From Halogranum gelatinilyticum (lineage in GTDB: Archaea > Halobacteriota > Halobacteria > Halobacteriales > Haloferacaceae), in the NCBI RefSeq assembly GCF_900103715.1, contig NZ_FNHL01000001.1:248001-312000 (forward strand): a stretch of DNA of 64,000 nucleotides, written 5' to 3'. This document shows, one piece after another, positions 1-64,000 of this stretch. The notes under the pieces are model-generated. The model did not search any database and had not been told where the DNA came from. It saw nothing but the letters and a program-made list of their open reading frames with translations. Numbering within the stretch: the stretch's first letter is position 1; the number at the start of each line of letters is the position of its first letter. Position numbers and translations under genes: made by a program.

Positions 1-332
1 TCGACGCCGCGGACGGCGTAGGAGGTGATGTTGTCGTGGGTGTCGAGCGCGGCGGACACGTCGTCGTGCGTCGACAGCGGGTTGCAGCCCGTGATGGCGA
101 CCTCCGCGCCGCCGAGCGCGAGCAGTTCGACGAGGTTCGCGGTCTTCGCCTCGACGTGCATTGCCATCGCGATACGCTGGCCGTCGAGGGGCTTGTCGGC
201 CTCGAACTCCTCGCGGAGCGCTTCGAGAATCGGCATGTGCTGGAGTGCCCAGTCCATCTTGCGGCGACCCTCCTCGCGAGCGGTCTCGACGTCGTCGAGA
301 TGCTCGGTGATCGGGGGATACGTCTCGCTCAT
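1..332 (-). CDS. ahcY: Adenosylhomocysteinase, N-terminal part (cut by window edge)
   Basis: The gene reads leftward from an ATG at 332 and runs off the window, leaving about 110 residues. The visible part has the S-adenosylhomocysteine hydrolase N-terminus: an early [13 protein letters not shown] stretch, then [20 protein letters not shown] and [16 protein letters not shown], which match the substrate-binding domain of the family. The enzyme reversibly splits SAH into adenosine and homocysteine, relieving inhibition of methyltransferases. A probable SAH/methylthioadenosine deaminase lies 1.4 kb away on the same strand, so two SAH-consuming activities sit close together. The NAD-binding domain is outside the window and cannot be checked. 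Confidence 0.93.
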
Positions 333-511
333 ACGACTGGATGTGTCGAGGGCGGTGAAAACGGTACCGAAGCAGGAAGCGACGACCGTTCTCCACCCCC
401 AGCGGTCGCTGCTCGTCGGTGACTGTCGAAAGAAGTGCCCGGCGCGATGTCGGCGCGGTGCCCGGAGCCGGTTTGGAGGGTTACTGCGTCGGGGGACCGT
501 CGGTGGAGTGC

Positions 512-1510
512 CTACCGACCCTTCGCGTTGCCGTTACCGTTGCCCGGATTGCTTCCGGCGTTGCCGTTGCCGTTACCGTTTCCGGCGTTACCGTTGCCCG
601 AGTCCTCTTCCTCGTCTTCGTCCTCGTCGGTCGACTGCGCGTCCGGGTCGTCCTCGTTGTCGCCGTCGTCGGTCTTGTCAGGGCCGCCAGCGTGTGCCGG
701 CTTGCCCGTGTCCTTGTCCTTGTCCTTGTCGCCAGCGTGGTCCGGACGGCCGGTCTCCTTGTCGAGACCGTTACCCTTGCCCGGGTTGTTCTCCTTCGCG
801 AACTCCGAGACCTGCTGGCCGATGCCGCCCTCGCGGTCCTCGTCACCGAGGAGCCCGTGGACGAACGAGGAGACGCGCTGGCCGAAGTTCATCGGCTCGT
901 CCGCCTCTCCCTCGGCTTCGAGCGTCGCCGTCGTCTCGGCGGTCTCATCGTCCGCGGTCGCGGTCACGTCGACCGTGACGGTCTCGTTCGGTGCGGGGAG
1001 CGTGACGGTGCCGTTCTCGTCCGTCTCGTACTCGCCCGTGCCCGAGTAGTTGCCGTCAGCGGTGACGTTCACGGTCGCGTTCTCGACGTCAGTCCCGTAC
1101 TGCGTGACGCTGACGGTCGCCGAGCGGTCGTCGTTCGCGGTCACGTTGACCGCGAGCGAATCGTTCAGCGGGACCAGCTCGACCGTCTCGACGGTCTGCT
1201 GGCCGCTCTTCGTGACCGTCAGATTCGCGGTGACGGTCTCGTTGGGGTTCGGCAGGGTGATGGTGCCGTTCGCGTCGGTCGCGTACGTCCCGTTACCTGC
1301 GTACGGTGCCTCTGTCTCGACGGTGACTGTCGCGTCAGCGACTGCGGTCCCGTCCTGACTGACGGAGACCACGGCGTCGCCCGTGTCGAGCTGCTGGTTG
1401 GCAGCCACGTCGAGGGGTGCGTCGGCCGCCACAGCACCGGCGAACGAGACGCCGGCGGTGACGACGAGGAACGCGGCGAACAGTGCCGCGAGGGGTTTGG
1501 TGGCGCGCAT
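512..1510 (-). CDS. Exported acidic protein with Ig-like modules and GN-rich tail
   Basis: This is a 332-residue protein starting at the ATG at 1510 ([17 protein letters not shown]). A hydrophobic signal peptide ends near AGAVAAD. Two or three related beta-type modules follow, each with a V-x-V-x-Q-D/Y-G-T core, N-G-T and L-P-x-P-N-E-T-V segments. The last third is an Asp/Glu/Lys-rich linker ending in Gly-Asn repeats. No catalytic motif is visible. It is probably a cell-surface or secreted protein of unknown function. The module recurs in the exported lipoprotein at 9821-11008. A longer frame opens at 1609, but the AT box at 1535-1546 lies inside it, so the 1510 start is preferred. Confidence 0.75.
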
Positions 1511-1534
1511 TGCATCCGGCCCGTGGTGACTTCC

Positions 1535-1546
1535 ACATATAAAGAG
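1535..1546 (-). promoter_or_regulatory. TATA-like box of the exported protein gene
   Basis: Read on the minus strand this is CTCTTTATATGT, centred about 30 nt before the ATG at 1510. That is the spacing expected for a leaderless archaeal transcript, and it decides the start over the longer frame. Confidence 0.55.
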
Positions 1547-1703
1547 AGGTCGTCGTTTACCGGTTTTCGACGACCGTTCGGCGGCCACAGAGCGTTTATC
1601 AGCGTTCAAAACCCTCTCTCAGGGCGTACTATCTGTTCCCGGAGAAAGTTGCTGGAAAACAGTGGTGAACAGTTCGGGGAGGGTTCTGAACCGAATCCCA
1701 GCC

Positions 1704-3005
1704 TCAGGCGTCCTCAGCGCGGGCGACGAGGTCTCTCGCGTGGGTTCGCGCGCGCTCTTTGACCTCGGCTTCGTCCATCGTCAGGACCTCGCGGTCGCGC
1801 ATGAGCACTTGGCCGTCACAGACCGTGTGGCGCACGTCCGACCCGCGAGCCGCGTAGGCGAGATGGCTCACGAGGTCGTGGGCGGGCGCGAGATGCGGGG
1901 CGTCGAGGTCGAGGACGATGAGGTCGGCGTTCGCGCCGGGCTCGACGACGCCCGAACGGACGCCGATGGCGTTGGCACTCCCGCGCGTCGCCATCTCGAC
2001 GACCGTCCCGGCGGCGACGGCACTGGCGTCGTCGGCCGCGAGCTTGCCGATCATGGCCGCATCGCGCATCTCGTCGAACATATCGAGGTCGTTGTTCGAG
2101 GCCGCGCCGTCGGTGCCGAGGCCGACCGTGACGCCCGCATCGAGCATCCGCTGGACGGGAGCCATCCCGCTTGCGAGCTTCATGTTCGACGCCGGGCAGT
2201 GGACCGCGGCCGCCCCGCGGGTCGCCAGCAGGTCGATCTCGCTCTCGTCGACGTGGACACAGTGTGCGAGGAAGTTCTGCGGTCTCAGCATCCCGAGGTC
2301 GTCGGCGTACTCCAGGGGCCGCTCGCCGCGCTCGTCGACGATGGGGTCGACCTCGTCGGTCGTCTCGTTGGCGTGGAAGTGGACCGGAACCCCGTCTTCC
2401 CGCGCTTCGGCGACGCTCTCGCGGAGATACTCCTCTCCCACGGTGGTCAGCGAGTGCGGCATATAGGCCGTCGAGAGTCGGCCATCCGCCGCGCCGTCGT
2501 ACTCGCGGGCGACCGAGAGGCTCTCGTCGATGTCGACCTGTGCACCCTCGTCGTCCTTGACGACAGTGACGACGCCGTGGCCGACGCGGGCGCGGAGTCC
2601 CGCCTCGTCGACGGCGTCGACGAGCGTCGGGACCTCGAAGTACATGTCGGCGAAGGCCGTCGTTCCGGACTTGATCATCTCCAGCATCCCCAGCTCCGCC
2701 CCGGCGCGGATGTCCTCGGCGGTCAGCTCGGCTTCGGCCGGCCAGATGTCCTCTTGGAGCCAGGCGTCGAGCGGTTTGTCGTCGGCGTAACCCCGCAGGA
2801 GCGTCATGGCGACGTGGCAGTGGGCGTTGACGAGTCCGGGCATGACCAAGCCACCAGACGCGTCCAGTGTCTCGTCGGCGTCGGCGTCGATGTCGCGGCC
2901 GACGTCGAGGATACCACCCTCCTCGCGGTCGACGAGAACGTCGGCGTCGACGACCCGCATATCGGGGAGAAGCACCTGTCCGTCGGTGATACGAAGCGTG
3001 CTCAT
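1704..3005 (-). CDS. Amidohydrolase, S-adenosylhomocysteine/5'-methylthioadenosine deaminase type
   Basis: A 433-residue member of the amidohydrolase superfamily. Metal ligands are visible as H62-C-H64 (VNAHCHVAMTLLRG), HFHANET in the middle, LAHCVH, and the aspartate of GTDGAASNNDLDMFDEMR. This layout fits the MtaD/DadD group, which deaminates the adenosine moiety of SAH, methylthioadenosine or 5'-deoxyadenosine to inosyl products. The neighbouring ahcY supports a role in SAM by-product recycling. The exact substrate cannot be read from sequence, and a chlorohydrolase-type name would only reflect superfamily similarity. The start is the ATG at 3005, with a weak AT box about 28 nt upstream. 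Confidence 0.85.
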   Translation of the reverse strand: MSTLRITDGQVLLPDMRVVDADVLVDREEGGILDVGRDIDADADETLDASGGLVMPGLVNAHCHVAMTLLRGYADDKPLDAWLQEDIWPAEAELTAEDIRAGAELGMLEMIKSGTTAFADMYFEVPTLVDAVDEAGLRARVGHGVVTVVKDDEGAQVDIDESLSVAREYDGAADGRLSTAYMPHSLTTVGEEYLRESVAEAREDGVPVHFHANETTDEVDPIVDERGERPLEYADDLGMLRPQNFLAHCVHVDESEIDLLATRGAAAVHCPASNMKLASGMAPVQRMLDAGVTVGLGTDGAASNNDLDMFDEMRDAAMIGKLAADDASAVAAGTVVEMATRGSANAIGVRSGVVEPGANADLIVLDLDAPHLAPAHDLVSHLAYAARGSDVRHTVCDGQVLMRDREVLTMDEAEVKERARTHARDLVARAEDA

Positions 3006-3101
3006 GGGGAGTGCTTCCGCCGTGGGGACATTAGGTGTAAGGGTTGGCGACGACCCACACCGGAGGGAAAGACAGTTCCCCCGTGACTGCGAGGGGCGAG
3101 T

Positions 3102-3947
3102 ATGCGCATCGCCGTGCCCAACAAGGGGCGCATCCACGACCCGACTATCGACCTGCTCGAACACGCCGGGCTGCACATCGAGAACGGCTCGGACCGCAAG
3201 CTCTACGCCGAGACCGTCGACCCCGAGGTGACCGTGCTCTTCGTCCGCGCGGCCGACATCCCCGAGTACGTCCGTGACGGCGCGGCCGACATCGGCATCA
3301 CGGGCTACGACCAAGTGAGAGAATCGGGCCACGACCTCACCGAACTCTTGGACCTCGGCTTCGGTAAGTGTCGGCTCGTCCTCGCCGCGCCCGAGGACGG
3401 CGACATCGAGTCGGTGAGCGACCTCGCCGGCAAGAGCGTCGCCACCGAGTTCCCGACCATCGCGCGCCGCTACTTCGAAGAGCAGGGCGTCGACCCCGAG
3501 ATCGTCAAGGTCACCGGCGCGACCGAACTCACGCCGCACGTCGACATGGCCGACGCCATCATCGACATCACCTCGACGGGGACGACGCTCGCGGTCAACC
3601 GGTTGGCGATCATCGACGAGGTACTCTCCTCCTCCGTGAGGCTCTTCGCCCGTCCGGAGGTCGAAGACGATCCGAAGGTCCAGCAGGTGACGATGGCGCT
3701 CCGCTCCGTGCTCGAAGCCGACGGCAAACGCTATCTGATGATGAACGCGCCGAAGGAGAAACTGGACGACGTCCGCGAGGTCATCCCCGGCATGGGCGGC
3801 CCGACGGTCATGGACATCGCCGGCGACGACAAGGTCGCCGTCCACGTCGTCGTCGACGAGTCGGACGTCTTCAGCGTCATCAACGACCTCCGCGCCGTCG
3901 GGGCCTCGGACATCCTCGTGACGGAGATCGAGCGGCTGATGAAGTAG
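3102..3947 (+). CDS. hisG: ATP phosphoribosyltransferase (long form)
   Basis: A 281-residue protein opening with [14 protein letters not shown], the HisG N-terminus. It has the DIGITGYD segment and the phosphate-binding stretch [14 protein letters not shown]. It catalyses the first step of histidine synthesis, joining ATP and PRPP. The length and the C-terminal region ([11 protein letters not shown], then [10 protein letters not shown]) match the long, self-regulated form carrying an ACT-like histidine-binding domain, so no HisZ partner is needed. It stands alone, with no other his gene nearby. The same window encodes histidine breakdown (hut, 48.3-53.9 kb), so both directions of histidine metabolism are present. 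Confidence 0.95.
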
Positions 3948-3951
3948 GTCG

Positions 3952-4347
3952 TTACTCTCCGTCTGCTTCGTCGTCCAACGGCGGATACGCCACTTCCCAC
4001 AGGTGGCCGTCGGGGTCCGCGAAGTGTCCCGAGTAGCCGCCCCAGAACGTGTCCCCAGCTTCTTTCACCAACTCGCCGCCGGCGGCGACCGCCTCGGCCA
4101 GCACCGCCTCGACCCGCTCTTCGGATTCGACGTTGTGCGCCAGTGTGACGCCTGAGAAGCCACTCTCGCCGTCGTCGCCGACCGTCGCATCCTCGGCGAG
4201 CAGGGCACGCGGATACAGCGAGAGCCACGTCCCGTCGAGTGTGAAGAAGGCGACGTCGCTCCCGGGGTCGCGCTCCTGCATGGGGAGACCGAGACCGTCA
4301 CGGTAGAACCGAACCGACTCGTCGAGATCCGAGACGCCGAGCGTCAC
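3952..4347 (-). CDS. VOC-family (glyoxalase/bleomycin-resistance fold) protein
   Basis: About 131 residues with the VOC pattern: TLGVSDLDESVRFYRDGLGLP at the N-terminus and a C-terminal GHFADPDGHLWEVAYPP, where the His and Glu are typical metal ligands. Members include glyoxalases, dioxygenases and resistance proteins, so the substrate is unknown. No ATG fits. The frame is open upstream, and a GTG at 4347 gives a natural N-terminus. It ends 4 nt after the convergent hisG stop. Confidence 0.75.
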   Translation of the reverse strand: MTLGVSDLDESVRFYRDGLGLPMQERDPGSDVAFFTLDGTWLSLYPRALLAEDATVGDDGESGFSGVTLAHNVESEERVEAVLAEAVAAGGELVKEAGDTFWGGYSGHFADPDGHLWEVAYPPLDDEADGE

Positions 4348-4411
4348 GAGGGTGATGTGGGGGTCTATGCGGCCAGTACGCTGGCGGTGTCGATAGCTGT
4401 TCTTTCGCGGC

Positions 4412-5434
4412 TCAGTCGCCGTCCTCAGCCGACCTGCCGTCGTCGCGAGCGACCCGCAGCTCCGGCGTCGTCACACCGGCGTGAATCCCCGTCGCCCCGC
4501 GTCGCCAGCGGACCCACCAGACGGTTAGCACGCAGCCGAGAAGAATCGCGCCGACGCCGAGGAGCCCCGCCTCCGGTCCGAACTGCCCGCCCGTGACGAG
4601 GTCTGGTCCCGTCTCGCGGGTGCCGACGAGACTCGCGTCGATAGGGAGACCGCTGACCGGAAAGCCGTAGACGGCCCCCTGAAACAGGTTCCAGGTGATG
4701 TGCAGCCCGATGGGGATGGCGAGTTCGTTCGTCAGGACGTAGCCGAGCGCGAGCATGACGCCCGCGAGGGTGATGGTGAGGACGCTGACGAGCGAGGCGT
4801 TCGGATTGGTGGCGTGGAGGACGCCGAAGACGGCCGAGGAGAGCGCGACGGCGACGGCGACGGCTCCGCGGTCGCCGACGTACCCCGCCAGCCCTTCGGC
4901 GACGTTCGTCAAGAGATAGCCGCGGACGAGCAACTCCTCGTAGACGCCGACGAACAGGAAGAGCACGAGGAGCGCGACGAGACCCGCGAGCACCGACTCG
5001 CCGACCAGCAGGCCGGTCACCGCGAACCAGCCAGCGGCGACGCCGAGCGCGAAGATGGCCGTCATCAGGCCCGCACCGAGCGCGAGCCCGAAGCCGAGGT
5101 CGACCCACCACGCGCGGTCGAGATGGAAGCCGAAGTCCGCGAACCGGCGGCGGTCGAGAAACCGGCCGACGACGGCGATACCGGCGAGGAAGCCGAGGCC
5201 GGTGAAGAGGACGCCCACGAGGTCTCTTACGAGGCCGTAGGCGGCCGCACCGAACAGTTCGGTGAATGCCGAACCGAGGCCGAGGACGCCGACCACGAGC
5301 CCGGTGGCGAGCGCGAAGAGTGCGACGACGATGCCGACGGCGACGGTGCCCACCACGAGTCGCCACGGCGCGCGGAGACGGTGCTCGTCGACGTTCCATA
5401 CGACACGTTTCAGACGTTCGACCGGACTGACCAT
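4412..5434 (-). CDS. CPBP-family intramembrane metalloprotease (CAAX protease-like)
   Basis: A 340-residue polytopic membrane protein. The three conserved CPBP/Abi motifs are present: EELLVRG in a membrane helix, FGVLHAT, and GLHITWNLFQG near the C-terminus. These supply the glutamates, arginine and histidines of the presumed metal site. In archaea such proteins are candidate membrane proteases or prenyl-protein processors, but substrates are rarely known. It lies 35 nt behind a small membrane-protein gene on the same strand, so the two may be co-transcribed. Confidence 0.85.
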   Translation of the reverse strand: MVSPVERLKRVVWNVDEHRLRAPWRLVVGTVAVGIVVALFALATGLVVGVLGLGSAFTELFGAAAYGLVRDLVGVLFTGLGFLAGIAVVGRFLDRRRFADFGFHLDRAWWVDLGFGLALGAGLMTAIFALGVAAGWFAVTGLLVGESVLAGLVALLVLFLFVGVYEELLVRGYLLTNVAEGLAGYVGDRGAVAVAVALSSAVFGVLHATNPNASLVSVLTITLAGVMLALGYVLTNELAIPIGLHITWNLFQGAVYGFPVSGLPIDASLVGTRETGPDLVTGGQFGPEAGLLGVGAILLGCVLTVWWVRWRRGATGIHAGVTTPELRVARDDGRSAEDGD

Positions 5435-5469
5435 ATCCGCCCTGCGGCCGGGGGCCGTTTCAGTCTGTC

Positions 5470-5841
5470 CTAGCCCGGCGCGCTGCCGATGAGGAAGACG
5501 AGACTGAAGATCAGTGCCCCGAGGATGATGCTGACGACGATGTGGATGGCGGTGACGTACGCCGTCAGCTTCCGCGAGCGGCCGTAGAGGAATCCGATGG
5601 CGGCGGCGTCGACGACGACGGCGGCGGCGATGGCGAGAAAGGAGTTGATGCCGAACGCCGTCGCGACGACGGCGATGGCCGCCGGAAGCGGTCCGACGGC
5701 GAAGGCCTTCTTCACCTCGACGTCGCCGAGGACGTTCCGGGCGGCGATGTGCGCCGTCACCGAGAGGAACAGCGCGAACGCACCGACCGTCCCGGCGATG
5801 GCGAGGGGGCTGCCGACCGCGCCGGCTTGCAAGACGACCAT
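5470..5841 (-). CDS. Small four-helix membrane protein, function unknown
   Basis: A 123-residue protein, mostly hydrophobic with about four predicted transmembrane helices and a short basic loop (YGRSRKL). I recognise it only as the kind of small conserved membrane protein found in many haloarchaea. No enzyme motif is visible. It precedes the CPBP protease gene by 35 nt on the same strand. The start is the ATG at 5841. Confidence 0.65.
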   Translation of the reverse strand: MVVLQAGAVGSPLAIAGTVGAFALFLSVTAHIAARNVLGDVEVKKAFAVGPLPAAIAVVATAFGINSFLAIAAAVVVDAAAIGFLYGRSRKLTAYVTAIHIVVSIILGALIFSLVFLIGSAPG

Positions 5842-5969
5842 ACGCGGCCTACGGAGTCGGGGGGTTTGGTCCTGACGTTCCCGGTCCGGAATTCGGGTGA
5901 TGCGGCCGCGGAGAGAGGAGAGAGAAGAGAGACGCGATACTGTGGAGACGTGGCCGACTCTGAGCCGAC

Positions 5970-6530
5970 TCAGCCCAGCAGGCCGAGTTCCGACAGTCGC
6001 TCGGTGATGACCTCGACGGCGTCTTTCGCGTCCTGCGGTTTCTTGCCGCCCGTGATGACGAGCTTGCCCGACCCGAACAGGAGCGCGACGACCTTCGGTT
6101 CGTCCAGCCGGTAGACGAGCCCGGGGAACTGCTCGGGCTCGTACTCGATGTTCTCCAGCCCGAGACCGATGGCGATGGCGTTGAGGTTGAGGCTCTTGCC
6201 GAGGTCGGCGCTGGTGACGATGTTCTGGACCGTAATCTCGGGGTCGTCTTCGACCTGAATCTTCAGGTCTCGGAGTTTGTCGAAGACGATGTTGAGACTC
6301 TCGTGAACGTCGTCGGTCGACTTCGCGCCGGTACAGACGATCTTGCCGGAGCGGAAGATGAGTGCCGCGGACTTCGGGTTCTGCGTGCGGTAGACGAGAC
6401 CGGGGAACTGCTCGGGGTCGTAGTCCGCCCCCTCCAGGTCCATCGCCACGCTCTGCAGGTCGAGTTCCTGCCCGATTCCCGTCGAGGCGACCACGTTCTC
6501 GATGTTGATTGTCTCCGTGGGGTCGGTCAT
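5970..6530 (-). CDS. tbp: TATA-box-binding protein (TBP)
   Basis: A 186-residue protein built of two direct TBP repeats. Each has a PEQFPGLVYR element followed by a K-x-x-A-L-x-F-x-S-G-K strand (ALIFRSGKIVCTGAK in repeat 1, ALLFGSGKLVITGGK in repeat 2). It binds the promoter TATA box and recruits TFB and RNA polymerase. Haloarchaea often carry several tbp paralogues. The full length and well-conserved repeats suggest a main copy, but that is inference. Its own promoter region is rich in AT boxes. Confidence 0.97.
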   Translation of the reverse strand: MTDPTETINIENVVASTGIGQELDLQSVAMDLEGADYDPEQFPGLVYRTQNPKSAALIFRSGKIVCTGAKSTDDVHESLNIVFDKLRDLKIQVEDDPEITVQNIVTSADLGKSLNLNAIAIGLGLENIEYEPEQFPGLVYRLDEPKVVALLFGSGKLVITGGKKPQDAKDAVEVITERLSELGLLG

Positions 6531-6548
6531 GTAACGACTTAAACGTCG

Positions 6549-6570
6549 TATTTAAGGTTTAAAAAGTTTG
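6549..6570 (-). promoter_or_regulatory. AT-rich promoter of tbp with two overlapping TATA-like boxes
   Basis: On the minus strand this reads AAACTTTTTAAACCTTAAAT in its core. One box (CTTAAATA) is centred about 22 nt and another (TTTTTAAA) about 33 nt before the tbp start at 6530. A second short TTTAAG lies closer still. Multiple TATA elements at the TBP gene would permit autoregulation, which is a suggestion only. Confidence 0.5.
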
Positions 6571-6806
6571 GTGCTGTTGCTTGATAGGTAGCAGAATTGA
6601 GTAAACCCAGCGGCTGTGGGAAATCTGGTCGCTCCGGTCCCCTATCGCCGGTCGCTCGCGCTCGTGACGGTGGACCGACAGCTGTCAGTGTGGGGGTGTC
6701 GGTGTGACGGCGTCGGTGCAACGCTGCCAGTGCGATACTGTTGATGCAACGCTATCGGCCACCCCGAGTCGGCACGCTCATACTGGTCGGTCGTCACACT
6801 GCGAGC

Positions 6807-7781
6807 GTGTACTGTCTCGAACTCGCCGGTGAGGACGACGCCTTCGCCGCCTGTGAGGCCGCGAGCGCGGCCGACGCGGTCGACGTCGTCGCCCCCGGTC
6901 TCGCGACGGTTCGGGGGATCGACCCCGAGCGACTCCGCACGCTGGCGTACACCCACCGAGCCAGCGAGCTCGTGGGCCGCACCGACGCCAGCGTCGAGCA
7001 CGCCCGTACCCTCCTCGACGCCGCGGGTTTCGACCGGCGCGGCTCCGTCGCCGTCCGCGCCCGCAACGTCCACGGCGCGACCGATGTGAGCACCCAAGAG
7101 GCCGAGCGGACCCTCGGCGGCGTGCTCGTCGACCGTGGCTTCACGGTCGACCTCGACGACCCCGACCACGAACTCCGCGTCCTCTTTTCGGACGATACCT
7201 GCCTCGTCGGCTGGCTCGCCGCCGAGAGCATCCGCGACTTCGGCGACCGCAAGCCGACCGACCGCCCCTTCTTCCAGCCCGGCAGCATGGCCCCGCTCGA
7301 CGCTCGGGCGTTCGTCAACATCGCCGGTGCAGGCGAGGGGAAGACGATTCTCGACCCGATGTGTGGGACCGGCGGTGTCCTGCTCGAAGCCGCGCTCGTC
7401 GGTGCTCGCGTCGTCGGCGCGGACGCCCAGTGGAAGATGGTCCGCGGCTCCCGGACGAACCTCGCGGAACTGACGCCCGAGGCGACGTGGGACGTGATGC
7501 GCGGCGACGCGACGAGCCTCGCGCTCCGCGACGACGCGGTCGACGGCGTCGTCTTCGACGCCCCCTACGGCAGACAGTCGAAGATCGCCCGCCACGACCT
7601 CGAAGACCTCGTCGCTGGCGCGCTCTCGGAGACCGCCCGCGTCGCGCCGCGGGCCGTCGTCGTCGCCGACCGCTCGTGGGCCGACGTCGCCGAAGCGAAC
7701 GGCTGGCAGGTAGAGCAGCTCTTCGAGCGTCGCGTCCACCGCTCGCTCACTCGATACGTTCACGTACTGACACGAGCGTAA
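6807..7781 (+). CDS. tRNA (guanine-N2)-methyltransferase, Trm-G10 type
   Basis: About 324 residues: an N-terminal THUMP-like RNA-binding region and a C-terminal Rossmann methyltransferase. The SAM motif is LDPMCGTGGVLLEA and the catalytic motif IV is DAPYGRQSK, as in enzymes that make m2G/m2,2G at position 10 of tRNA. The frame opens at 6741, but the family N-terminus starts with xYCLELAGEDDAF, so the GTG at 6807 is the better start. It stands alone on the plus strand between tbp and asd. Confidence 0.85.
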   Translation: MYCLELAGEDDAFAACEAASAADAVDVVAPGLATVRGIDPERLRTLAYTHRASELVGRTDASVEHARTLLDAAGFDRRGSVAVRARNVHGATDVSTQEAERTLGGVLVDRGFTVDLDDPDHELRVLFSDDTCLVGWLAAESIRDFGDRKPTDRPFFQPGSMAPLDARAFVNIAGAGEGKTILDPMCGTGGVLLEAALVGARVVGADAQWKMVRGSRTNLAELTPEATWDVMRGDATSLALRDDAVDGVVFDAPYGRQSKIARHDLEDLVAGALSETARVAPRAVVVADRSWADVAEANGWQVEQLFERRVHRSLTRYVHVLTRA

Positions 7782-8036
7782 CACCTGGCTCCGGCGTTAC
7801 CGCCGCCGAATATGTCACTTCCCCGCCAGTGTGGGTGTCTGACAAACCCCTCTGTTTCGACTGCAGACCACCGGACAGCGGCGGCTCCCGGAACACTGTC
7901 AGCCGGACACCGCACGGACGTCAGACGATAGTCGGACGAACCTCCACTTCATCTGGAAATCGCACGACGTAAACGGGGAGACTGTCTCAGAAGTGAGGTG
8001 GTCTCGGTCGTCGGCTCGCAGGAGAGGCGTGCGGTG
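7782..8036. other. Intergenic segment, nothing recognised
   Basis: About 255 nt between the 3' ends of two convergent genes. I see no convincing reading frame, tRNA or strong hairpin. Confidence 0.5.
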
Positions 8037-8642
8037 TCAGTCGTCGGCCGCGGGCGTCTCGACGACGACCGTCTCGCCCGCTCTGACGCGCTGGCCGTTC
8101 TCGACGGCAACGTCCTCGATGTCGACCCACTCGGGCAGGAGCACGTCCGCCCGACTGCCGAAGGCGATGTGGCCGAGTCGCTCGCCGCGGGCGACAGACT
8201 CGCCGCCGCCGACGTAAGGGTGGATGCGCCGGGCGAACCAGCCCGCGATGAACGAGACTTCGTGAGTGCCGAAGTCGACGTCGACGCGTTCGTTGCGGTC
8301 CGAGTCCTTCGAGAACGCGGGTTTGTACGCACCGGGGCGGCGGTCGACGGACTCGACGTAGCCGTCTGCGGGCGCGCGGATGACGTGGACGTCGGTGACG
8401 TTCATGAAGACGCCCACGCGGACCCGCTCGCCCTCCTCGCGAATCACGGAGACCTTGCCGTGAGCGGGCGCGACGATGCCCGACTCGGGCGGCGTCCGCT
8501 CGGGGTCGCGGAAGAAGGCGACGACGCCGAGACCAAGCAGTAGGAGCGCGAGACCGACAGGGAAGGCGACGACGGTAGCCGGAACCGCGAGCAGGAGCGG
8601 CGGGGCCGCGTAACGCCACGTGCCGGGCGTGACGCCCGTCAT
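8037..8642 (-). CDS. asd: Archaetidylserine/phosphatidylserine decarboxylase
   Basis: A 201-residue protein with two N-terminal membrane helices and the short Psd fold: VAPAHGKVSVI, MNVTDVHVIRAPADG, and the autocleavage site within GHIAFGSRADVLLP, where Gly-Ser cleavage would make the pyruvoyl group. It decarboxylates archaetidylserine to archaetidylethanolamine. In haloarchaea this pathway is linked to lipid attachment of archaeosortase-processed surface proteins. Its ATG overlaps the stop of the upstream rfcC-like gene by 4 nt (ATGA), so the two genes are translationally coupled despite unrelated roles. Confidence 0.88.
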   Translation of the reverse strand: MTGVTPGTWRYAAPPLLLAVPATVVAFPVGLALLLLGLGVVAFFRDPERTPPESGIVAPAHGKVSVIREEGERVRVGVFMNVTDVHVIRAPADGYVESVDRRPGAYKPAFSKDSDRNERVDVDFGTHEVSFIAGWFARRIHPYVGGGESVARGERLGHIAFGSRADVLLPEWVDIEDVAVENGQRVRAGETVVVETPAADD

Positions 8643-9676
8643 CGTGCCCGCGTCCCGTCGGTGCCACCCGCACCCGTCGCCCACGCCGACAGCAGATGTG
8701 TGAGGTGAATCGTCGCGTCCGTGCCCTCCGCGAGGTCGAGGTCGACCTGGCCGGCGAGTCGGTAGAGCCGACAGAGGTCGTCGCCGCCGTAGTCGGACTT
8801 GGCGCGAGCGACCCGGAGCAGTTCCCGCAGCAGCTCCTGGCCGTCGTAGCCTTCGTCGGAGATGAGGTCGTCGACGGCCTTCCGGGCCCCCGCGATGTCG
8901 CCTTCGGCCGCGGCGTCGAGCGCGGCCACGAGGTCGCCGTCGTTGCCGAGGTCGCCCATCGTCTGGTAGGCGGCCTGCATCGTCAGCTCGTCGTGTTCGA
9001 CGACGGTCGCCTGCGCGCTCAAGACGGCCTTCCGGAGGTTGCCACCGGCCGCGCTGGCGACGAACTCCAGCCCGTCGGACTGGTAGTCGACCGCCTCGGC
9101 TTCGAGGATGCCTTCGAGCACCGAGATGGTCTCGTCGGTCGAGGGGGCGCGGACCGGGACCGCGAAACAGCGCGAGCGGATCGGCGGGATGAGCTTCGAG
9201 GGCTGGCGGGTGGCGATGACGAACTGGGTCGTCCGGTGGTGTTGCTCCATCACCCGACGCAGTGCCTGCTGGAAGTCCTCGCGGATGGCCTCCGCGTTGT
9301 CGAGGACGATGGTCTTGAAGCTCCCCGACATCGGGGCGTAGCTGGCGGACTCCTTCAGCACGCGGTTGATCATGTCGCGTTTCGCCATCCGGCTCCGACC
9401 CTCCAGAAACTGCTCGAAGCGGGGGTCCGACCGGATCTCCTTTTTCGTCCGGTTGAAGAAGTCGGCGACGTTGATTTCGACCAAATCGTTATCGGGGTCC
9501 TCGTGGGTCTCGCGGGCGAGTGCGCGGACTGCGGCGGTCTTGCCGACGCCCGGCGGTCCCTGGAGCACGAGGTTCATCGGTTCGTCGACGGCGCGGCCCA
9601 GCCGGTCTCTGACCGCTGCTTGCGGAAGGTCCGAGAGGGCTGGCGCGTGCGTATCCGTCCACAGCGGCGCGTCCAT
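8639..9676 (-). CDS. rfcC: Replication factor C small-subunit paralogue (clamp loader, RfcC type)
   Basis: A 345-residue AAA+ protein. The Walker A motif is GPPGVGKT at residues 40-47. The SRC motif is intact (IRSRCF, residues 166-171), and the ALRRVMEQ helix is typical of RFC small subunits. Two departures stand out. The Walker B region reads VLDNAE (residues 124-129) instead of LDEAD, losing the usual catalytic Glu. Sensor 1 reads FVIATRQPSKLI rather than an SCNxxxK form. It may bind ATP but hydrolyse it poorly, acting as a structural subunit beside a canonical RfcA. It is first in a pair with asd. Confidence 0.85.
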   Translation of the reverse strand: MDAPLWTDTHAPALSDLPQAAVRDRLGRAVDEPMNLVLQGPPGVGKTAAVRALARETHEDPDNDLVEINVADFFNRTKKEIRSDPRFEQFLEGRSRMAKRDMINRVLKESASYAPMSGSFKTIVLDNAEAIREDFQQALRRVMEQHHRTTQFVIATRQPSKLIPPIRSRCFAVPVRAPSTDETISVLEGILEAEAVDYQSDGLEFVASAAGGNLRKAVLSAQATVVEHDELTMQAAYQTMGDLGNDGDLVAALDAAAEGDIAGARKAVDDLISDEGYDGQELLRELLRVARAKSDYGGDDLCRLYRLAGQVDLDLAEGTDATIHLTHLLSAWATGAGGTDGTRAR

Positions 9677-9820
9677 TGGCCGGGAGTAATCGGTCGGCGG
9701 GTAAGAATCGGTCGGTCCGAGCGGGTCGGCTCGGCGGTCAGCGTCGCGAAAAACAGCGAACGCGGGTCGGAGGGCTGCGGTCGGAATCGCGGTTCTGCGG
9801 GGACGGCCGTCGTGGCTTCG

Positions 9821-11008
9821 TCAGCCGAACAGCGTCGTCAGGCCGTTGTTTCCGTTGCCGTTGCCGTTCCCGGCGTTCGCGCCCGCTTCTACCGTCGCGG
9901 TGAGCGTCTGCTCCAGTTCGACCTCGCTGTCACCGCTGGTGACGGTCACTTCGATCTCTTCGCTCCCCTCGGGGACGCTGAAGGTCAACTCGCCGTTCTC
10001 GTCGGTCTCGCCGACGACCTCGCCGTCGACTTCGACCGTCGCGTTGGCGACCGCGGAGCCGTTCTGCGTCACGCTGATCGTCGCGTTCGACCCGGCGGTG
10101 ACCTCACTGACGAACGAGGCGTTGAGGCCGTTCGCCGCCTCCTCGGCCGCGTCGTCCGCGTCCTCGGCTGCGTCGTCGGCCTCGTTGCCAGCGTCTTCGG
10201 CGTCGTCGTCACGCTCGTCGTCCTCGTCGTCGACGACGTCGATCTCGACCTCGTCGCTCGTGCCGGACTCGCTGGCGACCGGCTTGAGGATGTACTTTCC
10301 ACTGTTACCCGCCTCGAAGACGGTGATGTCGTAGACGAAGTCGACGCTCTCGTTCGCGCCGATGGTGAAGCCTTTGTTCAGCTGGAGCTTCTGGCTCGGC
10401 AGCTTGACGTTCACCTGTTCGCCGTTCTCGAGGGTGCCGTTGATGTCGCTGACGTAGACGAAGACTTTCGAGTAGTTGCCTTCCTCGACGTCGATCGAGC
10501 TGAGGGCGCTCGCGTTCGCACCCTGGAGCTTCGTCAGGTCGACCGTCTTCGAGTCGACCTCGTACTCCTCCCAGCCGTCGCTCTCGTCGAACTCGCCCGA
10601 CGCGTTCGCCTCGACGTCGGCGTCAGCCGTGGCGTTCACGCCCGTCGTGTTGGCGTCGACAGAGCCGTTGACGGTGGTGTTCGCCTCGATCTCCACGTCG
10701 TCGTCGGCTTCTATCTCGCTCTCGTTCTCGTCACTCTCGGATTCGGACTCCTCGTCGTCCTCATCGTCGGCGTCGGCCTTCTGGAAGCCGACTCTCGTGA
10801 TGGTGACGTTGAGATGCTCGAACTGGTCGATGGCGTTGCGCTCGTCGCTCACGTACATGTTCACCGTCCCTGTCGAGCCGCTCGTGCTTCCGCTCTCGGC
10901 CGCGGTTGTCTCTCCACTCGGTCCGGTCGTTCCTGAGTCGACCCCACCGGCACACCCAGCGAGCAGCAGCATGAGTGCAACCAGCACGGTCGCGATTGGT
11001 CGGCGCAT
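9821..11008 (-). CDS. DUF4382-like lipoprotein, acidic, with GN-rich tail
   Basis: A 395-residue protein starting at the ATG at 11008. The signal peptide ends in a lipobox (LLAGC, Cys near residue 19), so it is probably lipid-anchored outside the cell. The first domain (VNMYVSDERNAIDQFEHLNV and TRVGF) resembles DUF4382. It contains a long Asp/Glu/Asn insertion and ends with FTIGANESVDFVYDI. A carboxypeptidase-regulatory-like module follows (ISVTQNGSAVANATVEV, TDENGELTF) and then a GNGNGNGNN tail. The module and tail echo the exported protein at 512-1510. Function is unknown. Confidence 0.78.
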   Translation of the reverse strand: MRRPIATVLVALMLLLAGCAGGVDSGTTGPSGETTAAESGSTSGSTGTVNMYVSDERNAIDQFEHLNVTITRVGFQKADADDEDDEESESESDENESEIEADDDVEIEANTTVNGSVDANTTGVNATADADVEANASGEFDESDGWEEYEVDSKTVDLTKLQGANASALSSIDVEEGNYSKVFVYVSDINGTLENGEQVNVKLPSQKLQLNKGFTIGANESVDFVYDITVFEAGNSGKYILKPVASESGTSDEVEIDVVDDEDDERDDDAEDAGNEADDAAEDADDAAEEAANGLNASFVSEVTAGSNATISVTQNGSAVANATVEVDGEVVGETDENGELTFSVPEGSEEIEVTVTSGDSEVELEQTLTATVEAGANAGNGNGNGNNGLTTLFG

Positions 11009-11033
11009 CGTACTCGGTGGAAGTGCCGAGAGC

Positions 11034-11044
11034 CTGATATACCC
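11034..11044 (-). promoter_or_regulatory. TATA-like box of the DUF4382-like lipoprotein gene
   Basis: The minus strand reads GGGTATATCAG, centred about 31 nt before the ATG at 11008. It supports that start over a frame open to 11242. Confidence 0.5.
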
Positions 11045-11150
11045 GACAGTCTGTTCTCCCGGATTTAGCAGTTTGAACGGAGATAAACGGGTTTGAACGG
11101 TTCGTTCGTCGGACTTCCTGCACGGATTGCCGGTGACGCGCTTCCGACAC

Positions 11151-11160
11151 GGGTTTAGTG
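11151..11160 (+). promoter_or_regulatory. TATA-like box of rnz
   Basis: GGGTTTAGTG is centred about 27 nt before the ATG at 11182. It selects the MSMRV start as leaderless over a GTG at 11158, which lies only a few nt from the box. Confidence 0.5.
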
Positions 11161-11181
11161 GTCCCCCGTGTGACTTCGGGT

Positions 11182-12114
11182 ATGTCGATGCGCGTGACGT
11201 TTCTCGGAACCAGCGGGGCGGTGCCCACGACCGAGCGGGCACCCAGCGCGCTCCTCGTCAACCGCGAGGGCGAACGGTTCCTCTTCGATTGCGGCGAGGG
11301 CACCCAGCGACAGATGATGCGGTTCGGCACGGGGTTCAACGTCACACACCTCTTCGTCACGCATCTCCACGGCGACCACATCCTGGGCATCCCCGGTCTC
11401 ATCCAGTCGTGGGACTTCAACGGCCGCGACGACCCACTGGCGATTCACGTCCCGCCAGGGTCGAAAAAGCATATCAAGAGCCTCGTCCACGCCGGCGGCT
11501 ACGACCCCAGCTACGCCGTCAACATCCACGAGGTCGCCCCCGGCAAGACCGCGCTCGCCGGTGACGGCTACGAGGTCCGGACGTTCAAGACGAACCACCG
11601 GACGAAATCCCAGGGCTACGCCATCGTCGAGGAGGACCGGCCGGGCCGCTTCGACCGCGAGAAGGCCGAAGAGGAATTGGGCATCCCACCGGGGCCGATG
11701 TACGGCAAGCTCCACAACGGCGAGACCGTCGAACTCGACGACGGGACGGTCATCCGCCCCGAACAGGTCGTCGGCGAGCCTCGCCCCGGCCGGACGCTGG
11801 TCTACACCGGCGACACGCGGCCCGTGCAGGCGACCGTCGACATCGCCCACGACGCCGACCTGCTGATTCACGACGCGACGTTCACGACCGAGGAGGCGGG
11901 CCGCGCGCGCCAAACGTACCACTCGACGGCACAGGAAGCCGCCGACGTCGCCAGTCGCGCCAACGCCAAACGACTGGCACTCACACACATCTCCTCGCGC
12001 TACGCGGGCAACGCGGGCCCCATCGAGCGGGAGGGTCGCGAGGGCTTCGACGGGGAGTGTTTCGTCCCCGACGACGGCCAGAAGTTCGAGGTGCCGTTCC
12101 CGGACGACGAGTAG
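11182..12114 (+). CDS. rnz: Ribonuclease Z (tRNA 3' endonuclease)
   Basis: A 310-residue metallo-beta-lactamase-fold protein. The zinc motif is HLHGDH at residues 61-66, preceded by FDCGEGTQRQMMR and FLGTSGAVPT. Later ligands appear in VYTGDTRP and LTHISSRY. A 50-residue exosite arm lies between PGPMYGKL and the PVQ region. It cuts tRNA precursors after the discriminator base. This fits the two tRNAs here, which lack encoded CCA ends. It is divergent from the lipoprotein gene and stands alone. Confidence 0.95.
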   Translation: MSMRVTFLGTSGAVPTTERAPSALLVNREGERFLFDCGEGTQRQMMRFGTGFNVTHLFVTHLHGDHILGIPGLIQSWDFNGRDDPLAIHVPPGSKKHIKSLVHAGGYDPSYAVNIHEVAPGKTALAGDGYEVRTFKTNHRTKSQGYAIVEEDRPGRFDREKAEEELGIPPGPMYGKLHNGETVELDDGTVIRPEQVVGEPRPGRTLVYTGDTRPVQATVDIAHDADLLIHDATFTTEEAGRARQTYHSTAQEAADVASRANAKRLALTHISSRYAGNAGPIEREGREGFDGECFVPDDGQKFEVPFPDDE

Positions 12115-12117
12115 TCG

Positions 12118-12549
12118 CTACGTCTCGCGGAGCACGTCAGTTGTCTCGTCGACGTCGCCAGCGACGGCCTCGGCAACGTCGACTGCTTCACCTGCACACG
12201 ACGCACAGTAGACGTTCTCGCCGTCGTCGAGCAGGAGGAGCGGCACGCCGAACAGCACCCACTCGCGGACGAACCGCCGACGCTCGCCGTCGGTGACGGC
12301 TGCGTCGCACTCGACGCAGTGCGCGTCGGCTGCCGCCGACACGGGCTGTTTGAGGATGCGCGTCCCCTCGCCCACCTTCGACCGTCGGTAGGCGGGCTGT
12401 CGCGTCACCAGATAGGCGACGCCGCCGACGAGTGCGAGCGCGAGCGCGACGAGGACGACGCGGCCGACCGAGAGCAACAGGCCACGAGCCAGGAAGCCGA
12501 CCACGAGCGTCGCACAGAGCGCGAGGGCAGCGAGGAGCCGACGGTCCAT
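12118..12549 (-). CDS. Small membrane protein with zinc-ribbon-like cysteines
   Basis: A 143-residue protein with two N-terminal transmembrane helices, a basic stretch, and two cysteine pairs (CVEC and CASC) about 55 residues apart that could form a zinc ribbon. It starts 5 nt behind the SPFH gene on the same strand, so the two are probably co-transcribed. It may be a membrane partner of that protein. No enzyme motif is present, and the family name is not known to me. Confidence 0.65.
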   Translation of the reverse strand: MDRRLLAALALCATLVVGFLARGLLLSVGRVVLVALALALVGGVAYLVTRQPAYRRSKVGEGTRILKQPVSAAADAHCVECDAAVTDGERRRFVREWVLFGVPLLLLDDGENVYCASCAGEAVDVAEAVAGDVDETTDVLRET

Positions 12550-12554
12550 GTCGG

Positions 12555-13517
12555 CTACGACTCGGCGGAGCTGTTGTTCGTCTCCGTGCCAGTACTGCTG
12601 CTCGACGAACTCGATGAACTCGACGACCCGCCGCCGTCGGACTCGAGGTTCCGGACGAACTGCGGGTAGCCCTCGCCGCCGACGGGGATGTAGACGGTGT
12701 CGGTCTCGTCGAGCTTCTGGATGTACTGCTGGGCGAGCACCTCGTTCGTCAGCGACTCGCTGACGATGCGGTTCGCGTCGGCCTCACCCTGGGCTTCGAT
12801 CTTCTTTCGGTCGGCTTCGAGCTTCTCGACTTCGAGTTCGCTCTGTTTCTGTTGACGACGCTGTTCGGTGATCTCTTTCTGCTCGACGGCTCGGGCGTAC
12901 TCGGCGGGCAACTCGACGTTGCGGATCTGGACGGCTTCGAGGATGAGCCCGTCGTTCTGGAAGTCCTCGCCGAGCTCCCGTTCGGCGGCGAGTTTCAGCT
13001 TCGTCTGCCCCTCGCCGGTGTAGATCTCGGTGACAGGGAGGCGGCCCGCTTCGGTCCGGAGGACCGAGCGAATCGACGGCCGAATCAGCCGTTCCTCAGC
13101 GGTTTCGACCGTCCGGTAGTTCTTGTAGAAGTCGACGGCCTGGCTGGCGTCGACGCGGTAGCGGACGGTCACGTCGATGTCGACGCGGAGACCGTCCTCG
13201 GTGAGGACGCGGATGGCGTCGTCGCGGTCGACCTGTCCTTCGCCCTGCTGGGCGGACATCGTGTAGGACTGCGGCCGGACGGAGAGGCTACTCGTCGACT
13301 GCGAGACGGGGTTGACGAAGTGCGCGCCGGGCTCGAAGACGGTGCCGGTCGTCGCACCCCACTTCTTGACGACCTTCACGTTCCCCTCTTCGACGGGCTC
13401 CCACGCGAGAAGCCCGGCGACGGGGGCCGAGAGGACGAGGAGGGCGAGCACGCCCGTGAGGACGAGCCGTGTGAGGTTGTCGGGGCGGAGGGATGGAGGG
13501 CTTGGGTCGGAACTCAT
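12555..13517 (-). CDS. SPFH/band-7 (prohibitin-like) membrane protein
   Basis: A 320-residue protein with one N-terminal transmembrane helix (LVLTGVLALLVLSAPVAGLL) followed by the SPFH domain (VKKWGATTGTVFEPGAHFVNP) and a charged coiled coil (QRRQQKQSELEVEKLEADRK). A Ser-rich C-terminal tail follows. Such proteins form large membrane-attached rings. The usual NfeD partner is absent, and a small two-cysteine-pair membrane protein follows instead. The ATG at 13517 is chosen over an upstream ATG at 13562 because it gives the compact N-terminus. Confidence 0.85.
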   Translation of the reverse strand: MSSDPSPPSLRPDNLTRLVLTGVLALLVLSAPVAGLLAWEPVEEGNVKVVKKWGATTGTVFEPGAHFVNPVSQSTSSLSVRPQSYTMSAQQGEGQVDRDDAIRVLTEDGLRVDIDVTVRYRVDASQAVDFYKNYRTVETAEERLIRPSIRSVLRTEAGRLPVTEIYTGEGQTKLKLAAERELGEDFQNDGLILEAVQIRNVELPAEYARAVEQKEITEQRRQQKQSELEVEKLEADRKKIEAQGEADANRIVSESLTNEVLAQQYIQKLDETDTVYIPVGGEGYPQFVRNLESDGGGSSSSSSSSSSSTGTETNNSSAES

Positions 13518-13618
13518 GTTACCACAAGAACCGTGGAAAGCGGGGGTTTTCATAGTTCGCATATCAGTCTAAATCTCGACACGTCTCGGCGGCCACGGGG
13601 AGTCGTCGTCCCCGGCGT

Positions 13619-13630
13619 GGGGTATTTATC
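13619..13630 (+). promoter_or_regulatory. TATA-like box of the DUF460 gene
   Basis: GGGGTATTTATC is centred about 28 nt before the GTG at 13653 and supports that start in a frame that is open far upstream. Confidence 0.55.
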
Positions 13631-13652
13631 GGCAGACTCCCTAGCGGGGTTC

Positions 13653-15674
13653 GTGAGCACTCGGACGAGTGCGCTCGACTCGCTGGTGTTCGGCGTCGAC
13701 ATCCAGAGCGGCAACATCCGTGGGGACTCGCCCTCCTACGCGGTCGTCGCCCTCGACACGGGGTCGCTCGACACCGGTGTCGGCACCGACGGCGGGGCGG
13801 ACGGCGAAGAACGGATCGACCGTGACGTCGTCTCGTTCCGCAAACTCACCCGCCTCATCGAGCGCGAGGAACCAGCGATGGTCGCGACGGACAACATGTA
13901 CGAGCTTGCGGCCGACAAGGACGCGCTCGTACACTTCCTGCAGTCACTCCCCGCCGACACGAAACTCGTACAGGTGACCGGCGCGGAGCGACCCGAACCC
14001 CTCTCGCGGGTCGCCTCCCGCCACGGCGTCCCCTACGGCAAAGAGCCGATGAAGGAGGCCGAGGCGGCCGCCCGCCTCGCCGCGGCCAACGTCGGCTACG
14101 AGGTCTCGGCGTTCACTGACACGACGACCGTCAAGGTCTCCCGCGGCCGTTCGACCGGCAAGGGCGGCTGGTCCTCCGACCGCTACACCCGCCGCATCCA
14201 CGGCAACGTCAAGACGACCGCCCGCGACGTCGAGTCGAAGCTCAAAGAGGCCGGACTCGCCTTCGAGCGCGAGGTCACGGAAAAGTACGGCGGCTTCTCG
14301 AACGCGATCTTCACCGTCGAGGCGCGGCCACAGGACATCCCCGTCTCCAACCGTCGCTCCGGCGACATCCGTATCGAAGTCGAACGCGAACGCCGGGACG
14401 GTATCGAGTTCGAACCACTGGTCAAACGCCGCGACCACGTCATCGTCGGCATCGACCCCGGGACGACCACCGCGGCGGCCGTCGTCGGCCTCGACGGGAG
14501 CGTCCTCGACGTCTACTCCAGTCGGACGAGCGACACCGCCGACGTCATCGAGTGGCTCATCGAACGGGGTCGGCCCATCATCGTCGCCGCCGACGTCGAG
14601 CCGATGCCCGAGACGGTCGAGAAGTTCCGCCGGAGCTTCGACGCCGCGGGCTGGCATCCCCCGTCGGACATCCCCGTCGACGAGAAACTTCATCGAACTC
14701 GAAACGACGACTACGACAACGACCACGAACGCGACGCGATGGCCGCCGCGCTGTTCGCCTTCGACGCCCACGAGGACCAGTTCGACCGCATCACGCGGAA
14801 GGTCCCGCCGCGACTCGACCGCGGAGAGGTCATCGCCCGCGTCGTCTCCCGCGAGGAGTCCGTCGAGGCGGTCCTCCGGGACCTCTCGGACGACGAGCAG
14901 ACGGAGGAGGAGACGCACGAACACACCGAGCGGGAACTCACGGCCGAAGAGAAGAAGATCAAACGGCTGGAGTCGCAGGTCGAGCGGCTGGAGGCGCACG
15001 TCGACGACCTCACCGACGAACTCGACGACCGCGAGGAGACCATCGAGGAGTACAAAGAGGAGCTCTCGGACGCCCGCCGCGAGGAGCGACGGGAGGCCCG
15101 CGAACGCCGCGAGGTCAACCGCCTCGAACGCGAGAACGGCCGGCTGGAGCGCGAGTTAGCGGCCGAGAAAGAGCGTGCCGACGAACTCCAGTCGAAGCTC
15201 TCGCGGCTGAAGGACCTCTGGAAGCTCGACCATTCGAACTTCGCCGACGTCGCGGAGGGTCGAGACCTCGTGCCCGTGAAGGTGGTCGAGCAGTTCACCA
15301 GGGGGGCCATCCAGGACACGGTCGAGGAGTACGGCATCTCCGCGGGCGACGTGGTCTATCTCCGCGACGCCAGCGGGGCCGGTCGGAGCACGGCCGAACT
15401 CCTCGCCGAGAAACGACCCAAGGCCGTCCTGCGCTCGGGCGGCATCTCGGAGGTCGCCGAGGAGGTGCTGTTCGACCACGAGATTCCGGTCGGCCCGGCC
15501 GACGGCATCTCGATTCAGGAGATCGACGAACTCGCCATCGCCCGCGGCAGCGACGTCCAGTCGGTCATCGACGACTGGGAGGGGCGCGCCGAGGAGCGGC
15601 AGAAAGAACAGAAGTCGGAGATGGTCGACCAGATCATCAGCGAACACCGCGCCAACGGCGGCGAGAAGAACTAG
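13653..15674 (+). CDS. DUF460 protein with RNase H-like domain and long coiled coil
   Basis: A 673-residue protein. The N-terminal part begins FGVDIQSGNIRGDSPSYAVV. A central RNase H/RuvC-YqgF-like domain reads IVGIDPGTTTAAAVVGLDG, with acidic residues in IVAADVEPMP and NDHERDAMAAALFAF. A charged coiled coil follows (about residues 425-520), then a C-terminal domain (RDASGAGRSTAELLAEKRPKA). It matches the archaeal DUF460 family, predicted to act on nucleic acid but unproved. Its last 4 nt overlap the convergent lipoprotein gene. The GTG start is supported by the AT box. Confidence 0.85.
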   Translation: MSTRTSALDSLVFGVDIQSGNIRGDSPSYAVVALDTGSLDTGVGTDGGADGEERIDRDVVSFRKLTRLIEREEPAMVATDNMYELAADKDALVHFLQSLPADTKLVQVTGAERPEPLSRVASRHGVPYGKEPMKEAEAAARLAAANVGYEVSAFTDTTTVKVSRGRSTGKGGWSSDRYTRRIHGNVKTTARDVESKLKEAGLAFEREVTEKYGGFSNAIFTVEARPQDIPVSNRRSGDIRIEVERERRDGIEFEPLVKRRDHVIVGIDPGTTTAAAVVGLDGSVLDVYSSRTSDTADVIEWLIERGRPIIVAADVEPMPETVEKFRRSFDAAGWHPPSDIPVDEKLHRTRNDDYDNDHERDAMAAALFAFDAHEDQFDRITRKVPPRLDRGEVIARVVSREESVEAVLRDLSDDEQTEEETHEHTERELTAEEKKIKRLESQVERLEAHVDDLTDELDDREETIEEYKEELSDARREERREARERREVNRLERENGRLERELAAEKERADELQSKLSRLKDLWKLDHSNFADVAEGRDLVPVKVVEQFTRGAIQDTVEEYGISAGDVVYLRDASGAGRSTAELLAEKRPKAVLRSGGISEVAEEVLFDHEIPVGPADGISIQEIDELAIARGSDVQSVIDDWEGRAEERQKEQKSEMVDQIISEHRANGGEKN

Positions 15675-16075
15675 TCGTACGTCCGCACCTCGACGCGGAG
15701 ACTCCCGTCCTCGTCGATGAACGCCTCCAGATTCTCGCCACGAAGGCTTCCCGACTCGCCTGTCAGTTCGACCGTCGTCGTCACCGGCTCGTTCTCGCTA
15801 CTCGCGAGTGTCACCGTCACCTCGTAGACGCCGGGGTCGGTGAGGAGTCCGTTCCGCAGCCCCCACTCCGACGCACCGATGGAGACGGTTTCCTCGCGTG
15901 GGTCGTCTGTCGACCCGTCGCGGGCGATGGTGAGCCGGAGCGTGTGGCTCTCGGGGCTGTTGTTGACGACGAGCAGGGAGCCGGGTTTCGGGTCGCTGTC
16001 GATGGCCGAACAGCCCGCAAGGAGGCCGAGGGCGGCGACGCCGAGCGCGTGGAGGGCGCGTCTGCGGGATAGCAC
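15671..16075 (-). CDS. Short lipoprotein, function unknown
   Basis: A 134-residue protein starting at a GTG at 16075. The N-terminus has twin arginines (SRRRALHALGVAALG) and a lipobox LLAGC, so it is probably Tat-exported and lipid-anchored, like many haloarchaeal lipoproteins. The rest is a single beta-rich domain (LLVVNNSPESHTLRLTIARD, VYEVTVTL) with no catalytic residues evident. It converges on the DUF460 gene with a 4-nt overlap. Two tatC genes lie 8-10 kb downstream. Confidence 0.65.
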   Translation of the reverse strand: MLSRRRALHALGVAALGLLAGCSAIDSDPKPGSLLVVNNSPESHTLRLTIARDGSTDDPREETVSIGASEWGLRNGLLTDPGVYEVTVTLASSENEPVTTTVELTGESGSLRGENLEAFIDEDGSLRVEVRTYD

Positions 16076-16171
16076 ACCGGGAAGTCGGGCCGCGTGCCTA
16101 TCGACCCTTCGCTTTCCGCTCTCTCGGCGGCAACCACGCAAGCTATTACCGCCGATTGACAAGCAGGGGTC

Positions 16172-16759
16172 GTGCCGCGATTCGACTATCCGTGTCCGGG
16201 CTGTCGCACCACCAACAGCCTGCACGACGCCGACTGCCGGTTCGAGGGGACCCAGTGGCCCGAGGTGGAGAAGGCCTACATCGACGTGGTCTCGCTGCTC
16301 TCCGTCGGCCCCCGCCGCGAGGAGGCACTCCCCGAACTCGTCCACGGCGAGTGGGACAACCTCCACGTCGCCGCCGTCGAGTCGCTCAAACGCCAACAGC
16401 GCGTCGTCGAGGAGGACGGCGCGCTCCGCCTGCTCACCGCGTCCGAGTATAAGGAACTCGTCTCCGAGCCGACCAGCGAGCCGATGCGGACGCTCTATCT
16501 CAAAGGGAGTGTCCCCGGCTGTCACGACAACGCCGTCTTCGCCATGGTCGCGTGGTACGAGATGGTCGGGCTGTCCTGGGCAGAGACGAAAGAACACGTC
16601 GTCGACTGGCTCCGCGAGTCGGGCGCGTGGGACCGCGGCGGCTTCGAGGAGGCCTCGCCCGAACAGCTCGTCGACAGCAAACGCCACGTCTACGAGGCCG
16701 GCTACGGCTGGAAGGAGAAGGCGACGGCGGCGAAGCGGGTCATCGACCGGAGCTTGTGA
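16172..16759 (+). CDS. Conserved haloarchaeal protein with N-terminal cysteine motif
   Basis: A 195-residue protein starting at a GTG at 16172. The first residues (FDYPCPGCRTTNSLHDADC) give a CxxC...C pattern that could hold zinc. The remainder is soluble and helical, with a Trp-rich centre (AMVAWYEMVGLSWAETKEHV). It looks conserved by its codon use and clean frame, but I do not recognise the function. An AT box (GCTATTACC) lies about 27 nt upstream of the GTG. It sits before an MFS exporter gene on the same strand. Confidence 0.65.
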   Translation: MPRFDYPCPGCRTTNSLHDADCRFEGTQWPEVEKAYIDVVSLLSVGPRREEALPELVHGEWDNLHVAAVESLKRQQRVVEEDGALRLLTASEYKELVSEPTSEPMRTLYLKGSVPGCHDNAVFAMVAWYEMVGLSWAETKEHVVDWLRESGAWDRGGFEEASPEQLVDSKRHVYEAGYGWKEKATAAKRVIDRSL

Positions 16760-16800
16760 GTCGGGGAAAGCGTTAGGCCCGTCGCCGACGCCGTAGGGGT

Positions 16801-18132
16801 ATGAACGGACCCGAGGCCGCCACCGCGGCCGACGCCGACCCCGCCGTCGCCTCCCGCCGCCGGGCACTCGCGACGGTCATCGGCGTCGTCTTCATCGACC
16901 TGCTCGGCTTCGGTATCGTCATCCCCATCCTGCCGTTCTACGTGCGCAGCTTCCTCGTCAGCGACGTCTTCATCGGTCTCCTGGCTGCCTCCTACTCGCT
17001 GATGCAGTTCCTCTTCGCGCCGTTCTTGGGGCGGCTCTCCGACGAACGTGGCCGCCGCCCCGTCCTGATGCTCTCGCTGCTCGGCAGTGCCATCGCGTGG
17101 ACCGTCTTCGGGCTGGCCGGGCAGGTCTCGGACGCTCTCACGCTGACCGCCGGACTCGCCGTGCTCTTCGTCTCGCGGATGGTCGCCGGGGCGATGGGCG
17201 GGAACATCGCCACCGCACAGGCCTACATCGCCGACATCACGCCGCCCGAGCGGCGTGCGGGCGCGTTGGGACTCATCGGTGCCTCGTTCAGCCTCGGCTT
17301 CATCTTCGGTCCCGCGGTGGGTGGCGTGCTCGCCAGCGACGCCGTCGTCACGGCGGCCCGTGAAATCTTCCCGGCGTTCATCCCGGCGACGCGCTTCTCG
17401 CTGCCGAGTTTCGCGGCGGCGACGCTCAGCCTCCTCGCACTGGCGGCTGCGGCAGCGTTCCTGCCGGAACCCGAGCGCGAACGCGGCGTCGCCGCTCGCC
17501 GCAGTCTGGTCGGGCAGTTCGCCGACGCGCTGCGCGACAGCGGGCTGCGCGGACTCGTCGTCGCCTACTTCCTCGTCTCGGTCGCGTTCTCGGGGATTCA
17601 GGTCATGTTCATCCCGTTCGCCGCCGACATCTACGGCTACAACGCGACGCAGACCGCGTTCCTCCTGACCTACATCGGCGTCCTCGGCGTCATCAACCAG
17701 GGCGTCGTCGTCGGCCGCCTCTCGCGGGTCGTCTCGGAGCCGCGCATCGCCATCATGGGGGCGTCGCTGTTGCTCGTCGCGCTCGCGGCGATTCCCTTCT
17801 CGCCCGAGTTGGGGACGCTCCTCCCGGCCGTCGGTGGCCCGGCCTATCTGACTCGAGAACTTCTCGCGCTCCTCGTCGTGTTGGCGACACTCTCGCTCGG
17901 CAACGGGCTTCTCAACGTCGCGCTGTCGACGCTCGTCTCCACGTCGGCCTCCGCCGACAAACAGGGCAGTGCGTTCGGCGTCACGCAGGGCGCAGGCAGT
18001 CTGGGCCGGACTGTCGGTCCCCCGACGATGGCGGCACTCTACGCCGCGGTCACCTACTGGTCCCCCTTCGTCGCCGGTGCGGTGCTCGTGATTCCCATCC
18101 TGGCGATCCTGTTCACCATCGCCCGCCGGTAG
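16801..18132 (+). CDS. MFS transporter, drug:H+ antiporter type (12 helices)
   Basis: A 443-residue polytopic protein. MFS motif A is present in the first cytoplasmic loop (GRLSDERGRRPVLMLSLLGS), and the TetA-like GASFSLGFIFGPAVGG segment lies in helix 5. The C-terminal half has GSAFGVTQGAGSLGRTVGPP. It would export a small molecule in exchange for protons or ions; the substrate is unknown. It is 41 nt downstream of the CPGC protein and upstream of the sensor kinase. Confidence 0.85.
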   Translation: MNGPEAATAADADPAVASRRRALATVIGVVFIDLLGFGIVIPILPFYVRSFLVSDVFIGLLAASYSLMQFLFAPFLGRLSDERGRRPVLMLSLLGSAIAWTVFGLAGQVSDALTLTAGLAVLFVSRMVAGAMGGNIATAQAYIADITPPERRAGALGLIGASFSLGFIFGPAVGGVLASDAVVTAAREIFPAFIPATRFSLPSFAAATLSLLALAAAAAFLPEPERERGVAARRSLVGQFADALRDSGLRGLVVAYFLVSVAFSGIQVMFIPFAADIYGYNATQTAFLLTYIGVLGVINQGVVVGRLSRVVSEPRIAIMGASLLLVALAAIPFSPELGTLLPAVGGPAYLTRELLALLVVLATLSLGNGLLNVALSTLVSTSASADKQGSAFGVTQGAGSLGRTVGPPTMAALYAAVTYWSPFVAGAVLVIPILAILFTIARR

Positions 18133-18197
18133 TCGCGCTTGACTTATCGGCCTCCTGACCTCCGGATTGCTCCGACAGTCGGTTGGCGCGACCTGTC

Positions 18198-18207
18198 GGT
18201 TTTTATG
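18198..18207 (+). promoter_or_regulatory. TATA-like box of the sensor kinase gene
   Basis: GGTTTTTATG is centred about 28 nt before the ATG at 18231 and rules out the longer frame opening at 18183. Confidence 0.5.
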
Positions 18208-18230
18208 CTCGTGGGCCGTCCGTCTCTCCG

Positions 18231-19919
18231 ATGCCCTCCCCGCTCGTGTTCCTCTCGCTTCTGGCGGGTATTACGACGCTCGCACTCACGGTCTTCGCCC
18301 TCCGCAACCGTGACGAGCCGGGGGCTCCCTCCTTCGCGGTCTTCACCTTCGGGGCAGCGGTCTGGTCGCTCTCCTACGCGGGAGCGCTCGTCACCTTCGA
18401 CCCCGCCGCGCGCGAACTGTTCGAGATATCTAACGAGATCGGGCAGGCACTCGTCGCCCCCGCGTGGCTCATGTTCGCGCTCGGCTACACCGGCCGCAGC
18501 GAGGTCGTCACCCGGCGAGTCGTCGCCGCGCTTGCGGTCGTCCCCGTCGTGACGACCGTGCTCGTCGCGACCAACGACGCCCACCACTTGATGTGGGCGA
18601 ACTACCACGTCGAACCGGCGTTCGGGGCGGCGACGGTGCTCTACGACCCCGGTCCGTGGTACTATCTCCACGCCGCCTACGGCTATCTCCTCATCGGGAC
18701 GGGGGTGGCTCTCATCGGCGAGATGCTGCTCTCGCAGGGCGCGTTCTACCGCGAGCAGGCACTCGCGATGCTCGTCGGCAGCCTCGTCCCGACCGTCGCC
18801 CACGTCAAGCGGACCTTCGTCGTCGGTCCGTACCCCCAGATCAACTTCACGCCCATCGCGCTGGCCGTGACGGGGCTGGCGTTCGGCTACGCACTCTTCC
18901 GGTTCGAGCTGTTCGGTCTCACGCCGACGACCCGTCGTCTCGGCCGCCGGGCCGCCATCGACGACGTCGGCGTCGGCGTCGTCATCGTCAACCCCGAGGG
19001 GAGAATCGTCGAGGTCAACCGGAAGGCCCAGGACGTCCTGGAGATGTCCACCGACGAACTGCTCGAACGGCGGCTCGGCGACCTCGTGCCGGGGTTCGGA
19101 CTCGAAGCCGACGGCGGGTCGCCGAAGACCGTCCTCACCGCGGGCGACGACCGGCGGACCTACGAGCTGACGACCTCCGCTATCGCCGACCAGCACGACC
19201 GCCTCGTCGGTCACACGGTGACGCTCAACGACATCACCGAACGCGAACAGCGTCGCCAACGGCTGGAGGTCCTCAACCGCGTCCTCAGACACAACCTCCG
19301 CAACGACATGACGGTCGTCCTCGGCTACGCTCAGACGCTCGAAGAGACGCTGCCCGAGTCGGAAGCGCGGATGGCGAGCACCATCGAGCGGAAGGCGCGG
19401 AGTCTCGTCGACATGAGCGAGAAGGCCCGCAAGCTCGAACAGCTCATCGAGTCGCCCGGCGACCCGACGCGCGTCGACGTCGCCTCGCTGCTCCGCGCGG
19501 TCTGTGACGAACTCGGCGACGCGTTCCCCGCGGCAACCGTCACCGCCGACCTCCCCGACGAACTGGTCGTCCGGACGGTCCCCGACGTGCTCGACGCCGT
19601 CGTCGAGAACCTCGTCGAGAACGCCATCGAACACAACGACGTCGACGCGCCGCAGGTGTGGGTCTCGGCAGCCGTCGACGGGGGTGGCTTGGTCGTCACC
19701 GTGGCCGACGACGGTCCCGGAATCCCCGACCACGAACTCGATACCATCGATGCGGGCACGGAGACGCCGCTGCAACACGGCAGCGGCATCGGGCTCTGGC
19801 TCGTCCACTGGGGCGTCAGATCGCTCGGTGGCGGTCTCTCCTTCGAGACGGGGACGGCGACGGACGGCCACGACGACTCACGCGGAACGACCGCGACCGT
19901 CCGGCTGCCGGTGCGGTGA
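18231..19919 (+). CDS. Membrane sensor histidine kinase with 7TM, PAS and HisKA-HATPase domains
   Basis: A 562-residue protein. About seven N-terminal helices (to roughly residue 225) resemble the histidine-kinase 7TM sensory domain. A PAS domain follows (VGVVIVNPEGRIVEVN). The phospho-acceptor box is LNRVLRHNLRNDMTVVLGYA (His at about residue 354). The ATPase part has NLVENAIEHN, VADDGPGIPDHE and GSGIGLWLVHWG. The LRHNLRN box is the usual haloarchaeal form. No response regulator is adjacent, which is common in haloarchaea. The signal is unknown. Confidence 0.9.
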   Translation: MPSPLVFLSLLAGITTLALTVFALRNRDEPGAPSFAVFTFGAAVWSLSYAGALVTFDPAARELFEISNEIGQALVAPAWLMFALGYTGRSEVVTRRVVAALAVVPVVTTVLVATNDAHHLMWANYHVEPAFGAATVLYDPGPWYYLHAAYGYLLIGTGVALIGEMLLSQGAFYREQALAMLVGSLVPTVAHVKRTFVVGPYPQINFTPIALAVTGLAFGYALFRFELFGLTPTTRRLGRRAAIDDVGVGVVIVNPEGRIVEVNRKAQDVLEMSTDELLERRLGDLVPGFGLEADGGSPKTVLTAGDDRRTYELTTSAIADQHDRLVGHTVTLNDITEREQRRQRLEVLNRVLRHNLRNDMTVVLGYAQTLEETLPESEARMASTIERKARSLVDMSEKARKLEQLIESPGDPTRVDVASLLRAVCDELGDAFPAATVTADLPDELVVRTVPDVLDAVVENLVENAIEHNDVDAPQVWVSAAVDGGGLVVTVADDGPGIPDHELDTIDAGTETPLQHGSGIGLWLVHWGVRSLGGGLSFETGTATDGHDDSRGTTATVRLPVR

Positions 19920-20067
19920 GCCGGGCGAGCGTCTCGGCCGTCTGAAGGTCCCGTCCGTATTCACGTCGCGTCTGCGTTCACGCCGTGTTGACTTCCCAGC
20001 CCGTCGACCCGCCTGACGCGTCGCTCACCGACGATGAGAGAAGAGAGAAACCGCGGGCGTGTCGTGC

Positions 20068-20811
20068 TTAGTCGCTCTGGATGCGCGGCGCGAGCATGTA
20101 CGTCACGTGGCCCATGCCCTCACCGAACTCGTAGTGGAGCTTGACGGGGAACTCCTCGCCGAGTTCGATGGTGACCTCGGCGTCGGAGGGGATGGCCTTG
20201 TTCATGTCCTTGAGATAGTCGAGGCTGAACAGCGAGTCGGCCGGTCCGGCCTGCAGCGAGATGAGTTCGTCGCTGCCGATCTTGAGGTCGACGTCGTCGG
20301 TGTCGCCCTCGGCCTCGATGTAGAAGGCCTCCTCCTCCTCGTCGACGTGCAGGCGGATGTGGTCGGAGACCATGTCGGCGGCCTTGATACCGCGGTCCAT
20401 CTGGTTGCCCTCCAAGACGATTTCGGCGGGGAGGTCGAGGTCCGGAATGTCCGGCTCCTGGCGGATGGAGTCGGGGTCGATGAGTGCCAGCGTGTAGGAG
20501 AGACCCTCGATCTGGATGTGGAGCTTGCGGGTCTCCTCGTCGAGTTCGAGCTGGATGAGGTCGCCGGAGTTGGCCATGCCCGCGATGTCCTCGAGCCGCG
20601 AGAGGTTGACGCCGATGACGCCGCCGTCGGCCTCGTAGGACTCGAACGCCGCCGCCTCCAGCGAGAGGTCGACCATGCCGACGTTGGCGGGGTCGACCGC
20701 GCGGATGGCGAGTTCGTCCTCGTTCAGTCGGATCTTGCACTCCTCGACAAGCACGCTCACGGAGTCGAGCGCGTCCCGGAGGGTGGACGCACTGACGATG
20801 GCCTTGAACAT
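20068..20811 (-). CDS. pcn: DNA polymerase sliding clamp (PCNA)
   Basis: A 247-residue clamp subunit: [20 protein letters not shown] at the start, [19 protein letters not shown] in the first domain, and the closing strands [19 protein letters not shown]. It forms a homotrimeric ring around DNA that tethers polymerases, FEN1 and ligase. It is heavily acidic, as expected for a halophile. It is divergent from rlmE. The matching clamp-loader subunit gene lies near 9 kb and mcm near 62 kb. Confidence 0.97.
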
Positions 20812-20834
20812 ATGGTGCGTGCTACGAGATGGGC

Positions 20835-20845
20835 CTTAAAAATAC
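20835..20845 (-). promoter_or_regulatory. TATA box of pcn
   Basis: The minus strand reads GTATTTTTAAG, centred about 29 nt upstream of the pcn ATG at 20811, consistent with a leaderless message. Confidence 0.6.
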
Positions 20846-20988
20846 TCCTGATTTAGTGTCTCGCCCGTGTGCGAGCGCGCGACGGAGCGGTGGGACACGG
20901 GTGCTCCAGCCGACAGCCAACAGCCGACGACCCCTGTCGACGACAACGAAGCCTGTTTAGGGCTTGGTGGTCTATCCGTGCTCAACAG

Positions 20989-21765
20989 ATGCCACGCAAG
21001 GACCAATACTACAACAGGGCGAAACAGCAGGGCTACCGGGCACGGTCGGCCTTCAAACTGAAACAGCTGAACGAGTCGTCCGGGCTGCTGTCGCCCGGCG
21101 ACCACGTCGTCGACCTCGGAGCCGCCCCCGGCGGCTGGCTGCAGGTCGCCGCCGAGGAGGTCGGCGAACACGGCAAGGTCGTCGGCGTCGACCTCCAGCG
21201 TATCAAAGAGCTGGAGGCGCGGAACGTGACGACCATCCGCGGCGACATGACCGAGGAGGAGACGAAGGAGAAACTGCTCGCCGAACTCGGCGAGGACGGT
21301 GCGGATGTCGTCCTCTCGGACATGGCCCCGAACATGACCGGCGAGTACAACCTCGACCACGCCCGGTCGGTCTATCTCGCCCGCCAGGCCTTCGAGGTCG
21401 CGCTCGACGTCCTCGACAGCGGCGGTGACCTCGCGGTGAAGGTGTTCGACGGCCCGGACCTGCCGGACCTGCGCGAAGACATGGAGAAGGAGTTCCAGTA
21501 CGTCCGGGCGACCCACCCCGACGCCTCCCGGAAGGAGTCCTCGGAACTCTATCTCATCGGGAAGGGCCGCATCACCGCCCCCATCCGCACGGGCGACGAG
21601 CTCGAGGTCGAAATCGTCGACGTCGGCAGCGAGGGCGACGGCATCGCCAAGGTCGAGGACTTCACCGTCTTCGTCTCCGGCACGGAGACGGGTGACGTCG
21701 TCACCGTCGAGATTACGGACGTGAAACCGCGGTTCGCGTTCGCCGAGCGCGTCGCCGACGAGTAA
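20989..21765 (+). CDS. rlmE: 23S rRNA (uridine-2'-O)-methyltransferase RlmE/FtsJ with TRAM domain
   Basis: A 258-residue protein. The FtsJ fold shows RARSAFKLKQLNE, the SAM motif VVDLGAAPGGWLQVA, the catalytic Asp in VLSDMAPNMTGEY, and the Lys in GGDLAVKVFDG, completing a K-D-K-E type tetrad. A C-terminal TRAM domain (about residues 198-258, EIVDVGSEGDGIAKVEDF) adds RNA binding and is usual in the haloarchaeal form. A frame opens upstream, but the ATG at 20989 gives the family N-terminus, and GTTTAGG about 31 nt before it may be its TATA box. Confidence 0.92.
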   Translation: MPRKDQYYNRAKQQGYRARSAFKLKQLNESSGLLSPGDHVVDLGAAPGGWLQVAAEEVGEHGKVVGVDLQRIKELEARNVTTIRGDMTEEETKEKLLAELGEDGADVVLSDMAPNMTGEYNLDHARSVYLARQAFEVALDVLDSGGDLAVKVFDGPDLPDLREDMEKEFQYVRATHPDASRKESSELYLIGKGRITAPIRTGDELEVEIVDVGSEGDGIAKVEDFTVFVSGTETGDVVTVEITDVKPRFAFAERVADE

Positions 21766-21819
21766 CCCGGCCACCGGCGCGGCCGCTCCGTGCCGTCTCT
21801 CTCACTTCCCTTCTCGCGC

Positions 21820-22065
21820 TCAGTCTTCCGGCTCCAGCGTCCCGACGCTCTCGGCTTCGAACTCTCTCTCGTGTATCTCCACCTCTCGCACCACGAGGTC
21901 GATGGCCAGTGCCGTCTCGCACGGCTCCTCCCGTCGGTGGATGCCCCGGCAGTGACCCGTCGCGATGATGTCGTGGAACGACGTGTAGCTCCCGCAGTTC
22001 GGACAGCGGACGCCCCGTTCCATGCTGTCGCGCTCCGTCAGTCGGATTCTGTGCGTCCCGCCCAT
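21820..22065 (-). CDS. Small zinc-finger protein (81 residues)
   Basis: The protein contains CPNCGSYTSFHD followed by GHCRGIHRREEPC, giving CxxC...C...H...C ligands for one or two zinc ions. The first residues are MGGTHRIRLTERDSM. It belongs with the small CPxCG-type zinc-finger proteins common in haloarchaea, several of which affect growth or biofilm traits; its own role is unknown. The frame is open to 22113, but a clear TATA box lies between that ATG and 22065, so the shorter start is preferred. Confidence 0.7.
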   Translation of the reverse strand: MGGTHRIRLTERDSMERGVRCPNCGSYTSFHDIIATGHCRGIHRREEPCETALAIDLVVREVEIHEREFEAESVGTLEPED

Positions 22066-22088
22066 ACCGTGTGGTCTGTTACCAAAAG

Positions 22089-22099
22089 ACATAAATACA
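22089..22099 (-). promoter_or_regulatory. TATA box of the small zinc-finger gene
   Basis: The minus strand reads TGTATTTATGT, centred about 29 nt before the ATG at 22065. It falls inside the longer possible reading frame, which is why that frame was shortened. Confidence 0.6.
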
Positions 22100-22130
22100 G
22101 TTGTATCCGCCACTGACAGTCTCTGTGGGG

Positions 22131-22160
22131 CGAATCAGGGAGAATCAGGGAGAATCAGGG
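22131..22160. repeat. 10-bp tandem repeat, three copies
   Basis: The unit (A/C)GAATCAGGG is repeated three times head to tail between the zinc-finger gene promoter and the 3' end of the transporter gene. The third copy is followed by CGAAAACGG. Confidence 0.85.
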
Positions 22161-22206
22161 CGAAAACGGTCGGGAGCGCGAACCGGTAGGACGCGACGGC
22201 CGCCAG

Positions 22207-22917
22207 TCAGTCGGCGGTCGTCGGGACGACGCCGTCGTCGTCGCTGGCGCGGATCGCGCCGACGGTGGCGTAGACGAGCGGGGTGTCGACCAGCGCGATG
22301 AAGAGTTTCACGAGATACTGACCGACGACGATGCTGACGATGACGTTCGTCGGCGGGGCCTGACCGGTGCCGAGGAGGACGGGCGCGACGGCGAAGGCGA
22401 CGACAGTGAAGATGACCGTGTCGATGAGTTGGCTCGTCGCCGTCGAGCCGATGTTGCGGAGCCAGAGGAACGACTCGCCCGTCATCTCGCGGATGCGGTG
22501 GAAGACGAGCACGTCCCAGTTCTGGCTGACGAGGTAGGCCAGCGACGACCCCAGGACGATGCTCCCGCCGGAGCTGAGGACGGTCGCGAACTGGTCGGGG
22601 TCGACCGGGCTGCCCTGTGCGGCCGGGAGCTGGATGGTCGCGAAGACGAGCGCGAGCATTACGAAGTTCATCGCGAAGGCGACGTTGACGACGCGGCGGG
22701 CAAAGCGCGGGCCGTAGAGTTCCGAGATACAGTCGGAGGCGAAGTAGGTCGCCGCGTAGGCCAGCGTCCCGCCGGGGGCGGTGAGGACGACGCCGACGAC
22801 CGGCACCGTCAACGCGAGCAGTTTCGAGGAGACGAGCTGGGCGGTGACGAGTGCCGTGACGAACAGGCCGACGAGGGCGATAGGAGCGAGCGAAGGCTCG
22901 TAGCTGCTGTCATTCAT
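22207..22917 (-). CDS. Queuosine/archaeosine precursor transporter (YhhQ family)
   Basis: A 236-residue, six-helix membrane protein of the YhhQ/QPTR family: LVTAQLVSSKLLAL, the PGGTLAYAATYFASDCISELYG loop region, LAYLVSQNWDVLVFHRI and SQLIDTVIFTVVAF. The family imports preQ0/preQ1 or related deazapurines; in archaea these feed archaeosine made at tRNA G15. Its ATG overlaps the stop of an upstream ribbon-helix-helix gene by 8 nt, so a DNA-binding protein and the transporter form one coupled unit. Confidence 0.88.
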   Translation of the reverse strand: MNDSSYEPSLAPIALVGLFVTALVTAQLVSSKLLALTVPVVGVVLTAPGGTLAYAATYFASDCISELYGPRFARRVVNVAFAMNFVMLALVFATIQLPAAQGSPVDPDQFATVLSSGGSIVLGSSLAYLVSQNWDVLVFHRIREMTGESFLWLRNIGSTATSQLIDTVIFTVVAFAVAPVLLGTGQAPPTNVIVSIVVGQYLVKLFIALVDTPLVYATVGAIRASDDDGVVPTTAD

Positions 22918-23083
22918 CTTTCAGTCGGCCGTGTCGCTGGTCGATCTCGTCGAGGAGGTCCAGCGTCTTGCGGATCGATGCCCGAATCGCGTCGCTGCGG
23001 TTGACGAACTTGCCGTTCTCGCCGACGTGTTCGTCCAGATCGGCGAGCAGTTCGTCAGGGATTTCCACGCTTATCTTCGCCAT
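22910..23083 (-). CDS. Ribbon-helix-helix (CopG-like) regulator, 57 residues
   Basis: The protein starts MAKISVEIPDELLADLDEHV, continues NRSDAIRASIRKTLDLL, and ends in a short charged tail. The beta strand (KISVEIP) plus two helices with the NRSDAIR motif is the RHH DNA-binding fold. It reads from the ATG at 23083 and overlaps the transporter start by 8 nt (ATGAATGA). By context it may regulate its own operon. An imperfect inverted repeat lies just upstream of its likely TATA box. Effector binding, if any, cannot be read because there is no C-terminal domain. Confidence 0.8.
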   Translation of the reverse strand: MAKISVEIPDELLADLDEHVGENGKFVNRSDAIRASIRKTLDLLDEIDQRHGRLKDE

Positions 23084-23116
23084 ACGCTGGGGTTCGTGGG
23101 CGAATACTTACCTCTT

Positions 23117-23142
23117 ACACTTCGACACGCGGATGCAAGTGT
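23117..23142. promoter_or_regulatory. Candidate operator: inverted repeat upstream of the RHH-transporter operon
   Basis: ACACTT at 23117-23122 and AAGTGT at 23137-23142 form a perfect 6-bp inverted repeat with a 14-nt spacer; one arm base further out also nearly pairs. It lies directly upstream of an AT box (minus strand TAAGTATTC, 23102-23112) before the RHH start. The position suits an RHH dimer-of-dimers site, but this is inference. Confidence 0.35.
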
Positions 23143-23205
23143 TACCCCTATCTCGTTCGAAGCCGAAAGAAAACAGCAGGCAGCGACGCGTCGGATGGTC
23201 GGCGA

Positions 23206-25434
23206 CTACGCGTCCGCGGTTCGGGGGTTCACGAGGTCGCGGCGGCCGCCGAACGTCAAGATGAACAGCACGGCCAGTCCGACGCCGTAGGCGGCCATGA
23301 GCGGAATCGTGACGAGGAACATCGTCAGGATGCCCGCGGGGGTGAAGAAGGCCGCGAAGGTGAGGATACCGACCGTCACCTCGCGCCAGCGGCCCCGCAT
23401 CGCCTTGTAGGAGACCCCAGCCGTGTTCAGAAGCACCATCAACACCGGGATGTCCGCGAGGAGCCCGATTCCGGCCGTCGTGTAGAAGATGAGCCAGAAG
23501 AAGTCGGTGATGCGGTAGCTGATGACCATGTTCGCGGACACCGTGTCGGCGACGAGGTAGCTGATGACCGTCGGGGCGACGTAGCTGTAGCCGAGGGCGA
23601 ACCCGCCCACGAGACCGACGAGCAGCGCGCCGACCCAGCCGAAGATGACGTAGCGGCGGCCGTAGACGAGCTTCCGCTCGCGGAGTGCGGGCCACGCCAG
23701 GAACGCGATGAGCGGCAGCGTCATGATGCCCGCGACGAGAGTCGAGAACTTCACCTCGAAGATGAGTGCCTCGACGGGATGCAGCGTGATGACCGTCAGC
23801 GAGTCGGGGTTGACCGCGGCCGGAAGCCGGTCGAGGAAGTCGTTTTTCACCTCGCCGATACCGCCGCTGTAGAGCCAGGTGAACGTCCCGCCGAGGACGA
23901 GCATGAACCAGCCGACCACCCAGAACGCCTTCGAGGTGACGCTGTCGACGATGAACATGATGTCGGTGTAGTAGCCACCGATGTCGTCCTCGTCGCGCTC
24001 GCCCTCCGTCAGCTCCGAGAGGAACGAGCCACCGGCGCGGGTCGCGCGGTCCTCGATGCTCCCGGGCGCGGTCTCGTCGTCGCCGTCGCCATCGTCGTCG
24101 GCGTCCGGCGTCTCGATGGCCACGTCACCGTCGCCCTCGATGTCGGCCGTCTCGGCCTCGTCGAAGCGGTCGAGGATGGCCTGAGCCTTCGCGTGGTCGC
24201 CGTCGTCCATCGCGTCGCTGGCAAGCTGGAGTGCCTGCGGTTCGGTGAGCGCGGCGAAGGCTTCGAGCGGGGCCGCCCGGACGCCCGCCTCGTCGAGTTC
24301 GCCGAGGTCGAGCGCGGTCGGGTCGCCCATCGCACCCTCGTCGGGGACGTCCTCGTCCAGCGTCGACAGGACGAAGTACATCAGCGCGACGACGACGCCG
24401 ACGAGACCGAGGGCGGCTCCGACGAGGACGGCGTTGAGCGTCGGCGACAGCGGGAGCAGTTCGCCCGCCGAGAGCAGCCGGTAGTCGGTGTACGTGCCGA
24501 CCGTGCTCGTATCGAGGTACGCGTTGATGGCCGTGACGGCACCGCGGGTGTAGAACAGATACGCGGCGGCGACACCGCCGGCGAAGACGCCTGCGAGGAC
24601 GTTCCACTTCGACGCCGCGAGCGCGCGGAAGCTCGTCCGCTCGCTGCTCCGACGGGCCGTCACCACGATCTTCGCGAGATAGAGGCTGAAGCCGTAGAGG
24701 ATGAGCAGCGGTGCCGCCCACATGATCTGCGTGAAGGGGTCCGGCGGCGAGAAGACGGCACCGAAGACGAAGATGGCGACGACGGCGTAGCGCCACTTGT
24801 CACGGAACGTCTCGTAGGGGACGATCTCGGTGTACGACAGCCCCGTGATCGCCAGCGGCATCTGGGCGGCGAGACCGAACGAGATGGTCAGGAGGAAGAT
24901 GAACTGCGCCCACTTGACGATGGAGTAGCGCGGCTCGAACGTGGCCGCGATGGCGTTCTCCGCGAGGAACTGGAACATCAGCGGGAAGAAGAGGTAGTAG
25001 CCGTAGAACAGCCCGAGCGCGAAGAGCACGAGCGACAGCAGGCCGACGAGGGCCACCTTCCAGATGGCGACCGGAGAGCGCGGCCAGTAGCCACGCTCCT
25101 CGAGCGCGTCACGAGCGAAGTAGATGAAGACCGGAAACGCGACGACGATACCGACGGCGAGGCTGATCTTCGCCTGTAAGAGGATGACGTCGAACGGCGT
25201 CTGGGCGATGATGACGACCTGTTCGCCGAGTTCCTGGCTCATCCGAGCCTTGGTCACGTCCTTCAGGAACTGCCACACACGGTACTGGAGAGCGTAGAAC
25301 GCGCCGAGAAAGCCGATGAGGAAGACGATAAAGATCTTCTGCCCGTCTTTCTGGGCCGACCGCAACATGGCCCCGGCGGTCTCCCGGCCCTCACCGAGTG
25401 CGCGGCGGGTGTCCTCGTCGAGCGCGCTAGACAT
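23206..25434 (-). CDS. tatC2: Twin-arginine translocase TatC, fused double-domain form (TatCt/TatC2)
   Basis: A 742-residue protein holding two TatC units. The first (about residues 1-300) has TPFDVILLQAKISLAVGIVV and SFGLAAQMPLAITGL. A bridge with three or more helices and an acidic linker (about 370-490) leads to the second unit (VEALIFEVKFSTLVAGIMTLP, FTPAGILTMFLVTIPLMAAYGVG). This two-TatC fusion is the haloarchaeal TatCt. It is part of the receptor that exports folded, Arg-Arg-signal proteins, the main secretion route in haloarchaea. It is divergent from single-domain tatC1. Confidence 0.93.
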   Translation of the reverse strand: MSSALDEDTRRALGEGRETAGAMLRSAQKDGQKIFIVFLIGFLGAFYALQYRVWQFLKDVTKARMSQELGEQVVIIAQTPFDVILLQAKISLAVGIVVAFPVFIYFARDALEERGYWPRSPVAIWKVALVGLLSLVLFALGLFYGYYLFFPLMFQFLAENAIAATFEPRYSIVKWAQFIFLLTISFGLAAQMPLAITGLSYTEIVPYETFRDKWRYAVVAIFVFGAVFSPPDPFTQIMWAAPLLILYGFSLYLAKIVVTARRSSERTSFRALAASKWNVLAGVFAGGVAAAYLFYTRGAVTAINAYLDTSTVGTYTDYRLLSAGELLPLSPTLNAVLVGAALGLVGVVVALMYFVLSTLDEDVPDEGAMGDPTALDLGELDEAGVRAAPLEAFAALTEPQALQLASDAMDDGDHAKAQAILDRFDEAETADIEGDGDVAIETPDADDDGDGDDETAPGSIEDRATRAGGSFLSELTEGERDEDDIGGYYTDIMFIVDSVTSKAFWVVGWFMLVLGGTFTWLYSGGIGEVKNDFLDRLPAAVNPDSLTVITLHPVEALIFEVKFSTLVAGIMTLPLIAFLAWPALRERKLVYGRRYVIFGWVGALLVGLVGGFALGYSYVAPTVISYLVADTVSANMVISYRITDFFWLIFYTTAGIGLLADIPVLMVLLNTAGVSYKAMRGRWREVTVGILTFAAFFTPAGILTMFLVTIPLMAAYGVGLAVLFILTFGGRRDLVNPRTADA

Positions 25435-25456
25435 ACAGTTTCGGAACCGTCTCGTC

Positions 25457-25465
25457 GTTATCAAT
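25457..25465 (-). promoter_or_regulatory. TATA-like box of tatC2
   Basis: The minus strand reads TTGATAACG, centred about 27 nt before the tatC2 ATG at 25434. It shares a 99-nt divergent region with the tatC1 promoter. Confidence 0.45.
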
Positions 25466-25500
25466 CTTTTCGACTGCACCCGGCGAGCCAATGGAAAAAG

Positions 25501-25510
25501 GCCTATAACA
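25501..25510 (+). promoter_or_regulatory. TATA-like box of tatC1
   Basis: GCCTATAACA is centred about 28 nt before the tatC1 ATG at 25534. Confidence 0.5.
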
Positions 25511-25533
25511 CAGCGGGAGCGTAGACCAACTGA

Positions 25534-26946
25534 ATGGGCGACGAATCGGAGTCGGCTGGCGAGCCGTCGCGGGACCCCGACGGCAGCGACGAGCCGACAG
25601 ACCGCGTCACGGAATCCACCGATACCGATACCGAACCGGCCGCAGAGCCGGAGGTAGCGGAGACCAGCGACGGCGACGGCGATGTCGATGGCGACGGTGC
25701 TGACGACGTTGCTGTCGCCGACAACGCTGACGATGCTGACGATGCTGCGGCCGACGCAGACGACGCTGATGTCGCCAACGACGCAGACGACGCAGACGAC
25801 GATGCCGCTGTCGACGATGCTGACGACGATGCCGCGGCCGACGTCGACGACGATGCCGACGCTGACGACGTCGATACCGACGGAGCCACCGAGACGAGCG
25901 ACTCCGACACCGACGACGGGGCTACCGCGGACGGCGAGTCGGACACGGGCGGACTCGAACCCGTCGACGACGCGGACGCTGCTGACGCCGACACCGACGC
26001 GGATGCCTCCGACAGTGCTTCCGAGGAGTCGCCGTCTCCGGACGCCGACACCGACGACTCCAGCGAGACGAGCGAGGCCGACGGCGGCTTCTCGAACGAG
26101 ATGCCCGACGGCTTCGCCGAAGACTTCAGCCACCTCGAAGACGACGGCGACGACCTCGACGACTTCGAGGACGGCTTCATCGACGGTCCCGACTCCGACC
26201 AGGAGATGCCGCTTGCGGACCACATCGAGGAGATGGTCCGGCGGCTCGCCGTCGTCTTCGTCCTCGGTGGCGGGGTCGCGCTCTCGGTCTTCGGTCTCGG
26301 CGAAGTGCTCGCGTACGTCCCGAGCACCGTCGACATCATCAACTTCCTCTGGAACCAACACATCCCTGGTGCCGGTCTCCCCGGCAACGAGGATCTCCGC
26401 CCCCACGTCTACGGCCCGCTGGAACTCATCCTGACGAAACTGAAGGTCGCCGGCCTCGTCGGCGTCGTCGTCGGCCTGCCAGTCTTCGTCTACGAGTCGT
26501 ATCTGTTCATGCGACCCGGACTGTACCAAAACGAGCGGAAATACTATCTGGCGTCCGTCCCGACGAGTCTCATCCTCGCGGTCGTCGGCGTCGCCTTCGC
26601 ACACTTCGTCGTGCTTCCCTCCATCTTCGCGTACTTCACCAGCTACACGACGGGGACGGCGCTCATCGCGTTCGGTCTCGCGGAGACGTTCAACCTCATC
26701 CTCATCCTGATGGGCTACATGGCCATCGTCTTCCAGATTCCGCTGTTCATCATGCTCGCCATCATGATGAACCTCGTCACCCGCGAGTGGCTGGAGGACA
26801 AGCGGCTCATCTTCTGGGGGGCGTTCCTCGGGCTCGCGTTCCTCGTCAGCCCCGACCCGACCGGGATGGCACCCATCATCATCGCCATCACGATGGTCAC
26901 GCTGTTCGAGGGGACGCTCGCGCTCCTGCGGTGGACCGGGAACTAG
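25534..26946 (+). CDS. tatC1: Twin-arginine translocase TatC (TatCo/TatC1) with long acidic N-terminal extension
   Basis: A 470-residue protein. The last 245 residues are a standard six-helix TatC: PLADHIEEMVRRLAVVFVLG, the GPLELILTKLKVAGLVG region, YQNERKYYLASVP and PDPTGMAPIIIAITM. The first 220 or so residues are an Asp/Ala/Thr/Glu-rich, low-complexity region encoded by many GAC/GAT/GCN triplets, with almost no hydrophobic residues. It should be cytoplasmic and disordered. The extension could contact substrates or partners in high salt; that is speculation. The divergent pairing with tatC2 supports the assignment. Confidence 0.93.
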   Translation: MGDESESAGEPSRDPDGSDEPTDRVTESTDTDTEPAAEPEVAETSDGDGDVDGDGADDVAVADNADDADDAAADADDADVANDADDADDDAAVDDADDDAAADVDDDADADDVDTDGATETSDSDTDDGATADGESDTGGLEPVDDADAADADTDADASDSASEESPSPDADTDDSSETSEADGGFSNEMPDGFAEDFSHLEDDGDDLDDFEDGFIDGPDSDQEMPLADHIEEMVRRLAVVFVLGGGVALSVFGLGEVLAYVPSTVDIINFLWNQHIPGAGLPGNEDLRPHVYGPLELILTKLKVAGLVGVVVGLPVFVYESYLFMRPGLYQNERKYYLASVPTSLILAVVGVAFAHFVVLPSIFAYFTSYTTGTALIAFGLAETFNLILILMGYMAIVFQIPLFIMLAIMMNLVTREWLEDKRLIFWGAFLGLAFLVSPDPTGMAPIIIAITMVTLFEGTLALLRWTGN

Positions 26947-26978
26947 AGCGAACTAAAGAGAACGAAAGAAAACGAGAA

Positions 26979-27482
26979 TTAGACCGCGACCTCGTCGCCG
27001 GTCGAGTCGTCTTTCGCCGCTCGCGACGCTTCAACTCCGTTGGCTTCCGCTGTCGCCAGTGATTCGACTCGCTCCTTCAGTGCCGCGTTCATTTCCTCGA
27101 AGCCCTGCTCGGTGCCCTCGCCGACGAAGCGGTTGATTAGCCCGGCGAGCACGCCGCCGAACGACTCGGCGTGCGTCAGTCGGGTGCCCTCGTCGTGCGT
27201 CTCCAAGATGAAGCGGTGTTCGCCGTCGTAGAGACCGGGGACGAACAGGTGGCCGAGCCACCGGAACTCGTGGTCGCGGTCGACGCGCGTCACCGTGGGT
27301 CGGAACTGGAAGTCCCGGCCACCCGGCGGCGTCAGGTCGACGACGAGCCGCGCGCCCTCGTTGGCGCGGCCGGTGACGCGCATGAAGGGGTTCCACTCGG
27401 GGTAGTGCTCGAAGTCGGTGAGTACCGCCCACACTGCCTCGGGCGCGGCGTCGATGTCGACCGTCGTCGTGAGTTCTCGCAT
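26979..27482 (-). CDS. SRPBCC (START-like) domain protein
   Basis: A 167-residue protein with the polyketide-cyclase/START-like pattern: VDIDAAPEAVWAVLTDFEHYPEWNPF at the N-terminus, a HEFRWLGHLFVPGLYDGEHRF centre and the C-terminal helix LINRFVGEGTEQGFEEMN. These folds bind hydrophobic ligands, and some act as cyclases or stress-linked carriers; the ligand is unknown. A single-gene unit from the ATG at 27482, convergent with tatC1. Confidence 0.8.
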   Translation of the reverse strand: MRELTTTVDIDAAPEAVWAVLTDFEHYPEWNPFMRVTGRANEGARLVVDLTPPGGRDFQFRPTVTRVDRDHEFRWLGHLFVPGLYDGEHRFILETHDEGTRLTHAESFGGVLAGLINRFVGEGTEQGFEEMNAALKERVESLATAEANGVEASRAAKDDSTGDEVAV

Positions 27483-27573
27483 GAGACCCTAACGACGGCC
27501 GAGATGTTCAACCTCGCGTGACACAGCTCGGCAGGGCGACAACGCTCATAGCCTCCCCCGGAGAACGTCCAGT

Positions 27574-28212
27574 ATGGCGACGGTGCTCCTCGTCCGACAC
27601 GGCGAGACGAACTGGAACCGCGAGGGCCGCATCCAGGGCTGGGCACCGTCACGGCTGACGGCGCGTGGTCACGAGCAGGCCGACGCGCTCGCAAGTCACG
27701 TCGCGGCGACCTACGACGTCGACCGCGTCGTCGCCTCCGACCTCCGCCGGGTGCAGGAGACGGCCGACCATCTCGCCCGGACGCTCGGCCGCGACGTCGC
27801 CCTCGACCCGGCGTGGCGCGAGCGCGACTTCGGCTTCCTGCAAGGACTCACGGACGCCGAACTCCACGAGCAGCTGCCCGAGTACAGCCTCGAAGCCGTC
27901 GGCTACTCGGCGGCCGAAGCCCGGCCCAAGGGCGGCGAGAGCTTCTTGGACCTCCGCGAGCGGGTGCTGACGGCGTGGGCCGACCTCCTCGACGGACTCG
28001 AAGAGGGAGAGACGGTGCTCGTCGTCAGCCACGGCGGTCCTATCAGATTCGTCCTCGCCGACCTGAAGGGACTCGACGCGGTGGCGGCGGTGCTCGACCA
28101 AGAGCAAGCGAACTGCGCGCTCAACGAGATCCGGGTGGCGAGTCCGCCCGAACTGGTGGTCGAAAACGAGACTGGCTTTCTCGACGGTCTCGACTACTCG
28201 CGCATCGGGTAG
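27574..28212 (+). CDS. Histidine phosphatase family protein (phosphoglycerate mutase-like)
   Basis: A 212-residue protein opening VLLVRHGETNWNREGRIQGW, the phospho-histidine RHG motif. A second catalytic His lies in VLVVSHGGPIRFVLADL, and the WRERDFGFLQGLTDAEL loop is typical of the family. It could be a cofactor-dependent phosphoglycerate mutase, a CobC-type phosphatase or another phosphatase; sequence alone does not decide. The 3' end overlaps the convergent larE gene by 19 nt. Confidence 0.85.
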   Translation: MATVLLVRHGETNWNREGRIQGWAPSRLTARGHEQADALASHVAATYDVDRVVASDLRRVQETADHLARTLGRDVALDPAWRERDFGFLQGLTDAELHEQLPEYSLEAVGYSAAEARPKGGESFLDLRERVLTAWADLLDGLEEGETVLVVSHGGPIRFVLADLKGLDAVAAVLDQEQANCALNEIRVASPPELVVENETGFLDGLDYSRIG

Positions 28213-29063
28213 TCTTCGGCGAAGACGTCGGCGACGACCGGCTCCTCGTCGTAGGCCTCGTTGGCGGGGCTGACGCTGCCGGTCTGGTAGCCGTGGAGGT
28301 CCAGCGTCACGTGGTCGAAGCCGACGTCTTTCAGATGTTCGCGGGCCGCGCGGACGAACTCGGGGTCGAGTGCGTCGTCGAGTTCTTCTTCGGCGACCTC
28401 GATACGGGCCAGTCCGTCGTGGTCGCGGACGCGGAACTGCGAGAAGCCCCAGGTGCGGAGGACGCGTTCGGCCTTCTCGACGCGCGAGAGCTTCTCCTCG
28501 GTGACTTCCAGCCCGGTCGGGATGCGCGAGGAGAGACAGGCCATCGAGGGCTTGTCGGCGACCGAGAGGTCGTAGCGGTCGGCGATCTCCCGAACCTCGT
28601 CTTTGGTGATATCGTGTGCCAAGAGCGGCGAGAAGACTTCGAGTTCCTCCACGGCGCGGAGACCCGGACGGTGGCCCTCGCCGGGGTCCGAGGCGTTGGT
28701 GCCGTCGCAGACGGTGTCGATGCCCAACGACTGGGCCGCCTCGTACATCTTGCCGAGACGCATCGTCCGGCAGTGATAGCAGCGTTCGCCGTCGTTTTCG
28801 ACGAACGCCGGGTTGTCGAGTTCCGAGAACTCGACGAGTTCGTGGCGGATGCCGATCTCGCTCGCGACGCGCTTGGCGTCGTCCAGTTCCGCCTCGGGCA
28901 GCGTCTCGCTTCTGGCGGTGCAGGCGACGGCGTCGTCGCCGAGGGCATCGCGGGCGAGTGTGGCGACGACGGCGGAGTCGACGCCGCCGGAGAAGGCGAC
29001 GAGCACGCCGTCGCGTTCGGCGAGGTCGTCCCGGACAGCAGCGAGCTTCTCGTCGAGAGTCAT
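28194..29063 (-). CDS. larE: ATP-dependent sacrificial sulfur transferase LarE
   Basis: A 289-residue PP-loop ATPase with SGGVDSAVVATLA near the start. Further features are a CYHCRTMRLGKMYE motif, VCDGTNASDPGEGHRPGL, and MACLSSRIPTGLEVT, where the Cys matches the position that supplies sulfur in LarE. LarE helps build the nickel-pincer cofactor of lactate racemase-type enzymes. No larA, larB or larC lies in the window. The ATG at 29063 is preferred over 29072 because an AT box (minus strand CGCTTTTGC) lies about 28 nt upstream. It overlaps the histidine phosphatase 3' end. Confidence 0.88.
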   Translation of the reverse strand: MTLDEKLAAVRDDLAERDGVLVAFSGGVDSAVVATLARDALGDDAVACTARSETLPEAELDDAKRVASEIGIRHELVEFSELDNPAFVENDGERCYHCRTMRLGKMYEAAQSLGIDTVCDGTNASDPGEGHRPGLRAVEELEVFSPLLAHDITKDEVREIADRYDLSVADKPSMACLSSRIPTGLEVTEEKLSRVEKAERVLRTWGFSQFRVRDHDGLARIEVAEEELDDALDPEFVRAAREHLKDVGFDHVTLDLHGYQTGSVSPANEAYDEEPVVADVFAEDYPMRE

Positions 29064-29170
29064 AGTCGGCATTACCGGTGGGACTGCAAAAGCGCGTTGC
29101 CTTCGGCATGGTTCGTCGTCGCTCGTGTCTCGCCGGCCGATTCACCCCACATCCCCCGACCTGACCCGCA

Positions 29171-29180
29171 TTCTTTTATC
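29171..29180 (+). promoter_or_regulatory. TATA-like box of the MutS-like gene
   Basis: TTCTTTTATC is centred about 30 nt before the ATG at 29205. It fixes the start in a frame that is open for more than a kilobase upstream. Confidence 0.55.
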
Positions 29181-29204
29181 AGAGGCCGCAATATCCTGCG
29201 ACGA

Positions 29205-31175
29205 ATGGAGTTTACGGCCATCCCCGGCGTCGGTGAGAAGACGGCCGCGTCGCTCGCTCGCCTCGACGACGCCGAACGCGCCCTCCGTGACGGTGACGTC
29301 GCCGCGCTCGCCCGCGCCCCCGGTCTCACCGCGGGACGGGCGGCCGCCATCGCACGGGGAGCCATCCGGAAGCGACACGGTGACGACGGCGGCTTCCTCG
29401 CGACCAGCCACACCCGCGACCTCTACGAGGACGTCCTCGGGCTGCTGCAAGCCCGCACGGAGACGACCTACGCCGAGAAACGCCTGGAGACGCTGTTTCC
29501 GAGCACCGCCGAGTCGCGCATCGAGGAGGTCCGCGCCTTCGCGAGCGAGGCGATGGCCCGCGAGGTCGACGACGCGGTCCTCGACGCGCTCTCCGACGTC
29601 GCACCCCTGAAGTCGCCGCCGACCCAGCGCGTCCGCGAACGCTGTCTCGCCACCGCCGACGCCGAACGCTACGCCGAGACCGACGAGGCCTACCCCGAAC
29701 TCTCAGTCGAGATCGTCGAGGACGGCCGCGACATCGCCGAACTCGCGCGGTCGTACTCGACGGTCGTCGTCATCGACGAGACCTTCGCCGGTATCGACGT
29801 CGAGGGCGACGTCCGGGTCTGGCCCGACGCTCTCGACCGCCCGGCCGACATCGTCCCCGAACGCCTCTTGAACTTCTTCGCGGCCAACCGCTCACGACTG
29901 CTCGCGGCCGCCGAGGTCCACGAGGCCGCGGGCATGGACCCCGCGTGCTCGCTCGCAGACCTGCGGGACGGTCTCTCCCGCGTCGACGACGATGGCGAAC
30001 TCGTCGGCGACGACGAACTGACCCGGCTCACCAACGCCGTCGACGACGTGTCGGCCGCTGTCTCGACGGCCGAATCCGTCGCCAACGACCATCTGCGGGA
30101 CGCCATCCGCGAACAGGACGTCACCATCGAGGGAACTGACTTCCTCTCGCTCGTCGAGCAGGGCGCGCGGGTCGACTCCCTCCTGGACCGCGAGCTGGCC
30201 GACCAGTACGACGACGCGCTGGCGAAGGCCCGCGAGCACGTCGTCGACAGCCTCTCGCTGAAGTCCGGCGAGGACGGTCCCGTCGAACGGCTGTTTCCGA
30301 CCGACCCGACCTTCCCCGTCGAACACCGCGAGGACGTCGCTTCGCGCCTGAAGACCGAGTTGGGCGCGGCCCGCGACCAGCGCGCCGCTCGCTTGAAGGC
30401 CGAACTCGCGACCGACCTCGGCGACCTGCGCGAGCCGGTCGAAGCCCTCGTTCGCGACGCGCTGGAACGCGACGTCGAACTCGCCGTCGCCCGCTTCGCC
30501 CGCGACTTCGAGTGCGTCATGCCCGAGTTCGGCGGCAGCGGCTTCGCCATCGAGGGCGGCCGCTCGCCGCTCTTGGACGTCGATTTTGCAGATGTGGACC
30601 CCGTCGACTACACGGTCGAGGGCGTCACGCTCCTCTCCGGCGTCAACAGCGGTGGCAAGACCTCGACGCTGGACCTCGTCGGCGTCGTCGTCCTGCTCGC
30701 CCACATGGGCCTGCCCGTCCCCGCCGAGCGCGTCCGACTGGAGACCTTCGAGGAACTGCACTACTACGCGAAGTCACAGGGGACGCTCGACGCTGGCGCG
30801 TTCGAGGCCACGCTCCGGGACTTCGCCGACCTGACCGAAGGGGCCGAAAACCGCCTCGTGCTCGTCGACGAACTGGAGAGCATCACCGAACCAGGTGCCA
30901 GTGCCAAAATCATCGCCGGTATCCTCGAAGAACTCGACGGGCAGGACGCGACGGCGGTGTTCGTCTCCCATCTCGCTGGCGGCATCCGCGAGGCCGCGGA
31001 CTTCCACGTCGCCGTCGACGGCATCGAGGCCGTCGGCCTCGAAGACGGCCAGCTGGTCGTCAACCGCTCGCCCGTCAAGGACCATCTCGCGCGGTCGACG
31101 CCGGAGCTCATCGTCGAGAAACTGGCCGGCGAGAGCGGCAACGCCTTCTACGACCGCCTGTTGAAGAAGTTCTGA
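29205..31175 (+). CDS. MutS-family ATPase with N-terminal helix-hairpin-helix repeats
   Basis: A 656-residue protein. The first 50 residues hold two HhH-like elements (IPGVGEKTAASLARL, APGLTAGRAAAIARG). The middle is a helical lever/clamp-like region. The C-terminal MutS domain V has Walker A GVNSGGKTST (about residues 478-487), Walker B LVLVDELES and a VFVSHLAGG signature. The mismatch-recognition domain of MutS1 is missing, so it belongs with MutS2/MutS5-like proteins of uncertain role in recombination or repair. The 3' end overlaps a convergent membrane-protein gene by 28 nt. Confidence 0.85.
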   Translation: MEFTAIPGVGEKTAASLARLDDAERALRDGDVAALARAPGLTAGRAAAIARGAIRKRHGDDGGFLATSHTRDLYEDVLGLLQARTETTYAEKRLETLFPSTAESRIEEVRAFASEAMAREVDDAVLDALSDVAPLKSPPTQRVRERCLATADAERYAETDEAYPELSVEIVEDGRDIAELARSYSTVVVIDETFAGIDVEGDVRVWPDALDRPADIVPERLLNFFAANRSRLLAAAEVHEAAGMDPACSLADLRDGLSRVDDDGELVGDDELTRLTNAVDDVSAAVSTAESVANDHLRDAIREQDVTIEGTDFLSLVEQGARVDSLLDRELADQYDDALAKAREHVVDSLSLKSGEDGPVERLFPTDPTFPVEHREDVASRLKTELGAARDQRAARLKAELATDLGDLREPVEALVRDALERDVELAVARFARDFECVMPEFGGSGFAIEGGRSPLLDVDFADVDPVDYTVEGVTLLSGVNSGGKTSTLDLVGVVVLLAHMGLPVPAERVRLETFEELHYYAKSQGTLDAGAFEATLRDFADLTEGAENRLVLVDELESITEPGASAKIIAGILEELDGQDATAVFVSHLAGGIREAADFHVAVDGIEAVGLEDGQLVVNRSPVKDHLARSTPELIVEKLAGESGNAFYDRLLKKF

Positions 31176-31864
31176 CCTCGACGCCCTTGCTCCACCGACA
31201 ACGCGTAGTGGAGACTCGGGCCGAGCGCGGCCGTGATGGCCGCGACGACCCACGGCAGGAGCGTCGTCGTCGACCCGACGACGAGTCCGACGCCGACGAG
31301 AGCGAGGCTGAACACGCCGCCAGCGAGGACCAGCAGGCGGCGGGTCCGGCGGGTCGCACCGACGCCGTGGACGTCCGCGTAGCCAACACCGGCCAGAAAG
31401 ACGAGCAGCGCGTCGGCCGCACCGATGACCGCGTCGCCAGCGAGGGGACCGGCGACGAGGAGCGTCGCGCCGACGACGGCTCCCCCAGCGGCCGTCGCTC
31501 GGGGTGGCAGCGGTCGGAGTCGGCCGTAGGAGACGGCGTAGGCTGCCGGCGGCAGTGCCACGACGAGCGCGACGAACAGCGCGTAGAGGAGTCGTCCGGC
31601 GAGCCGTTCGGTCGCGCCCGGAACGGCCGCGACGAGGAGGCTCGCGCCGGCGACGGCGGCCGCCGGGAGGACGTACCGCGGCGGCAGTACCTCGGTCGGG
31701 TCCTCGCTGTGGCTCACGGCGTAGAGACCGAAGGGGTAGCCGACGACGACGGCGGTGAGTGCCGACCGGACGAGATCGCCCGTGAAGGCGACGCCGACGC
31801 CGAGCACCGTGAGCGCGAGAAAGCCTCCAGTGACGAGCGCGAACTCGGGGACGCGACGGCTCAT
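31148..31864 (-). CDS. Polytopic membrane protein, function unknown
   Basis: A 238-residue protein with seven or so hydrophobic segments and short charged loops (SHSEDPTEVLPPRYV, TRRTRRL). It starts at the ATG at 31864 and its 3' end overlaps the convergent MutS-like gene. I see no transport or enzyme signature. The composition is Val/Ala/Gly rich, like many haloarchaeal orphan membrane proteins. Confidence 0.6.
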   Translation of the reverse strand: MSRRVPEFALVTGGFLALTVLGVGVAFTGDLVRSALTAVVVGYPFGLYAVSHSEDPTEVLPPRYVLPAAAVAGASLLVAAVPGATERLAGRLLYALFVALVVALPPAAYAVSYGRLRPLPPRATAAGGAVVGATLLVAGPLAGDAVIGAADALLVFLAGVGYADVHGVGATRRTRRLLVLAGGVFSLALVGVGLVVGSTTTLLPWVVAAITAALGPSLHYALSVEQGRRGQNFFNRRS

Positions 31865-31975
31865 GGCCGGGGGTTAGTGAGCGCGGGCGAAAGGGTTTCG
31901 GTGCCGGACAGTCGCCCTCGTCCGGCCAATCACCCGAACGGAAGGGTTTAGACCGACCCCCGGGTACTCACGGCT

Positions 31976-32431
31976 ATGCCGGACTGTCCACTGGCTGACG
32001 ACTGCCCAAGCTTCCAAGAGCGCATCCAGGGCATGGGCTGTCAACACTACGGAAACCGCGGCGGTGCCGAGTGGTGTCAGCACTACGACCAACCGATCCG
32101 CGACCTGAAACAGCAACCGGTCAAGCCGGGCGAGGAAGTCATCGTCGAGGTGACCGACATCCACGAGAGCGGTGCCGGTGTCGGCCGCACCGAGGACGGC
32201 TTCATCGTCATGGTCGACGGAATCCTGCCCGACGCTCGTGCGAAGGTCAAGATCATCCGCGTGATGTCGAACCACGCTCGCGCAGAAGAGGTCGAGCGGC
32301 TCCCGATGGAGGAGACGGAAGACGAGTCGGACGACGACACCGACAACGACCGGGACCGCAACCGTGGTCGCGACAGACCGAGCCGTCCGGAGCGGCTCGG
32401 CAGCCGCGACAACTTCTGGGGCGGGTCCTAG
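31976..32431 (+). CDS. TRAM-domain protein with N-terminal cysteine cluster
   Basis: A 151-residue protein. Cysteines at 4, 10, 22 and 34 with nearby His residues (CQHYG, CQHYDQP) form a probable metal site. A TRAM domain follows (about residues 49-108, EEVIVEVTDIHESGAGVGRTEDG). An acidic, Arg/Asp-rich tail ends GSRDNFWGGS. TRAM domains bind RNA, and stand-alone ones have been proposed as archaeal RNA chaperones; the Cys cluster is an additional feature. GGGTTTAGA about 28 nt upstream is the likely TATA box. Confidence 0.8.
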   Translation: MPDCPLADDCPSFQERIQGMGCQHYGNRGGAEWCQHYDQPIRDLKQQPVKPGEEVIVEVTDIHESGAGVGRTEDGFIVMVDGILPDARAKVKIIRVMSNHARAEEVERLPMEETEDESDDDTDNDRDRNRGRDRPSRPERLGSRDNFWGGS

Positions 32432-32506
32432 ACAGCGTTCGGCCGCTGATTCGGCCGTGGACAGTGATTTCTGTACCTTTTTTGCGACCCCTTCCCAAGC
32501 AGTCCT

Positions 32507-32971
32507 ATGGACGACGTCCCGGATGTCGACGCGCTCTTGGAACAGGTCGGCTTCGACCCCGAGCGCAGCATCCTGACGCGACGGCAGGCGGAGGTGCTCG
32601 TGCTCCGCGAGCGTGGAGTCCGACAGGCAGTCATCGCCGACTGTCTCGGGACGTCGCGAGCGAACGTCTCCAGTATCGAGGCGAGTGCCCGCTCGAACGT
32701 CGAGAAGGCACGTGAGACCGTCGCCTTCGCCGAGGCACTGACCGCGCCCGTGCAGGTCGACGTCGCCGCCGGAACCGACCTCTACGACGTGCCGAAACTG
32801 GTCTACGACGCCTGCGACGACGCCGGTGTGAAGGTCAACCACACCGCGCCGGACCTGATGAAACTCGTCAGCGACGCCGCTGGCGACGCGATTCGCGGCC
32901 GCGAGGTCCGCGAGTCGATCCTCGTCGGCGTGACGAGCGACGGCTCGGTCCGGGTCAGACGCTCGCGCTGA
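32507..32971 (+). CDS. Tfx-family DNA-binding protein
   Basis: A 154-residue protein. The N-terminal helix-turn-helix reads LTRRQAEVLVLRERGVRQAVIADCLGTSRANVSSIE, as in Tfx, first described as a DNA-binding protein near a molybdenum enzyme operon in a methanogen. The C-terminal half (VDVAAGTDLYDVPKLVYDA) is the Tfx-specific domain. A molybdopterin enzyme gene (nasA) lies 2.7 kb downstream, but katG intervenes, so a regulatory link is only a possibility. A T-rich box (TACCTTTTTT) is centred about 28 nt upstream. Confidence 0.82.
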   Translation: MDDVPDVDALLEQVGFDPERSILTRRQAEVLVLRERGVRQAVIADCLGTSRANVSSIEASARSNVEKARETVAFAEALTAPVQVDVAAGTDLYDVPKLVYDACDDAGVKVNHTAPDLMKLVSDAAGDAIRGREVRESILVGVTSDGSVRVRRSR

Positions 32972-33095
32972 CAGCTGTCACTCGGAGACGGCTGGCGGAG
33001 ACCGTCGGTTGGTGACTCTATCGCCCGGAGATATCATCGACTCTCTTCGGTTTCCGCCGGGACCGTTCGACGGATGAATCCGACTCGACTAGCCA

Positions 33096-33105
33096 CAAAA
33101 TTTTG
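33096..33105. promoter_or_regulatory. 10-bp AT-rich palindrome upstream of katG
   Basis: CAAAATTTTG is a perfect 10-bp palindrome about 88 nt before the katG ATG, inside an unusually AT-rich stretch (about 33090-33190). It could be an operator for a redox-responsive repressor or activator; no protein is implicated by sequence. Confidence 0.35.
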
Positions 33106-33156
33106 GTAATAGAAAAGACTGTTTCGCAAGCTGCAAACAGATGGTTTCCGAGATAG

Positions 33157-35328
<2,172 letters not shown>

Positions 35329-35644
35329 ACCGAACCGAGTCGTCGGCACGCTGAACGGGTGTCGGTGTGGACCTTTTTTCGGTTTGGGATGGGGAGCCTG
35401 AGAACCCGCTCCAGTATCAGGGAATGACCACCCCCGGAGACGTCGTCTCGGTCGACAACGACTGACGCATCGAGCGGACCTAAAGCAATATTATCAGCTT
35501 TCAGGATGGGAGGGGGGTATTAGAACAACAGTTATCACACTAGAGCACTGCCGACACTCCAACCGTGGTTTTTTGTCCAGACACTGTCGAACCGACTGAG
35601 CCGTCCAAGCGCGGCGACGAGTATCGCTCGAGTTCCATCCCGAG
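35329..35644. other. Intergenic region between katG and nasA
   Basis: The first 50 nt hold the katG T-tract. The middle (35480-35540) is AT-rich with CAATATTATCAG and AACAGTTATCAC, either of which could be a promoter box, and a TTTTTT run lies at 35569-35574. No convincing gene is present; a 13-codon frame at 35424 has no support. A nasA transcript starting at the AT-rich part would carry a leader of about 100 nt. Confidence 0.4.
35374..35379 (+). terminator. Oligo-T terminator after katG
   Basis: Six consecutive T residues 46 nt after the katG stop, in otherwise GC-rich sequence. Archaeal RNA polymerase often stops at such runs without needing a hairpin. Confidence 0.45.
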
Positions 35645-37726
35645 ATGACAGAGTGGCAACCGACGACGTGTATGCGGTGTGCGGTCGGCTGTGGCTACCG
35701 CCAGCGGAGCGACGCGGACGACCACGGCGTCACGGAGGTGCGCGGTGACCCCGACCATCCGACGAGCAACGGGCTGAAATGTCGGCGTGGCGTCCGCGAG
35801 ACGGTCGCTCCCGAGGGGGAGCGGCTGACCGAGCCGATGATCCGGCGCGGCGGGACGCTCCAGCCGACGGACTGGGACACCGCACTCGGCGTCGTGAGCA
35901 CGCGGCTCATCGAGGCACTCCGCGACGGCAACGACAACGTCGCCGTGTTGGGGAGCGGACAGCAGACGAACGAGGCAGCGTACGCGCTGGGAAAAGTCGC
36001 CCGCGGCGGGTTCGGCACCCGGCACTACGACGCCAACACGACGCTGTGTATGGCCTCGGCTGTCACCGCATACTACCAGGCCTTCGGCAGCGACGCGCCC
36101 CCACCGACGTACGACGACATCCCGCAGGCGCAGACCCACCTCGTGTGGGGTGCCAATCCGGCCATCGCCCACCCGGTGTTACACCGCTGGATTACGAACA
36201 GTGCCGACGACGAGGCAGGTCAGCTGGTGGTCATCGACCCGGTCGAGACGGAGACAGCGAGGGCCGCAGACGTCCACATCCAGCCCGAACCGGGGACCGA
36301 CCTCGCGCTGGCCCGAGCAGTACTGGCCCATATCTTCGAGACCGGCAACATCGATACCGCGTTCGTCGGGCCCCACACGACGGGCTTCGAGGAAATGGTC
36401 GAGTCGCTGCCCGATGTCGAGGCGGCGGCCGAGACGGCGGATGTGCCGGTCGAGCAGGTCGAAACGATGGCGGCGGTGCTCGACGCCCCCACGATACTGT
36501 ACTGGGGGATGGGCGTCAACCAGAGCATCCAGGGGACCGGAACGGCACGGGCACTCATCGACCTCTGTCTGGCGACGGGTAACCTCGGCCCCGGGACCGG
36601 ACCGTTCTCACTGACGGGGCAGGCCAACTCCATGGGGAACCGCGTCTGCGCCTCGAAAGGGACCTGGCCCGGCTACCGGGAGTTCACCGAGATAGAGAAC
36701 CGCAAGGCGGTCGCCGACACGTGGGACGTTCCGCTCAGCCGCTTGCCGTCGTCTCCCGGTCCCGGTTTCGTCCGCATCGTCGACGAACTCGCCCGCGGGA
36801 GCATCGACGTCTGCTGGACGGTCGCGACCAACCCGGTGGCGGGGATGCCCGACGCGAGCCACGTCAGGCGCGCCCTCGACGACGTGTTTCTCGTCGTGCA
36901 AGACGCGTTCTCCTCGGACACCGTCGCGTGTGCCGACGTGGTGTTGCCGGCGGCGACGTGGGGAGAGTCGGAGGGCACGACGATCAACATGGAACGTCGA
37001 GTGTCCAGGGTCACTGCGACGGCCGACCCGCCGGGTGCGGCCCGGACGGATATCGACATCATCGCGGCTATCGGCAACCGGATCGACTCCGACCTGTTCG
37101 CCTCCCCACCGGTCGAACCCGAGGCGGTCTTCGACGAGCTGCGCGGAGTGACAGCCGGCACGACGGCGGATCTCTCGGGTATCACCTACGACCGACTGGC
37201 CGACGAGCTCGCGGTCAGGTGGCCGGCTCCGGACCTCGAGAGTCAGGGCGGATACCGGTACTACGACGACGGGGAGTGGTCGTTCCACACCGACTCCGGT
37301 CGGGCGCACTTCTCCACCGTCACGCACCAGCGTGTCCCCGAACCGATCGACGAGGAGTATCCGCTCACTCTGACGACCGGCCGACTCTCCGGCGTGTACA
37401 ACACGGGCGTCCGAACACGCGACAGCGGTGACGTGGGACGACCGACCGCACGGATTCACCCCGAGACGATCGCGGAGCATCTGCAGTCTCTCGACCGTGG
37501 CCGAACGGTTCTCCAATCCCGTCGGTCCAGCGTGGTAGTCGACGTCGCCCCGACCGACACCGTTCCACCCGGCGTCGTCTGGCTCCCGATTCACAACGCC
37601 GCCGCCAACGAACTGACGCTATCGGAGGTCGATCCCGAGTCGGCTGAACCCAACTTCAAGCAGTGTGCTGTCGGTCTGCGTGCCCCCGAACGGCGCGACA
37701 CCGACGACCTCGTTCTCCCGAAGTAA
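35645..37726 (+). CDS. nasA: Assimilatory nitrate reductase (molybdopterin oxidoreductase)
   Basis: A 693-residue protein. The N-terminal [4Fe-4S] ligands are Cys9, Cys12, Cys16 and Cys46. The NasA/NarB-type segment TTLCMASAVTAYYQAFG puts a Mo-ligating Cys at 135. Molybdopterin-dinucleotide-binding regions follow (WGANPAIAHPVLHRW, GTGPFSLTGQANSMGNR, ATNPVAGMPDASHV) and a C-terminal TTGRLSGVYNTGVRTR domain. No signal peptide is present, so it is cytoplasmic and assimilatory. It would reduce nitrate to nitrite using ferredoxin. A nitrate-type transporter follows; the nitrite reductase gene is not in the window. Confidence 0.9.
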   Translation: MTEWQPTTCMRCAVGCGYRQRSDADDHGVTEVRGDPDHPTSNGLKCRRGVRETVAPEGERLTEPMIRRGGTLQPTDWDTALGVVSTRLIEALRDGNDNVAVLGSGQQTNEAAYALGKVARGGFGTRHYDANTTLCMASAVTAYYQAFGSDAPPPTYDDIPQAQTHLVWGANPAIAHPVLHRWITNSADDEAGQLVVIDPVETETARAADVHIQPEPGTDLALARAVLAHIFETGNIDTAFVGPHTTGFEEMVESLPDVEAAAETADVPVEQVETMAAVLDAPTILYWGMGVNQSIQGTGTARALIDLCLATGNLGPGTGPFSLTGQANSMGNRVCASKGTWPGYREFTEIENRKAVADTWDVPLSRLPSSPGPGFVRIVDELARGSIDVCWTVATNPVAGMPDASHVRRALDDVFLVVQDAFSSDTVACADVVLPAATWGESEGTTINMERRVSRVTATADPPGAARTDIDIIAAIGNRIDSDLFASPPVEPEAVFDELRGVTAGTTADLSGITYDRLADELAVRWPAPDLESQGGYRYYDDGEWSFHTDSGRAHFSTVTHQRVPEPIDEEYPLTLTTGRLSGVYNTGVRTRDSGDVGRPTARIHPETIAEHLQSLDRGRTVLQSRRSSVVVDVAPTDTVPPGVVWLPIHNAAANELTLSEVDPESAEPNFKQCAVGLRAPERRDTDDLVLPK

Positions 37727-38161
37727 TCACGAACTGACCGTCGGTTCGGGCGGTCGACGCGCTCCCGAAGTTGGCGGCACCGTCCGCCACACAATCTGTA
37801 ACAATCGATAGTTTCTATTATCGAGATTGATGGATTGTACAACTCTACACCCAGTTCATACTAGCTATTTTATTTCACCTCTCTATATATGTAATCAACG
37901 GTGCGAGAAATCAGTTTAGATGGAACAGAACTATCCAGCCTCATATTTTTAGTTTTGTCAACCGTGTGGCTTATTAACTACCACAATATATGCCTGAACT
38001 GTGTTGGAATTAGAAATCTCGGTACTGATTCGCCGTATCGTACAGAAGGTGAAACGTAAGTCGCTCGGGACGTGTCCGAATCGGACGCGATCGGTCGGAG
38101 CCGCTCACGATACCGGGCGTCTGCTCCCGACCCGGCCGCGTCAGATGGGGGGTGTCCGCTC
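37727..38161. other. AT-rich intergenic region between nasA and the nitrate transporter
   Basis: About 435 nt without a believable gene. From about 37790 to 38000 it is strongly AT-rich compared with the rest of the window. TCGATA (37805-37810) and TATCGA (37819-37824) form a perfect 6-bp inverted repeat with an 8-nt spacer. Further AT boxes include TCTATATATG, ATATTTTTAG and TTATTAAC. This is probably a regulatory region for the nas genes (nitrogen control), or relic DNA from acquisition; no function is proved. Confidence 0.45.
38147..38154 (+). promoter_or_regulatory. Shine-Dalgarno-like site of the nitrate transporter gene
   Basis: GGGGGGTG ends 7 nt before the GTG at 38162. It favours that start over a GTG at 38072, which has no well-placed site, and implies a leadered message. 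Confidence 0.45.
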
Positions 38162-39478
38162 GTGAAGAGTCCGATCAAGATGACCAAGTACCGGACGCTG
38201 CTCCTGGCGACGATCGGGTTCAACTTCTCGTTCCTGATCTGGTTCTCGTTCGCTCCCTTCACCGGACCGATGGCCGAGGAGTTCGGGCTGTCGCTCGCGG
38301 AGATCGGTATCCTCGCGAGTGCCGCCATCTGGCTCGCGCCGTTCGGTCGGATACTAACCGGCTGGCTCTCCGACAAGTTCGGCGCGCCGGTGGTCTTCGC
38401 TATCGTCCTCGCGTACGTCGGTGTCTTCTCTATCTGGAGCGCGTTCGCCGAGTCCTACGCTGTCTTCTTCGGGACGCGTCTCATCGTCGCAACGGCAGGG
38501 ATCACGTTTGTCATCGGCATTCAGCACGTCTCCGAGTGGTTCGAGGAGGAGGAACTCGGCACCGCTGAAGGCATCTACGCTGGCATCGGAAACGCGGGCG
38601 CGGCCGGCGGGGCACTCATCCTGCCACGCGTGTTCGGTGCTGGCTGGAGTGGTCCTCTGTTCGACACCAACTGGCGGGCCGCGTTCTTCTACACCGGGGT
38701 CGTCGCCATCGGACTCGCGGTCGTCTACTTCGTCTTTGGTGAGGCTGCGAAGTCGACCGAAAAGCGGCAGGCGACCAAAGAGAGCGCGACCGCCAAGGAG
38801 TGGTTCTTCACCGCAACGCGATACGGGACGGTCCTCCTCGCGTTCGGGTACGTGATGACGTTCGGGCTGGAGCTGTCGATGAACGGCTGGCTGGCCACCT
38901 ACTACCGCGAGGGATTCAACACCCAGAACCTCGTGCTTGCCTCGACGTTCGCGGCGACGTTCTCCATTGCGGCCGGACTGTTGCGGCCGGTCGGTGGATA
39001 CGTGAGCGACCTCCTGGCACGCAAAGAGAAGGACATCCTCCCGGTGTTCACCGGCCGCTACCGCGAACAGTGGACGTTCGTCTCGCTCTGTTTCGTCGTC
39101 CTGACCATGTTCGGGATGACGCTCGCGGGACTGAGCGGGCAGGTGATGCTCGCGGTCGGCGTCGGGTTCCTCGTCGGGATGGGCTGTGCGTTCGCCGAGG
39201 GGGCGATCTTCGCGCAGGTCCCGGCGATGTTCCCGAACAGTTCCGGAGCGGTCGCCGGCGTCGTCGGTGGCATCGGGACGGTCGGTGGCATCGTCTACCC
39301 GCTGGTGTACGCCGCACCGTTCCTGCCGAACCTCCACACCGGCTACTCGGTCGTGGCCGTCTCGATGATTCCCATCGTCCTGCTGGCAGCCTGGGTGTTC
39401 CAGCCGCACATCGCCAGCCGAGCGAGCGACGACGGGTTCATCACGCGGGACGATTCGTCCGTAGTCGCAGACGACTGA
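38162..39478 (+). CDS. MFS nitrate/nitrite transporter (NarK/NasB type)
   Basis: A 438-residue protein from the GTG at 38162 ([11 protein letters not shown]), with 12 helices. Nitrate-porter signatures are [19 protein letters not shown] in the first half and [20 protein letters not shown], with its Gly-rich nitrate signature, in the second. The first helix carries [14 protein letters not shown]. It follows nasA on the same strand after a 435-nt AT-rich gap and most likely imports nitrate for NasA. The frame is open upstream to a GTG at 38072. The stop codon lies in the first copy of a 23-bp tandem duplication. Confidence 0.85.
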
Positions 39479-39501
39479 CGTCCGTAGTCGCAGACGACTG
39501 A
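39456..39501. repeat. 23-bp perfect tandem duplication over the transporter stop codon
   Basis: The unit CGTCCGTAGTCGCAGACGAC plus TGA occurs at 39456-39478 and again at 39479-39501. It covers the last codons (SVVADD) and stop. The second copy is out of frame with translation because the first already ends it. Confidence 0.9.
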
Positions 39502-39863
39502 GACGCCCGCGCGGACCCTACGTGCGAATCCGTGGGAACTGACTCTCGGGAACTGTTCTCGCGGATCAACTTTTTCGCCGAATCCGGACGAACTTCCTCG
39601 TCAGTGGCACCGCTGGCCGGGTGCGGCAAGACGAGCCGCGACGAGCAGCGTCGTCTGAACTCGCTTGTTCCCCGTGCATCACGGTGGATACAACGGTCGT
39701 CTCAGAGGTCCAGACGGGTCGTCACAGTGACCACCTCCGGGCGAAGAAAGCGAAGCGTGGAACAGTCGCTAGAACGCCGATGCGTAACTCACAGCGAGTA
39801 TACCAAATGGGACCGCCGAAGGCTCGCTGCGCTCGCCTTCGTGGATCCATTTTGCTTCGCAAA
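39502..39863. other. Non-coding region upstream of the tRNA-Pro 3' copy, with hairpins
   Basis: No credible gene. Two short perfect stems are seen: CGAAGGC (39817-39823) with GCCTTCG (39835-39841), and TTTTGC (39850-39855) with GCAAAA (39859-39864). A shorter tRNA-Pro-like 3' fragment (TGGGACCGCC) is at 39808-39817. The region looks like accumulated remnants beside an integration target. Confidence 0.45.
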
Positions 39864-39888
39864 AGTGGGACCGCCCGGATGTTGAACC
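39864..39888 (-). repeat. Partial copy of the tRNA-Pro 3' end
   Basis: The plus strand reads AGTGGGACCGCCCGGAT(G)TTGAACC. It equals positions 40001-40024 of the tRNA-Pro gene except for one extra G. The copy holds the acceptor and T-arm portions only and lies 137 nt from the intact gene. An inverted T-arm copy (GTTTCAAATCCG, 39915-39926) follows. Confidence 0.8.
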
Positions 39889-39940
39889 ACGGTCGCTCCT
39901 TTCAGTCGCTCCCTGTTTCAAATCCGCCGTCGTCCAGTCA

Positions 39941-39997
39941 CCACGAACTCGACAGCCTCGCACACGCTACGCGGTGCTCGGCGGTGTGAGTTCGTGG
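39941..39997. repeat. Inverted repeat between tRNA-Pro copy and tRNA-Pro
   Basis: CCACGAACTC (39941-39950) and GAGTTCGTGG (39988-39997) are perfect 10-bp arms. The right arm contains GTGAGTTCGTG, which recurs 5 nt from the tRNA-His 3' end at 46434-46444. Confidence 0.75.
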
Positions 39998-40002
39998 AGA
40001 AG

Positions 40003-40075
40003 TGGGACCGCCCGGATTTGAACCGGGGTCACGGGCACCCAAGGCCCGAAGTATACCAGGCTAACCCACGGTCCC
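40003..40075 (-). tRNA. tRNA-Pro (anticodon UGG)
   Basis: Read from 40075 the gene folds as a 73-nt tRNA. The acceptor GGGACCG pairs with CGGTCCC and is followed by discriminator A. The anticodon stem is CGGGC/GCCCG around loop CTTGGGT (anticodon TGG). The T-arm is CCCGG-TTCAAAT-CCGGG. CCA is not encoded, and RNase Z plus CCA addition would finish it. A possible TATA box (minus strand TGTAAAG reversed, CTTTACA) is centred about 30 nt upstream. Confidence 0.95.
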
Positions 40076-40134
40076 GCGTCTATACCAAGCCCGCACCGCC
40101 TGTAAAGCGTTTCGTTCCCCGGTGTCCGTGACAC

Positions 40135-41988
40135 TCAGGGCCGTAGGCCGAAGAAGTACGCGATGCCGAGCGTCGTCACGATTGCGAAGATCAACTGTAG
40201 CGGCGCGCCGACGCGCATGTAGTCCGTGAACTTGTAGCCGCCGGGACCATAGACGAACAGGTTCGTCTGGTAGCCGACGGGCGTCATGAACGCCGTACTC
40301 GCCGCGAACGTCACCGCGAGGATGAACGAGAAAGCGTTCGCACCCAGCGTCGTCGCCGCCTCGAAGGCGACCGGGACCATGAGCACCACGCTGGCGTTGT
40401 TGCTGACGACGTTGGTCAGGAGCGCGGTGACGACGTAGAACACACCGAGCACCCCCAGTAGCGGGAGATAGGTCGCCGTCATGACGACGAACTCCGCGAG
40501 CAGGGTGGCCGCGCCGGTCTGTTCCATCGCGATGCCGAGCGGGATGACCCCCGCCAGCAGGAAGATGACGTCCCACTGGACGGCGTCGTAGACCTCCGTG
40601 GGCTTCAGACAGCCCGTGGCGACCATCGCAAGCGCGCCGCCGAGTGCCGAGACGACGATTGGGACGAAGTTCACTGCCGCGAGCCCGACGACGGCGGCGA
40701 CGATGCCGACGGCGACGGGGATCTTCGACTCGCGGAAGTCGTGCCGTTGGATCTCCTGGGCGACGATGAAGTCGCGGTTGCCGTCCAGCCGTTCGATACT
40801 CCCCGTCGTCGCCTGTACGAGCAGCGTGTCGCCGACGCGGAGCGGGATGTTGTCCATCCGGCGACGGATGAGTTCGCCACCGCGCCGGAGTGCGAGGACG
40901 GTCGCGTTGTAGCGTTGGCGGAACGCCATGGAGGCGAGCGACTCGCCGACGAGCGACGAGCCGGGGGCGACGACGACCTCGACGAGGTTCTGCCCGCCGC
41001 CAGCCGCTTCCAGTTCGGCCTCGTCGACGGTCACCTCGGGGACGAGGTCCAGCCCCTCGAATTCCAAGAGTTCGACGAGCGTGTCGCGGTCGGTTCGGAT
41101 GGCGAACACGTCGCCCGCCTGAATCTGCTTCGGACCCAGCGGTTCGAGGAAGACCTCGTCGCCGCGGATGAGTTGGATGAGGTCGACGTCGAACTCCGTC
41201 TCGACGAGCGCGGTCTGGACCTGCTGGCCCACGAGCGGCGAGTCCTCGCGGACGGCCACCTCCGTGAGGTAGTCGGCCATCTCGAACTCTTCGGTCAGGT
41301 CGACCTGCGGCTTGATGCGTTCGGGGATGAGATACCGGCCGATCGTGAGGAGATAGACAACCCCGAACAGCGAGACGACGAGTCCCAGTTGCGTGAACTC
41401 GAACATGGAGAACGCGCCGACGCCGAGGCGTGCCGAGAGGTCCGAGGCGAGGATGTTCGTCGAGGTGCCGATGAGCGTCAGCATCCCGCCGAACATCGAG
41501 GCGAACGAGAGCGGCATCAACAGTTTCGAGGGCGACGTCTTGCCGCGTTCGGCGAGGTCCGTCACCATCGGCAGCAGGATGGCGACGGCGGCAGTGTTGT
41601 TGATGAACCCGGAGATTGGACCGACGACGCCGATGGTCGCGCCGAGTTGCTTCGTCTCGCTGTCGCCGGTGAGTGCCGAAATCTTCGCACCGAGAATCTG
41701 GACGACACCGGTCCGCTGGACGCCCTCACTGAGGATGAACATCGCGAGGACGGTGACCGTCGCGGCGTTCGCGAAACCTGATATCCCTTGGTCGGGCGTG
41801 ATGGTCTCGATGGGTGCGGACAGGAGTCCGACCGACGCGAGCGCGCCGGAGACCGGCGGCACCATCATCAGGACGACCATGATGCCGATCGCGGTAATGT
41901 CGACGGGAACCGGTTCGGTCGCGAAGAACAGGAGCGCGAGGAGGATGACGGCGAACACCACCACCATCCCCGACGTTATCGCTACCAC
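40135..41988 (-). CDS. SLC13-family permease with central TrkA-C (RCK_C) domains
   Basis: About 617 residues. Two blocks of membrane helices (GFANAATVTVLAMFIL, FINNTAAVAILLPMV; then NVVSNNASVVLMVPVAFEA, MTPVGYQTNLFVYGPGGY) carry the DASS/SLC13 features. Two RCK_C domains sit between them (EDSPLVGQQVQTALVETEFD, PGSSLVGESLASMAFRQRYN). Such permeases move sulfate, dicarboxylates or other anions; the substrate here is unclear. The start is uncertain. GTG 41988 has an AT box (TCCTTTTGCC) about 29 nt upstream; TTG 42015 and ATG 41967 are alternatives. Confidence 0.85.
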   Translation of the reverse strand: MVAITSGMVVVFAVILLALLFFATEPVPVDITAIGIMVVLMMVPPVSGALASVGLLSAPIETITPDQGISGFANAATVTVLAMFILSEGVQRTGVVQILGAKISALTGDSETKQLGATIGVVGPISGFINNTAAVAILLPMVTDLAERGKTSPSKLLMPLSFASMFGGMLTLIGTSTNILASDLSARLGVGAFSMFEFTQLGLVVSLFGVVYLLTIGRYLIPERIKPQVDLTEEFEMADYLTEVAVREDSPLVGQQVQTALVETEFDVDLIQLIRGDEVFLEPLGPKQIQAGDVFAIRTDRDTLVELLEFEGLDLVPEVTVDEAELEAAGGGQNLVEVVVAPGSSLVGESLASMAFRQRYNATVLALRRGGELIRRRMDNIPLRVGDTLLVQATTGSIERLDGNRDFIVAQEIQRHDFRESKIPVAVGIVAAVVGLAAVNFVPIVVSALGGALAMVATGCLKPTEVYDAVQWDVIFLLAGVIPLGIAMEQTGAATLLAEFVVMTATYLPLLGVLGVFYVVTALLTNVVSNNASVVLMVPVAFEAATTLGANAFSFILAVTFAASTAFMTPVGYQTNLFVYGPGGYKFTDYMRVGAPLQLIFAIVTTLGIAYFFGLRP

Positions 41989-42093
41989 GGCCTGTCCGAC
42001 GATACGGGTAGGCAAAAGGATGTGGGAAGTGTCAGTCCGAAACCGGCCGCCGTGGCCGTGCTCGTGGCTCGTGCGTCCGTCATCGTCGAAGCC

Positions 42094-44187
42094 TCAGTCC
42101 TCGTTGTCCGCGAGTTCCATCTCGGCGACGACGGCGTAGGGATCGAGTCCCGACCGGACCCCGTCGAGGATGCGGAAGGCGTCCTTCGGCGAGAGGAAAT
42201 GGCGCGTCACGGCGCGGCCGAGCGGCGTCGGCTCGAAGCCGTCGATGAACTTCCACTCCAGGAGGCGACCGACCGCCCGGGTGGTGTCGATGTCGCCGAG
42301 CATCCGGTCGTTGAGCCGCTTGGCCTTCTTGCCCGCGACGGTGATGTTCGCGAGCGTCTCCTCGACGGCGGCGGACTCGGTGTAGCGCGTGCGGACGTCC
42401 TCCATCTCTCCCTTGAGGAGTTTGATGGCCACCTCGTCCTCGGTCATCTCCATGCTGCCGTGGTAGGTGCAGTCGGGTTCGACGAGCATGTAGACGATAC
42501 CGCGGTCGTGGAAGTCCGGCCGACCCGCCCGGCCGAGCATCTGGCTGAACTCCTGGACGGAGAGCCACTCGATACCCATCGCCAGCGAGTCGAAGACCAC
42601 CTGCGAGGCCGGGAAGTCGACCCCAGCAGCGAGAGCAGCCGTGGTGACGACGGCCGCGAGGTCCTGGTTGCCGAACTGTCGCTCCACCTGCTTGCGGCGG
42701 CCGTAGTCGAGACCGGCGTGGTAGGGAGCCGACGAGTATTCCAGTCGCCGGGAGATCTCGTGACACCGCCGTCTGGAGTTGGTGAAGATGATGGTCTGCC
42801 CCCGGTAGTCCTTCGAGGACTTGCGGTCGAACTCGCGTTTGACGAGTCGGTTCTCGATGCGAGCTTTCTCCTGGCCGTCGATGAACGTCAGATGGCGTTC
42901 GATGGGGACCGGCCGCTCTTCGAACTCGATGAGCGTCGCCTTCAGCCGACTCGCCAGCCACTCGGGGTTGCCGACGGTCGCCGAGAGATAGATGAACTGC
43001 GAGCCGTCGTAGCCGTCGCGCTTCGTCGCGCGCGTCTCACAGTAGTGTTTGAGCCGCGAGATCATCCCGTCGAGGCGGTGGCCGCGTTCGTCCTCCTTCA
43101 GGGTGTGGACCTCGTCGATGACGACGGTGCCGATGTCGCCGAGGTCGCGGCCGGTCCGCAGCGCGTGGTCGATTCCCTCGTAGGTGCCGACGATGACGTC
43201 GGCGTGGGGGTCGAAGCGGTTGCCGTCGTCGTTGATGCGGCTCGCGCCGACGCGGATGGTGACGTTCAGCCCGAGGTCGCTGTAGCGTTCCTTGAAGTCC
43301 TCGTGTTTCTGGTTGGCGAGCGCGACGAGGGGGACGAGAAAGAGCAGCTTCCCCTTCCCTTTCAGCGCGCGGTCGACGCCAGCGAGTTCGCCGACGAGGG
43401 TCTTGCCGGTCGCCGTCGCGCTCACGACGAGCTGGTCGTCGCCGTCGAGTAGGCCGTTTCTGACCGAGAGGCTCTGGACGGGGAGTAGCGAGTCGAAACG
43501 CTCCGTCGTCATCCCCTTCAGCTTCGGGTGGAGGTCGAGGTCGGCCGTCTTGACGGGGTTCACGTCGTCGACGGTCGCGCTGATCTCGTCGAACTTCGTC
43601 AGGTCGGGGTCGAGGTCGCCCTTGAGGAGGTTGGTGATGCGGCTCAAATCCTGCACGTCGAGCAGGAGGTCTTCGAGCCGGTCTTGGGCGGCTTTCGTCA
43701 GCCCGCCCTTGAACGAGAGTTCGCGTTCGAGTTCGCGGGTCGCACAGTCGGGACAGATGTAGTCGCGGTCGGCCTTGATGGCCGTGTCCTCGGTGATCGG
43801 CGAGTAGCGGCCGCTGTTGGCGCAGTAGCGGCACGTCCGGACGACGAGTGCCTCCAGCTGGTAGCCGGAGAGCATCTCTTTGAGCTCCTTGCGCGACTCG
43901 AATTCGGTGTGGTCGGAGATGCGGATACGGCGGGCGCTCCGGGCGAGGTCGACGAACTCGCCGGGGCTGCGCGGCTCCTCGTTCGACCCGCTCTTCTTGC
44001 GGAACTTGCCCGGACGGGGACCCGCGTCCGTCTCTTTCAGTTCGAGCACGCCGCGGAAGACACGGTCGCCGTCGCGGATGGCGACGACTTGGAACCTGTC
44101 GCCCACTTTGTGCAAGAACAGGGTCTCGACGTGTGCGACCTGCTGAGACACAGCGTTCGGTACGCGGACGGGGTATTTCAGCGACAC
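42094..44187 (-). CDS. DEAD/DEAH-box helicase (Ski2-like) with N-terminal zinc ribbon
   Basis: A 697-residue protein starting at a GTG at 44187. An N-terminal domain ends in a zinc-ribbon-like pair (CRYC...CPDC). The helicase core follows: SATATGKTLVGELAG (motif I), DEVHTLKEDERGHRLDG (motif II), LSATVGNPEWLA (III) and QMLGRAGRPDFHDRG (VI). The winged-helix-like C-terminus suits the Ski2/Hel308 superfamily, but the N-terminal zinc ribbon sets it apart from Hel308. It may act in RNA or DNA processing. It is alone on the minus strand. Confidence 0.88.
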   Translation of the reverse strand: MSLKYPVRVPNAVSQQVAHVETLFLHKVGDRFQVVAIRDGDRVFRGVLELKETDAGPRPGKFRKKSGSNEEPRSPGEFVDLARSARRIRISDHTEFESRKELKEMLSGYQLEALVVRTCRYCANSGRYSPITEDTAIKADRDYICPDCATRELERELSFKGGLTKAAQDRLEDLLLDVQDLSRITNLLKGDLDPDLTKFDEISATVDDVNPVKTADLDLHPKLKGMTTERFDSLLPVQSLSVRNGLLDGDDQLVVSATATGKTLVGELAGVDRALKGKGKLLFLVPLVALANQKHEDFKERYSDLGLNVTIRVGASRINDDGNRFDPHADVIVGTYEGIDHALRTGRDLGDIGTVVIDEVHTLKEDERGHRLDGMISRLKHYCETRATKRDGYDGSQFIYLSATVGNPEWLASRLKATLIEFEERPVPIERHLTFIDGQEKARIENRLVKREFDRKSSKDYRGQTIIFTNSRRRCHEISRRLEYSSAPYHAGLDYGRRKQVERQFGNQDLAAVVTTAALAAGVDFPASQVVFDSLAMGIEWLSVQEFSQMLGRAGRPDFHDRGIVYMLVEPDCTYHGSMEMTEDEVAIKLLKGEMEDVRTRYTESAAVEETLANITVAGKKAKRLNDRMLGDIDTTRAVGRLLEWKFIDGFEPTPLGRAVTRHFLSPKDAFRILDGVRSGLDPYAVVAEMELADNED

Positions 44188-44341
44188 GGTCGCGTGCGAG
44201 GCGGAACGACAGCTCCCTGTCGCGGTTTGTCACGGACTCTCGAACGATCATGAACAAAACTGGGCTTGTTCCAACACGAACAATCAGATAATTCTGCAAG
44301 TCCGACAGGTATTTACACTTCTGTGGCGAATGGGTAATTGA

Positions 44342-44530
44342 ATGTCGAACGAAGTACGGACTGGGTGGGACGGTCGTCCACCGAAGACGGTGCTCATCTG
44401 TCCGACCTGTGGACACGAAAGCCCCCTCAGTGGAGACTGGCGCATCGAAGCCGACGCTGCCGACACCGTCGGCGCGACACAGGCGTACGTCTGTCCGGCG
44501 TGTGAGACGACGGTCACCCGGCGGCTGTAA
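44342..44530 (+). CDS. Small zinc-ribbon protein (62 residues)
   Basis: Two CPxC knuckles, LICPTCGHESPL and YVCPACETTVT, make a compact zinc ribbon. The N-terminal MSNEVRTGWDGRPPK is short and polar. An AT box (GGTATTTAC, 44308-44316) is centred about 29 nt upstream of the ATG. This is a typical haloarchaeal zinc-finger microprotein of unknown role. Its stop abuts the convergent cupin gene. Confidence 0.75.
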   Translation: MSNEVRTGWDGRPPKTVLICPTCGHESPLSGDWRIEADAADTVGATQAYVCPACETTVTRRL

Positions 44531-44911
44531 CTACTCCTCCACGAGATCGATTGCGTCGTCGCCGTTCGGGACGGCACAGAGGAAGGCCCCGCGAAGGTCG
44601 CCCTCGTTGCGGTACCAGTGGACGGCTCCTGCCGGGATGAGAAGCGAGTCGCCCGCAGCGACAGTGTACTCCTCGTCGCCGATACCGACGGTGTACTCCC
44701 CGGCGAGGACGTACTGTTCGTGTTCGACCTCGTTCGTGTGTCTCGGGACCGACGCGCCCGGTTCGAGGGTGAACCGCCGGATGGCGAAATGCGGCGCGCC
44801 GTCCGATTCGTCGATGAGGACGCCTTTCGACATCCCGTCTGCGGCCCCGACGGGTTCGTACTCAACGTCGGTCGCGCGCTTGATGACTGGCTTCGGATTC
44901 GACTCGGTCAT
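44531..44911 (-). CDS. Cupin-domain protein
   Basis: About 126 residues forming one cupin barrel: PGASVPRHTNEVEHEQYVL (motif 1 with His, His and Glu) and GDSLLIPAGAVHWYRNEGD (motif 2). A metal-binding single-domain cupin of unknown substrate. The ATG at 44911 is preferred over 44920 because a weak AT box (CGCTTACCC) is at a suitable distance; the difference is three residues. Confidence 0.8.
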   Translation of the reverse strand: MTESNPKPVIKRATDVEYEPVGAADGMSKGVLIDESDGAPHFAIRRFTLEPGASVPRHTNEVEHEQYVLAGEYTVGIGDEEYTVAAGDSLLIPAGAVHWYRNEGDLRGAFLCAVPNGDDAIDLVEE

Positions 44912-44975
44912 ACCCCCCATACAACCGCTTCCGGGTAAGCGTTGTCGACGACGGAAGCCACGTCTCCGTGCCCGA

Positions 44976-44982
44976 GTTTAAG
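44976..44982 (+). promoter_or_regulatory. TATA-like box of the site-2 protease gene
   Basis: GTTTAAG is centred about 28 nt before the ATG at 45007. It excludes a longer frame beginning at 44968, which would start upstream of the box. Confidence 0.5.
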
Positions 44983-45006
44983 AGTGCGCGTCCATTAGTG
45001 GGGGGT

Positions 45007-46194
45007 ATGAGAGGTATTCGGATCGGGAGTGCGTTCGGCATCCCCATCAAACTCGACATCACGTTTCTTCTAGTATTACCGTTCTTCGCCTATCTCATCG
45101 GGACCGACGTGGCGAACCTGACGGGCATCATCAACGACCTGTTCGGCTCCAGCATCGCGACCGGCCCGCTGACCGCCGGCTCGATGTCGTGGATCGTCGG
45201 CATCGTCGCCGCGCTCGGGCTGTTCGCCGGTGTTCTGCTCCACGAGTTCGGCCACTCGCTCGTCGCCATGCGCTTCGGCTTCGAGATCGAGTCCATCACC
45301 CTCTGGCTGTTCGGTGGTGTCGCGCGCTTCACCGACATTCCCGAGGACTGGAAACAGGAGTTCTACATCGCCATCGCCGGTCCCCTCGTCAGCATCGCTA
45401 TCGGTGTTGTCTCCTACGCTGCCTTCGTCGTCGTCCCCGGCAGCCAAGCGGCCGCGAAGTTCGTCCTCGGCTATCTCGCGATGACGAACGTCGCCCTCGC
45501 CGTCTTCAACATGCTCCCCGGATTCCCGATGGACGGCGGCCGCGTCCTCCGGGCACTGCTCGCCCGCAACCGGCCGCACGCCCGCGCGACGCAGATCGCC
45601 GCCGAGGTCGGCAAGGTGTTCGCCTTCATGCTCGGTATCTTCGGGCTCTTCGCGAACCTGTTTCTCGTCGCACTCGCCTTCTTCATCTACATCGGTGCCT
45701 CCAGCGAGGCCCAGCAGACGGTGATGAAGGCGGCCTTCGAGAACGTCGTCGTCCGCGACATCATGACCACTCGCGAGGACCTCCACACCGTCACCGAGGA
45801 CACCAGCATCGCCCAGTTGATGGACCAGATGTTCCGTGAACGGCACACGGGCTACCCGGTCATGCGCCACGGCCAACTCGTCGGGATGGTCACGCTCAAC
45901 GACGCCCGCGGCATCAAGGAGGTCGAACGCGACGCCTACCGCGTCACCGACGTCATGGCCGACGACATCACGAGCATCACGCCCGACGCCGGCGCGATGG
46001 AGGCACTCTCGACGATGCAGGAACACAACGTCGGCCGTCTACCCGTCGTCGACGTCGACGGCGAACTGGTCGGTCTCGTCTCCCGGACGGACCTCATGAC
46101 CGCCTTCAACATCATCCAGACGACCGGCTCGCTGAGCGCGTCGTCACTGCGTGACCCGGTCGGTGAGCAGGCGTCGCCGTTCGACGCGCGGTAA
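45007..46194 (+). CDS. Site-2 protease (M50) with two CBS domains
   Basis: A 395-residue membrane metalloprotease. Zinc motif HEFGH is at residues 79-83 in a helix, and the third ligand Asp is in NMLPGFPMDGGRVLR. The C-terminal third holds a CBS pair (VRDIMTTREDLHTV; VTDVMADDITSITP), which may bind adenine nucleotides or SAM and gate the enzyme. Such intramembrane proteases cut membrane-bound regulators. The N-terminus MRGIRIGSAFGIPIKLDITF is the family form, supporting the ATG at 45007. Confidence 0.92.
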   Translation: MRGIRIGSAFGIPIKLDITFLLVLPFFAYLIGTDVANLTGIINDLFGSSIATGPLTAGSMSWIVGIVAALGLFAGVLLHEFGHSLVAMRFGFEIESITLWLFGGVARFTDIPEDWKQEFYIAIAGPLVSIAIGVVSYAAFVVVPGSQAAAKFVLGYLAMTNVALAVFNMLPGFPMDGGRVLRALLARNRPHARATQIAAEVGKVFAFMLGIFGLFANLFLVALAFFIYIGASSEAQQTVMKAAFENVVVRDIMTTREDLHTVTEDTSIAQLMDQMFRERHTGYPVMRHGQLVGMVTLNDARGIKEVERDAYRVTDVMADDITSITPDAGAMEALSTMQEHNVGRLPVVDVDGELVGLVSRTDLMTAFNIIQTTGSLSASSLRDPVGEQASPFDAR

Positions 46195-46235
46195 GCTCTC
46201 AGTCAAGACTTCTCCTCACTTGATGTCCGTTCGCG

Positions 46236-46255
46236 GTGCTCGCTGACGCGAGCAC
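46236..46255. repeat. Perfect hairpin with TGAC loop
   Basis: GTGCTCGC-TGAC-GCGAGCAC, 8-bp stem, 41 nt after the protease stop and 26 nt before the tRNA-His 3' copy. Confidence 0.85.
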
Positions 46256-46280
46256 ACGCTCACTGAGAAACGTTCGGAAG

Positions 46281-46305
46281 AAGGTCCAGGTGCGAGAATC
46301 GAACC
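46281..46305 (-). repeat. Partial copy of the tRNA-His 3' end
   Basis: The plus strand reads AAGGTCCAGGTGCGAGAATC then GAACC. It is identical to 46447-46471 at the tRNA-His 3' end for 25 nt and lies 166 nt away. An inverted T-arm copy (GCTTCGATTCTC) follows at 46352-46363. Confidence 0.88.
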
Positions 46306-46400
46306 TCCGAGAAACGGTCGCTCACTTTCGTTCGCTGCGCACGACCTCCCTGCTTCGATTCTCTCCGTCGAACGCTTCACTCATCACGTCGTTACTCGCG

Positions 46401-46420
46401 ACGCTCACTGACGTGAGCGT
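46401..46420. repeat. Perfect hairpin with TGAC loop
   Basis: ACGCTCAC-TGAC-GTGAGCGT, an 8-bp stem with the same TGAC loop as the hairpin at 46236-46255; it lies 30 nt from the tRNA-His 3' end. Confidence 0.85.
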
Positions 46421-46449
46421 ACGCTCGTGGGGAGTGAGTTCGTGAAAAG

Positions 46450-46523
46450 GTCCAGGTGCGAGAATCGAACCCGCGTCTCAGCCTCCACAAGGCTGAAGGA
46501 TGGTCCACTACCCCAACCCGGAC
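46450..46523 (-). tRNA. tRNA-His (anticodon GUG)
   Basis: Read from 46523 the 74-nt gene starts with an encoded G(-1) that can pair with C73, the tRNA-His identity feature. The acceptor TCCGGGT pairs with ACCTGGA (one G-U). The anticodon stem is CAGCC/GGCTG around loop TTGTGGA (anticodon GTG). The T-arm is CGGG-TTCGATT-CTCG. CCA is not encoded. A CGTATTTGA box is centred about 29 nt upstream. Confidence 0.94.
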
Positions 46524-46669
46524 ACACCCACTTCTACTCCGGTTTCGCTCAAATACGTTACGACTTCCACCCTCGTGTGCGTCGATTACCCACGGTCCGC
46601 GTCGGCGACGCCGGGCGGTCGACCGAAGCGTCGGTCTTTTGACGGCGAGCGTCCTACGACACGCCAAGC

Positions 46670-47125
46670 GTGGCCATCACGGACAAAATCTACCTGAAGA
46701 ACCACCGCCAGATCTCCTCCCAGTTAGAGGCCAACATCCCCAAGGGCGCGTTCAAGGGAGCGACGCTGGACCTCGTGTTCACCGGCGAGGGGCTGACGAA
46801 ACTCGACGACGCGACCCAAGAGCGCGTCCTCGACTTCGCACAGGACTTCCTCGACTGCGACTGCGAGGACAACCCCTACTGCGGCCACCCCGAGCGGAAG
46901 TTCATCCAGTATCTACTCGAACTCCGCGCGCAGGGACTCGGTCCCGACGCCATCGTCGACGTGATGACCGACGACTATATGCTCTATGCGTATCCGGGCG
47001 ACATCCTCTCGTTTCTCGACCAGTCGGTCCGGACGCTGGAGGCGGTCGAGGCACTCGCCGACGTCGACGGCAACCGGGAGATGGAACAGAAGGCAGCGAG
47101 AGCGAAGCGGGAACTGAGCGGTTAA
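46670..47125 (+). CDS. Conserved haloarchaeal protein, function unknown (151 residues)
   Basis: It starts at a GTG at 46670 with the initial segment AITDKIYLKNHRQISSQLE. The middle has a cysteine group (FLDCDCEDNPYCGHPERKF) that could bind metal. The second half is helical (DDYMLYAYPGDILSFLDQSV) with a charged end. The cysteine cluster and clean codon use indicate a real, conserved gene. I loosely associate it with the haloarchaeal DUF5814 type, without certainty. The last 4 nt overlap the convergent RHH gene. Confidence 0.7.
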   Translation: MAITDKIYLKNHRQISSQLEANIPKGAFKGATLDLVFTGEGLTKLDDATQERVLDFAQDFLDCDCEDNPYCGHPERKFIQYLLELRAQGLGPDAIVDVMTDDYMLYAYPGDILSFLDQSVRTLEAVEALADVDGNREMEQKAARAKRELSG

Positions 47126-47526
47126 CCCAGTCGGTACGGCGACTCCTCGGACTCGCCGTCGAGGTCTTCGAGGAAGATGACTTCCTCCTCCTCGTCGAGC
47201 TGTTCGCGCAAGTGAGTCACGTAGCGTTTGTGCTCTTCGAGCTGTTCGCGCAGATGGTCGGCTTCGAGTTCGAGCCGCTCGTGTTCGCGGATGAAGCTCT
47301 TCGGCACTTCGACTTTCGGCGGGAAGCTCGGTTCGTCGTCCACGTCCATGTCGTCCAGTTCGTGTTCGGGGATGACGCGGACCTGACCGTCGTGGGCAAC
47401 GAGCATGTCCACGTAGTCGCGGAAGACCGCCGAGAGCGAGATATCGCGTTCCTCGGCGATCTCCCGGAGGGTCTCGAAGGCGTCCTCGTTGACCCGAAAC
47501 GAGATGGTCTTGTTCTTGTTGCCCAT
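47122..47526 (-). CDS. Ribbon-helix-helix protein with coiled-coil tail
   Basis: A 134-residue protein. The N-terminus KNKTISFRVNEDAFETLREI and SLSAVFRDYVDML form an RHH DNA-binding fold. A linker and a long charged helix follow (EHERLELEADHLREQLEEHK), ending in Asp/Glu residues. The coiled coil suggests a dimer or larger assembly. The ATG at 47526 is chosen because it directly precedes the RHH strand. Target DNA is unknown. Confidence 0.75.
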   Translation of the reverse strand: MGNKNKTISFRVNEDAFETLREIAEERDISLSAVFRDYVDMLVAHDGQVRVIPEHELDDMDVDDEPSFPPKVEVPKSFIREHERLELEADHLREQLEEHKRYVTHLREQLDEEEEVIFLEDLDGESEESPYRLG

Positions 47527-47576
47527 CGTTGTCTCAGGTCGCGCTGCCAACCACTTAACCGTTTGTCAGACGAGCC

Positions 47577-48236
47577 TCACAGATAGCTCACGAGGCTCGC
47601 CACGAGCTTGTTCTCCGCACGTCTGAGATGTTCTTCGGCCGTCCGACGTTCGACGCCGACGGCCGCTGCGATGGCCTCTGTCGTCGTCTCCCGCGGAATC
47701 TCGTAGTAGCCACCGTCGACGGCTGTGTGGAGGACCTGCCGCTGTCGCTCGGTCAACGTCGGCAACACGTCGGCCAGCGTCAAGAGCGGCGCGTCCTGCC
47801 GGACCGAGGTGACCTCCCGTTTCGACTCGACGTCGACGGTGTAGCCGTCGGCAACGAGGTCGCGGTAACAGGCCGAGAGTGCCGCCGGGTCGAGCGCGAG
47901 GACGCGGACGAACTTCGCGCCGCGGCCGTACCGCAGCGGCGGCAGCAACAGACAGTCGTTGCGGGCGAGATACGTCTCCACGGACGTCGAGTCGTGCGAC
48001 CGCAGGCAGTCGCTCGTGACGAGTACCAGTTCGTCCGCCGTCGCGAGTCGGTCGCGGATGCCCACCAGGTCCTCGACGTGGGCCGCGACGGTCTCGGCGG
48101 CGTCGCTGTCGCCGCCGGTCGTGACGTGCAGCAGGTCACAGTGGTCGTTGCACCACAGTTCGATGCGGGCGTCGGTCTCGGCCGTCGCCGCCGCGTAGAA
48201 CCCCGCGTCCGCGACGCGGAACGTCGCCTCGTACAT
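47577..48236 (-). CDS. HTH_10 (bacterio-opsin activator-type) regulator, candidate hut regulator
   Basis: A 219-residue protein from the ATG at 48236 (MYEATFRVAD). The N-terminal domain (ELWCNDHCDLLHV, HVEDLVGIRDRL) is probably a sensor. The C-terminal helix-turn-helix is LTERQRQVLHTAVDGGYYEI plus TEAIAAAVGVERRTAEEHLRRAE, the HTH_10 form. It is divergent from hutU with only 87 nt between starts, and a hairpin lies between the two TATA boxes. By context it likely controls the hut operon. The TATA box supports the start over an ATG at 48278. Confidence 0.8.
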   Translation of the reverse strand: MYEATFRVADAGFYAAATAETDARIELWCNDHCDLLHVTTGGDSDAAETVAAHVEDLVGIRDRLATADELVLVTSDCLRSHDSTSVETYLARNDCLLLPPLRYGRGAKFVRVLALDPAALSACYRDLVADGYTVDVESKREVTSVRQDAPLLTLADVLPTLTERQRQVLHTAVDGGYYEIPRETTTEAIAAAVGVERRTAEEHLRRAENKLVASLVSYL

Positions 48237-48258
48237 GGACGAACAGACGCCGCCGAGT

Positions 48259-48270
48259 AGATAAATACCC
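48259..48270 (-). promoter_or_regulatory. TATA box of the HTH_10 regulator
   Basis: The minus strand reads GGGTATTTATCT, centred about 28 nt before the ATG at 48236. Confidence 0.6.
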
Positions 48271-48284
48271 CGCCGCACGCGGGG
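48268..48284. promoter_or_regulatory. Palindrome between divergent regulator and hut promoters
   Basis: CCCCGC-CGCAC-GCGGGG: 6-bp arms with a 5-nt spacer, abutting the regulator TATA box on one side and 4 nt from the hutU AT box on the other. It is a candidate operator controlling both directions. Confidence 0.4.
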
Positions 48285-48287
48285 GGT

Positions 48288-48297
48288 GCAGTATTTG
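48288..48297 (+). promoter_or_regulatory. TATA-like box of the hut operon
   Basis: TGCAGTATTT lies about 31 nt before the hutU ATG at 48324. Confidence 0.45.
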
Positions 48298-48323
48298 CGC
48301 GTCCGGCACTACCTTCTAGGGAT

Positions 48324-50132
48324 ATGAGCGGACACAGTCCTCCGAAGGCTCCGAAACCGGCCGACCGACTGGGCGAACCGAGCGCCGAGTGGCGTCGGTA
48401 TCAGGGCGCGCCCACCGGGACCGACATCGAGTGTCAGGGCTGGCGACAGGAAGCCGCGTTGCGGATGCTGAACAACAACCTCGACCCCGACGTCGCCGAG
48501 GACCCCGAACGCCTCGTCGTCTACGGCGGGACGGGCCGCGCGGCCCGCTCGTGGGACGCCTACGACGCCATCCTCGCGGAGCTTCGGGACCTCGCGGACG
48601 ACGAGACTCTCCTGATTCAGTCGGGCAAGCCCGTCGGCCGCTTCACCACCCACGAGCGCGCGCCACGGGTGCTCATCGCCAACTCCAACCTCGTCGGCAA
48701 GTGGGACAACTGGGAACACTTCCACGAACTCGAAGCCGAGGGCAAGATCATGTACGGCCAGATGACCGCGGGGTCGTGGGCCTACATCGGCACGCAGGGC
48801 ATCCTCCAGGGCACCTACGAGACGCTCGCCGAGGCTGGCCGCCAGCAGTTCCCCGACGGTGACGGGCTTCGGGGAACTATCACCGTCACCGGCGGTCTCG
48901 GCGGCATGGGCGGCGCGCAGCCGCTCGCGGTGACGATGAACCACGGCGTCTGCATCGCCGCCGAGGTCGACGCCGAACGCATCGACCGCCGCATCGAGAC
49001 GCGCTACTGCATGGAGAAGACCGCCGACCTCGACGAGGCCATCCGGCTGGCAGAAGATGCAGCCGAACGGGGCGAACCGCTCTCCATCGGCCTGCACATG
49101 AACGCCGCAGAGATGCTGGAGGGGATGCTCGAACGCGACTTCGTCCCCGACTTCCTGACCGACCAGACGAGTGCCCACGACGAACTGGAGGGCTACTATC
49201 CCTCGGGCTACACCGTCGACGAGGCCGACCGTCTGCGCGACGAGGACCCCGAACGCTACGTCGAGGCGAGCCTCGACACGATGGCCCGACATGTCCGGGC
49301 GATGCTCGCCTTGCAAGAGAGAGGAGCCGTCACCTTCGAGTACGGGAACAACATCCGCGGGCAGGTGCAGGAACACCGAGGGATGGTGAACGTTCCCGCG
49401 CGTAGCGCGGGGGGCAGCGAGACGGAGTCTCGCTCGCCGTTCGACTTCCCCGGCTTCGTCCCGGCCTACATCCGACCGCTGTTCTGTCGCGGCAAGGGAC
49501 CGTTCCGGTGGGTCGCGCTCTCGGGTGACCCCGCCGACATCCACCGCACCGACGAAGCGGTCAAAGAGCTGTTCCCCGAGAAGGACCACCTGCACCGCTG
49601 GATCGACCTCGCCCACGAGCAGGTCGCGTTCCAGGGACTGCCGAGTCGCGTCTGTTGGCTGGGGTACTCCACCGACAGCGACGGACTGACCGAACGCGCG
49701 ACGTTCGCGCTCCGTATCAACGAGCTCGTCCGTGACGGCGAGATCAGTGCTCCCATCGTCGTCACCCGCGACCACCTCGACGCGGGCAGCGTCGCCAGTC
49801 CCCACCGCGAGACGGAGGCGATGAAGGATGGCACCGACGCCGTTGCCGACTGGCCCATCCTCAACGCACTGCTCAACTGCGCGGCCGGAGCCGACATCGT
49901 CAGCGTCCACGACGGCGGCGGCGTCGGCATCGGCAACTCGCTGCACACGAACAACCACGTCGTCCTCGACGGCTCGGACCTCGCGGCCGAGAAGGCCCGC
50001 CGCGTCTTCACCACTGACCCCGGCATGGGCGTGATTCGCCACGCCGACGCGGGCTACGAGGAGGCACTGGACGAAGCCGAGCGGTCGAACGTCCGAATTC
50101 CGATGCGGGAGGCAGCACGAGACGATGAGTGA
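48324..50132 (+). CDS. hutU: Urocanate hydratase with in-frame palindromic insertion
   Basis: A 602-residue protein and first gene of the hut operon. It shows family hallmarks: [53 protein letters not shown] (NAD-binding), [17 protein letters not shown] and [20 protein letters not shown]. It converts urocanate to imidazolone propionate. It is longer than usual. Between EHRG and FDFPGF, where I expect a few residues, about 18 extra codons (residues 355-372) come from two adjacent hairpins. The frame is kept. The last 8 nt overlap hutG. Confidence 0.95.
49395..49434. repeat. Two adjacent perfect hairpins inside hutU
   Basis: CCCGCGC-GTA-GCGCGGG at 49395-49411 and AGCGAGAC-GGA-GTCTCGCT at 49416-49434. 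Both have 3-nt loops and 7-8 bp stems, separated by 4 nt. They lie in the extra, Ser/Gly/Glu-rich segment of the urocanate hydratase. Confidence 0.85.
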
Positions 50133-51099
50133 GTTCAGCCACTCGTTCACCTGGCAGGGGACGTCGTCGGACCCCAACGACGAGCAGTTCGGCCACGTCG
50201 TCGAGGCGACCAGCATCGACGAAGCCAGGGCGTTCGACGTCGTCCTCGTCGGCGAACCGTTCGACCGGGGCGTCATCGGACGTCCCGGTGCCGAGAAGGG
50301 ACCGGCCGCACTCCGCGCGGCACTCACCCGGAGCAAGACGCACCACTACGGTACCGGGCCGGTCGGGGGCGTCGACGGGCTCGGCGTCGGCGACCTCGGT
50401 GACGTCGACGGACTCGGCGGGACGCGCGAGCACTCGGCCGGAACACCGGTCGCCGACAGACAGGCTCGCCTCCGCGAGACGACCGAGCTCGTTCACGGTC
50501 TCGACGCCCTGCCGGTCTTCCTCGGCGGCGACAACTCGCTGACGTTCCCGAACGTCGCCCCACTCTTGAGTCGAGGACGCGTCGGCGTCGTCAACCTCGA
50601 CGCCCACCTCGACGTCCGCGAGGTCCGTACCGACGCGACGAGCGGGACGCCCTACCGCCAGCTGTTGGAGGCGGGACTCGACGGCTACGCCTGTCTCGGG
50701 GCGCGGCACTTCGAGACGTCGACCATTTACGCCGACTACGTCCGCGAGATGGGCGGCGACATCGTCACCGCCGAGGCGGTCGGCGACGACCCGCTCGCTG
50801 CCGCCGACCGCGCACTCGACGCCCTCGGCGACGTCGACTACGTGTACGTCAGCGTCGACCTCGACGTGCTCGACGCCGCGGCCGCCCCCGGCGTGTCGGC
50901 ACCGACGCCCGGCGGCCTGACGACGCGCGAACTGTTCTGGCTGCTCCGGCGACTTGCGGGCGACCCCCGAGCATCGGGCTTTGAGGTGGTCGAGTGCGCA
51001 CCACCGTTGGACCGAAACGGGCTGACTGCGTCGGCCGGTGGCCGCGCCGTCGCACATTTCCTCGCTGGCTACGCAGGGAATGGAGGTCACGATGAGTGA
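50125..51099 (+). CDS. hutG: Formimidoylglutamase (arginase/ureohydrolase family)
   Basis: A 324-residue protein. Ureohydrolase metal motifs are present as [18 protein letters not shown] and [10 protein letters not shown]. Asn replaces the usual His of the GGDHS motif, and the final motif lacks the usual Pro. This may alter the dinuclear metal site or be normal for this branch. It converts formimidoyl-glutamate to glutamate and formamide. Overlaps of 8 nt (ATGAGTGA) at both ends link it to hutU and hutI. Confidence 0.9.
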
Positions 51100-52315
51100 A
51101 CTCACTGCCGTCGTCCACGACGCCGCCGAAGTCGTCGTCGCCGAGGGAACACAGACCCCGCTCCAGCGGGTCGAGGACGCCGCCGTCGCCGTCGAGGACG
51201 GCCGTGTCGTCGCCGTCGGCCCGACCGACGAGGTCGTTCGCGAGTATCCGCCCGAGAACGCCCGCTACACCGTCGACGCCAGTGGCCGAAGCGTCGTTCC
51301 GGGCTTCGTCGACTCGCACACCCACGCCTGCTTCGCGGGCGACCGCTCCGACGAGTTCGAGGCCAAACTACGGGGCAAGACCTACCAGGAGATCATGGCC
51401 GAGGGTGGCGGCATCCTCCGGACCGTCCGGGCGACCCGCGAGGCGAGCGACGACGAACTGCTCGCGGACTTGCTCTCGCATCTCGACACCATGCTCTCGC
51501 ACGGGACGACGACGGTCGAGGTCAAGTCGGGCTACGGTCTCGACACGGAGACGGAACTCCGGATGCTCGACGCCGTCCGCCGCGCCGACGAGCAACATCC
51601 GGTCGACGTCGTCGCGACGTTCATGGGTGCCCACGCGGTCCCTGAGGGGCGCGACGCCGACGACTACGTCGAGGAAGTCGTCTCCGAGCAGTTGCCCGCA
51701 GTGGAAACACAGGGAGTCGCGGAATTCTGTGACGTCTTCTGCGAGGAGGGGGTGTTCTCGGTCGACCAATCGCGGCGCGTCCTCGAAGCAGGCATCGAGC
51801 ACGGCTTGACGCCGAAGGTCCACGCCGAGGAGTTCGTCCACTTGGGAGGAGCCAAACTCGCAGTCGAGGTCGGCGCGGCGAGTGCCGACCATCTCCTGCA
51901 AGCGACCGAGACGGACGTCCAGACGCTCGTCGCCGCCGACGTAACGCCCGTCTTCCTGCCGGGGACGGCCTTCACGCTGGACACCGAGTACGCCGACGCC
52001 CGCGCGTTCCTCGATGCTGGCGCACACGTCGCCGTCGCCACCGACTTCAACCCGAACTGTTACTCCCAGAGTATGCCCTTCGCCGTCGCGCTGGCTTGCA
52101 CGGGCATGAAGCTCACCCCCGCCGAGGCACTGGTCGCCGCCACCGAGGGCGGCGCGCGGGCGTTGAACCGCGAGGGGGGACTCGGCACGCTCCGCGAGGG
52201 CGCGCCCGCGGACCTCGTCGTCCTCGACGCGCCGTCGTACCGGCATATCCCGTACAACGTCGGCGTGAATCCCGTGGCGGCCGTCCTGAAGGGAGGTGAC
52301 GTCGTCCATGTCTGA
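51092..52315 (+). CDS. hutI: Imidazolonepropionase
   Basis: A 407-residue amidohydrolase. It has DSHTHACFAGDRSDEFEAKL, KSGYGLDTETELRML, KVHAEEFVHLGGAKLAVEVG, and TDFNPNCYSQSM, the family metal and substrate positions. It opens imidazolone propionate to formimidoyl-glutamate. A GGAGGTCA site ends three nt before the ATG at 51092. The ATG overlaps the hutG stop by 8 nt. A longer frame opens at 51038, but the overlap and ribosome site favour 51092. Confidence 0.95.
   Translation: MSELTAVVHDAAEVVVAEGTQTPLQRVEDAAVAVEDGRVVAVGPTDEVVREYPPENARYTVDASGRSVVPGFVDSHTHACFAGDRSDEFEAKLRGKTYQEIMAEGGGILRTVRATREASDDELLADLLSHLDTMLSHGTTTVEVKSGYGLDTETELRMLDAVRRADEQHPVDVVATFMGAHAVPEGRDADDYVEEVVSEQLPAVETQGVAEFCDVFCEEGVFSVDQSRRVLEAGIEHGLTPKVHAEEFVHLGGAKLAVEVGAASADHLLQATETDVQTLVAADVTPVFLPGTAFTLDTEYADARAFLDAGAHVAVATDFNPNCYSQSMPFAVALACTGMKLTPAEALVAATEGGARALNREGGLGTLREGAPADLVVLDAPSYRHIPYNVGVNPVAAVLKGGDVVHV
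52291..52299 (+). promoter_or_regulatory. Strong Shine-Dalgarno site of hutH
   Basis: GGGAGGTGA ends 8 nt before the ATG at 52308, inside the hutI coding region. It selects that start over an ATG at 52296 and shows that internal operon genes use ribosome binding sites. Confidence 0.65.
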
Positions 52316-53909
52316 GCCAACCGGACCACTCACCCTCGACGGCGAGTCGCTCACGCCCGAGCAGGTCGTCGCCGTCGCCCGTCACGACGCGTCCGTGGAA
52401 CTGGCCGCCGAGGCACGCGAGGCCATTCGCGATTCCCGCGAGCGTATCGAACACATCGTCGACGAGGGCGACCCGGTCTACGGCGTCAACACCGGCTTCG
52501 GCGAACTCGTCGACACCCACATCCCCCGCGAGAAGCTCGAAGGGCTCCAGACCAACCTCGTCAGAAGCCACGCGGCCGGTGCGGGTCGCGAACTGGCTCG
52601 CGAGGAAGTCCGCGCGATGCTCGTGACCCGCGTCAACGCGCTCGCGAAGGGCTACTCCGGAATCCGCGAAGTCGTCGTCGACCATCTCGTGACGATGCTC
52701 AACGCGGGGGTGCATCCGGTCGTGAAATCGAGGGGGAGTCTCGGAGCCAGCGGCGACCTCGCACCGCTTGCACATATGGCACTCGTCCTGCTCGGGGAGG
52801 GCGTGGCCGACGTCGACAGCGCGGATGGCTCCGAGACTCGGCGACTCTCGGGCGACGAGGCTCTCGCCGCCGCCGGGTTGGAGCCGCTGACGCTGAAGGC
52901 CAAGGAGGGCCTCGCGCTCATCAACGGGACCCAACTCTCTGTGGGACTGGCTGCGATGGTCGTCGTCGACGCCGAGCGCGTCCTCCGCGCCGCCGACGCA
53001 GCGGGCGCGCTGACGACCGAAGTCACCCTCGGGACCACCGCCTCTTGCGACCCGGCCGTCCACGCCGCGCGGCCCCATGCGGGCCAGCAAGCGACGGCGC
53101 GCAACGTCAAACGACTCACAGAAGGGTCGGAAATCGTCGAATCCCACCGCAACTGCGACCGGGTGCAGGACGCCTACTGCCTGCGGTGCATCCCGCAGGT
53201 CCACGGTGCGGTCCGCGATGCAGTCGGCCACCTCCGCGAGGCGGTCGCCGTCGAACTCAACAGCGCGACCGACAACCCGCTGGTCTTCGCCCGCGAGCAG
53301 GTCGACGAGCGGGCGAGCGGCACCGAGGTCGGGGCAGTGATTTCGGGCGGGAACTTCCACGGCGAGCCGCTCGCGCTCCGCCTCGACTACGCCGTCAACG
53401 CGCTCACCGAACTCGCCGCCATCTCCGAACGCCGGGTGGACCGCATGGTCAACCCGAACCTGCAGGAGCCGCATCTCCCACCCTTCCTCACCGCCGACAG
53501 CGGCTTCCAGTCGGGCTACATGATTCCGCAGTACACCGCCGTCGCGCTCCTCAACGAGTGTCGCTCCGAGGGGCGGCCGTCGATGGACAACACGCCCGTC
53601 AGCGGCGGGCAGGAGGACCACGTCAGCATGAGCGCGACGTCGGCCTTCGCCGCCCGACGCGTGGCCGAGCGCGTGCGGACCGTCGTCGCCATCGAACTGC
53701 TCTGTGCGGCGCAGGCGTCGGAGTTCGTCGACGACACGCTGACGCACGCGCCGGGTACCGGTGCGGTCTACGAGACCGTCCGCGAGGTCGTGCCGCCGCT
53801 GGTCGACGACCGGCCGCCGCATCCCGACATCGAGGCGGTCGCGTCGCTCGTCGCTGACGGGTTACTGGACGAGCGGCTGGAGGCGGTGCTGTCGGAGTCG
53901 TTGGAATAA
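52308..53909 (+). CDS. hutH: Histidine ammonia-lyase
   Basis: A 533-residue protein and last gene of the hut operon. The MIO-forming Ala-Ser-Gly lies in GSLGASGDLAPLAHM. VYGVNTGFGEL, YSGIREVVVDHL and GGQEDHVSMSATSAFAARR are also present. It removes ammonia from histidine to give urocanate, the entry step of the pathway, although its gene comes last. Its start overlaps the hutI stop by 8 nt (ATGTCTGA). Confidence 0.96.
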   Translation: MSEPTGPLTLDGESLTPEQVVAVARHDASVELAAEAREAIRDSRERIEHIVDEGDPVYGVNTGFGELVDTHIPREKLEGLQTNLVRSHAAGAGRELAREEVRAMLVTRVNALAKGYSGIREVVVDHLVTMLNAGVHPVVKSRGSLGASGDLAPLAHMALVLLGEGVADVDSADGSETRRLSGDEALAAAGLEPLTLKAKEGLALINGTQLSVGLAAMVVVDAERVLRAADAAGALTTEVTLGTTASCDPAVHAARPHAGQQATARNVKRLTEGSEIVESHRNCDRVQDAYCLRCIPQVHGAVRDAVGHLREAVAVELNSATDNPLVFAREQVDERASGTEVGAVISGGNFHGEPLALRLDYAVNALTELAAISERRVDRMVNPNLQEPHLPPFLTADSGFQSGYMIPQYTAVALLNECRSEGRPSMDNTPVSGGQEDHVSMSATSAFAARRVAERVRTVVAIELLCAAQASEFVDDTLTHAPGTGAVYETVREVVPPLVDDRPPHPDIEAVASLVADGLLDERLEAVLSESLE

Positions 53910-53953
53910 GGAAAAGAAACGGAAACCGCAGTCGACGTCCCGACTCGCGCGGC

Positions 53954-54571
53954 CTAGGGCTGCGGCGCGTCGAGGTCGTCGGCTGCGAGCTCGTCGGTGG
54001 TCTGCGTGTCGAGGCTTTCGAGAGCCCCGATGGCAGCCTGCTTGTACGTGTCTGTCGACAGGTCGTACTGGTCTTTCGCCATGCGGGCGTACTCGTTGCC
54101 CTCGTCCTCGAACGCCTCGATGCGTTCGAGCGTCCGGGTGGCCGTCTCGACGACCCACCGGTCGCGCGTCGCGGCGTTGACTTCGGTGATGGACTCGGGG
54201 CGGACGGAGACGTTGATGCTGCCGTCGTCGGTCTCGAACGTCCGCGGCTTGCCGACGATGGCGACGTACGACGGTGCTTCGAGTTCACGCAGCGCGCTCG
54301 CGGCCTCGGGCTGGTACTGACCCGCGTAGACGAAGAACGTCCCGGACGGGTCGACGATGCGGCCGCGCCAGTATTCGGAGTCCTCGCCGACGTCCTCCTT
54401 CTCGGTCAGCGTGCCGACGAGGAAGACGCGGTTCGCCTTCTCCCCGGTGGGGAGCAGCAGGTAGACCGGCGCGCGTTCGTCGTCGGACTCTTTGAACGTG
54501 TAGCCGGCGTCGTTGAACTCCTGGGCGAACACGCGGCGGGCGACTTCTCGGGTGGGAACGGACTGGCTCAT
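53954..54571 (-). CDS. RPA-associated OB-fold protein (Rpap3 type)
   Basis: A 205-residue protein with PTREVARRVFAQEFNDAGYTF, an OB-fold region (NRVFLVGTLTEKEDVGEDSEYWRGRIVDP) and a C-terminal helical tail. This fits the COG3390 proteins that partner archaeal RPA. It overlaps the rpa3 stop by 1 nt (TAATG), so they form an operon. It is proposed to work with RPA in single-strand DNA repair. Confidence 0.87.
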   Translation of the reverse strand: MSQSVPTREVARRVFAQEFNDAGYTFKESDDERAPVYLLLPTGEKANRVFLVGTLTEKEDVGEDSEYWRGRIVDPSGTFFVYAGQYQPEAASALRELEAPSYVAIVGKPRTFETDDGSINVSVRPESITEVNAATRDRWVVETATRTLERIEAFEDEGNEYARMAKDQYDLSTDTYKQAAIGALESLDTQTTDELAADDLDAPQP

Positions 54572-55506
54572 TAGAGGGACCTCGCTTTGATGAGGACGGC
54601 TTCGGCATCGGCTGGACCGCTCAGTTCTTCGAACTCGTCGGCGAGGACGTATCGACCGAAGGTCGGCCCGGTGACGCTGTAGTAGCGACCGAGCACCATC
54701 GACCGCATCTCCTCGGCGACGACGGTGGTGTCGAGCGCGTCCATGGCCTGCTGTTTGGCCTCGTCGAGGGTGACGCCGGTCAGCTCCTCGGTCATCTCCT
54801 TGTTGAAGATGACCTCGTGGACGTCGCTGCCGTCGTCGAGGACGGCCTTGATCCGCAGGTCGAACTCGCCTTCGACGGTCCCGTGTTCCGAACAGCGACC
54901 GTTCTGGAGGACGCGCGTGCAGTCCTCGTCGGGGCACCGCTTGATGAGGCCGCTGCCGGACTGGATGTCGACGAGCGCGCCCTCGACGGTCGAGTTGTCG
55001 TCGCCGACTTCGATCTCCTCGTCCAGTTCGGTGATGGTCGTCGTCCGGTTGAGCTTGACCGAGAAGTTCCCCTGGTACTCGTCGGTGACGACGTTGGCGA
55101 GGCTGTACACTTTGCCTTCTTCGAGCGCTTCGAGTTCGGACGTCTGGAAGGCGACGAACTTCATCGTCCCCGACTCGTCGCCGACGAGGCCCACCTGTGC
55201 GATGGACTCGTGGCCGGGATCCCAGAGGTCGACGACCTTCACCTTGAGGTCGACCCACTGTTCGTCTTCGTCGATGTCGGCGACTTCGACGAGCTGGCTG
55301 CCGCCCGCGCCGCTCGCGATGTCGTCGCGTTCGAGGCCGGCTTCGTCGAGGTAGCTGTTGGTGACGCTCCGACGCGCCTCGTCGACGGGGACTTTGTACT
55401 CGTTGACGAGGTTGTCGAGCCGCTCCTCTACGTCGTCGACGCTGACGTCCAGGTGGTCCGAGAACTGTTCCGCAATCTCCGCTGCGTGGGTTCGCAGGTC
55501 TGTCAT
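54571..55506 (-). CDS. Single-stranded-DNA-binding protein RPA (Rpa3 type)
   Basis: A 311-residue protein. It has an N-terminal helical segment (RTHAAEIAEQFSDHLDVSV), one or two OB-folds (QWVDLKVKVVDLWDPGHESI; STVEGALVDIQSGSGLIKRC) and a zinc finger (CPDEDC...GRCSEH). The length and the immediately following RPA-associated gene match the haloarchaeal rpa3-rpap3 pair. It protects single-stranded DNA in replication and repair. A clear AT box lies about 67 nt upstream, implying a short leader, unlike most first genes here. Confidence 0.9.
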   Translation of the reverse strand: MTDLRTHAAEIAEQFSDHLDVSVDDVEERLDNLVNEYKVPVDEARRSVTNSYLDEAGLERDDIASGAGGSQLVEVADIDEDEQWVDLKVKVVDLWDPGHESIAQVGLVGDESGTMKFVAFQTSELEALEEGKVYSLANVVTDEYQGNFSVKLNRTTTITELDEEIEVGDDNSTVEGALVDIQSGSGLIKRCPDEDCTRVLQNGRCSEHGTVEGEFDLRIKAVLDDGSDVHEVIFNKEMTEELTGVTLDEAKQQAMDALDTTVVAEEMRSMVLGRYYSVTGPTFGRYVLADEFEELSGPADAEAVLIKARSL

Positions 55507-55567
55507 AGGGTCTCACTGCCTCTGCTTGAGTTTTCGACGAGAGGCATACGCCGGTTGGTTCCCAATG

Positions 55568-55578
55568 GTATAAAAAAT
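55568..55578 (-). promoter_or_regulatory. TATA box of rpa3 operon
   Basis: The minus strand reads ATTTTTTATAC, about 67 nt before the rpa3 ATG at 55506. This predicts a leader of roughly 40 nt. Confidence 0.5.
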
Positions 55579-55692
55579 ATGGCTCTCGGTGAAAGTGAAG
55601 ACGAGGGGAAGAAGTCGTCAATCGCACGTCTGACGGCGTCTGGAGCTGCTCGGAAACGCGCTTCTCAAGCGGCAAGACCCACGTTTACGACG

Positions 55693-56586
55693 TCAGTTCG
55701 TGAACCGCACGTCCGCGACGACGGGTGCGTGGTCGGAGGGCGGTTCGCCATCCCAGTGGTCGGCGACGACCGCGTGTTGGACCGCCGAGGCGTCCTCGGT
55801 GACGAACACGTAGTCGATCTTCTTCGTCTCGCCGTCGAAGCGGTTGAACGTCAGGGTCGGCCCGTGGTGGCCGTAGATGGCGTGATACTGCGCGTCGTAG
55901 AGCCGACGGCCGTCGCCCTCGACGGCGGTGAGCACCCGGTACGGTGGGTCGTCCTCGGTACAGTTCAGGTCGCCGACGACGACCGTCGGAAGGTCGCCCG
56001 CGACGTCGGTGAGGCGGCGACGGAGGAGGTGGGCACTCTCCTCGCGAGCCCGCGCGCTCCGGTGCTCGAAGTGGGTGTTGCAGGCGACGAACGTCGCCCC
56101 GGCGCGCTCGTCGTGGAGTTCGACCCACGTCGCCATCCGCGGATAGGACGCCTCGGGATGCTTGCTGCCGGTGACGTGGGGCGTCTCCGAGAGCCAGAAG
56201 GTGTTGTGGTCACGGAGCGTGAAGCGGTCGCGACGGAAGCCGACGGGACCGTGTTCGCCTTCTGCCTCGCCGTCGATTCGGCCGACGCCGACCCAGTCGT
56301 AGGCGGGCAGCTGCTCGCGCAGATAGTCGAGCTGGTGTTCCAGTGGCTCCTGTAGGCCGACCACGTCGGGGCGGTGAAACCGGATCACGCTCGCGACGTG
56401 CTCCTTGCGGTTCGGCCACGCGAGGTCGCCGTCCTCGGCCGTGTCGTACCGGACGTTGAAGGTCATGACGCGAACGGTGTCGGCGGTGCCGACGTCGTCG
56501 CCGCGGTCGTCGACCGTGCCGCCGTCGGTCCGTGGGGCATCGTCGCTCGTCTCACTCCGCGTCGTCGTCTCGCTCGGTTCGGTCAT
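55693..56586 (-). CDS. Endonuclease/exonuclease/phosphatase-family hydrolase
   Basis: A 297-residue protein. After an acidic, Thr/Ser-rich start comes the EEP fold: VMTFNVRYDT, DVVGLQEPLEHQLDYL, VVVGDLNCTEDDPPYRVL, KKIDYVFVTED and SDHAPVVADV. The Glu, Asp-x-Asn and Asp-His catalytic set is complete. It may cleave nucleic acid, phosphoinositol-like or other phosphoesters; sequence cannot tell. No signal peptide is present. Starts at the ATG at 56586 and stands alone, divergent from the next small gene. Confidence 0.85.
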   Translation of the reverse strand: MTEPSETTTRSETSDDAPRTDGGTVDDRGDDVGTADTVRVMTFNVRYDTAEDGDLAWPNRKEHVASVIRFHRPDVVGLQEPLEHQLDYLREQLPAYDWVGVGRIDGEAEGEHGPVGFRRDRFTLRDHNTFWLSETPHVTGSKHPEASYPRMATWVELHDERAGATFVACNTHFEHRSARAREESAHLLRRRLTDVAGDLPTVVVGDLNCTEDDPPYRVLTAVEGDGRRLYDAQYHAIYGHHGPTLTFNRFDGETKKIDYVFVTEDASAVQHAVVADHWDGEPPSDHAPVVADVRFTN

Positions 56587-56682
56587 CGCGAACCTCCGGG
56601 CGTGGTGGGCCGCATCTATCCCGAGTGGGAGCCTCGGCAACTTAAACGCGCCGTCGAGCGGCCGCCGAGAGGCGACGGACCT

Positions 56683-57000
56683 ATGGCCTCGGCGGACGCA
56701 GCCTCGGCCATGGACGAGCGGTTCGAACGCTTCGTGCGCGACACGTTCCGAAACGCCGGCCGACGCTACGCCGAGGCGCGACGCGCCTACCGCGAGGGTC
56801 GCGACGGCGAGGACGGAGCCGAGCGGTTCGGTCTCCCGACCGACGACGAGGGGCGCGCCCGGCTCGTCTGCCGCCGTCACGCCGAGAAACGCGCCGTCGC
56901 CGTCGACAGCGAGGGCCGTCCGGCCTGTTTCGACCCCGACCACGCCGACTGTCAGGGCTGCGCCGAGGACGTCCGCGAGGGCGTCGTCGAGACGTGGTAG
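56683..57000 (+). CDS. Small conserved haloarchaeal protein (105 residues)
   Basis: Its pattern is MDERFERFVRDTFRNAGRRY, LVCRRHAEKRAVAVDSEGRP and CFDPDHADCQGCAEDVREG. The C-terminal Cys/His set (C...DH..C..C) may bind metal. I believe it corresponds to a haloarchaeal DUF7091-like family, but am not sure. The ATG at 56683 is used; a second ATG at 56710 is possible. It lies 34 nt before the guanylyltransferase gene. Confidence 0.65.
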   Translation: MASADAASAMDERFERFVRDTFRNAGRRYAEARRAYREGRDGEDGAERFGLPTDDEGRARLVCRRHAEKRAVAVDSEGRPACFDPDHADCQGCAEDVREGVVETW

Positions 57001-57001
57001 T

Positions 57002-57012
57002 GAGGATTTTGT
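57002..57012 (+). promoter_or_regulatory. TATA-like box of the guanylyltransferase gene
   Basis: GAGGATTTTGT is centred about 28 nt before the ATG at 57035. It suggests independent transcription from the small gene upstream. Confidence 0.4.
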
Positions 57013-57034
57013 ACCGTCCGCGTCAGTCCCCGCC

Positions 57035-58048
57035 ATGGACCGTCCGCTCGTCGCGCTCGTGCTCGCCGGTGGCACCGGCACGCGTCTCTACCCGGCCAGC
57101 CGCTCGCATCGACCCAAACAGTTCCTCTCGCTCGTCGGCGACGACTCGCTCCTGAGCCAGACCGTCGCCCGCGCGGACTTCGCCGACCACGTCTTCGTCT
57201 CGACGCGACCCGACTTCGCCGACGACGTGGCCGACCACGCCCCCGACGCCGAGGTCATCACCGAACCCGTCGCCAAGGACACCGGTCCCGCGCTGGTCTA
57301 CGCGACTCACCGGATTCGCGAGGAAGTCGGCGACTGCGTCGTCCTCGTGTTGCCGAGTGACCACACCGTGTCCGGTGAGTTTCAGGCGGTCGCCGAGACG
57401 GGTACTCGCGTCGCCAGCGAGACCGGCGCGCTCGTCACCTTCGGGGTCGACCCCAGTCGACCCGACACGGGCTACGGCTACATCGAACCCGGTGCGTCCC
57501 GAGACCTCGCCGGTGAAACCTACTTCGACCTCGCCGCGTTCCACGAGAAGCCGGACGCCGAGACGGCAGGAGAGTACGTCGACGCGGGCTACTACTGGAA
57601 CGCGGGTATCTTCGCGTGGACGCCCGATGCACTCCTCTCGGCCGCTCGGGACTCGCCGCTGGAGCTGCTTGTAGACGCGCTCGACGCGGGCGACGAGGCC
57701 GAGGGCTTCGAGGCTGTCCCCGAGGTGAGCATCGACTACGCGGTGATGGAGCGCGCCGAGGACGCAGCGGTCGTCCCCGCGGGCTTCGACTGGGACGACC
57801 TCGGCTCGTGGGACGCCCTGGAGCGAGTTCTCGACGCGGACGACGCGGGCAACGTCGCGCTCGGCGAGAGCCTCACCGTCGACGCCGCGGACAACGTGGT
57901 CGTCGCCGACGGGGCGCGCGTCTCACTGGTCGGCGTCTCGGATCTCGCGGTCGTCGCGTGGGACGACCGGGTGCTGGTCGTGCCGAAAGCAGAGGCCCAG
58001 CGCGTCCGCGAGGTCGTGTCGATACTGAAAGAGAACGGCTCCTTCTAA
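57035..58048 (+). CDS. Mannose-1-phosphate guanylyltransferase
   Basis: A 337-residue nucleotidyltransferase. The signature LAGGTGTRLYPASRSHRPKQ is at the N-terminus, with EPVAKDTGPALVYATHRI, VLPSDHTV, GYGYIEP, and WNAGIFAWTPD in order. It makes GDP-mannose, a donor for glycoprotein and polysaccharide synthesis. The bacterial-style fused isomerase domain is absent. The frame is open well upstream, but the ATG at 57035 gives the family start. Confidence 0.9.
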   Translation: MDRPLVALVLAGGTGTRLYPASRSHRPKQFLSLVGDDSLLSQTVARADFADHVFVSTRPDFADDVADHAPDAEVITEPVAKDTGPALVYATHRIREEVGDCVVLVLPSDHTVSGEFQAVAETGTRVASETGALVTFGVDPSRPDTGYGYIEPGASRDLAGETYFDLAAFHEKPDAETAGEYVDAGYYWNAGIFAWTPDALLSAARDSPLELLVDALDAGDEAEGFEAVPEVSIDYAVMERAEDAAVVPAGFDWDDLGSWDALERVLDADDAGNVALGESLTVDAADNVVVADGARVSLVGVSDLAVVAWDDRVLVVPKAEAQRVREVVSILKENGSF

Positions 58049-58050
58049 CC

Positions 58051-58836
58051 TCAGCTCCGCAGGCGGCCGCCGTCGACGGGCAGCGCGACGCCGTTGACGA
58101 AGCTCGCCCGGCGGCTGGCGAGGAAGGCGACGACGTCGCCGAGTTCGCGCGGGTCGCCGACGCGGCCCAGCGGGATATCGTCGGCCCAACTCCGCAGCCC
58201 CTCGTCGTAGCTGTCGTACTCGCCGCGGTCGACGGAGTCCTCGACGAGTTCCTCTATTCGCGCTGTCTCGTGCGCGCCGGGCAGGACTGCGTTGGCCCGC
58301 ACTTCGGGGGCGTACTCGCGAGCGAGCGTCTTCACGAGACCGATGACGCCACGGCGAACGGCGTTCGAGAGCACCAGCCCGTCGATGGCCTCCTCGACGC
58401 TCGTCGAGGTGATGCAGGTCACGGTACCTGCGTCGCTCTCTTTGAGATACGGAGCGGCCTCTCGGACCGTCCAGACGACGCTCATCACGAGCATGTCGTA
58501 CGCGCCGTACCACTGCTTCTCGGTGGTGTCGTCGAAGGTACCCGGCGGGACGCCGCCCGCGGAAGTGACGAGATGGTCGATGCCGCCGAACTCGTCGACG
58601 GCGACTTCGACGAGGTTCTCGATGCTGTCGGGGTCGGTGATGTCGGCTTCGACGCCGACGACGCGGCCGGTGCCCACGCCTTCGAGTGCCGTCTCGGCGG
58701 TCGCGAGCTTCTCGGCGTCGCGGCCGCAGATGACCACGTTGGCGTCTGCGTCGGCGAGTGCTTCGGCACTGCCGTAGCCCAGTCCGGCCGAGCTTGCGGT
58801 GACGAGTGCGACGTCGTCTGCGAGTCCTAAGTCCAT
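58051..58836 (-). CDS. Atypical short-chain dehydrogenase/reductase-family protein
   Basis: A 261-residue Rossmann protein. The cofactor loop is VTASSAGLGYGSAEALADA, a variant of TGxxxGIG. VVICGRDAEKL, LVTSAGG and the C-terminal SFVNGVALPVDGG follow SDR order. The catalytic Tyr-x3-Lys is replaced: the aligned stretch LSNAVRRGVIGLVKTLA has Ser and Arg at those places. It may be non-catalytic or use other residues. It converges on the guanylyltransferase gene with a 2-nt gap. Confidence 0.82.
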   Translation of the reverse strand: MDLGLADDVALVTASSAGLGYGSAEALADADANVVICGRDAEKLATAETALEGVGTGRVVGVEADITDPDSIENLVEVAVDEFGGIDHLVTSAGGVPPGTFDDTTEKQWYGAYDMLVMSVVWTVREAAPYLKESDAGTVTCITSTSVEEAIDGLVLSNAVRRGVIGLVKTLAREYAPEVRANAVLPGAHETARIEELVEDSVDRGEYDSYDEGLRSWADDIPLGRVGDPRELGDVVAFLASRRASFVNGVALPVDGGRLRS

Positions 58837-59245
58837 GGCCGAGGTGTCGTGGTGGGTCGACAAAAGTCTGTGTTCGTCCCGACGGACACTGATTGATGAG
58901 CCGGTATGGCGCGTGGCTTCGCGGCGACGGCCGCGAGACACGCACGCGAGGGACGACTGAACGAGTGAAACGAGTGAGGGAGTCGGCTGGGGAGGGTGTG
59001 GCTGTTGCGGGTGGGACTGAAAGGGGACGCGCTCTCGGCGAACCTCCGCGAAGTAAGCACCGCAGCGACTGACAGGAGCGAGGAGCGCGGCGAGCGGCGG
59101 GAGCCGAGAGCGCGTGGGCTTTCGAGGGGGTCACCGAGTGACCAGCGACAGCAGACGAGGATGTGTGGGCTTTCGAGCTGTCCACAGCGTGGGTTGGGAA
59201 CGCCCGGATTCGAAGCCGTCCGTCGACCCCACTCCGTCTACCGCT
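58837..59245. other. Non-coding region with short repeats and a tRNA-3'-like fragment
   Basis: No credible gene in 409 nt. GTGGGCTTTCGAG occurs twice (59114-59126 and 59165-59177). TTGGGAACGCCCGGATTCGA (59194-59213) resembles an acceptor plus T-arm 3' end of a tRNA, but no tRNA lies next to it. Confidence 0.45.
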
Positions 59246-60247
59246 TCACGGTCTCCAGCCACGGAGGAAGGCCACGCAAACCCCACCAACAGACAACCCG
59301 AACGGCAGCGTCATCGTCCGTACCACCAACACCGCTGCCGCCGCACCCGCCGCTGGCGCGCCGGTCATCGCCACCAACGCCCCACCCAGGAGGATGTCGT
59401 ACGCGCCGATGCTCCCCGGAATCGGGACGACGCTCGCGACCTGCGGCAGCGGAATCACGACCAAAATGGGCAGGAGAGCCACCGTCGTCCCCGTCCCGGC
59501 CAGCGCGACCCACAGCGCGGCCGCGGTGAGCAGCTGTTCGAGCACGCCGCCGAGTGCGACGAGCACGAGGAGTTCGGGTGCAGTCCGGAACTGGACGATA
59601 CGCTCCCAGAACCGTTCGACCGCGTCGACGACGACGCTCCGACCGTGGGCCTCCTCGCGGTAGAGCGAGGAGACGAGCGCGACGACAGGAGTGAGAACAA
59701 CGACGAACAGCCGCGACAGGAGTGACCGCGAGTAGAGCAGCAGTCCTCCGAGAACGACGAGTCCCACGACAGCTCCACCGAGCGTGAGAAGCACGTACTG
59801 CGGCGTCGTCCCGCCGACGAGGACGAGCAGGCCCAACGCGGTCGAGACGAGCAACTGCGCGCCGGATTTGACGTACTTCGCGACCGAGCGGACGCCGAGT
59901 GCCTCGCTGTAGGTCGTCTCCGTCGTGACGCCGATGAAGCGCGCCATGATGGGCTCGGAACTCACCGGCCCGGCGGGCGAGAGCGTGTCGAAGAAGTCGC
60001 CGGCCATCGCGAACTGGACGCTCTGTCCGGCGGAGAGCCCCCGGCCGAGCGGCCGGATCGAGGCCCAGACGCCGATAGCGTCGGCGAGTCCCTCGGCGAC
60101 GACGAGCGCGAGGACGGCCGCGGCCGCCCACGGCGCGATGGCCGTCGCCCGCGAGACGACGCTGTCGACGCCGACGAACGCGAGATAGCCGACGAGCGCG
60201 CCGAGACCGAGCAACGCCCCGACCAGAAACCGTATGACTCGCCGCAT
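59246..60247 (-). CDS. UPF0104/flippase-like membrane protein
   Basis: A 333-residue protein with about eight helices, starting at the ATG at 60247 (MRRVIRFLVGALL). It resembles the lysylphosphatidylglycerol-synthase transmembrane (flippase-like) family. Conserved parts include FAMAGDFFDTLSPAGPVSSEP, GVRSVAKYVKSGAQLL and SVVPIPGSIGAYDILLGG. It may move a lipid or lipid-linked sugar across the membrane. A guanylyltransferase for sugar donors lies nearby, but no operon links them. Confidence 0.8.
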   Translation of the reverse strand: MRRVIRFLVGALLGLGALVGYLAFVGVDSVVSRATAIAPWAAAAVLALVVAEGLADAIGVWASIRPLGRGLSAGQSVQFAMAGDFFDTLSPAGPVSSEPIMARFIGVTTETTYSEALGVRSVAKYVKSGAQLLVSTALGLLVLVGGTTPQYVLLTLGGAVVGLVVLGGLLLYSRSLLSRLFVVVLTPVVALVSSLYREEAHGRSVVVDAVERFWERIVQFRTAPELLVLVALGGVLEQLLTAAALWVALAGTGTTVALLPILVVIPLPQVASVVPIPGSIGAYDILLGGALVAMTGAPAAGAAAAVLVVRTMTLPFGLSVGGVCVAFLRGWRP

Positions 60248-60304
60248 GGGGATGGCTCGGAGAGGCGCGTGGAAAAGCGTGCCGTCAGCGGCCGGGCAAG
60301 GCAT

Positions 60305-60315
60305 ATCCTTTTACA
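60305..60315 (+). promoter_or_regulatory. TATA-like box of the membrane protein gene at 60338
   Basis: ATCCTTTTACA is centred about 28 nt upstream of the ATG at 60338 and favours it over an ATG at 60269. Confidence 0.5.
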
Positions 60316-60337
60316 CATTCGACATGACGAATCCGGT

Positions 60338-61171
60338 ATGGAAGCCCTCTCGACCCTCCGTCCAGCCGCCGCCGCACTCCGACGCAACCCCGTGTTGTTC
60401 GTCGTGCCCGCCGTCCTCGCGCTCCTCCAGCTCCCACAGCTCGTCGTCCAGACCGTGAGTCCCTTCGTCGGCGGCATCGTGTCGCTGCTGTTGAGCGGTG
60501 TGATGCTGCTCGCGCTACCGTTCCTCCAAGCGGGGCTCATCGCCATGGCTCACGAGGCGCTCGACGGGCAGACGCGGCTGGCGACGCTCGTCGCTGCCGG
60601 GAAAGAGTACTACATCCCGGTTTTCCTCGCCTTCGGTGTGTTGTTCGTCTGCAACCTGGTGGTCTTCGGACTCGTCTTCGTCGGCGTGTTCGTCGCCGTC
60701 GTCGTCGGTCTCGCCCAGCCCGGCTCGAGCACGGCGCTCTTTCTCGTACTCGGCCTCGCCGGCCTCGTGCTCTTCGGTCTCTATCTGCTCGTCGTCTTCT
60801 TCCTGCAGTTCTACGTGCAGGCCATCGTCCTCGACGACCTCGGCCCGTTCGCCGGGCTGAAGCGGAGCGCCAGCGTGGTTCGGAGCCACCTCGGCGACAC
60901 TTTCGTCTACTCGCTCGTCGGGGGCGGCATCGGCGCGCTGTTCGGGCTCTTCGGCGCGGTCTTCTCGATTCTCCTGACCTCGTCGGTGGCGACGACCCCC
61001 ACACCGACGCCGCTGGCTGACGTGTACGGCCCGCTCGCGGACGTCAGCCTCTCACTGCCGCTCCTCGTCGTCGGCTTCCTCGCGCTCGTCCTCTTGACGA
61101 CCCTCTTCGGCGGCTTCTTCGGGACGTATTCGGTCGCGTTCTACCGCGCGATTCGGCCGACTGCGGCCTGA
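60338..61171 (+). CDS. Polytopic membrane protein, function unknown
   Basis: A 277-residue protein with about six helices. A cytoplasmic entry MEALSTLRPAAAALRRNPV precedes the first helix. A conserved-looking DDLGPFAGLKRSASVVRSHL loop lies before the fifth helix. The C-terminus is YSVAFYRAIRPTAA. The DDLGPFxGLKRS loop occurs in a widespread haloarchaeal membrane family (DUF7847-like) of unknown role. It is divergent from the UPF0104 gene. Confidence 0.7.
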   Translation: MEALSTLRPAAAALRRNPVLFVVPAVLALLQLPQLVVQTVSPFVGGIVSLLLSGVMLLALPFLQAGLIAMAHEALDGQTRLATLVAAGKEYYIPVFLAFGVLFVCNLVVFGLVFVGVFVAVVVGLAQPGSSTALFLVLGLAGLVLFGLYLLVVFFLQFYVQAIVLDDLGPFAGLKRSASVVRSHLGDTFVYSLVGGGIGALFGLFGAVFSILLTSSVATTPTPTPLADVYGPLADVSLSLPLLVVGFLALVLLTTLFGGFFGTYSVAFYRAIRPTAA

Positions 61172-61272
61172 TTTCCGACCTTGGTGCTCGGGCCACTGCG
61201 ACCGCCGACACTCCCGACCACTTCCACCCCAAGGCGACACTTCTTACACGATGAAGCCGTAAGCCAGTCTCA

Positions 61273-63375
61273 ATGGCTCAGGCACAGAATCAGGAGTTGA
61301 CCGAGCGTTTCATCCAGTTCTACCGGAACTACTACCGGGACGCCATCGGTCAGCTCGCCCAAAAATACCCCAACGAGCAACGCTCGCTCTACATCGACTA
61401 CGACGACCTCTACCGGTTCGACCCCGACCTCGCGGAGGACTTCCTCAACCAGCCCGACCAGCTCCGCGAGTACGCCGAAGAGGCACTCCGGCTCTACGAC
61501 CTGCCCGCGGACGTCAAACTCGGCAAGGCACACGTCCGCCTGCGAAACATCGACCGCGCCGTCGACATCCGTTCGATCCGCGTCCACGACGACCACATCG
61601 GCAAGCTCATCGCCGTCTCCGGTATCGTCCGCAAGGCCACGGACGTCCGGCCCAAGATCACGGAAGCCGCCTTCGAGTGCCAGCGCTGTGGGACGATGAC
61701 CTACATCCCTCAATCGGACGGCAACTTCCAGGAACCCCACGAGTGTCAGGGCTGTGAGCGACAGGGACCGTTCCGGGTCAACTTCGACCAGTCGGAGTTC
61801 ATCGACTCCCAGAAGATTCGGGTCCAGGAGAGTCCGGAGGGACTCCGCGGCGGCGAGACGCCGCAGGCCATCGACATCGACCTCGAAGACGACATCACCG
61901 GAAGAGTCACCGCCGGCGACCACGTCACCGTCACGGGCGTCCTCCACATCGAACAGCAGAAGAGCGGCCAGGAGAAGTCCGCCATCTTCGATCTCTACAT
62001 GGACGGGATGTCCATCACCGTCGAGGACGAGGAGTTCGAGGACATGGAGATCACCGACGAGGACAAGCAACAAATAATCGAGATCTCCAACCGCGAGAAC
62101 ATCTACGAGGACATGGTCGCCTCCGTCGCCCCCGCCATCTACGGCTACGACGAGGAGAAGATGGCCATGATCCTCCAGCTGTTCTCGGGCGTCACCAAAC
62201 ATCTCCCCGACGGCTCCCGCATCCGTGGCGACCTCCATATGCTCCTCATCGGTGACCCCGGTACCGGGAAGTCCCAGATGCTTTCGTACATCCAGAACAT
62301 CGCTCCCCGCTCGGTCTACACCTCCGGTAAGGGTTCCTCCTCGGCCGGTCTCACCGCCGCCGCCGTCCGCGACGACTTCGGCGACGGCCAGCAGTGGACG
62401 CTCGAAGCGGGCGCGCTCGTCCTCGCCGACAAGGGGATCGCGGCGGTCGACGAGCTGGACAAGATGCGTCCCGAGGACCGCTCGGCGATGCACGAGGCAC
62501 TGGAGCAGCAGAAGATCTCGATCTCGAAGGCCGGTATCAACGCGACGCTGAAGTCCCGGTGTTCGCTCTTGGGTGCGGCGAACCCCAAATACGGCAGATT
62601 CGACCAGTACGAGCCCATCGGCGAGCAGATCGACCTCGAACCCGCACTCATCTCGCGGTTCGACCTCATCTTCACCGTCACCGACCAGCCCGACCCCGAA
62701 CACGACGGCAAGCTCGCCGACCACATCCTGAAGACGAACTACGCGGGTGAGCTGAACACCCAGCGGACGCACGTGCCGACGTCCAAGTTCACCGAGGAGG
62801 AGGTCAACTCCGTCACCGAGGAGGTCGCCCCCGAGATCGACGCCGAACTCCTCCGGAAATATATCGCGTTCTCGAAGCGCAACTGCTACCCGACGATGAC
62901 CGAGGAGGCCAAGGCGGCCATCCGCGAGTTCTACGTCGACCTCCGCGCGAAGGGTGCCGACGAGGACGCGCCGGTCCCCGTGACCGCCCGAAAGCTCGAA
63001 GCACTCGTCCGCCTCGCCGAGGCGAGTGCCCGCGTCCGGCTCTCCGACGAGGTGTCCGAGGAGGACGCGACCCGCGTCATCGAGATCGTCCGGTCGTGTC
63101 TGCAGGACATCGGTGTCGACCCCGAGACGGGCCAGTTCGACGCCGACGTCGTCGAGACAGGCACCTCCAAGAGCCAGCGTGACCGCATCAAGACCCTCAA
63201 ACAGCTCATCAGCGAGATCGAAGAGGAGTTCGAAGAGGGCGCGCCGGTCGACGAGGTGCTCGACCGCGCCGACGAGATCGGCATGGGCCGCGACAAGGCA
63301 GAGGGCGAGATCGAGAAGCTCCGGCGGAAGGGCGAAGTCTACGAACCGAAGACCGACCATCTCCGCACGACCTGA
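61273..63375 (+). CDS. mcm: MCM replicative helicase
   Basis: A 700-residue protein. The N-terminal domain includes a zinc finger (CQRCG...CQGC). The AAA+ part has IGDPGTGKSQMLSYIQ (Walker A), LADKGIAAVDELDKM (Walker B), LLGAANPKYGRF (sensor 1) and LISRFDLIFTV (Arg finger). The C-terminal winged helix ends with VYEPKTDHLRTT. No intein is present. It unwinds DNA at the fork. A likely promoter box (TTCTTACAC) lies about 28 nt upstream. A small gene follows after 5 nt. Confidence 0.97.
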   Translation: MAQAQNQELTERFIQFYRNYYRDAIGQLAQKYPNEQRSLYIDYDDLYRFDPDLAEDFLNQPDQLREYAEEALRLYDLPADVKLGKAHVRLRNIDRAVDIRSIRVHDDHIGKLIAVSGIVRKATDVRPKITEAAFECQRCGTMTYIPQSDGNFQEPHECQGCERQGPFRVNFDQSEFIDSQKIRVQESPEGLRGGETPQAIDIDLEDDITGRVTAGDHVTVTGVLHIEQQKSGQEKSAIFDLYMDGMSITVEDEEFEDMEITDEDKQQIIEISNRENIYEDMVASVAPAIYGYDEEKMAMILQLFSGVTKHLPDGSRIRGDLHMLLIGDPGTGKSQMLSYIQNIAPRSVYTSGKGSSSAGLTAAAVRDDFGDGQQWTLEAGALVLADKGIAAVDELDKMRPEDRSAMHEALEQQKISISKAGINATLKSRCSLLGAANPKYGRFDQYEPIGEQIDLEPALISRFDLIFTVTDQPDPEHDGKLADHILKTNYAGELNTQRTHVPTSKFTEEEVNSVTEEVAPEIDAELLRKYIAFSKRNCYPTMTEEAKAAIREFYVDLRAKGADEDAPVPVTARKLEALVRLAEASARVRLSDEVSEEDATRVIEIVRSCLQDIGVDPETGQFDADVVETGTSKSQRDRIKTLKQLISEIEEEFEEGAPVDEVLDRADEIGMGRDKAEGEIEKLRRKGEVYEPKTDHLRTT

Positions 63376-63380
63376 GACCG

Positions 63381-63659
63381 ATGGACCGCATCTCCGCCCT
63401 CCGGAACGTCGAGGACGCGCTCCGCGCGTTCGAGCGCGGCGAGGCCGACCTCGCGGCGACCGAGGAGCAGGTGCTCACCGTCCTGCGGACCTACGCGACT
63501 GAGTTCGGCGACGACCCGCGGGCGGCCTACCGCGCGAGCGGCGACGAGGCCGTCGACGGAACCGTCGTCGTCGCCAGCTCCGAGCCGGAAGCACGGGCCC
63601 GCGTTCAGGAACTCCGAGAGGTCGACGACGCCCGCTTCGAGCTTCGACGCATCGAGTGA
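63381..63659 (+). CDS. Small protein downstream of mcm, function unknown
   Basis: A 92-residue protein: MDRISALRNVEDALRAFERG, EEQVLTVLRTYATEF, and VVVASSEPEARARVQELREV. It is predicted to be alpha-beta and acidic. It begins 5 nt after the mcm stop, so it is probably co-transcribed and may be a partner of replication. I recognise only a conserved haloarchaeal family (possibly DUF7854), not its function. Confidence 0.7.
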   Translation: MDRISALRNVEDALRAFERGEADLAATEEQVLTVLRTYATEFGDDPRAAYRASGDEAVDGTVVVASSEPEARARVQELREVDDARFELRRIE

Positions 63660-63749
63660 GCGGCGTTTCGAGCCCTCGGTGGCGGAGATTGAAAGAAGGT
63701 AAACACTTTTGTCAGACGCTGGCCTACTGGATAGCTGTATCACACAGGA

Positions 63750-64000
63750 GTGACCGGCTTGGCAACACACATACCGGCGTCGGACGGCCACAGCGCGCTC
63801 GAGGATGCAGCCAGTGTCCTCTTTCTCGCGCCGTCGATCTCGTCGCAGGAAGACGAGGTCTGTACCAGCCTGCTTCGCTCCGACGACGCCGCACAGGAGA
63901 ACCTGCTGTGGGTGTCGTACACGAAATCCCCCGACGCGCAGCTTCGTCGCTGGCGCGAGCACGGCCACGGCCAACCGGCCAACCTCGGCATCGTGAGCGT
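63750..64000 (+). CDS. DUF7504-like protein, N-terminal part (cut by window edge)
   Basis: It starts at a GTG at 63750 after an in-frame TAG, with GGAG directly before it. The first 83 residues include EDAASVLFLAPSISSQEDEV, LLWVSYTKSPDAQLRRW and NLGIVSV. This is the start of a RecA-like fold without a clear Walker A, as in haloarchaeal DUF7504 proteins often linked to signalling. The rest lies outside the window. Confidence 0.65.
   Translation, partial: MTGLATHIPASDGHSALEDAASVLFLAPSISSQEDEVCTSLLRSDDAAQENLLWVSYTKSPDAQLRRWREHGHGQPANLGIVS

Follow-up and report, generated by a model that had tools for sequence, protein, structure and literature searches.

Many tRNA genes of Halobacteria are followed, on the same strand, by a short unit of common layout that ends in a copy of the 3' end of the tRNA it adjoins and that carries, ahead of this copy, an inverted T-arm which likewise matches the local gene. 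The hairpin formed by these two arms shows covariation, units of this kind occur throughout the class and are gained and lost as modules, and a parallel arrangement stands behind tRNA genes of Escherichia coli. From these observations we regard it as reasonably, if not strongly, probable that the units are tRNA trailer modules, composed of a first hairpin (HP1), a second hairpin (HP2) and an acceptor tail, which represent the haloarchaeal counterpart of the bacterial RtT RNA and which duplicate and take on the end of the local tRNA. No description of such haloarchaeal units was found in the open-access literature.

Local tRNA ends copied downstream of tRNA genes

The analysis started from a 64-kb window, the whole stretch of DNA under study, in the 3.77-Mb genome of the haloarchaeon Halogranum gelatinilyticum. 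The word of 25 nt AAGGTCCAGGTGCGAGAATCGAACC, in which the tRNA-His 3' end is repeated, is present at 46281-46305 and 46447-46471, 166 nt apart. Direct reading likewise confirms an inverted T-arm between the repeats (46352-46363) and two 8-bp hairpins with TGAC loops (46236-46255 and 46401-46420), all as reported in an earlier sequence-only reading of this DNA. The view that the TGAC-loop hairpins define the family was, by comparison, overstated, as they are features of trailer hairpins; that at 46401-46420 forms the inner portion of the tRNA-His unit's own trailer hairpin (HP1), and the one at 46236-46255 is part of an older trailer that remains past the copy. The 11-nt word GTGAGTTCGTG is indeed shared by the tRNA-His and tRNA-Pro units (46434-46444 and 39986-39996), and it too is a trailer-hairpin feature rather than a defining part. 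The HP2 covariance model matches the tRNA-Pro unit at 39874-39928 of the window (G000:C1:287874-287928). The parts of both units are given in Table 1.

Table 1. Components of the two units in the window, in window coordinates
Feature	Position	Strand	Basis
tRNA-His(GTG) gene	46449..46522	-	ARAGORN, Rfam RF00005
tRNA-His T-loop-to-discriminator segment	46450-46469	-	ARAGORN
tRNA-His unit: HP1 (with the inner TGAC-loop hairpin, 46401-46420) and spacer	46366..46449	-	RNA fold z -4.1
tRNA-His unit: inverted T-arm (complement of T-loop and 3' T-stem), HP2 5' arm	46354..46365	-	11/12 nt complementary to local arm
tRNA-His unit: HP2 core, long variant GCAGGGAGGTCG...GTGAGCGACCG...GGAGG	46304..46353	-	Fold including inverted arm and copy, z -2.9
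tRNA-His unit: direct 3'-end copy, HP2 3' arm and acceptor tail	46284..46303	-	20/20 nt
Older trailer hairpin past the tRNA-His copy	46204..46283	-	Homologue directly behind tRNA-His in H. rubrum (G001)
tRNA-Pro(TGG) gene, the window's second unit-bearing tRNA	40002..40075	-	ARAGORN
tRNA-Pro unit: HP1 and spacer	39929..40001	-	Sequence reading
tRNA-Pro unit: inverted T-arm	39917..39928	-	10/12 nt
tRNA-Pro unit: direct 3'-end copy, imperfect	39866..39886	-	17/20 nt, one insertion

The tRNA-His and tRNA-Pro repeats are instances of a genome-wide pattern and can no longer be treated as two curiosities. A scan of 3' flanks found that 24 of the 51 tRNA genes have their own last 20 nt (T-loop to discriminator) copied 80-215 nt downstream, a count that goes far beyond the third example in the genome for which the sequence-only reading had asked; it takes in copies matching the local tRNA at 16 or more of these 20 nt, with further decayed cases falling outside it. 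For nearly all copies the local tRNA is the best match among 42 distinct tRNA ends, and the upstream flanks of tRNA genes are at background level except where a neighboring tRNA intervenes. Since copies match the local tRNA across the genome, the tRNA-His repeat is not due to chance. Moreover, all 18 matches of the HP2 covariance model in this genome sit directly behind a tRNA on the same strand; an apparent exception to this linkage, at C2:619552, was rejected when it proved to adjoin a tRNA-Pro(CGG) gene missed by the Rfam search.

Local matching was assessed by permuting tRNA labels over 86 units from three Halogranum genomes. The last 13 nt of the copy, which are variable among tRNAs, match the local tRNA at 12.1 positions as opposed to 5.9 with permuted labels (maximum 6.9). 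The inverted arm follows the local T-arm as well: its summed score of 699 was reached in 0 of 20,000 permutations, which gave 598 +/- 7.4. At 604 positions that distinguish same-anticodon tRNAs between species, the copy has the base of its own species in 569. The existence of a family whose copied end tracks the local tRNA is thus strongly supported.

Anatomy and structure of the unit

Reading outward from the tRNA, each unit consists of HP1, a short spacer, HP2, and a 3' tail formed by the local acceptor strand. HP1 has the appearance of an ordinary tRNA trailer hairpin, and similar hairpins also occur behind tRNAs that lack units. HP2 begins with a stretch complementary to the T-loop and 3' T-stem of the local tRNA, continues through a core (typically CAGGGAGCGA...GAGCGACCGTGG; long-core variants, including that of tRNA-His, exist), and closes with the direct copy, the acceptor part of which forms the tail beyond the hairpin. 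The units were also considered as tRNA minihelices, a reading that was set aside after those read by eye had no acceptor 5' strand ahead of the inverted arm.

An alignment of 47 short HP2 sequences yields 13 pairs, eight of them with double changes, and 96.2% of cells are paired, a figure that leans towards pairing in the arms because the sequences were picked for a recognizable inverted arm. The core pairs are free of this selection; one of them is G-C in 36 sequences and A-U in 10, and the tandem G.A positions beside it are invariant. Double-change cells number 25 in the alignment versus 5.2 in shuffles. Predicted loops of the 2x2 GA/GA type number 143 among 166 short HP2 hairpins and 177 among 214 HP1 stretches, counts that may be inflated by the G+A-rich sequence common in the H. 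gelatinilyticum genome. The tRNA-sense strand of the units folds better than its complement, beyond what composition accounts for. Mismatch types taken alone were tried as a measure of strand asymmetry and are not decisive, because G.G exceeds C.C as well.

Two further kinds of hairpin were noted. At tRNA-Gly(tcc) (L033, G000:C1:1083562-1083628) the HP2 core is reversed between its arms, as though the hairpin had been inverted. A second class copies only the acceptor end (13-14 nt), which is preceded by an inverted acceptor within a hairpin, for example CCTGACTTGCCCCACG...CGTGGGACTCCGTCAGG; it often comes after an HP2 unit and was seen at Arg(gcg) (L069), Arg(tct) (L031) and Ala (L035) in genome G000, at L173 in G001, and at L283 and L297. 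The hairpin GAAGGC...GCCTTC past the tRNA-Pro unit (window 39806-39865), followed by the short acceptor copy TGGGACCGCC (+ strand), is perhaps a member of this class.

Distribution, turnover and origin of the units

The HP2 covariance model has matches in 49 of 53 sampled Halobacteria, comprising family- and order-level relatives, and none in the roughly 242 genomes taken from the rest of the phylum. When loci were fetched from its matches, 39 of 40 had a tRNA beside HP2, with a local copy nearly always; the stretch taken for the remaining one (L302) holds no tRNA. A search of 84,980 species genomes with the exact HP2 word gave matches in many haloarchaeal genera, adjoined by a tRNA wherever this could be checked, along with scattered, random-looking bacterial matches that have no tRNA.

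Within this range the units turn over. Orthologous tRNAs of the three Halogranum genomes bear from 0 to 3 units each, often different ones, and at His, Ala, Val(tac), Leu(caa) and Ser(tga) the trailer directly behind the tRNA in one species sits behind the copied end in another. The trailer beside tRNA-His in H. rubrum (CTTCTTCCGAACG), for instance, is the older trailer found past the H. gelatinilyticum unit (46204-46283). These shifts correspond to whole units gained or lost exactly at the tRNA end; pairwise comparisons leave the direction unproved, since deletion between repeated ends mimics insertion. At tRNA-Glu of Haloferax the same trailer types occur in differing orders, and at tRNA-Lys(ttt) of genome G269 (L267, G269:C1:2656000-2658200) four identical 111-bp units stand in tandem. 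One copy further on in this Lys array has a tRNA-Arg-like end, an exception to local matching that looks like recombination at the T-loop.

Unit bodies are mostly common to different tRNA species. Across genera, only 23 of 214 best body matches join tRNAs of the same anticodon (permutation mean 10.7), a scarcity that fits units passing between tRNA genes; a purely ancestral lineage for each tRNA was rejected, as same-anticodon matches exceed the permutation mean and are nevertheless far from the rule. Because half of the tRNAs lack units and orthologues differ, any function must be dispensable at a given gene.

The sequence-only reading had taken the family to consist of elements that assume the sequence of the target tRNA. 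That interpretation is partly supported: the tracking of the local end holds, and a mobile element in the strict sense is at most a candidate reading, no enzyme, free form, or virus or plasmid copy having been found. A non-autonomous selfish element that cuts tRNA 3' ends in staggered fashion, duplicates about 20 nt of target so that each copy is local, and draws its enzyme in trans (a Cas1-like or other integrase) would nonetheless explain the sharing of bodies among tRNA species, presence/absence polymorphism with boundaries exactly at the tRNA end, arrays that adjoin the tRNA, and persistence across the class in spite of turnover. Casposons have a target duplication of about 14-15 bp, kilobase cargo and terminal inverted repeats, and some insert at tRNA 3' ends. 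Casposons and CRISPR adaptation (Cas1-type) make a long target duplication, to which the 20-nt local duplication at the units may correspond, and arrays growing beside a fixed leader would resemble unit arrays; no enzyme of this type was linked to the units. Haloarchaeal MITEs are also short, non-coding, hairpin-rich and dispersed; unlike them, the units have neither transposase ends nor genome-wide scatter and are confined to tRNA 3' flanks. Target duplication, however, accounts for the direct copy and leaves unexplained why the inverted arm, too, fits the local tRNA, and recombination between repeated ends could yield all the same gains and losses. The viral contigs, phages and plasmids searched contained no HP2, and neither a link to an integrase nor a gene-bearing long form between the repeats was found. 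We hold the selfish-element explanation to be rather unlikely.

A neutral by-product of replication appears distinctly improbable. Template switching at tRNA genes could duplicate the 3' end in tandem and produce inverted arms on a hairpin template, with neither element nor function involved, and the perfect tandem arrays, the identical trailer starts that flank some units (Glu, Gly) and the inverted core at Gly(tcc) are all in keeping with it; yet the core, which is not derived from tRNA, is conserved and covaries across Halobacteria, and neutral errors do not predict that the layout should recur in E. coli.

Attachment-site scars, the remains of tRNA-integrated viruses or plasmids later deleted, are rejected as very improbable even though tRNA 3' ends are classic haloarchaeal integration targets (PMC3119063) and integrated elements are present at tRNA-Glu in Haloferax, for these elements leave a longer, 47-nt copy without HP2, the units have a single compact anatomy unlike that of random deletions, and the HP2 core lies only beside tRNAs among the matches that could be checked, never away from them or at the far end of an island. 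The partial tRNA duplications of haloarchaeal proviruses and plasmids (e.g. Haloquadratum GI 3) resemble the units in repeating the tRNA 3' end directly downstream of the gene, but their repeats of 22-57 nt lie kilobases apart and are accompanied by an integrase, and no inverted T-arm or conserved hairpin is reported for them (PMC3119063). In one Haloferax genome about 55 kb, probably an integrated element, is inserted at tRNA-Glu with the 47-nt tRNA end copy at its far side (G050:C2:225358-280042), and genome G042 has a 1.9-kb counterpart. A separate locus (L181, G001:C13:159000-166000) packs over a dozen diverged tRNA-like genes into some 4 kb; it has no HP2 units and is perhaps of viral or plasmid origin.

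We favor recombination at the repeated T-loop/acceptor segment combined with selection on the HP2 hairpin. Duplication or recombination at this segment would make and lose units while leaving the tRNA intact and rendering every new copy local, and recombination at the conserved T-loop would move unit bodies between tRNA genes. Target or tandem duplication gives the direct copy, and neither alone gives a local inverted arm, so hairpin-templated correction or selection for pairing must also act. An inverted arm kept as the pairing partner within HP2 would sequester the copied tRNA end so that it does not compete with the genuine one, and the unit RNA would be transcribed and then released through tRNA 3' processing. 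A trans-acting enzyme is a possible agent of unit spread; a role in RNA structure is at least as well supported as a strict mobile element.

A parallel with RtT RNA of Escherichia coli

RtT RNAs (RF00391) are poorly understood, are known from gammaproteobacteria, and correspond at the tyrT locus of E. coli to its 178-bp repeats. Part of the local-end pattern in E. coli may already be described in the work of Bosl and Kersten (1991). RtT is reported to be set free as tRNA transcripts are processed and to influence the stringent response (PMC4986893), and two downstream RNA 3' ends, not tied to a unit, have been recorded for tRNA-Pro of H. volcanii (PMC7237163).

In a comparison with selected tRNA operons of E. 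coli K-12, the local tRNA 3' end was found to terminate the units behind tyrT/tyrV, argQ/argZ/argV and six lys tRNA genes. The inverted arm that closes the hairpin is clear for the tyr and arg units and shorter for lys. RF00391 recognizes the tyr and lys units, and the sequence records consulted annotate no RNA feature at the local-end units of the lys and arg loci (L312, L309, L310). Matches to the RtT region occupy 1 to 10 places per E. coli genome (median 3).

The bacterial and haloarchaeal units are alike in following tRNA genes on the same strand, in ending with the local tRNA 3' end, in having an inverted arm that pairs with this copy, in a tandem-G.A hairpin (GA-GC-GCCA-GC-GA and GA-AC-GTCA-GT-GA), in forming tandem arrays, and in occurring at several tRNA species (tyr, arg and lys in E. 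coli). They differ in that E. coli RtT has a branched hairpin, another core (GGATAACGTTGC...GGCCCGAAGGGC) and a later start of the copy (ATCC...CCA), and in that the set in haloarchaea is far larger and extends across the class. The HP2 model gave no match to E. coli RtT (its best score was 9.5 bits, E 0.23), and RF00391 in turn matched neither the H. gelatinilyticum genome nor the loci L267, L068 and L073; as a control, E. coli was its sole match among 14 control genomes. As the layouts are alike but the models match in neither direction, we do not assign the haloarchaeal units to RtT. A broader proposal, that bacteria and archaea share a class of tRNA-tail modules with a common tandem-G.A hairpin, which copy themselves between tRNAs through a dedicated process that adapts the direct end as well as the inverted arm to the local tRNA, and that RtT and the haloarchaeal units are two branches of it, is one we consider doubtful.

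For haloarchaeal tRNA-end repeats, an attachment site of a virus or plasmid should not be the default reading. An arrangement of the RtT kind, taken until now as a peculiarity of unclear use confined to E. coli and related bacteria, has a widespread counterpart in archaea. This larger and more diverse set in a second domain provides hundreds of natural variants from which the structure, the rules of spread and the partner of such units may be studied, and in Haloferax, a model haloarchaeon, genetics is available for testing them.
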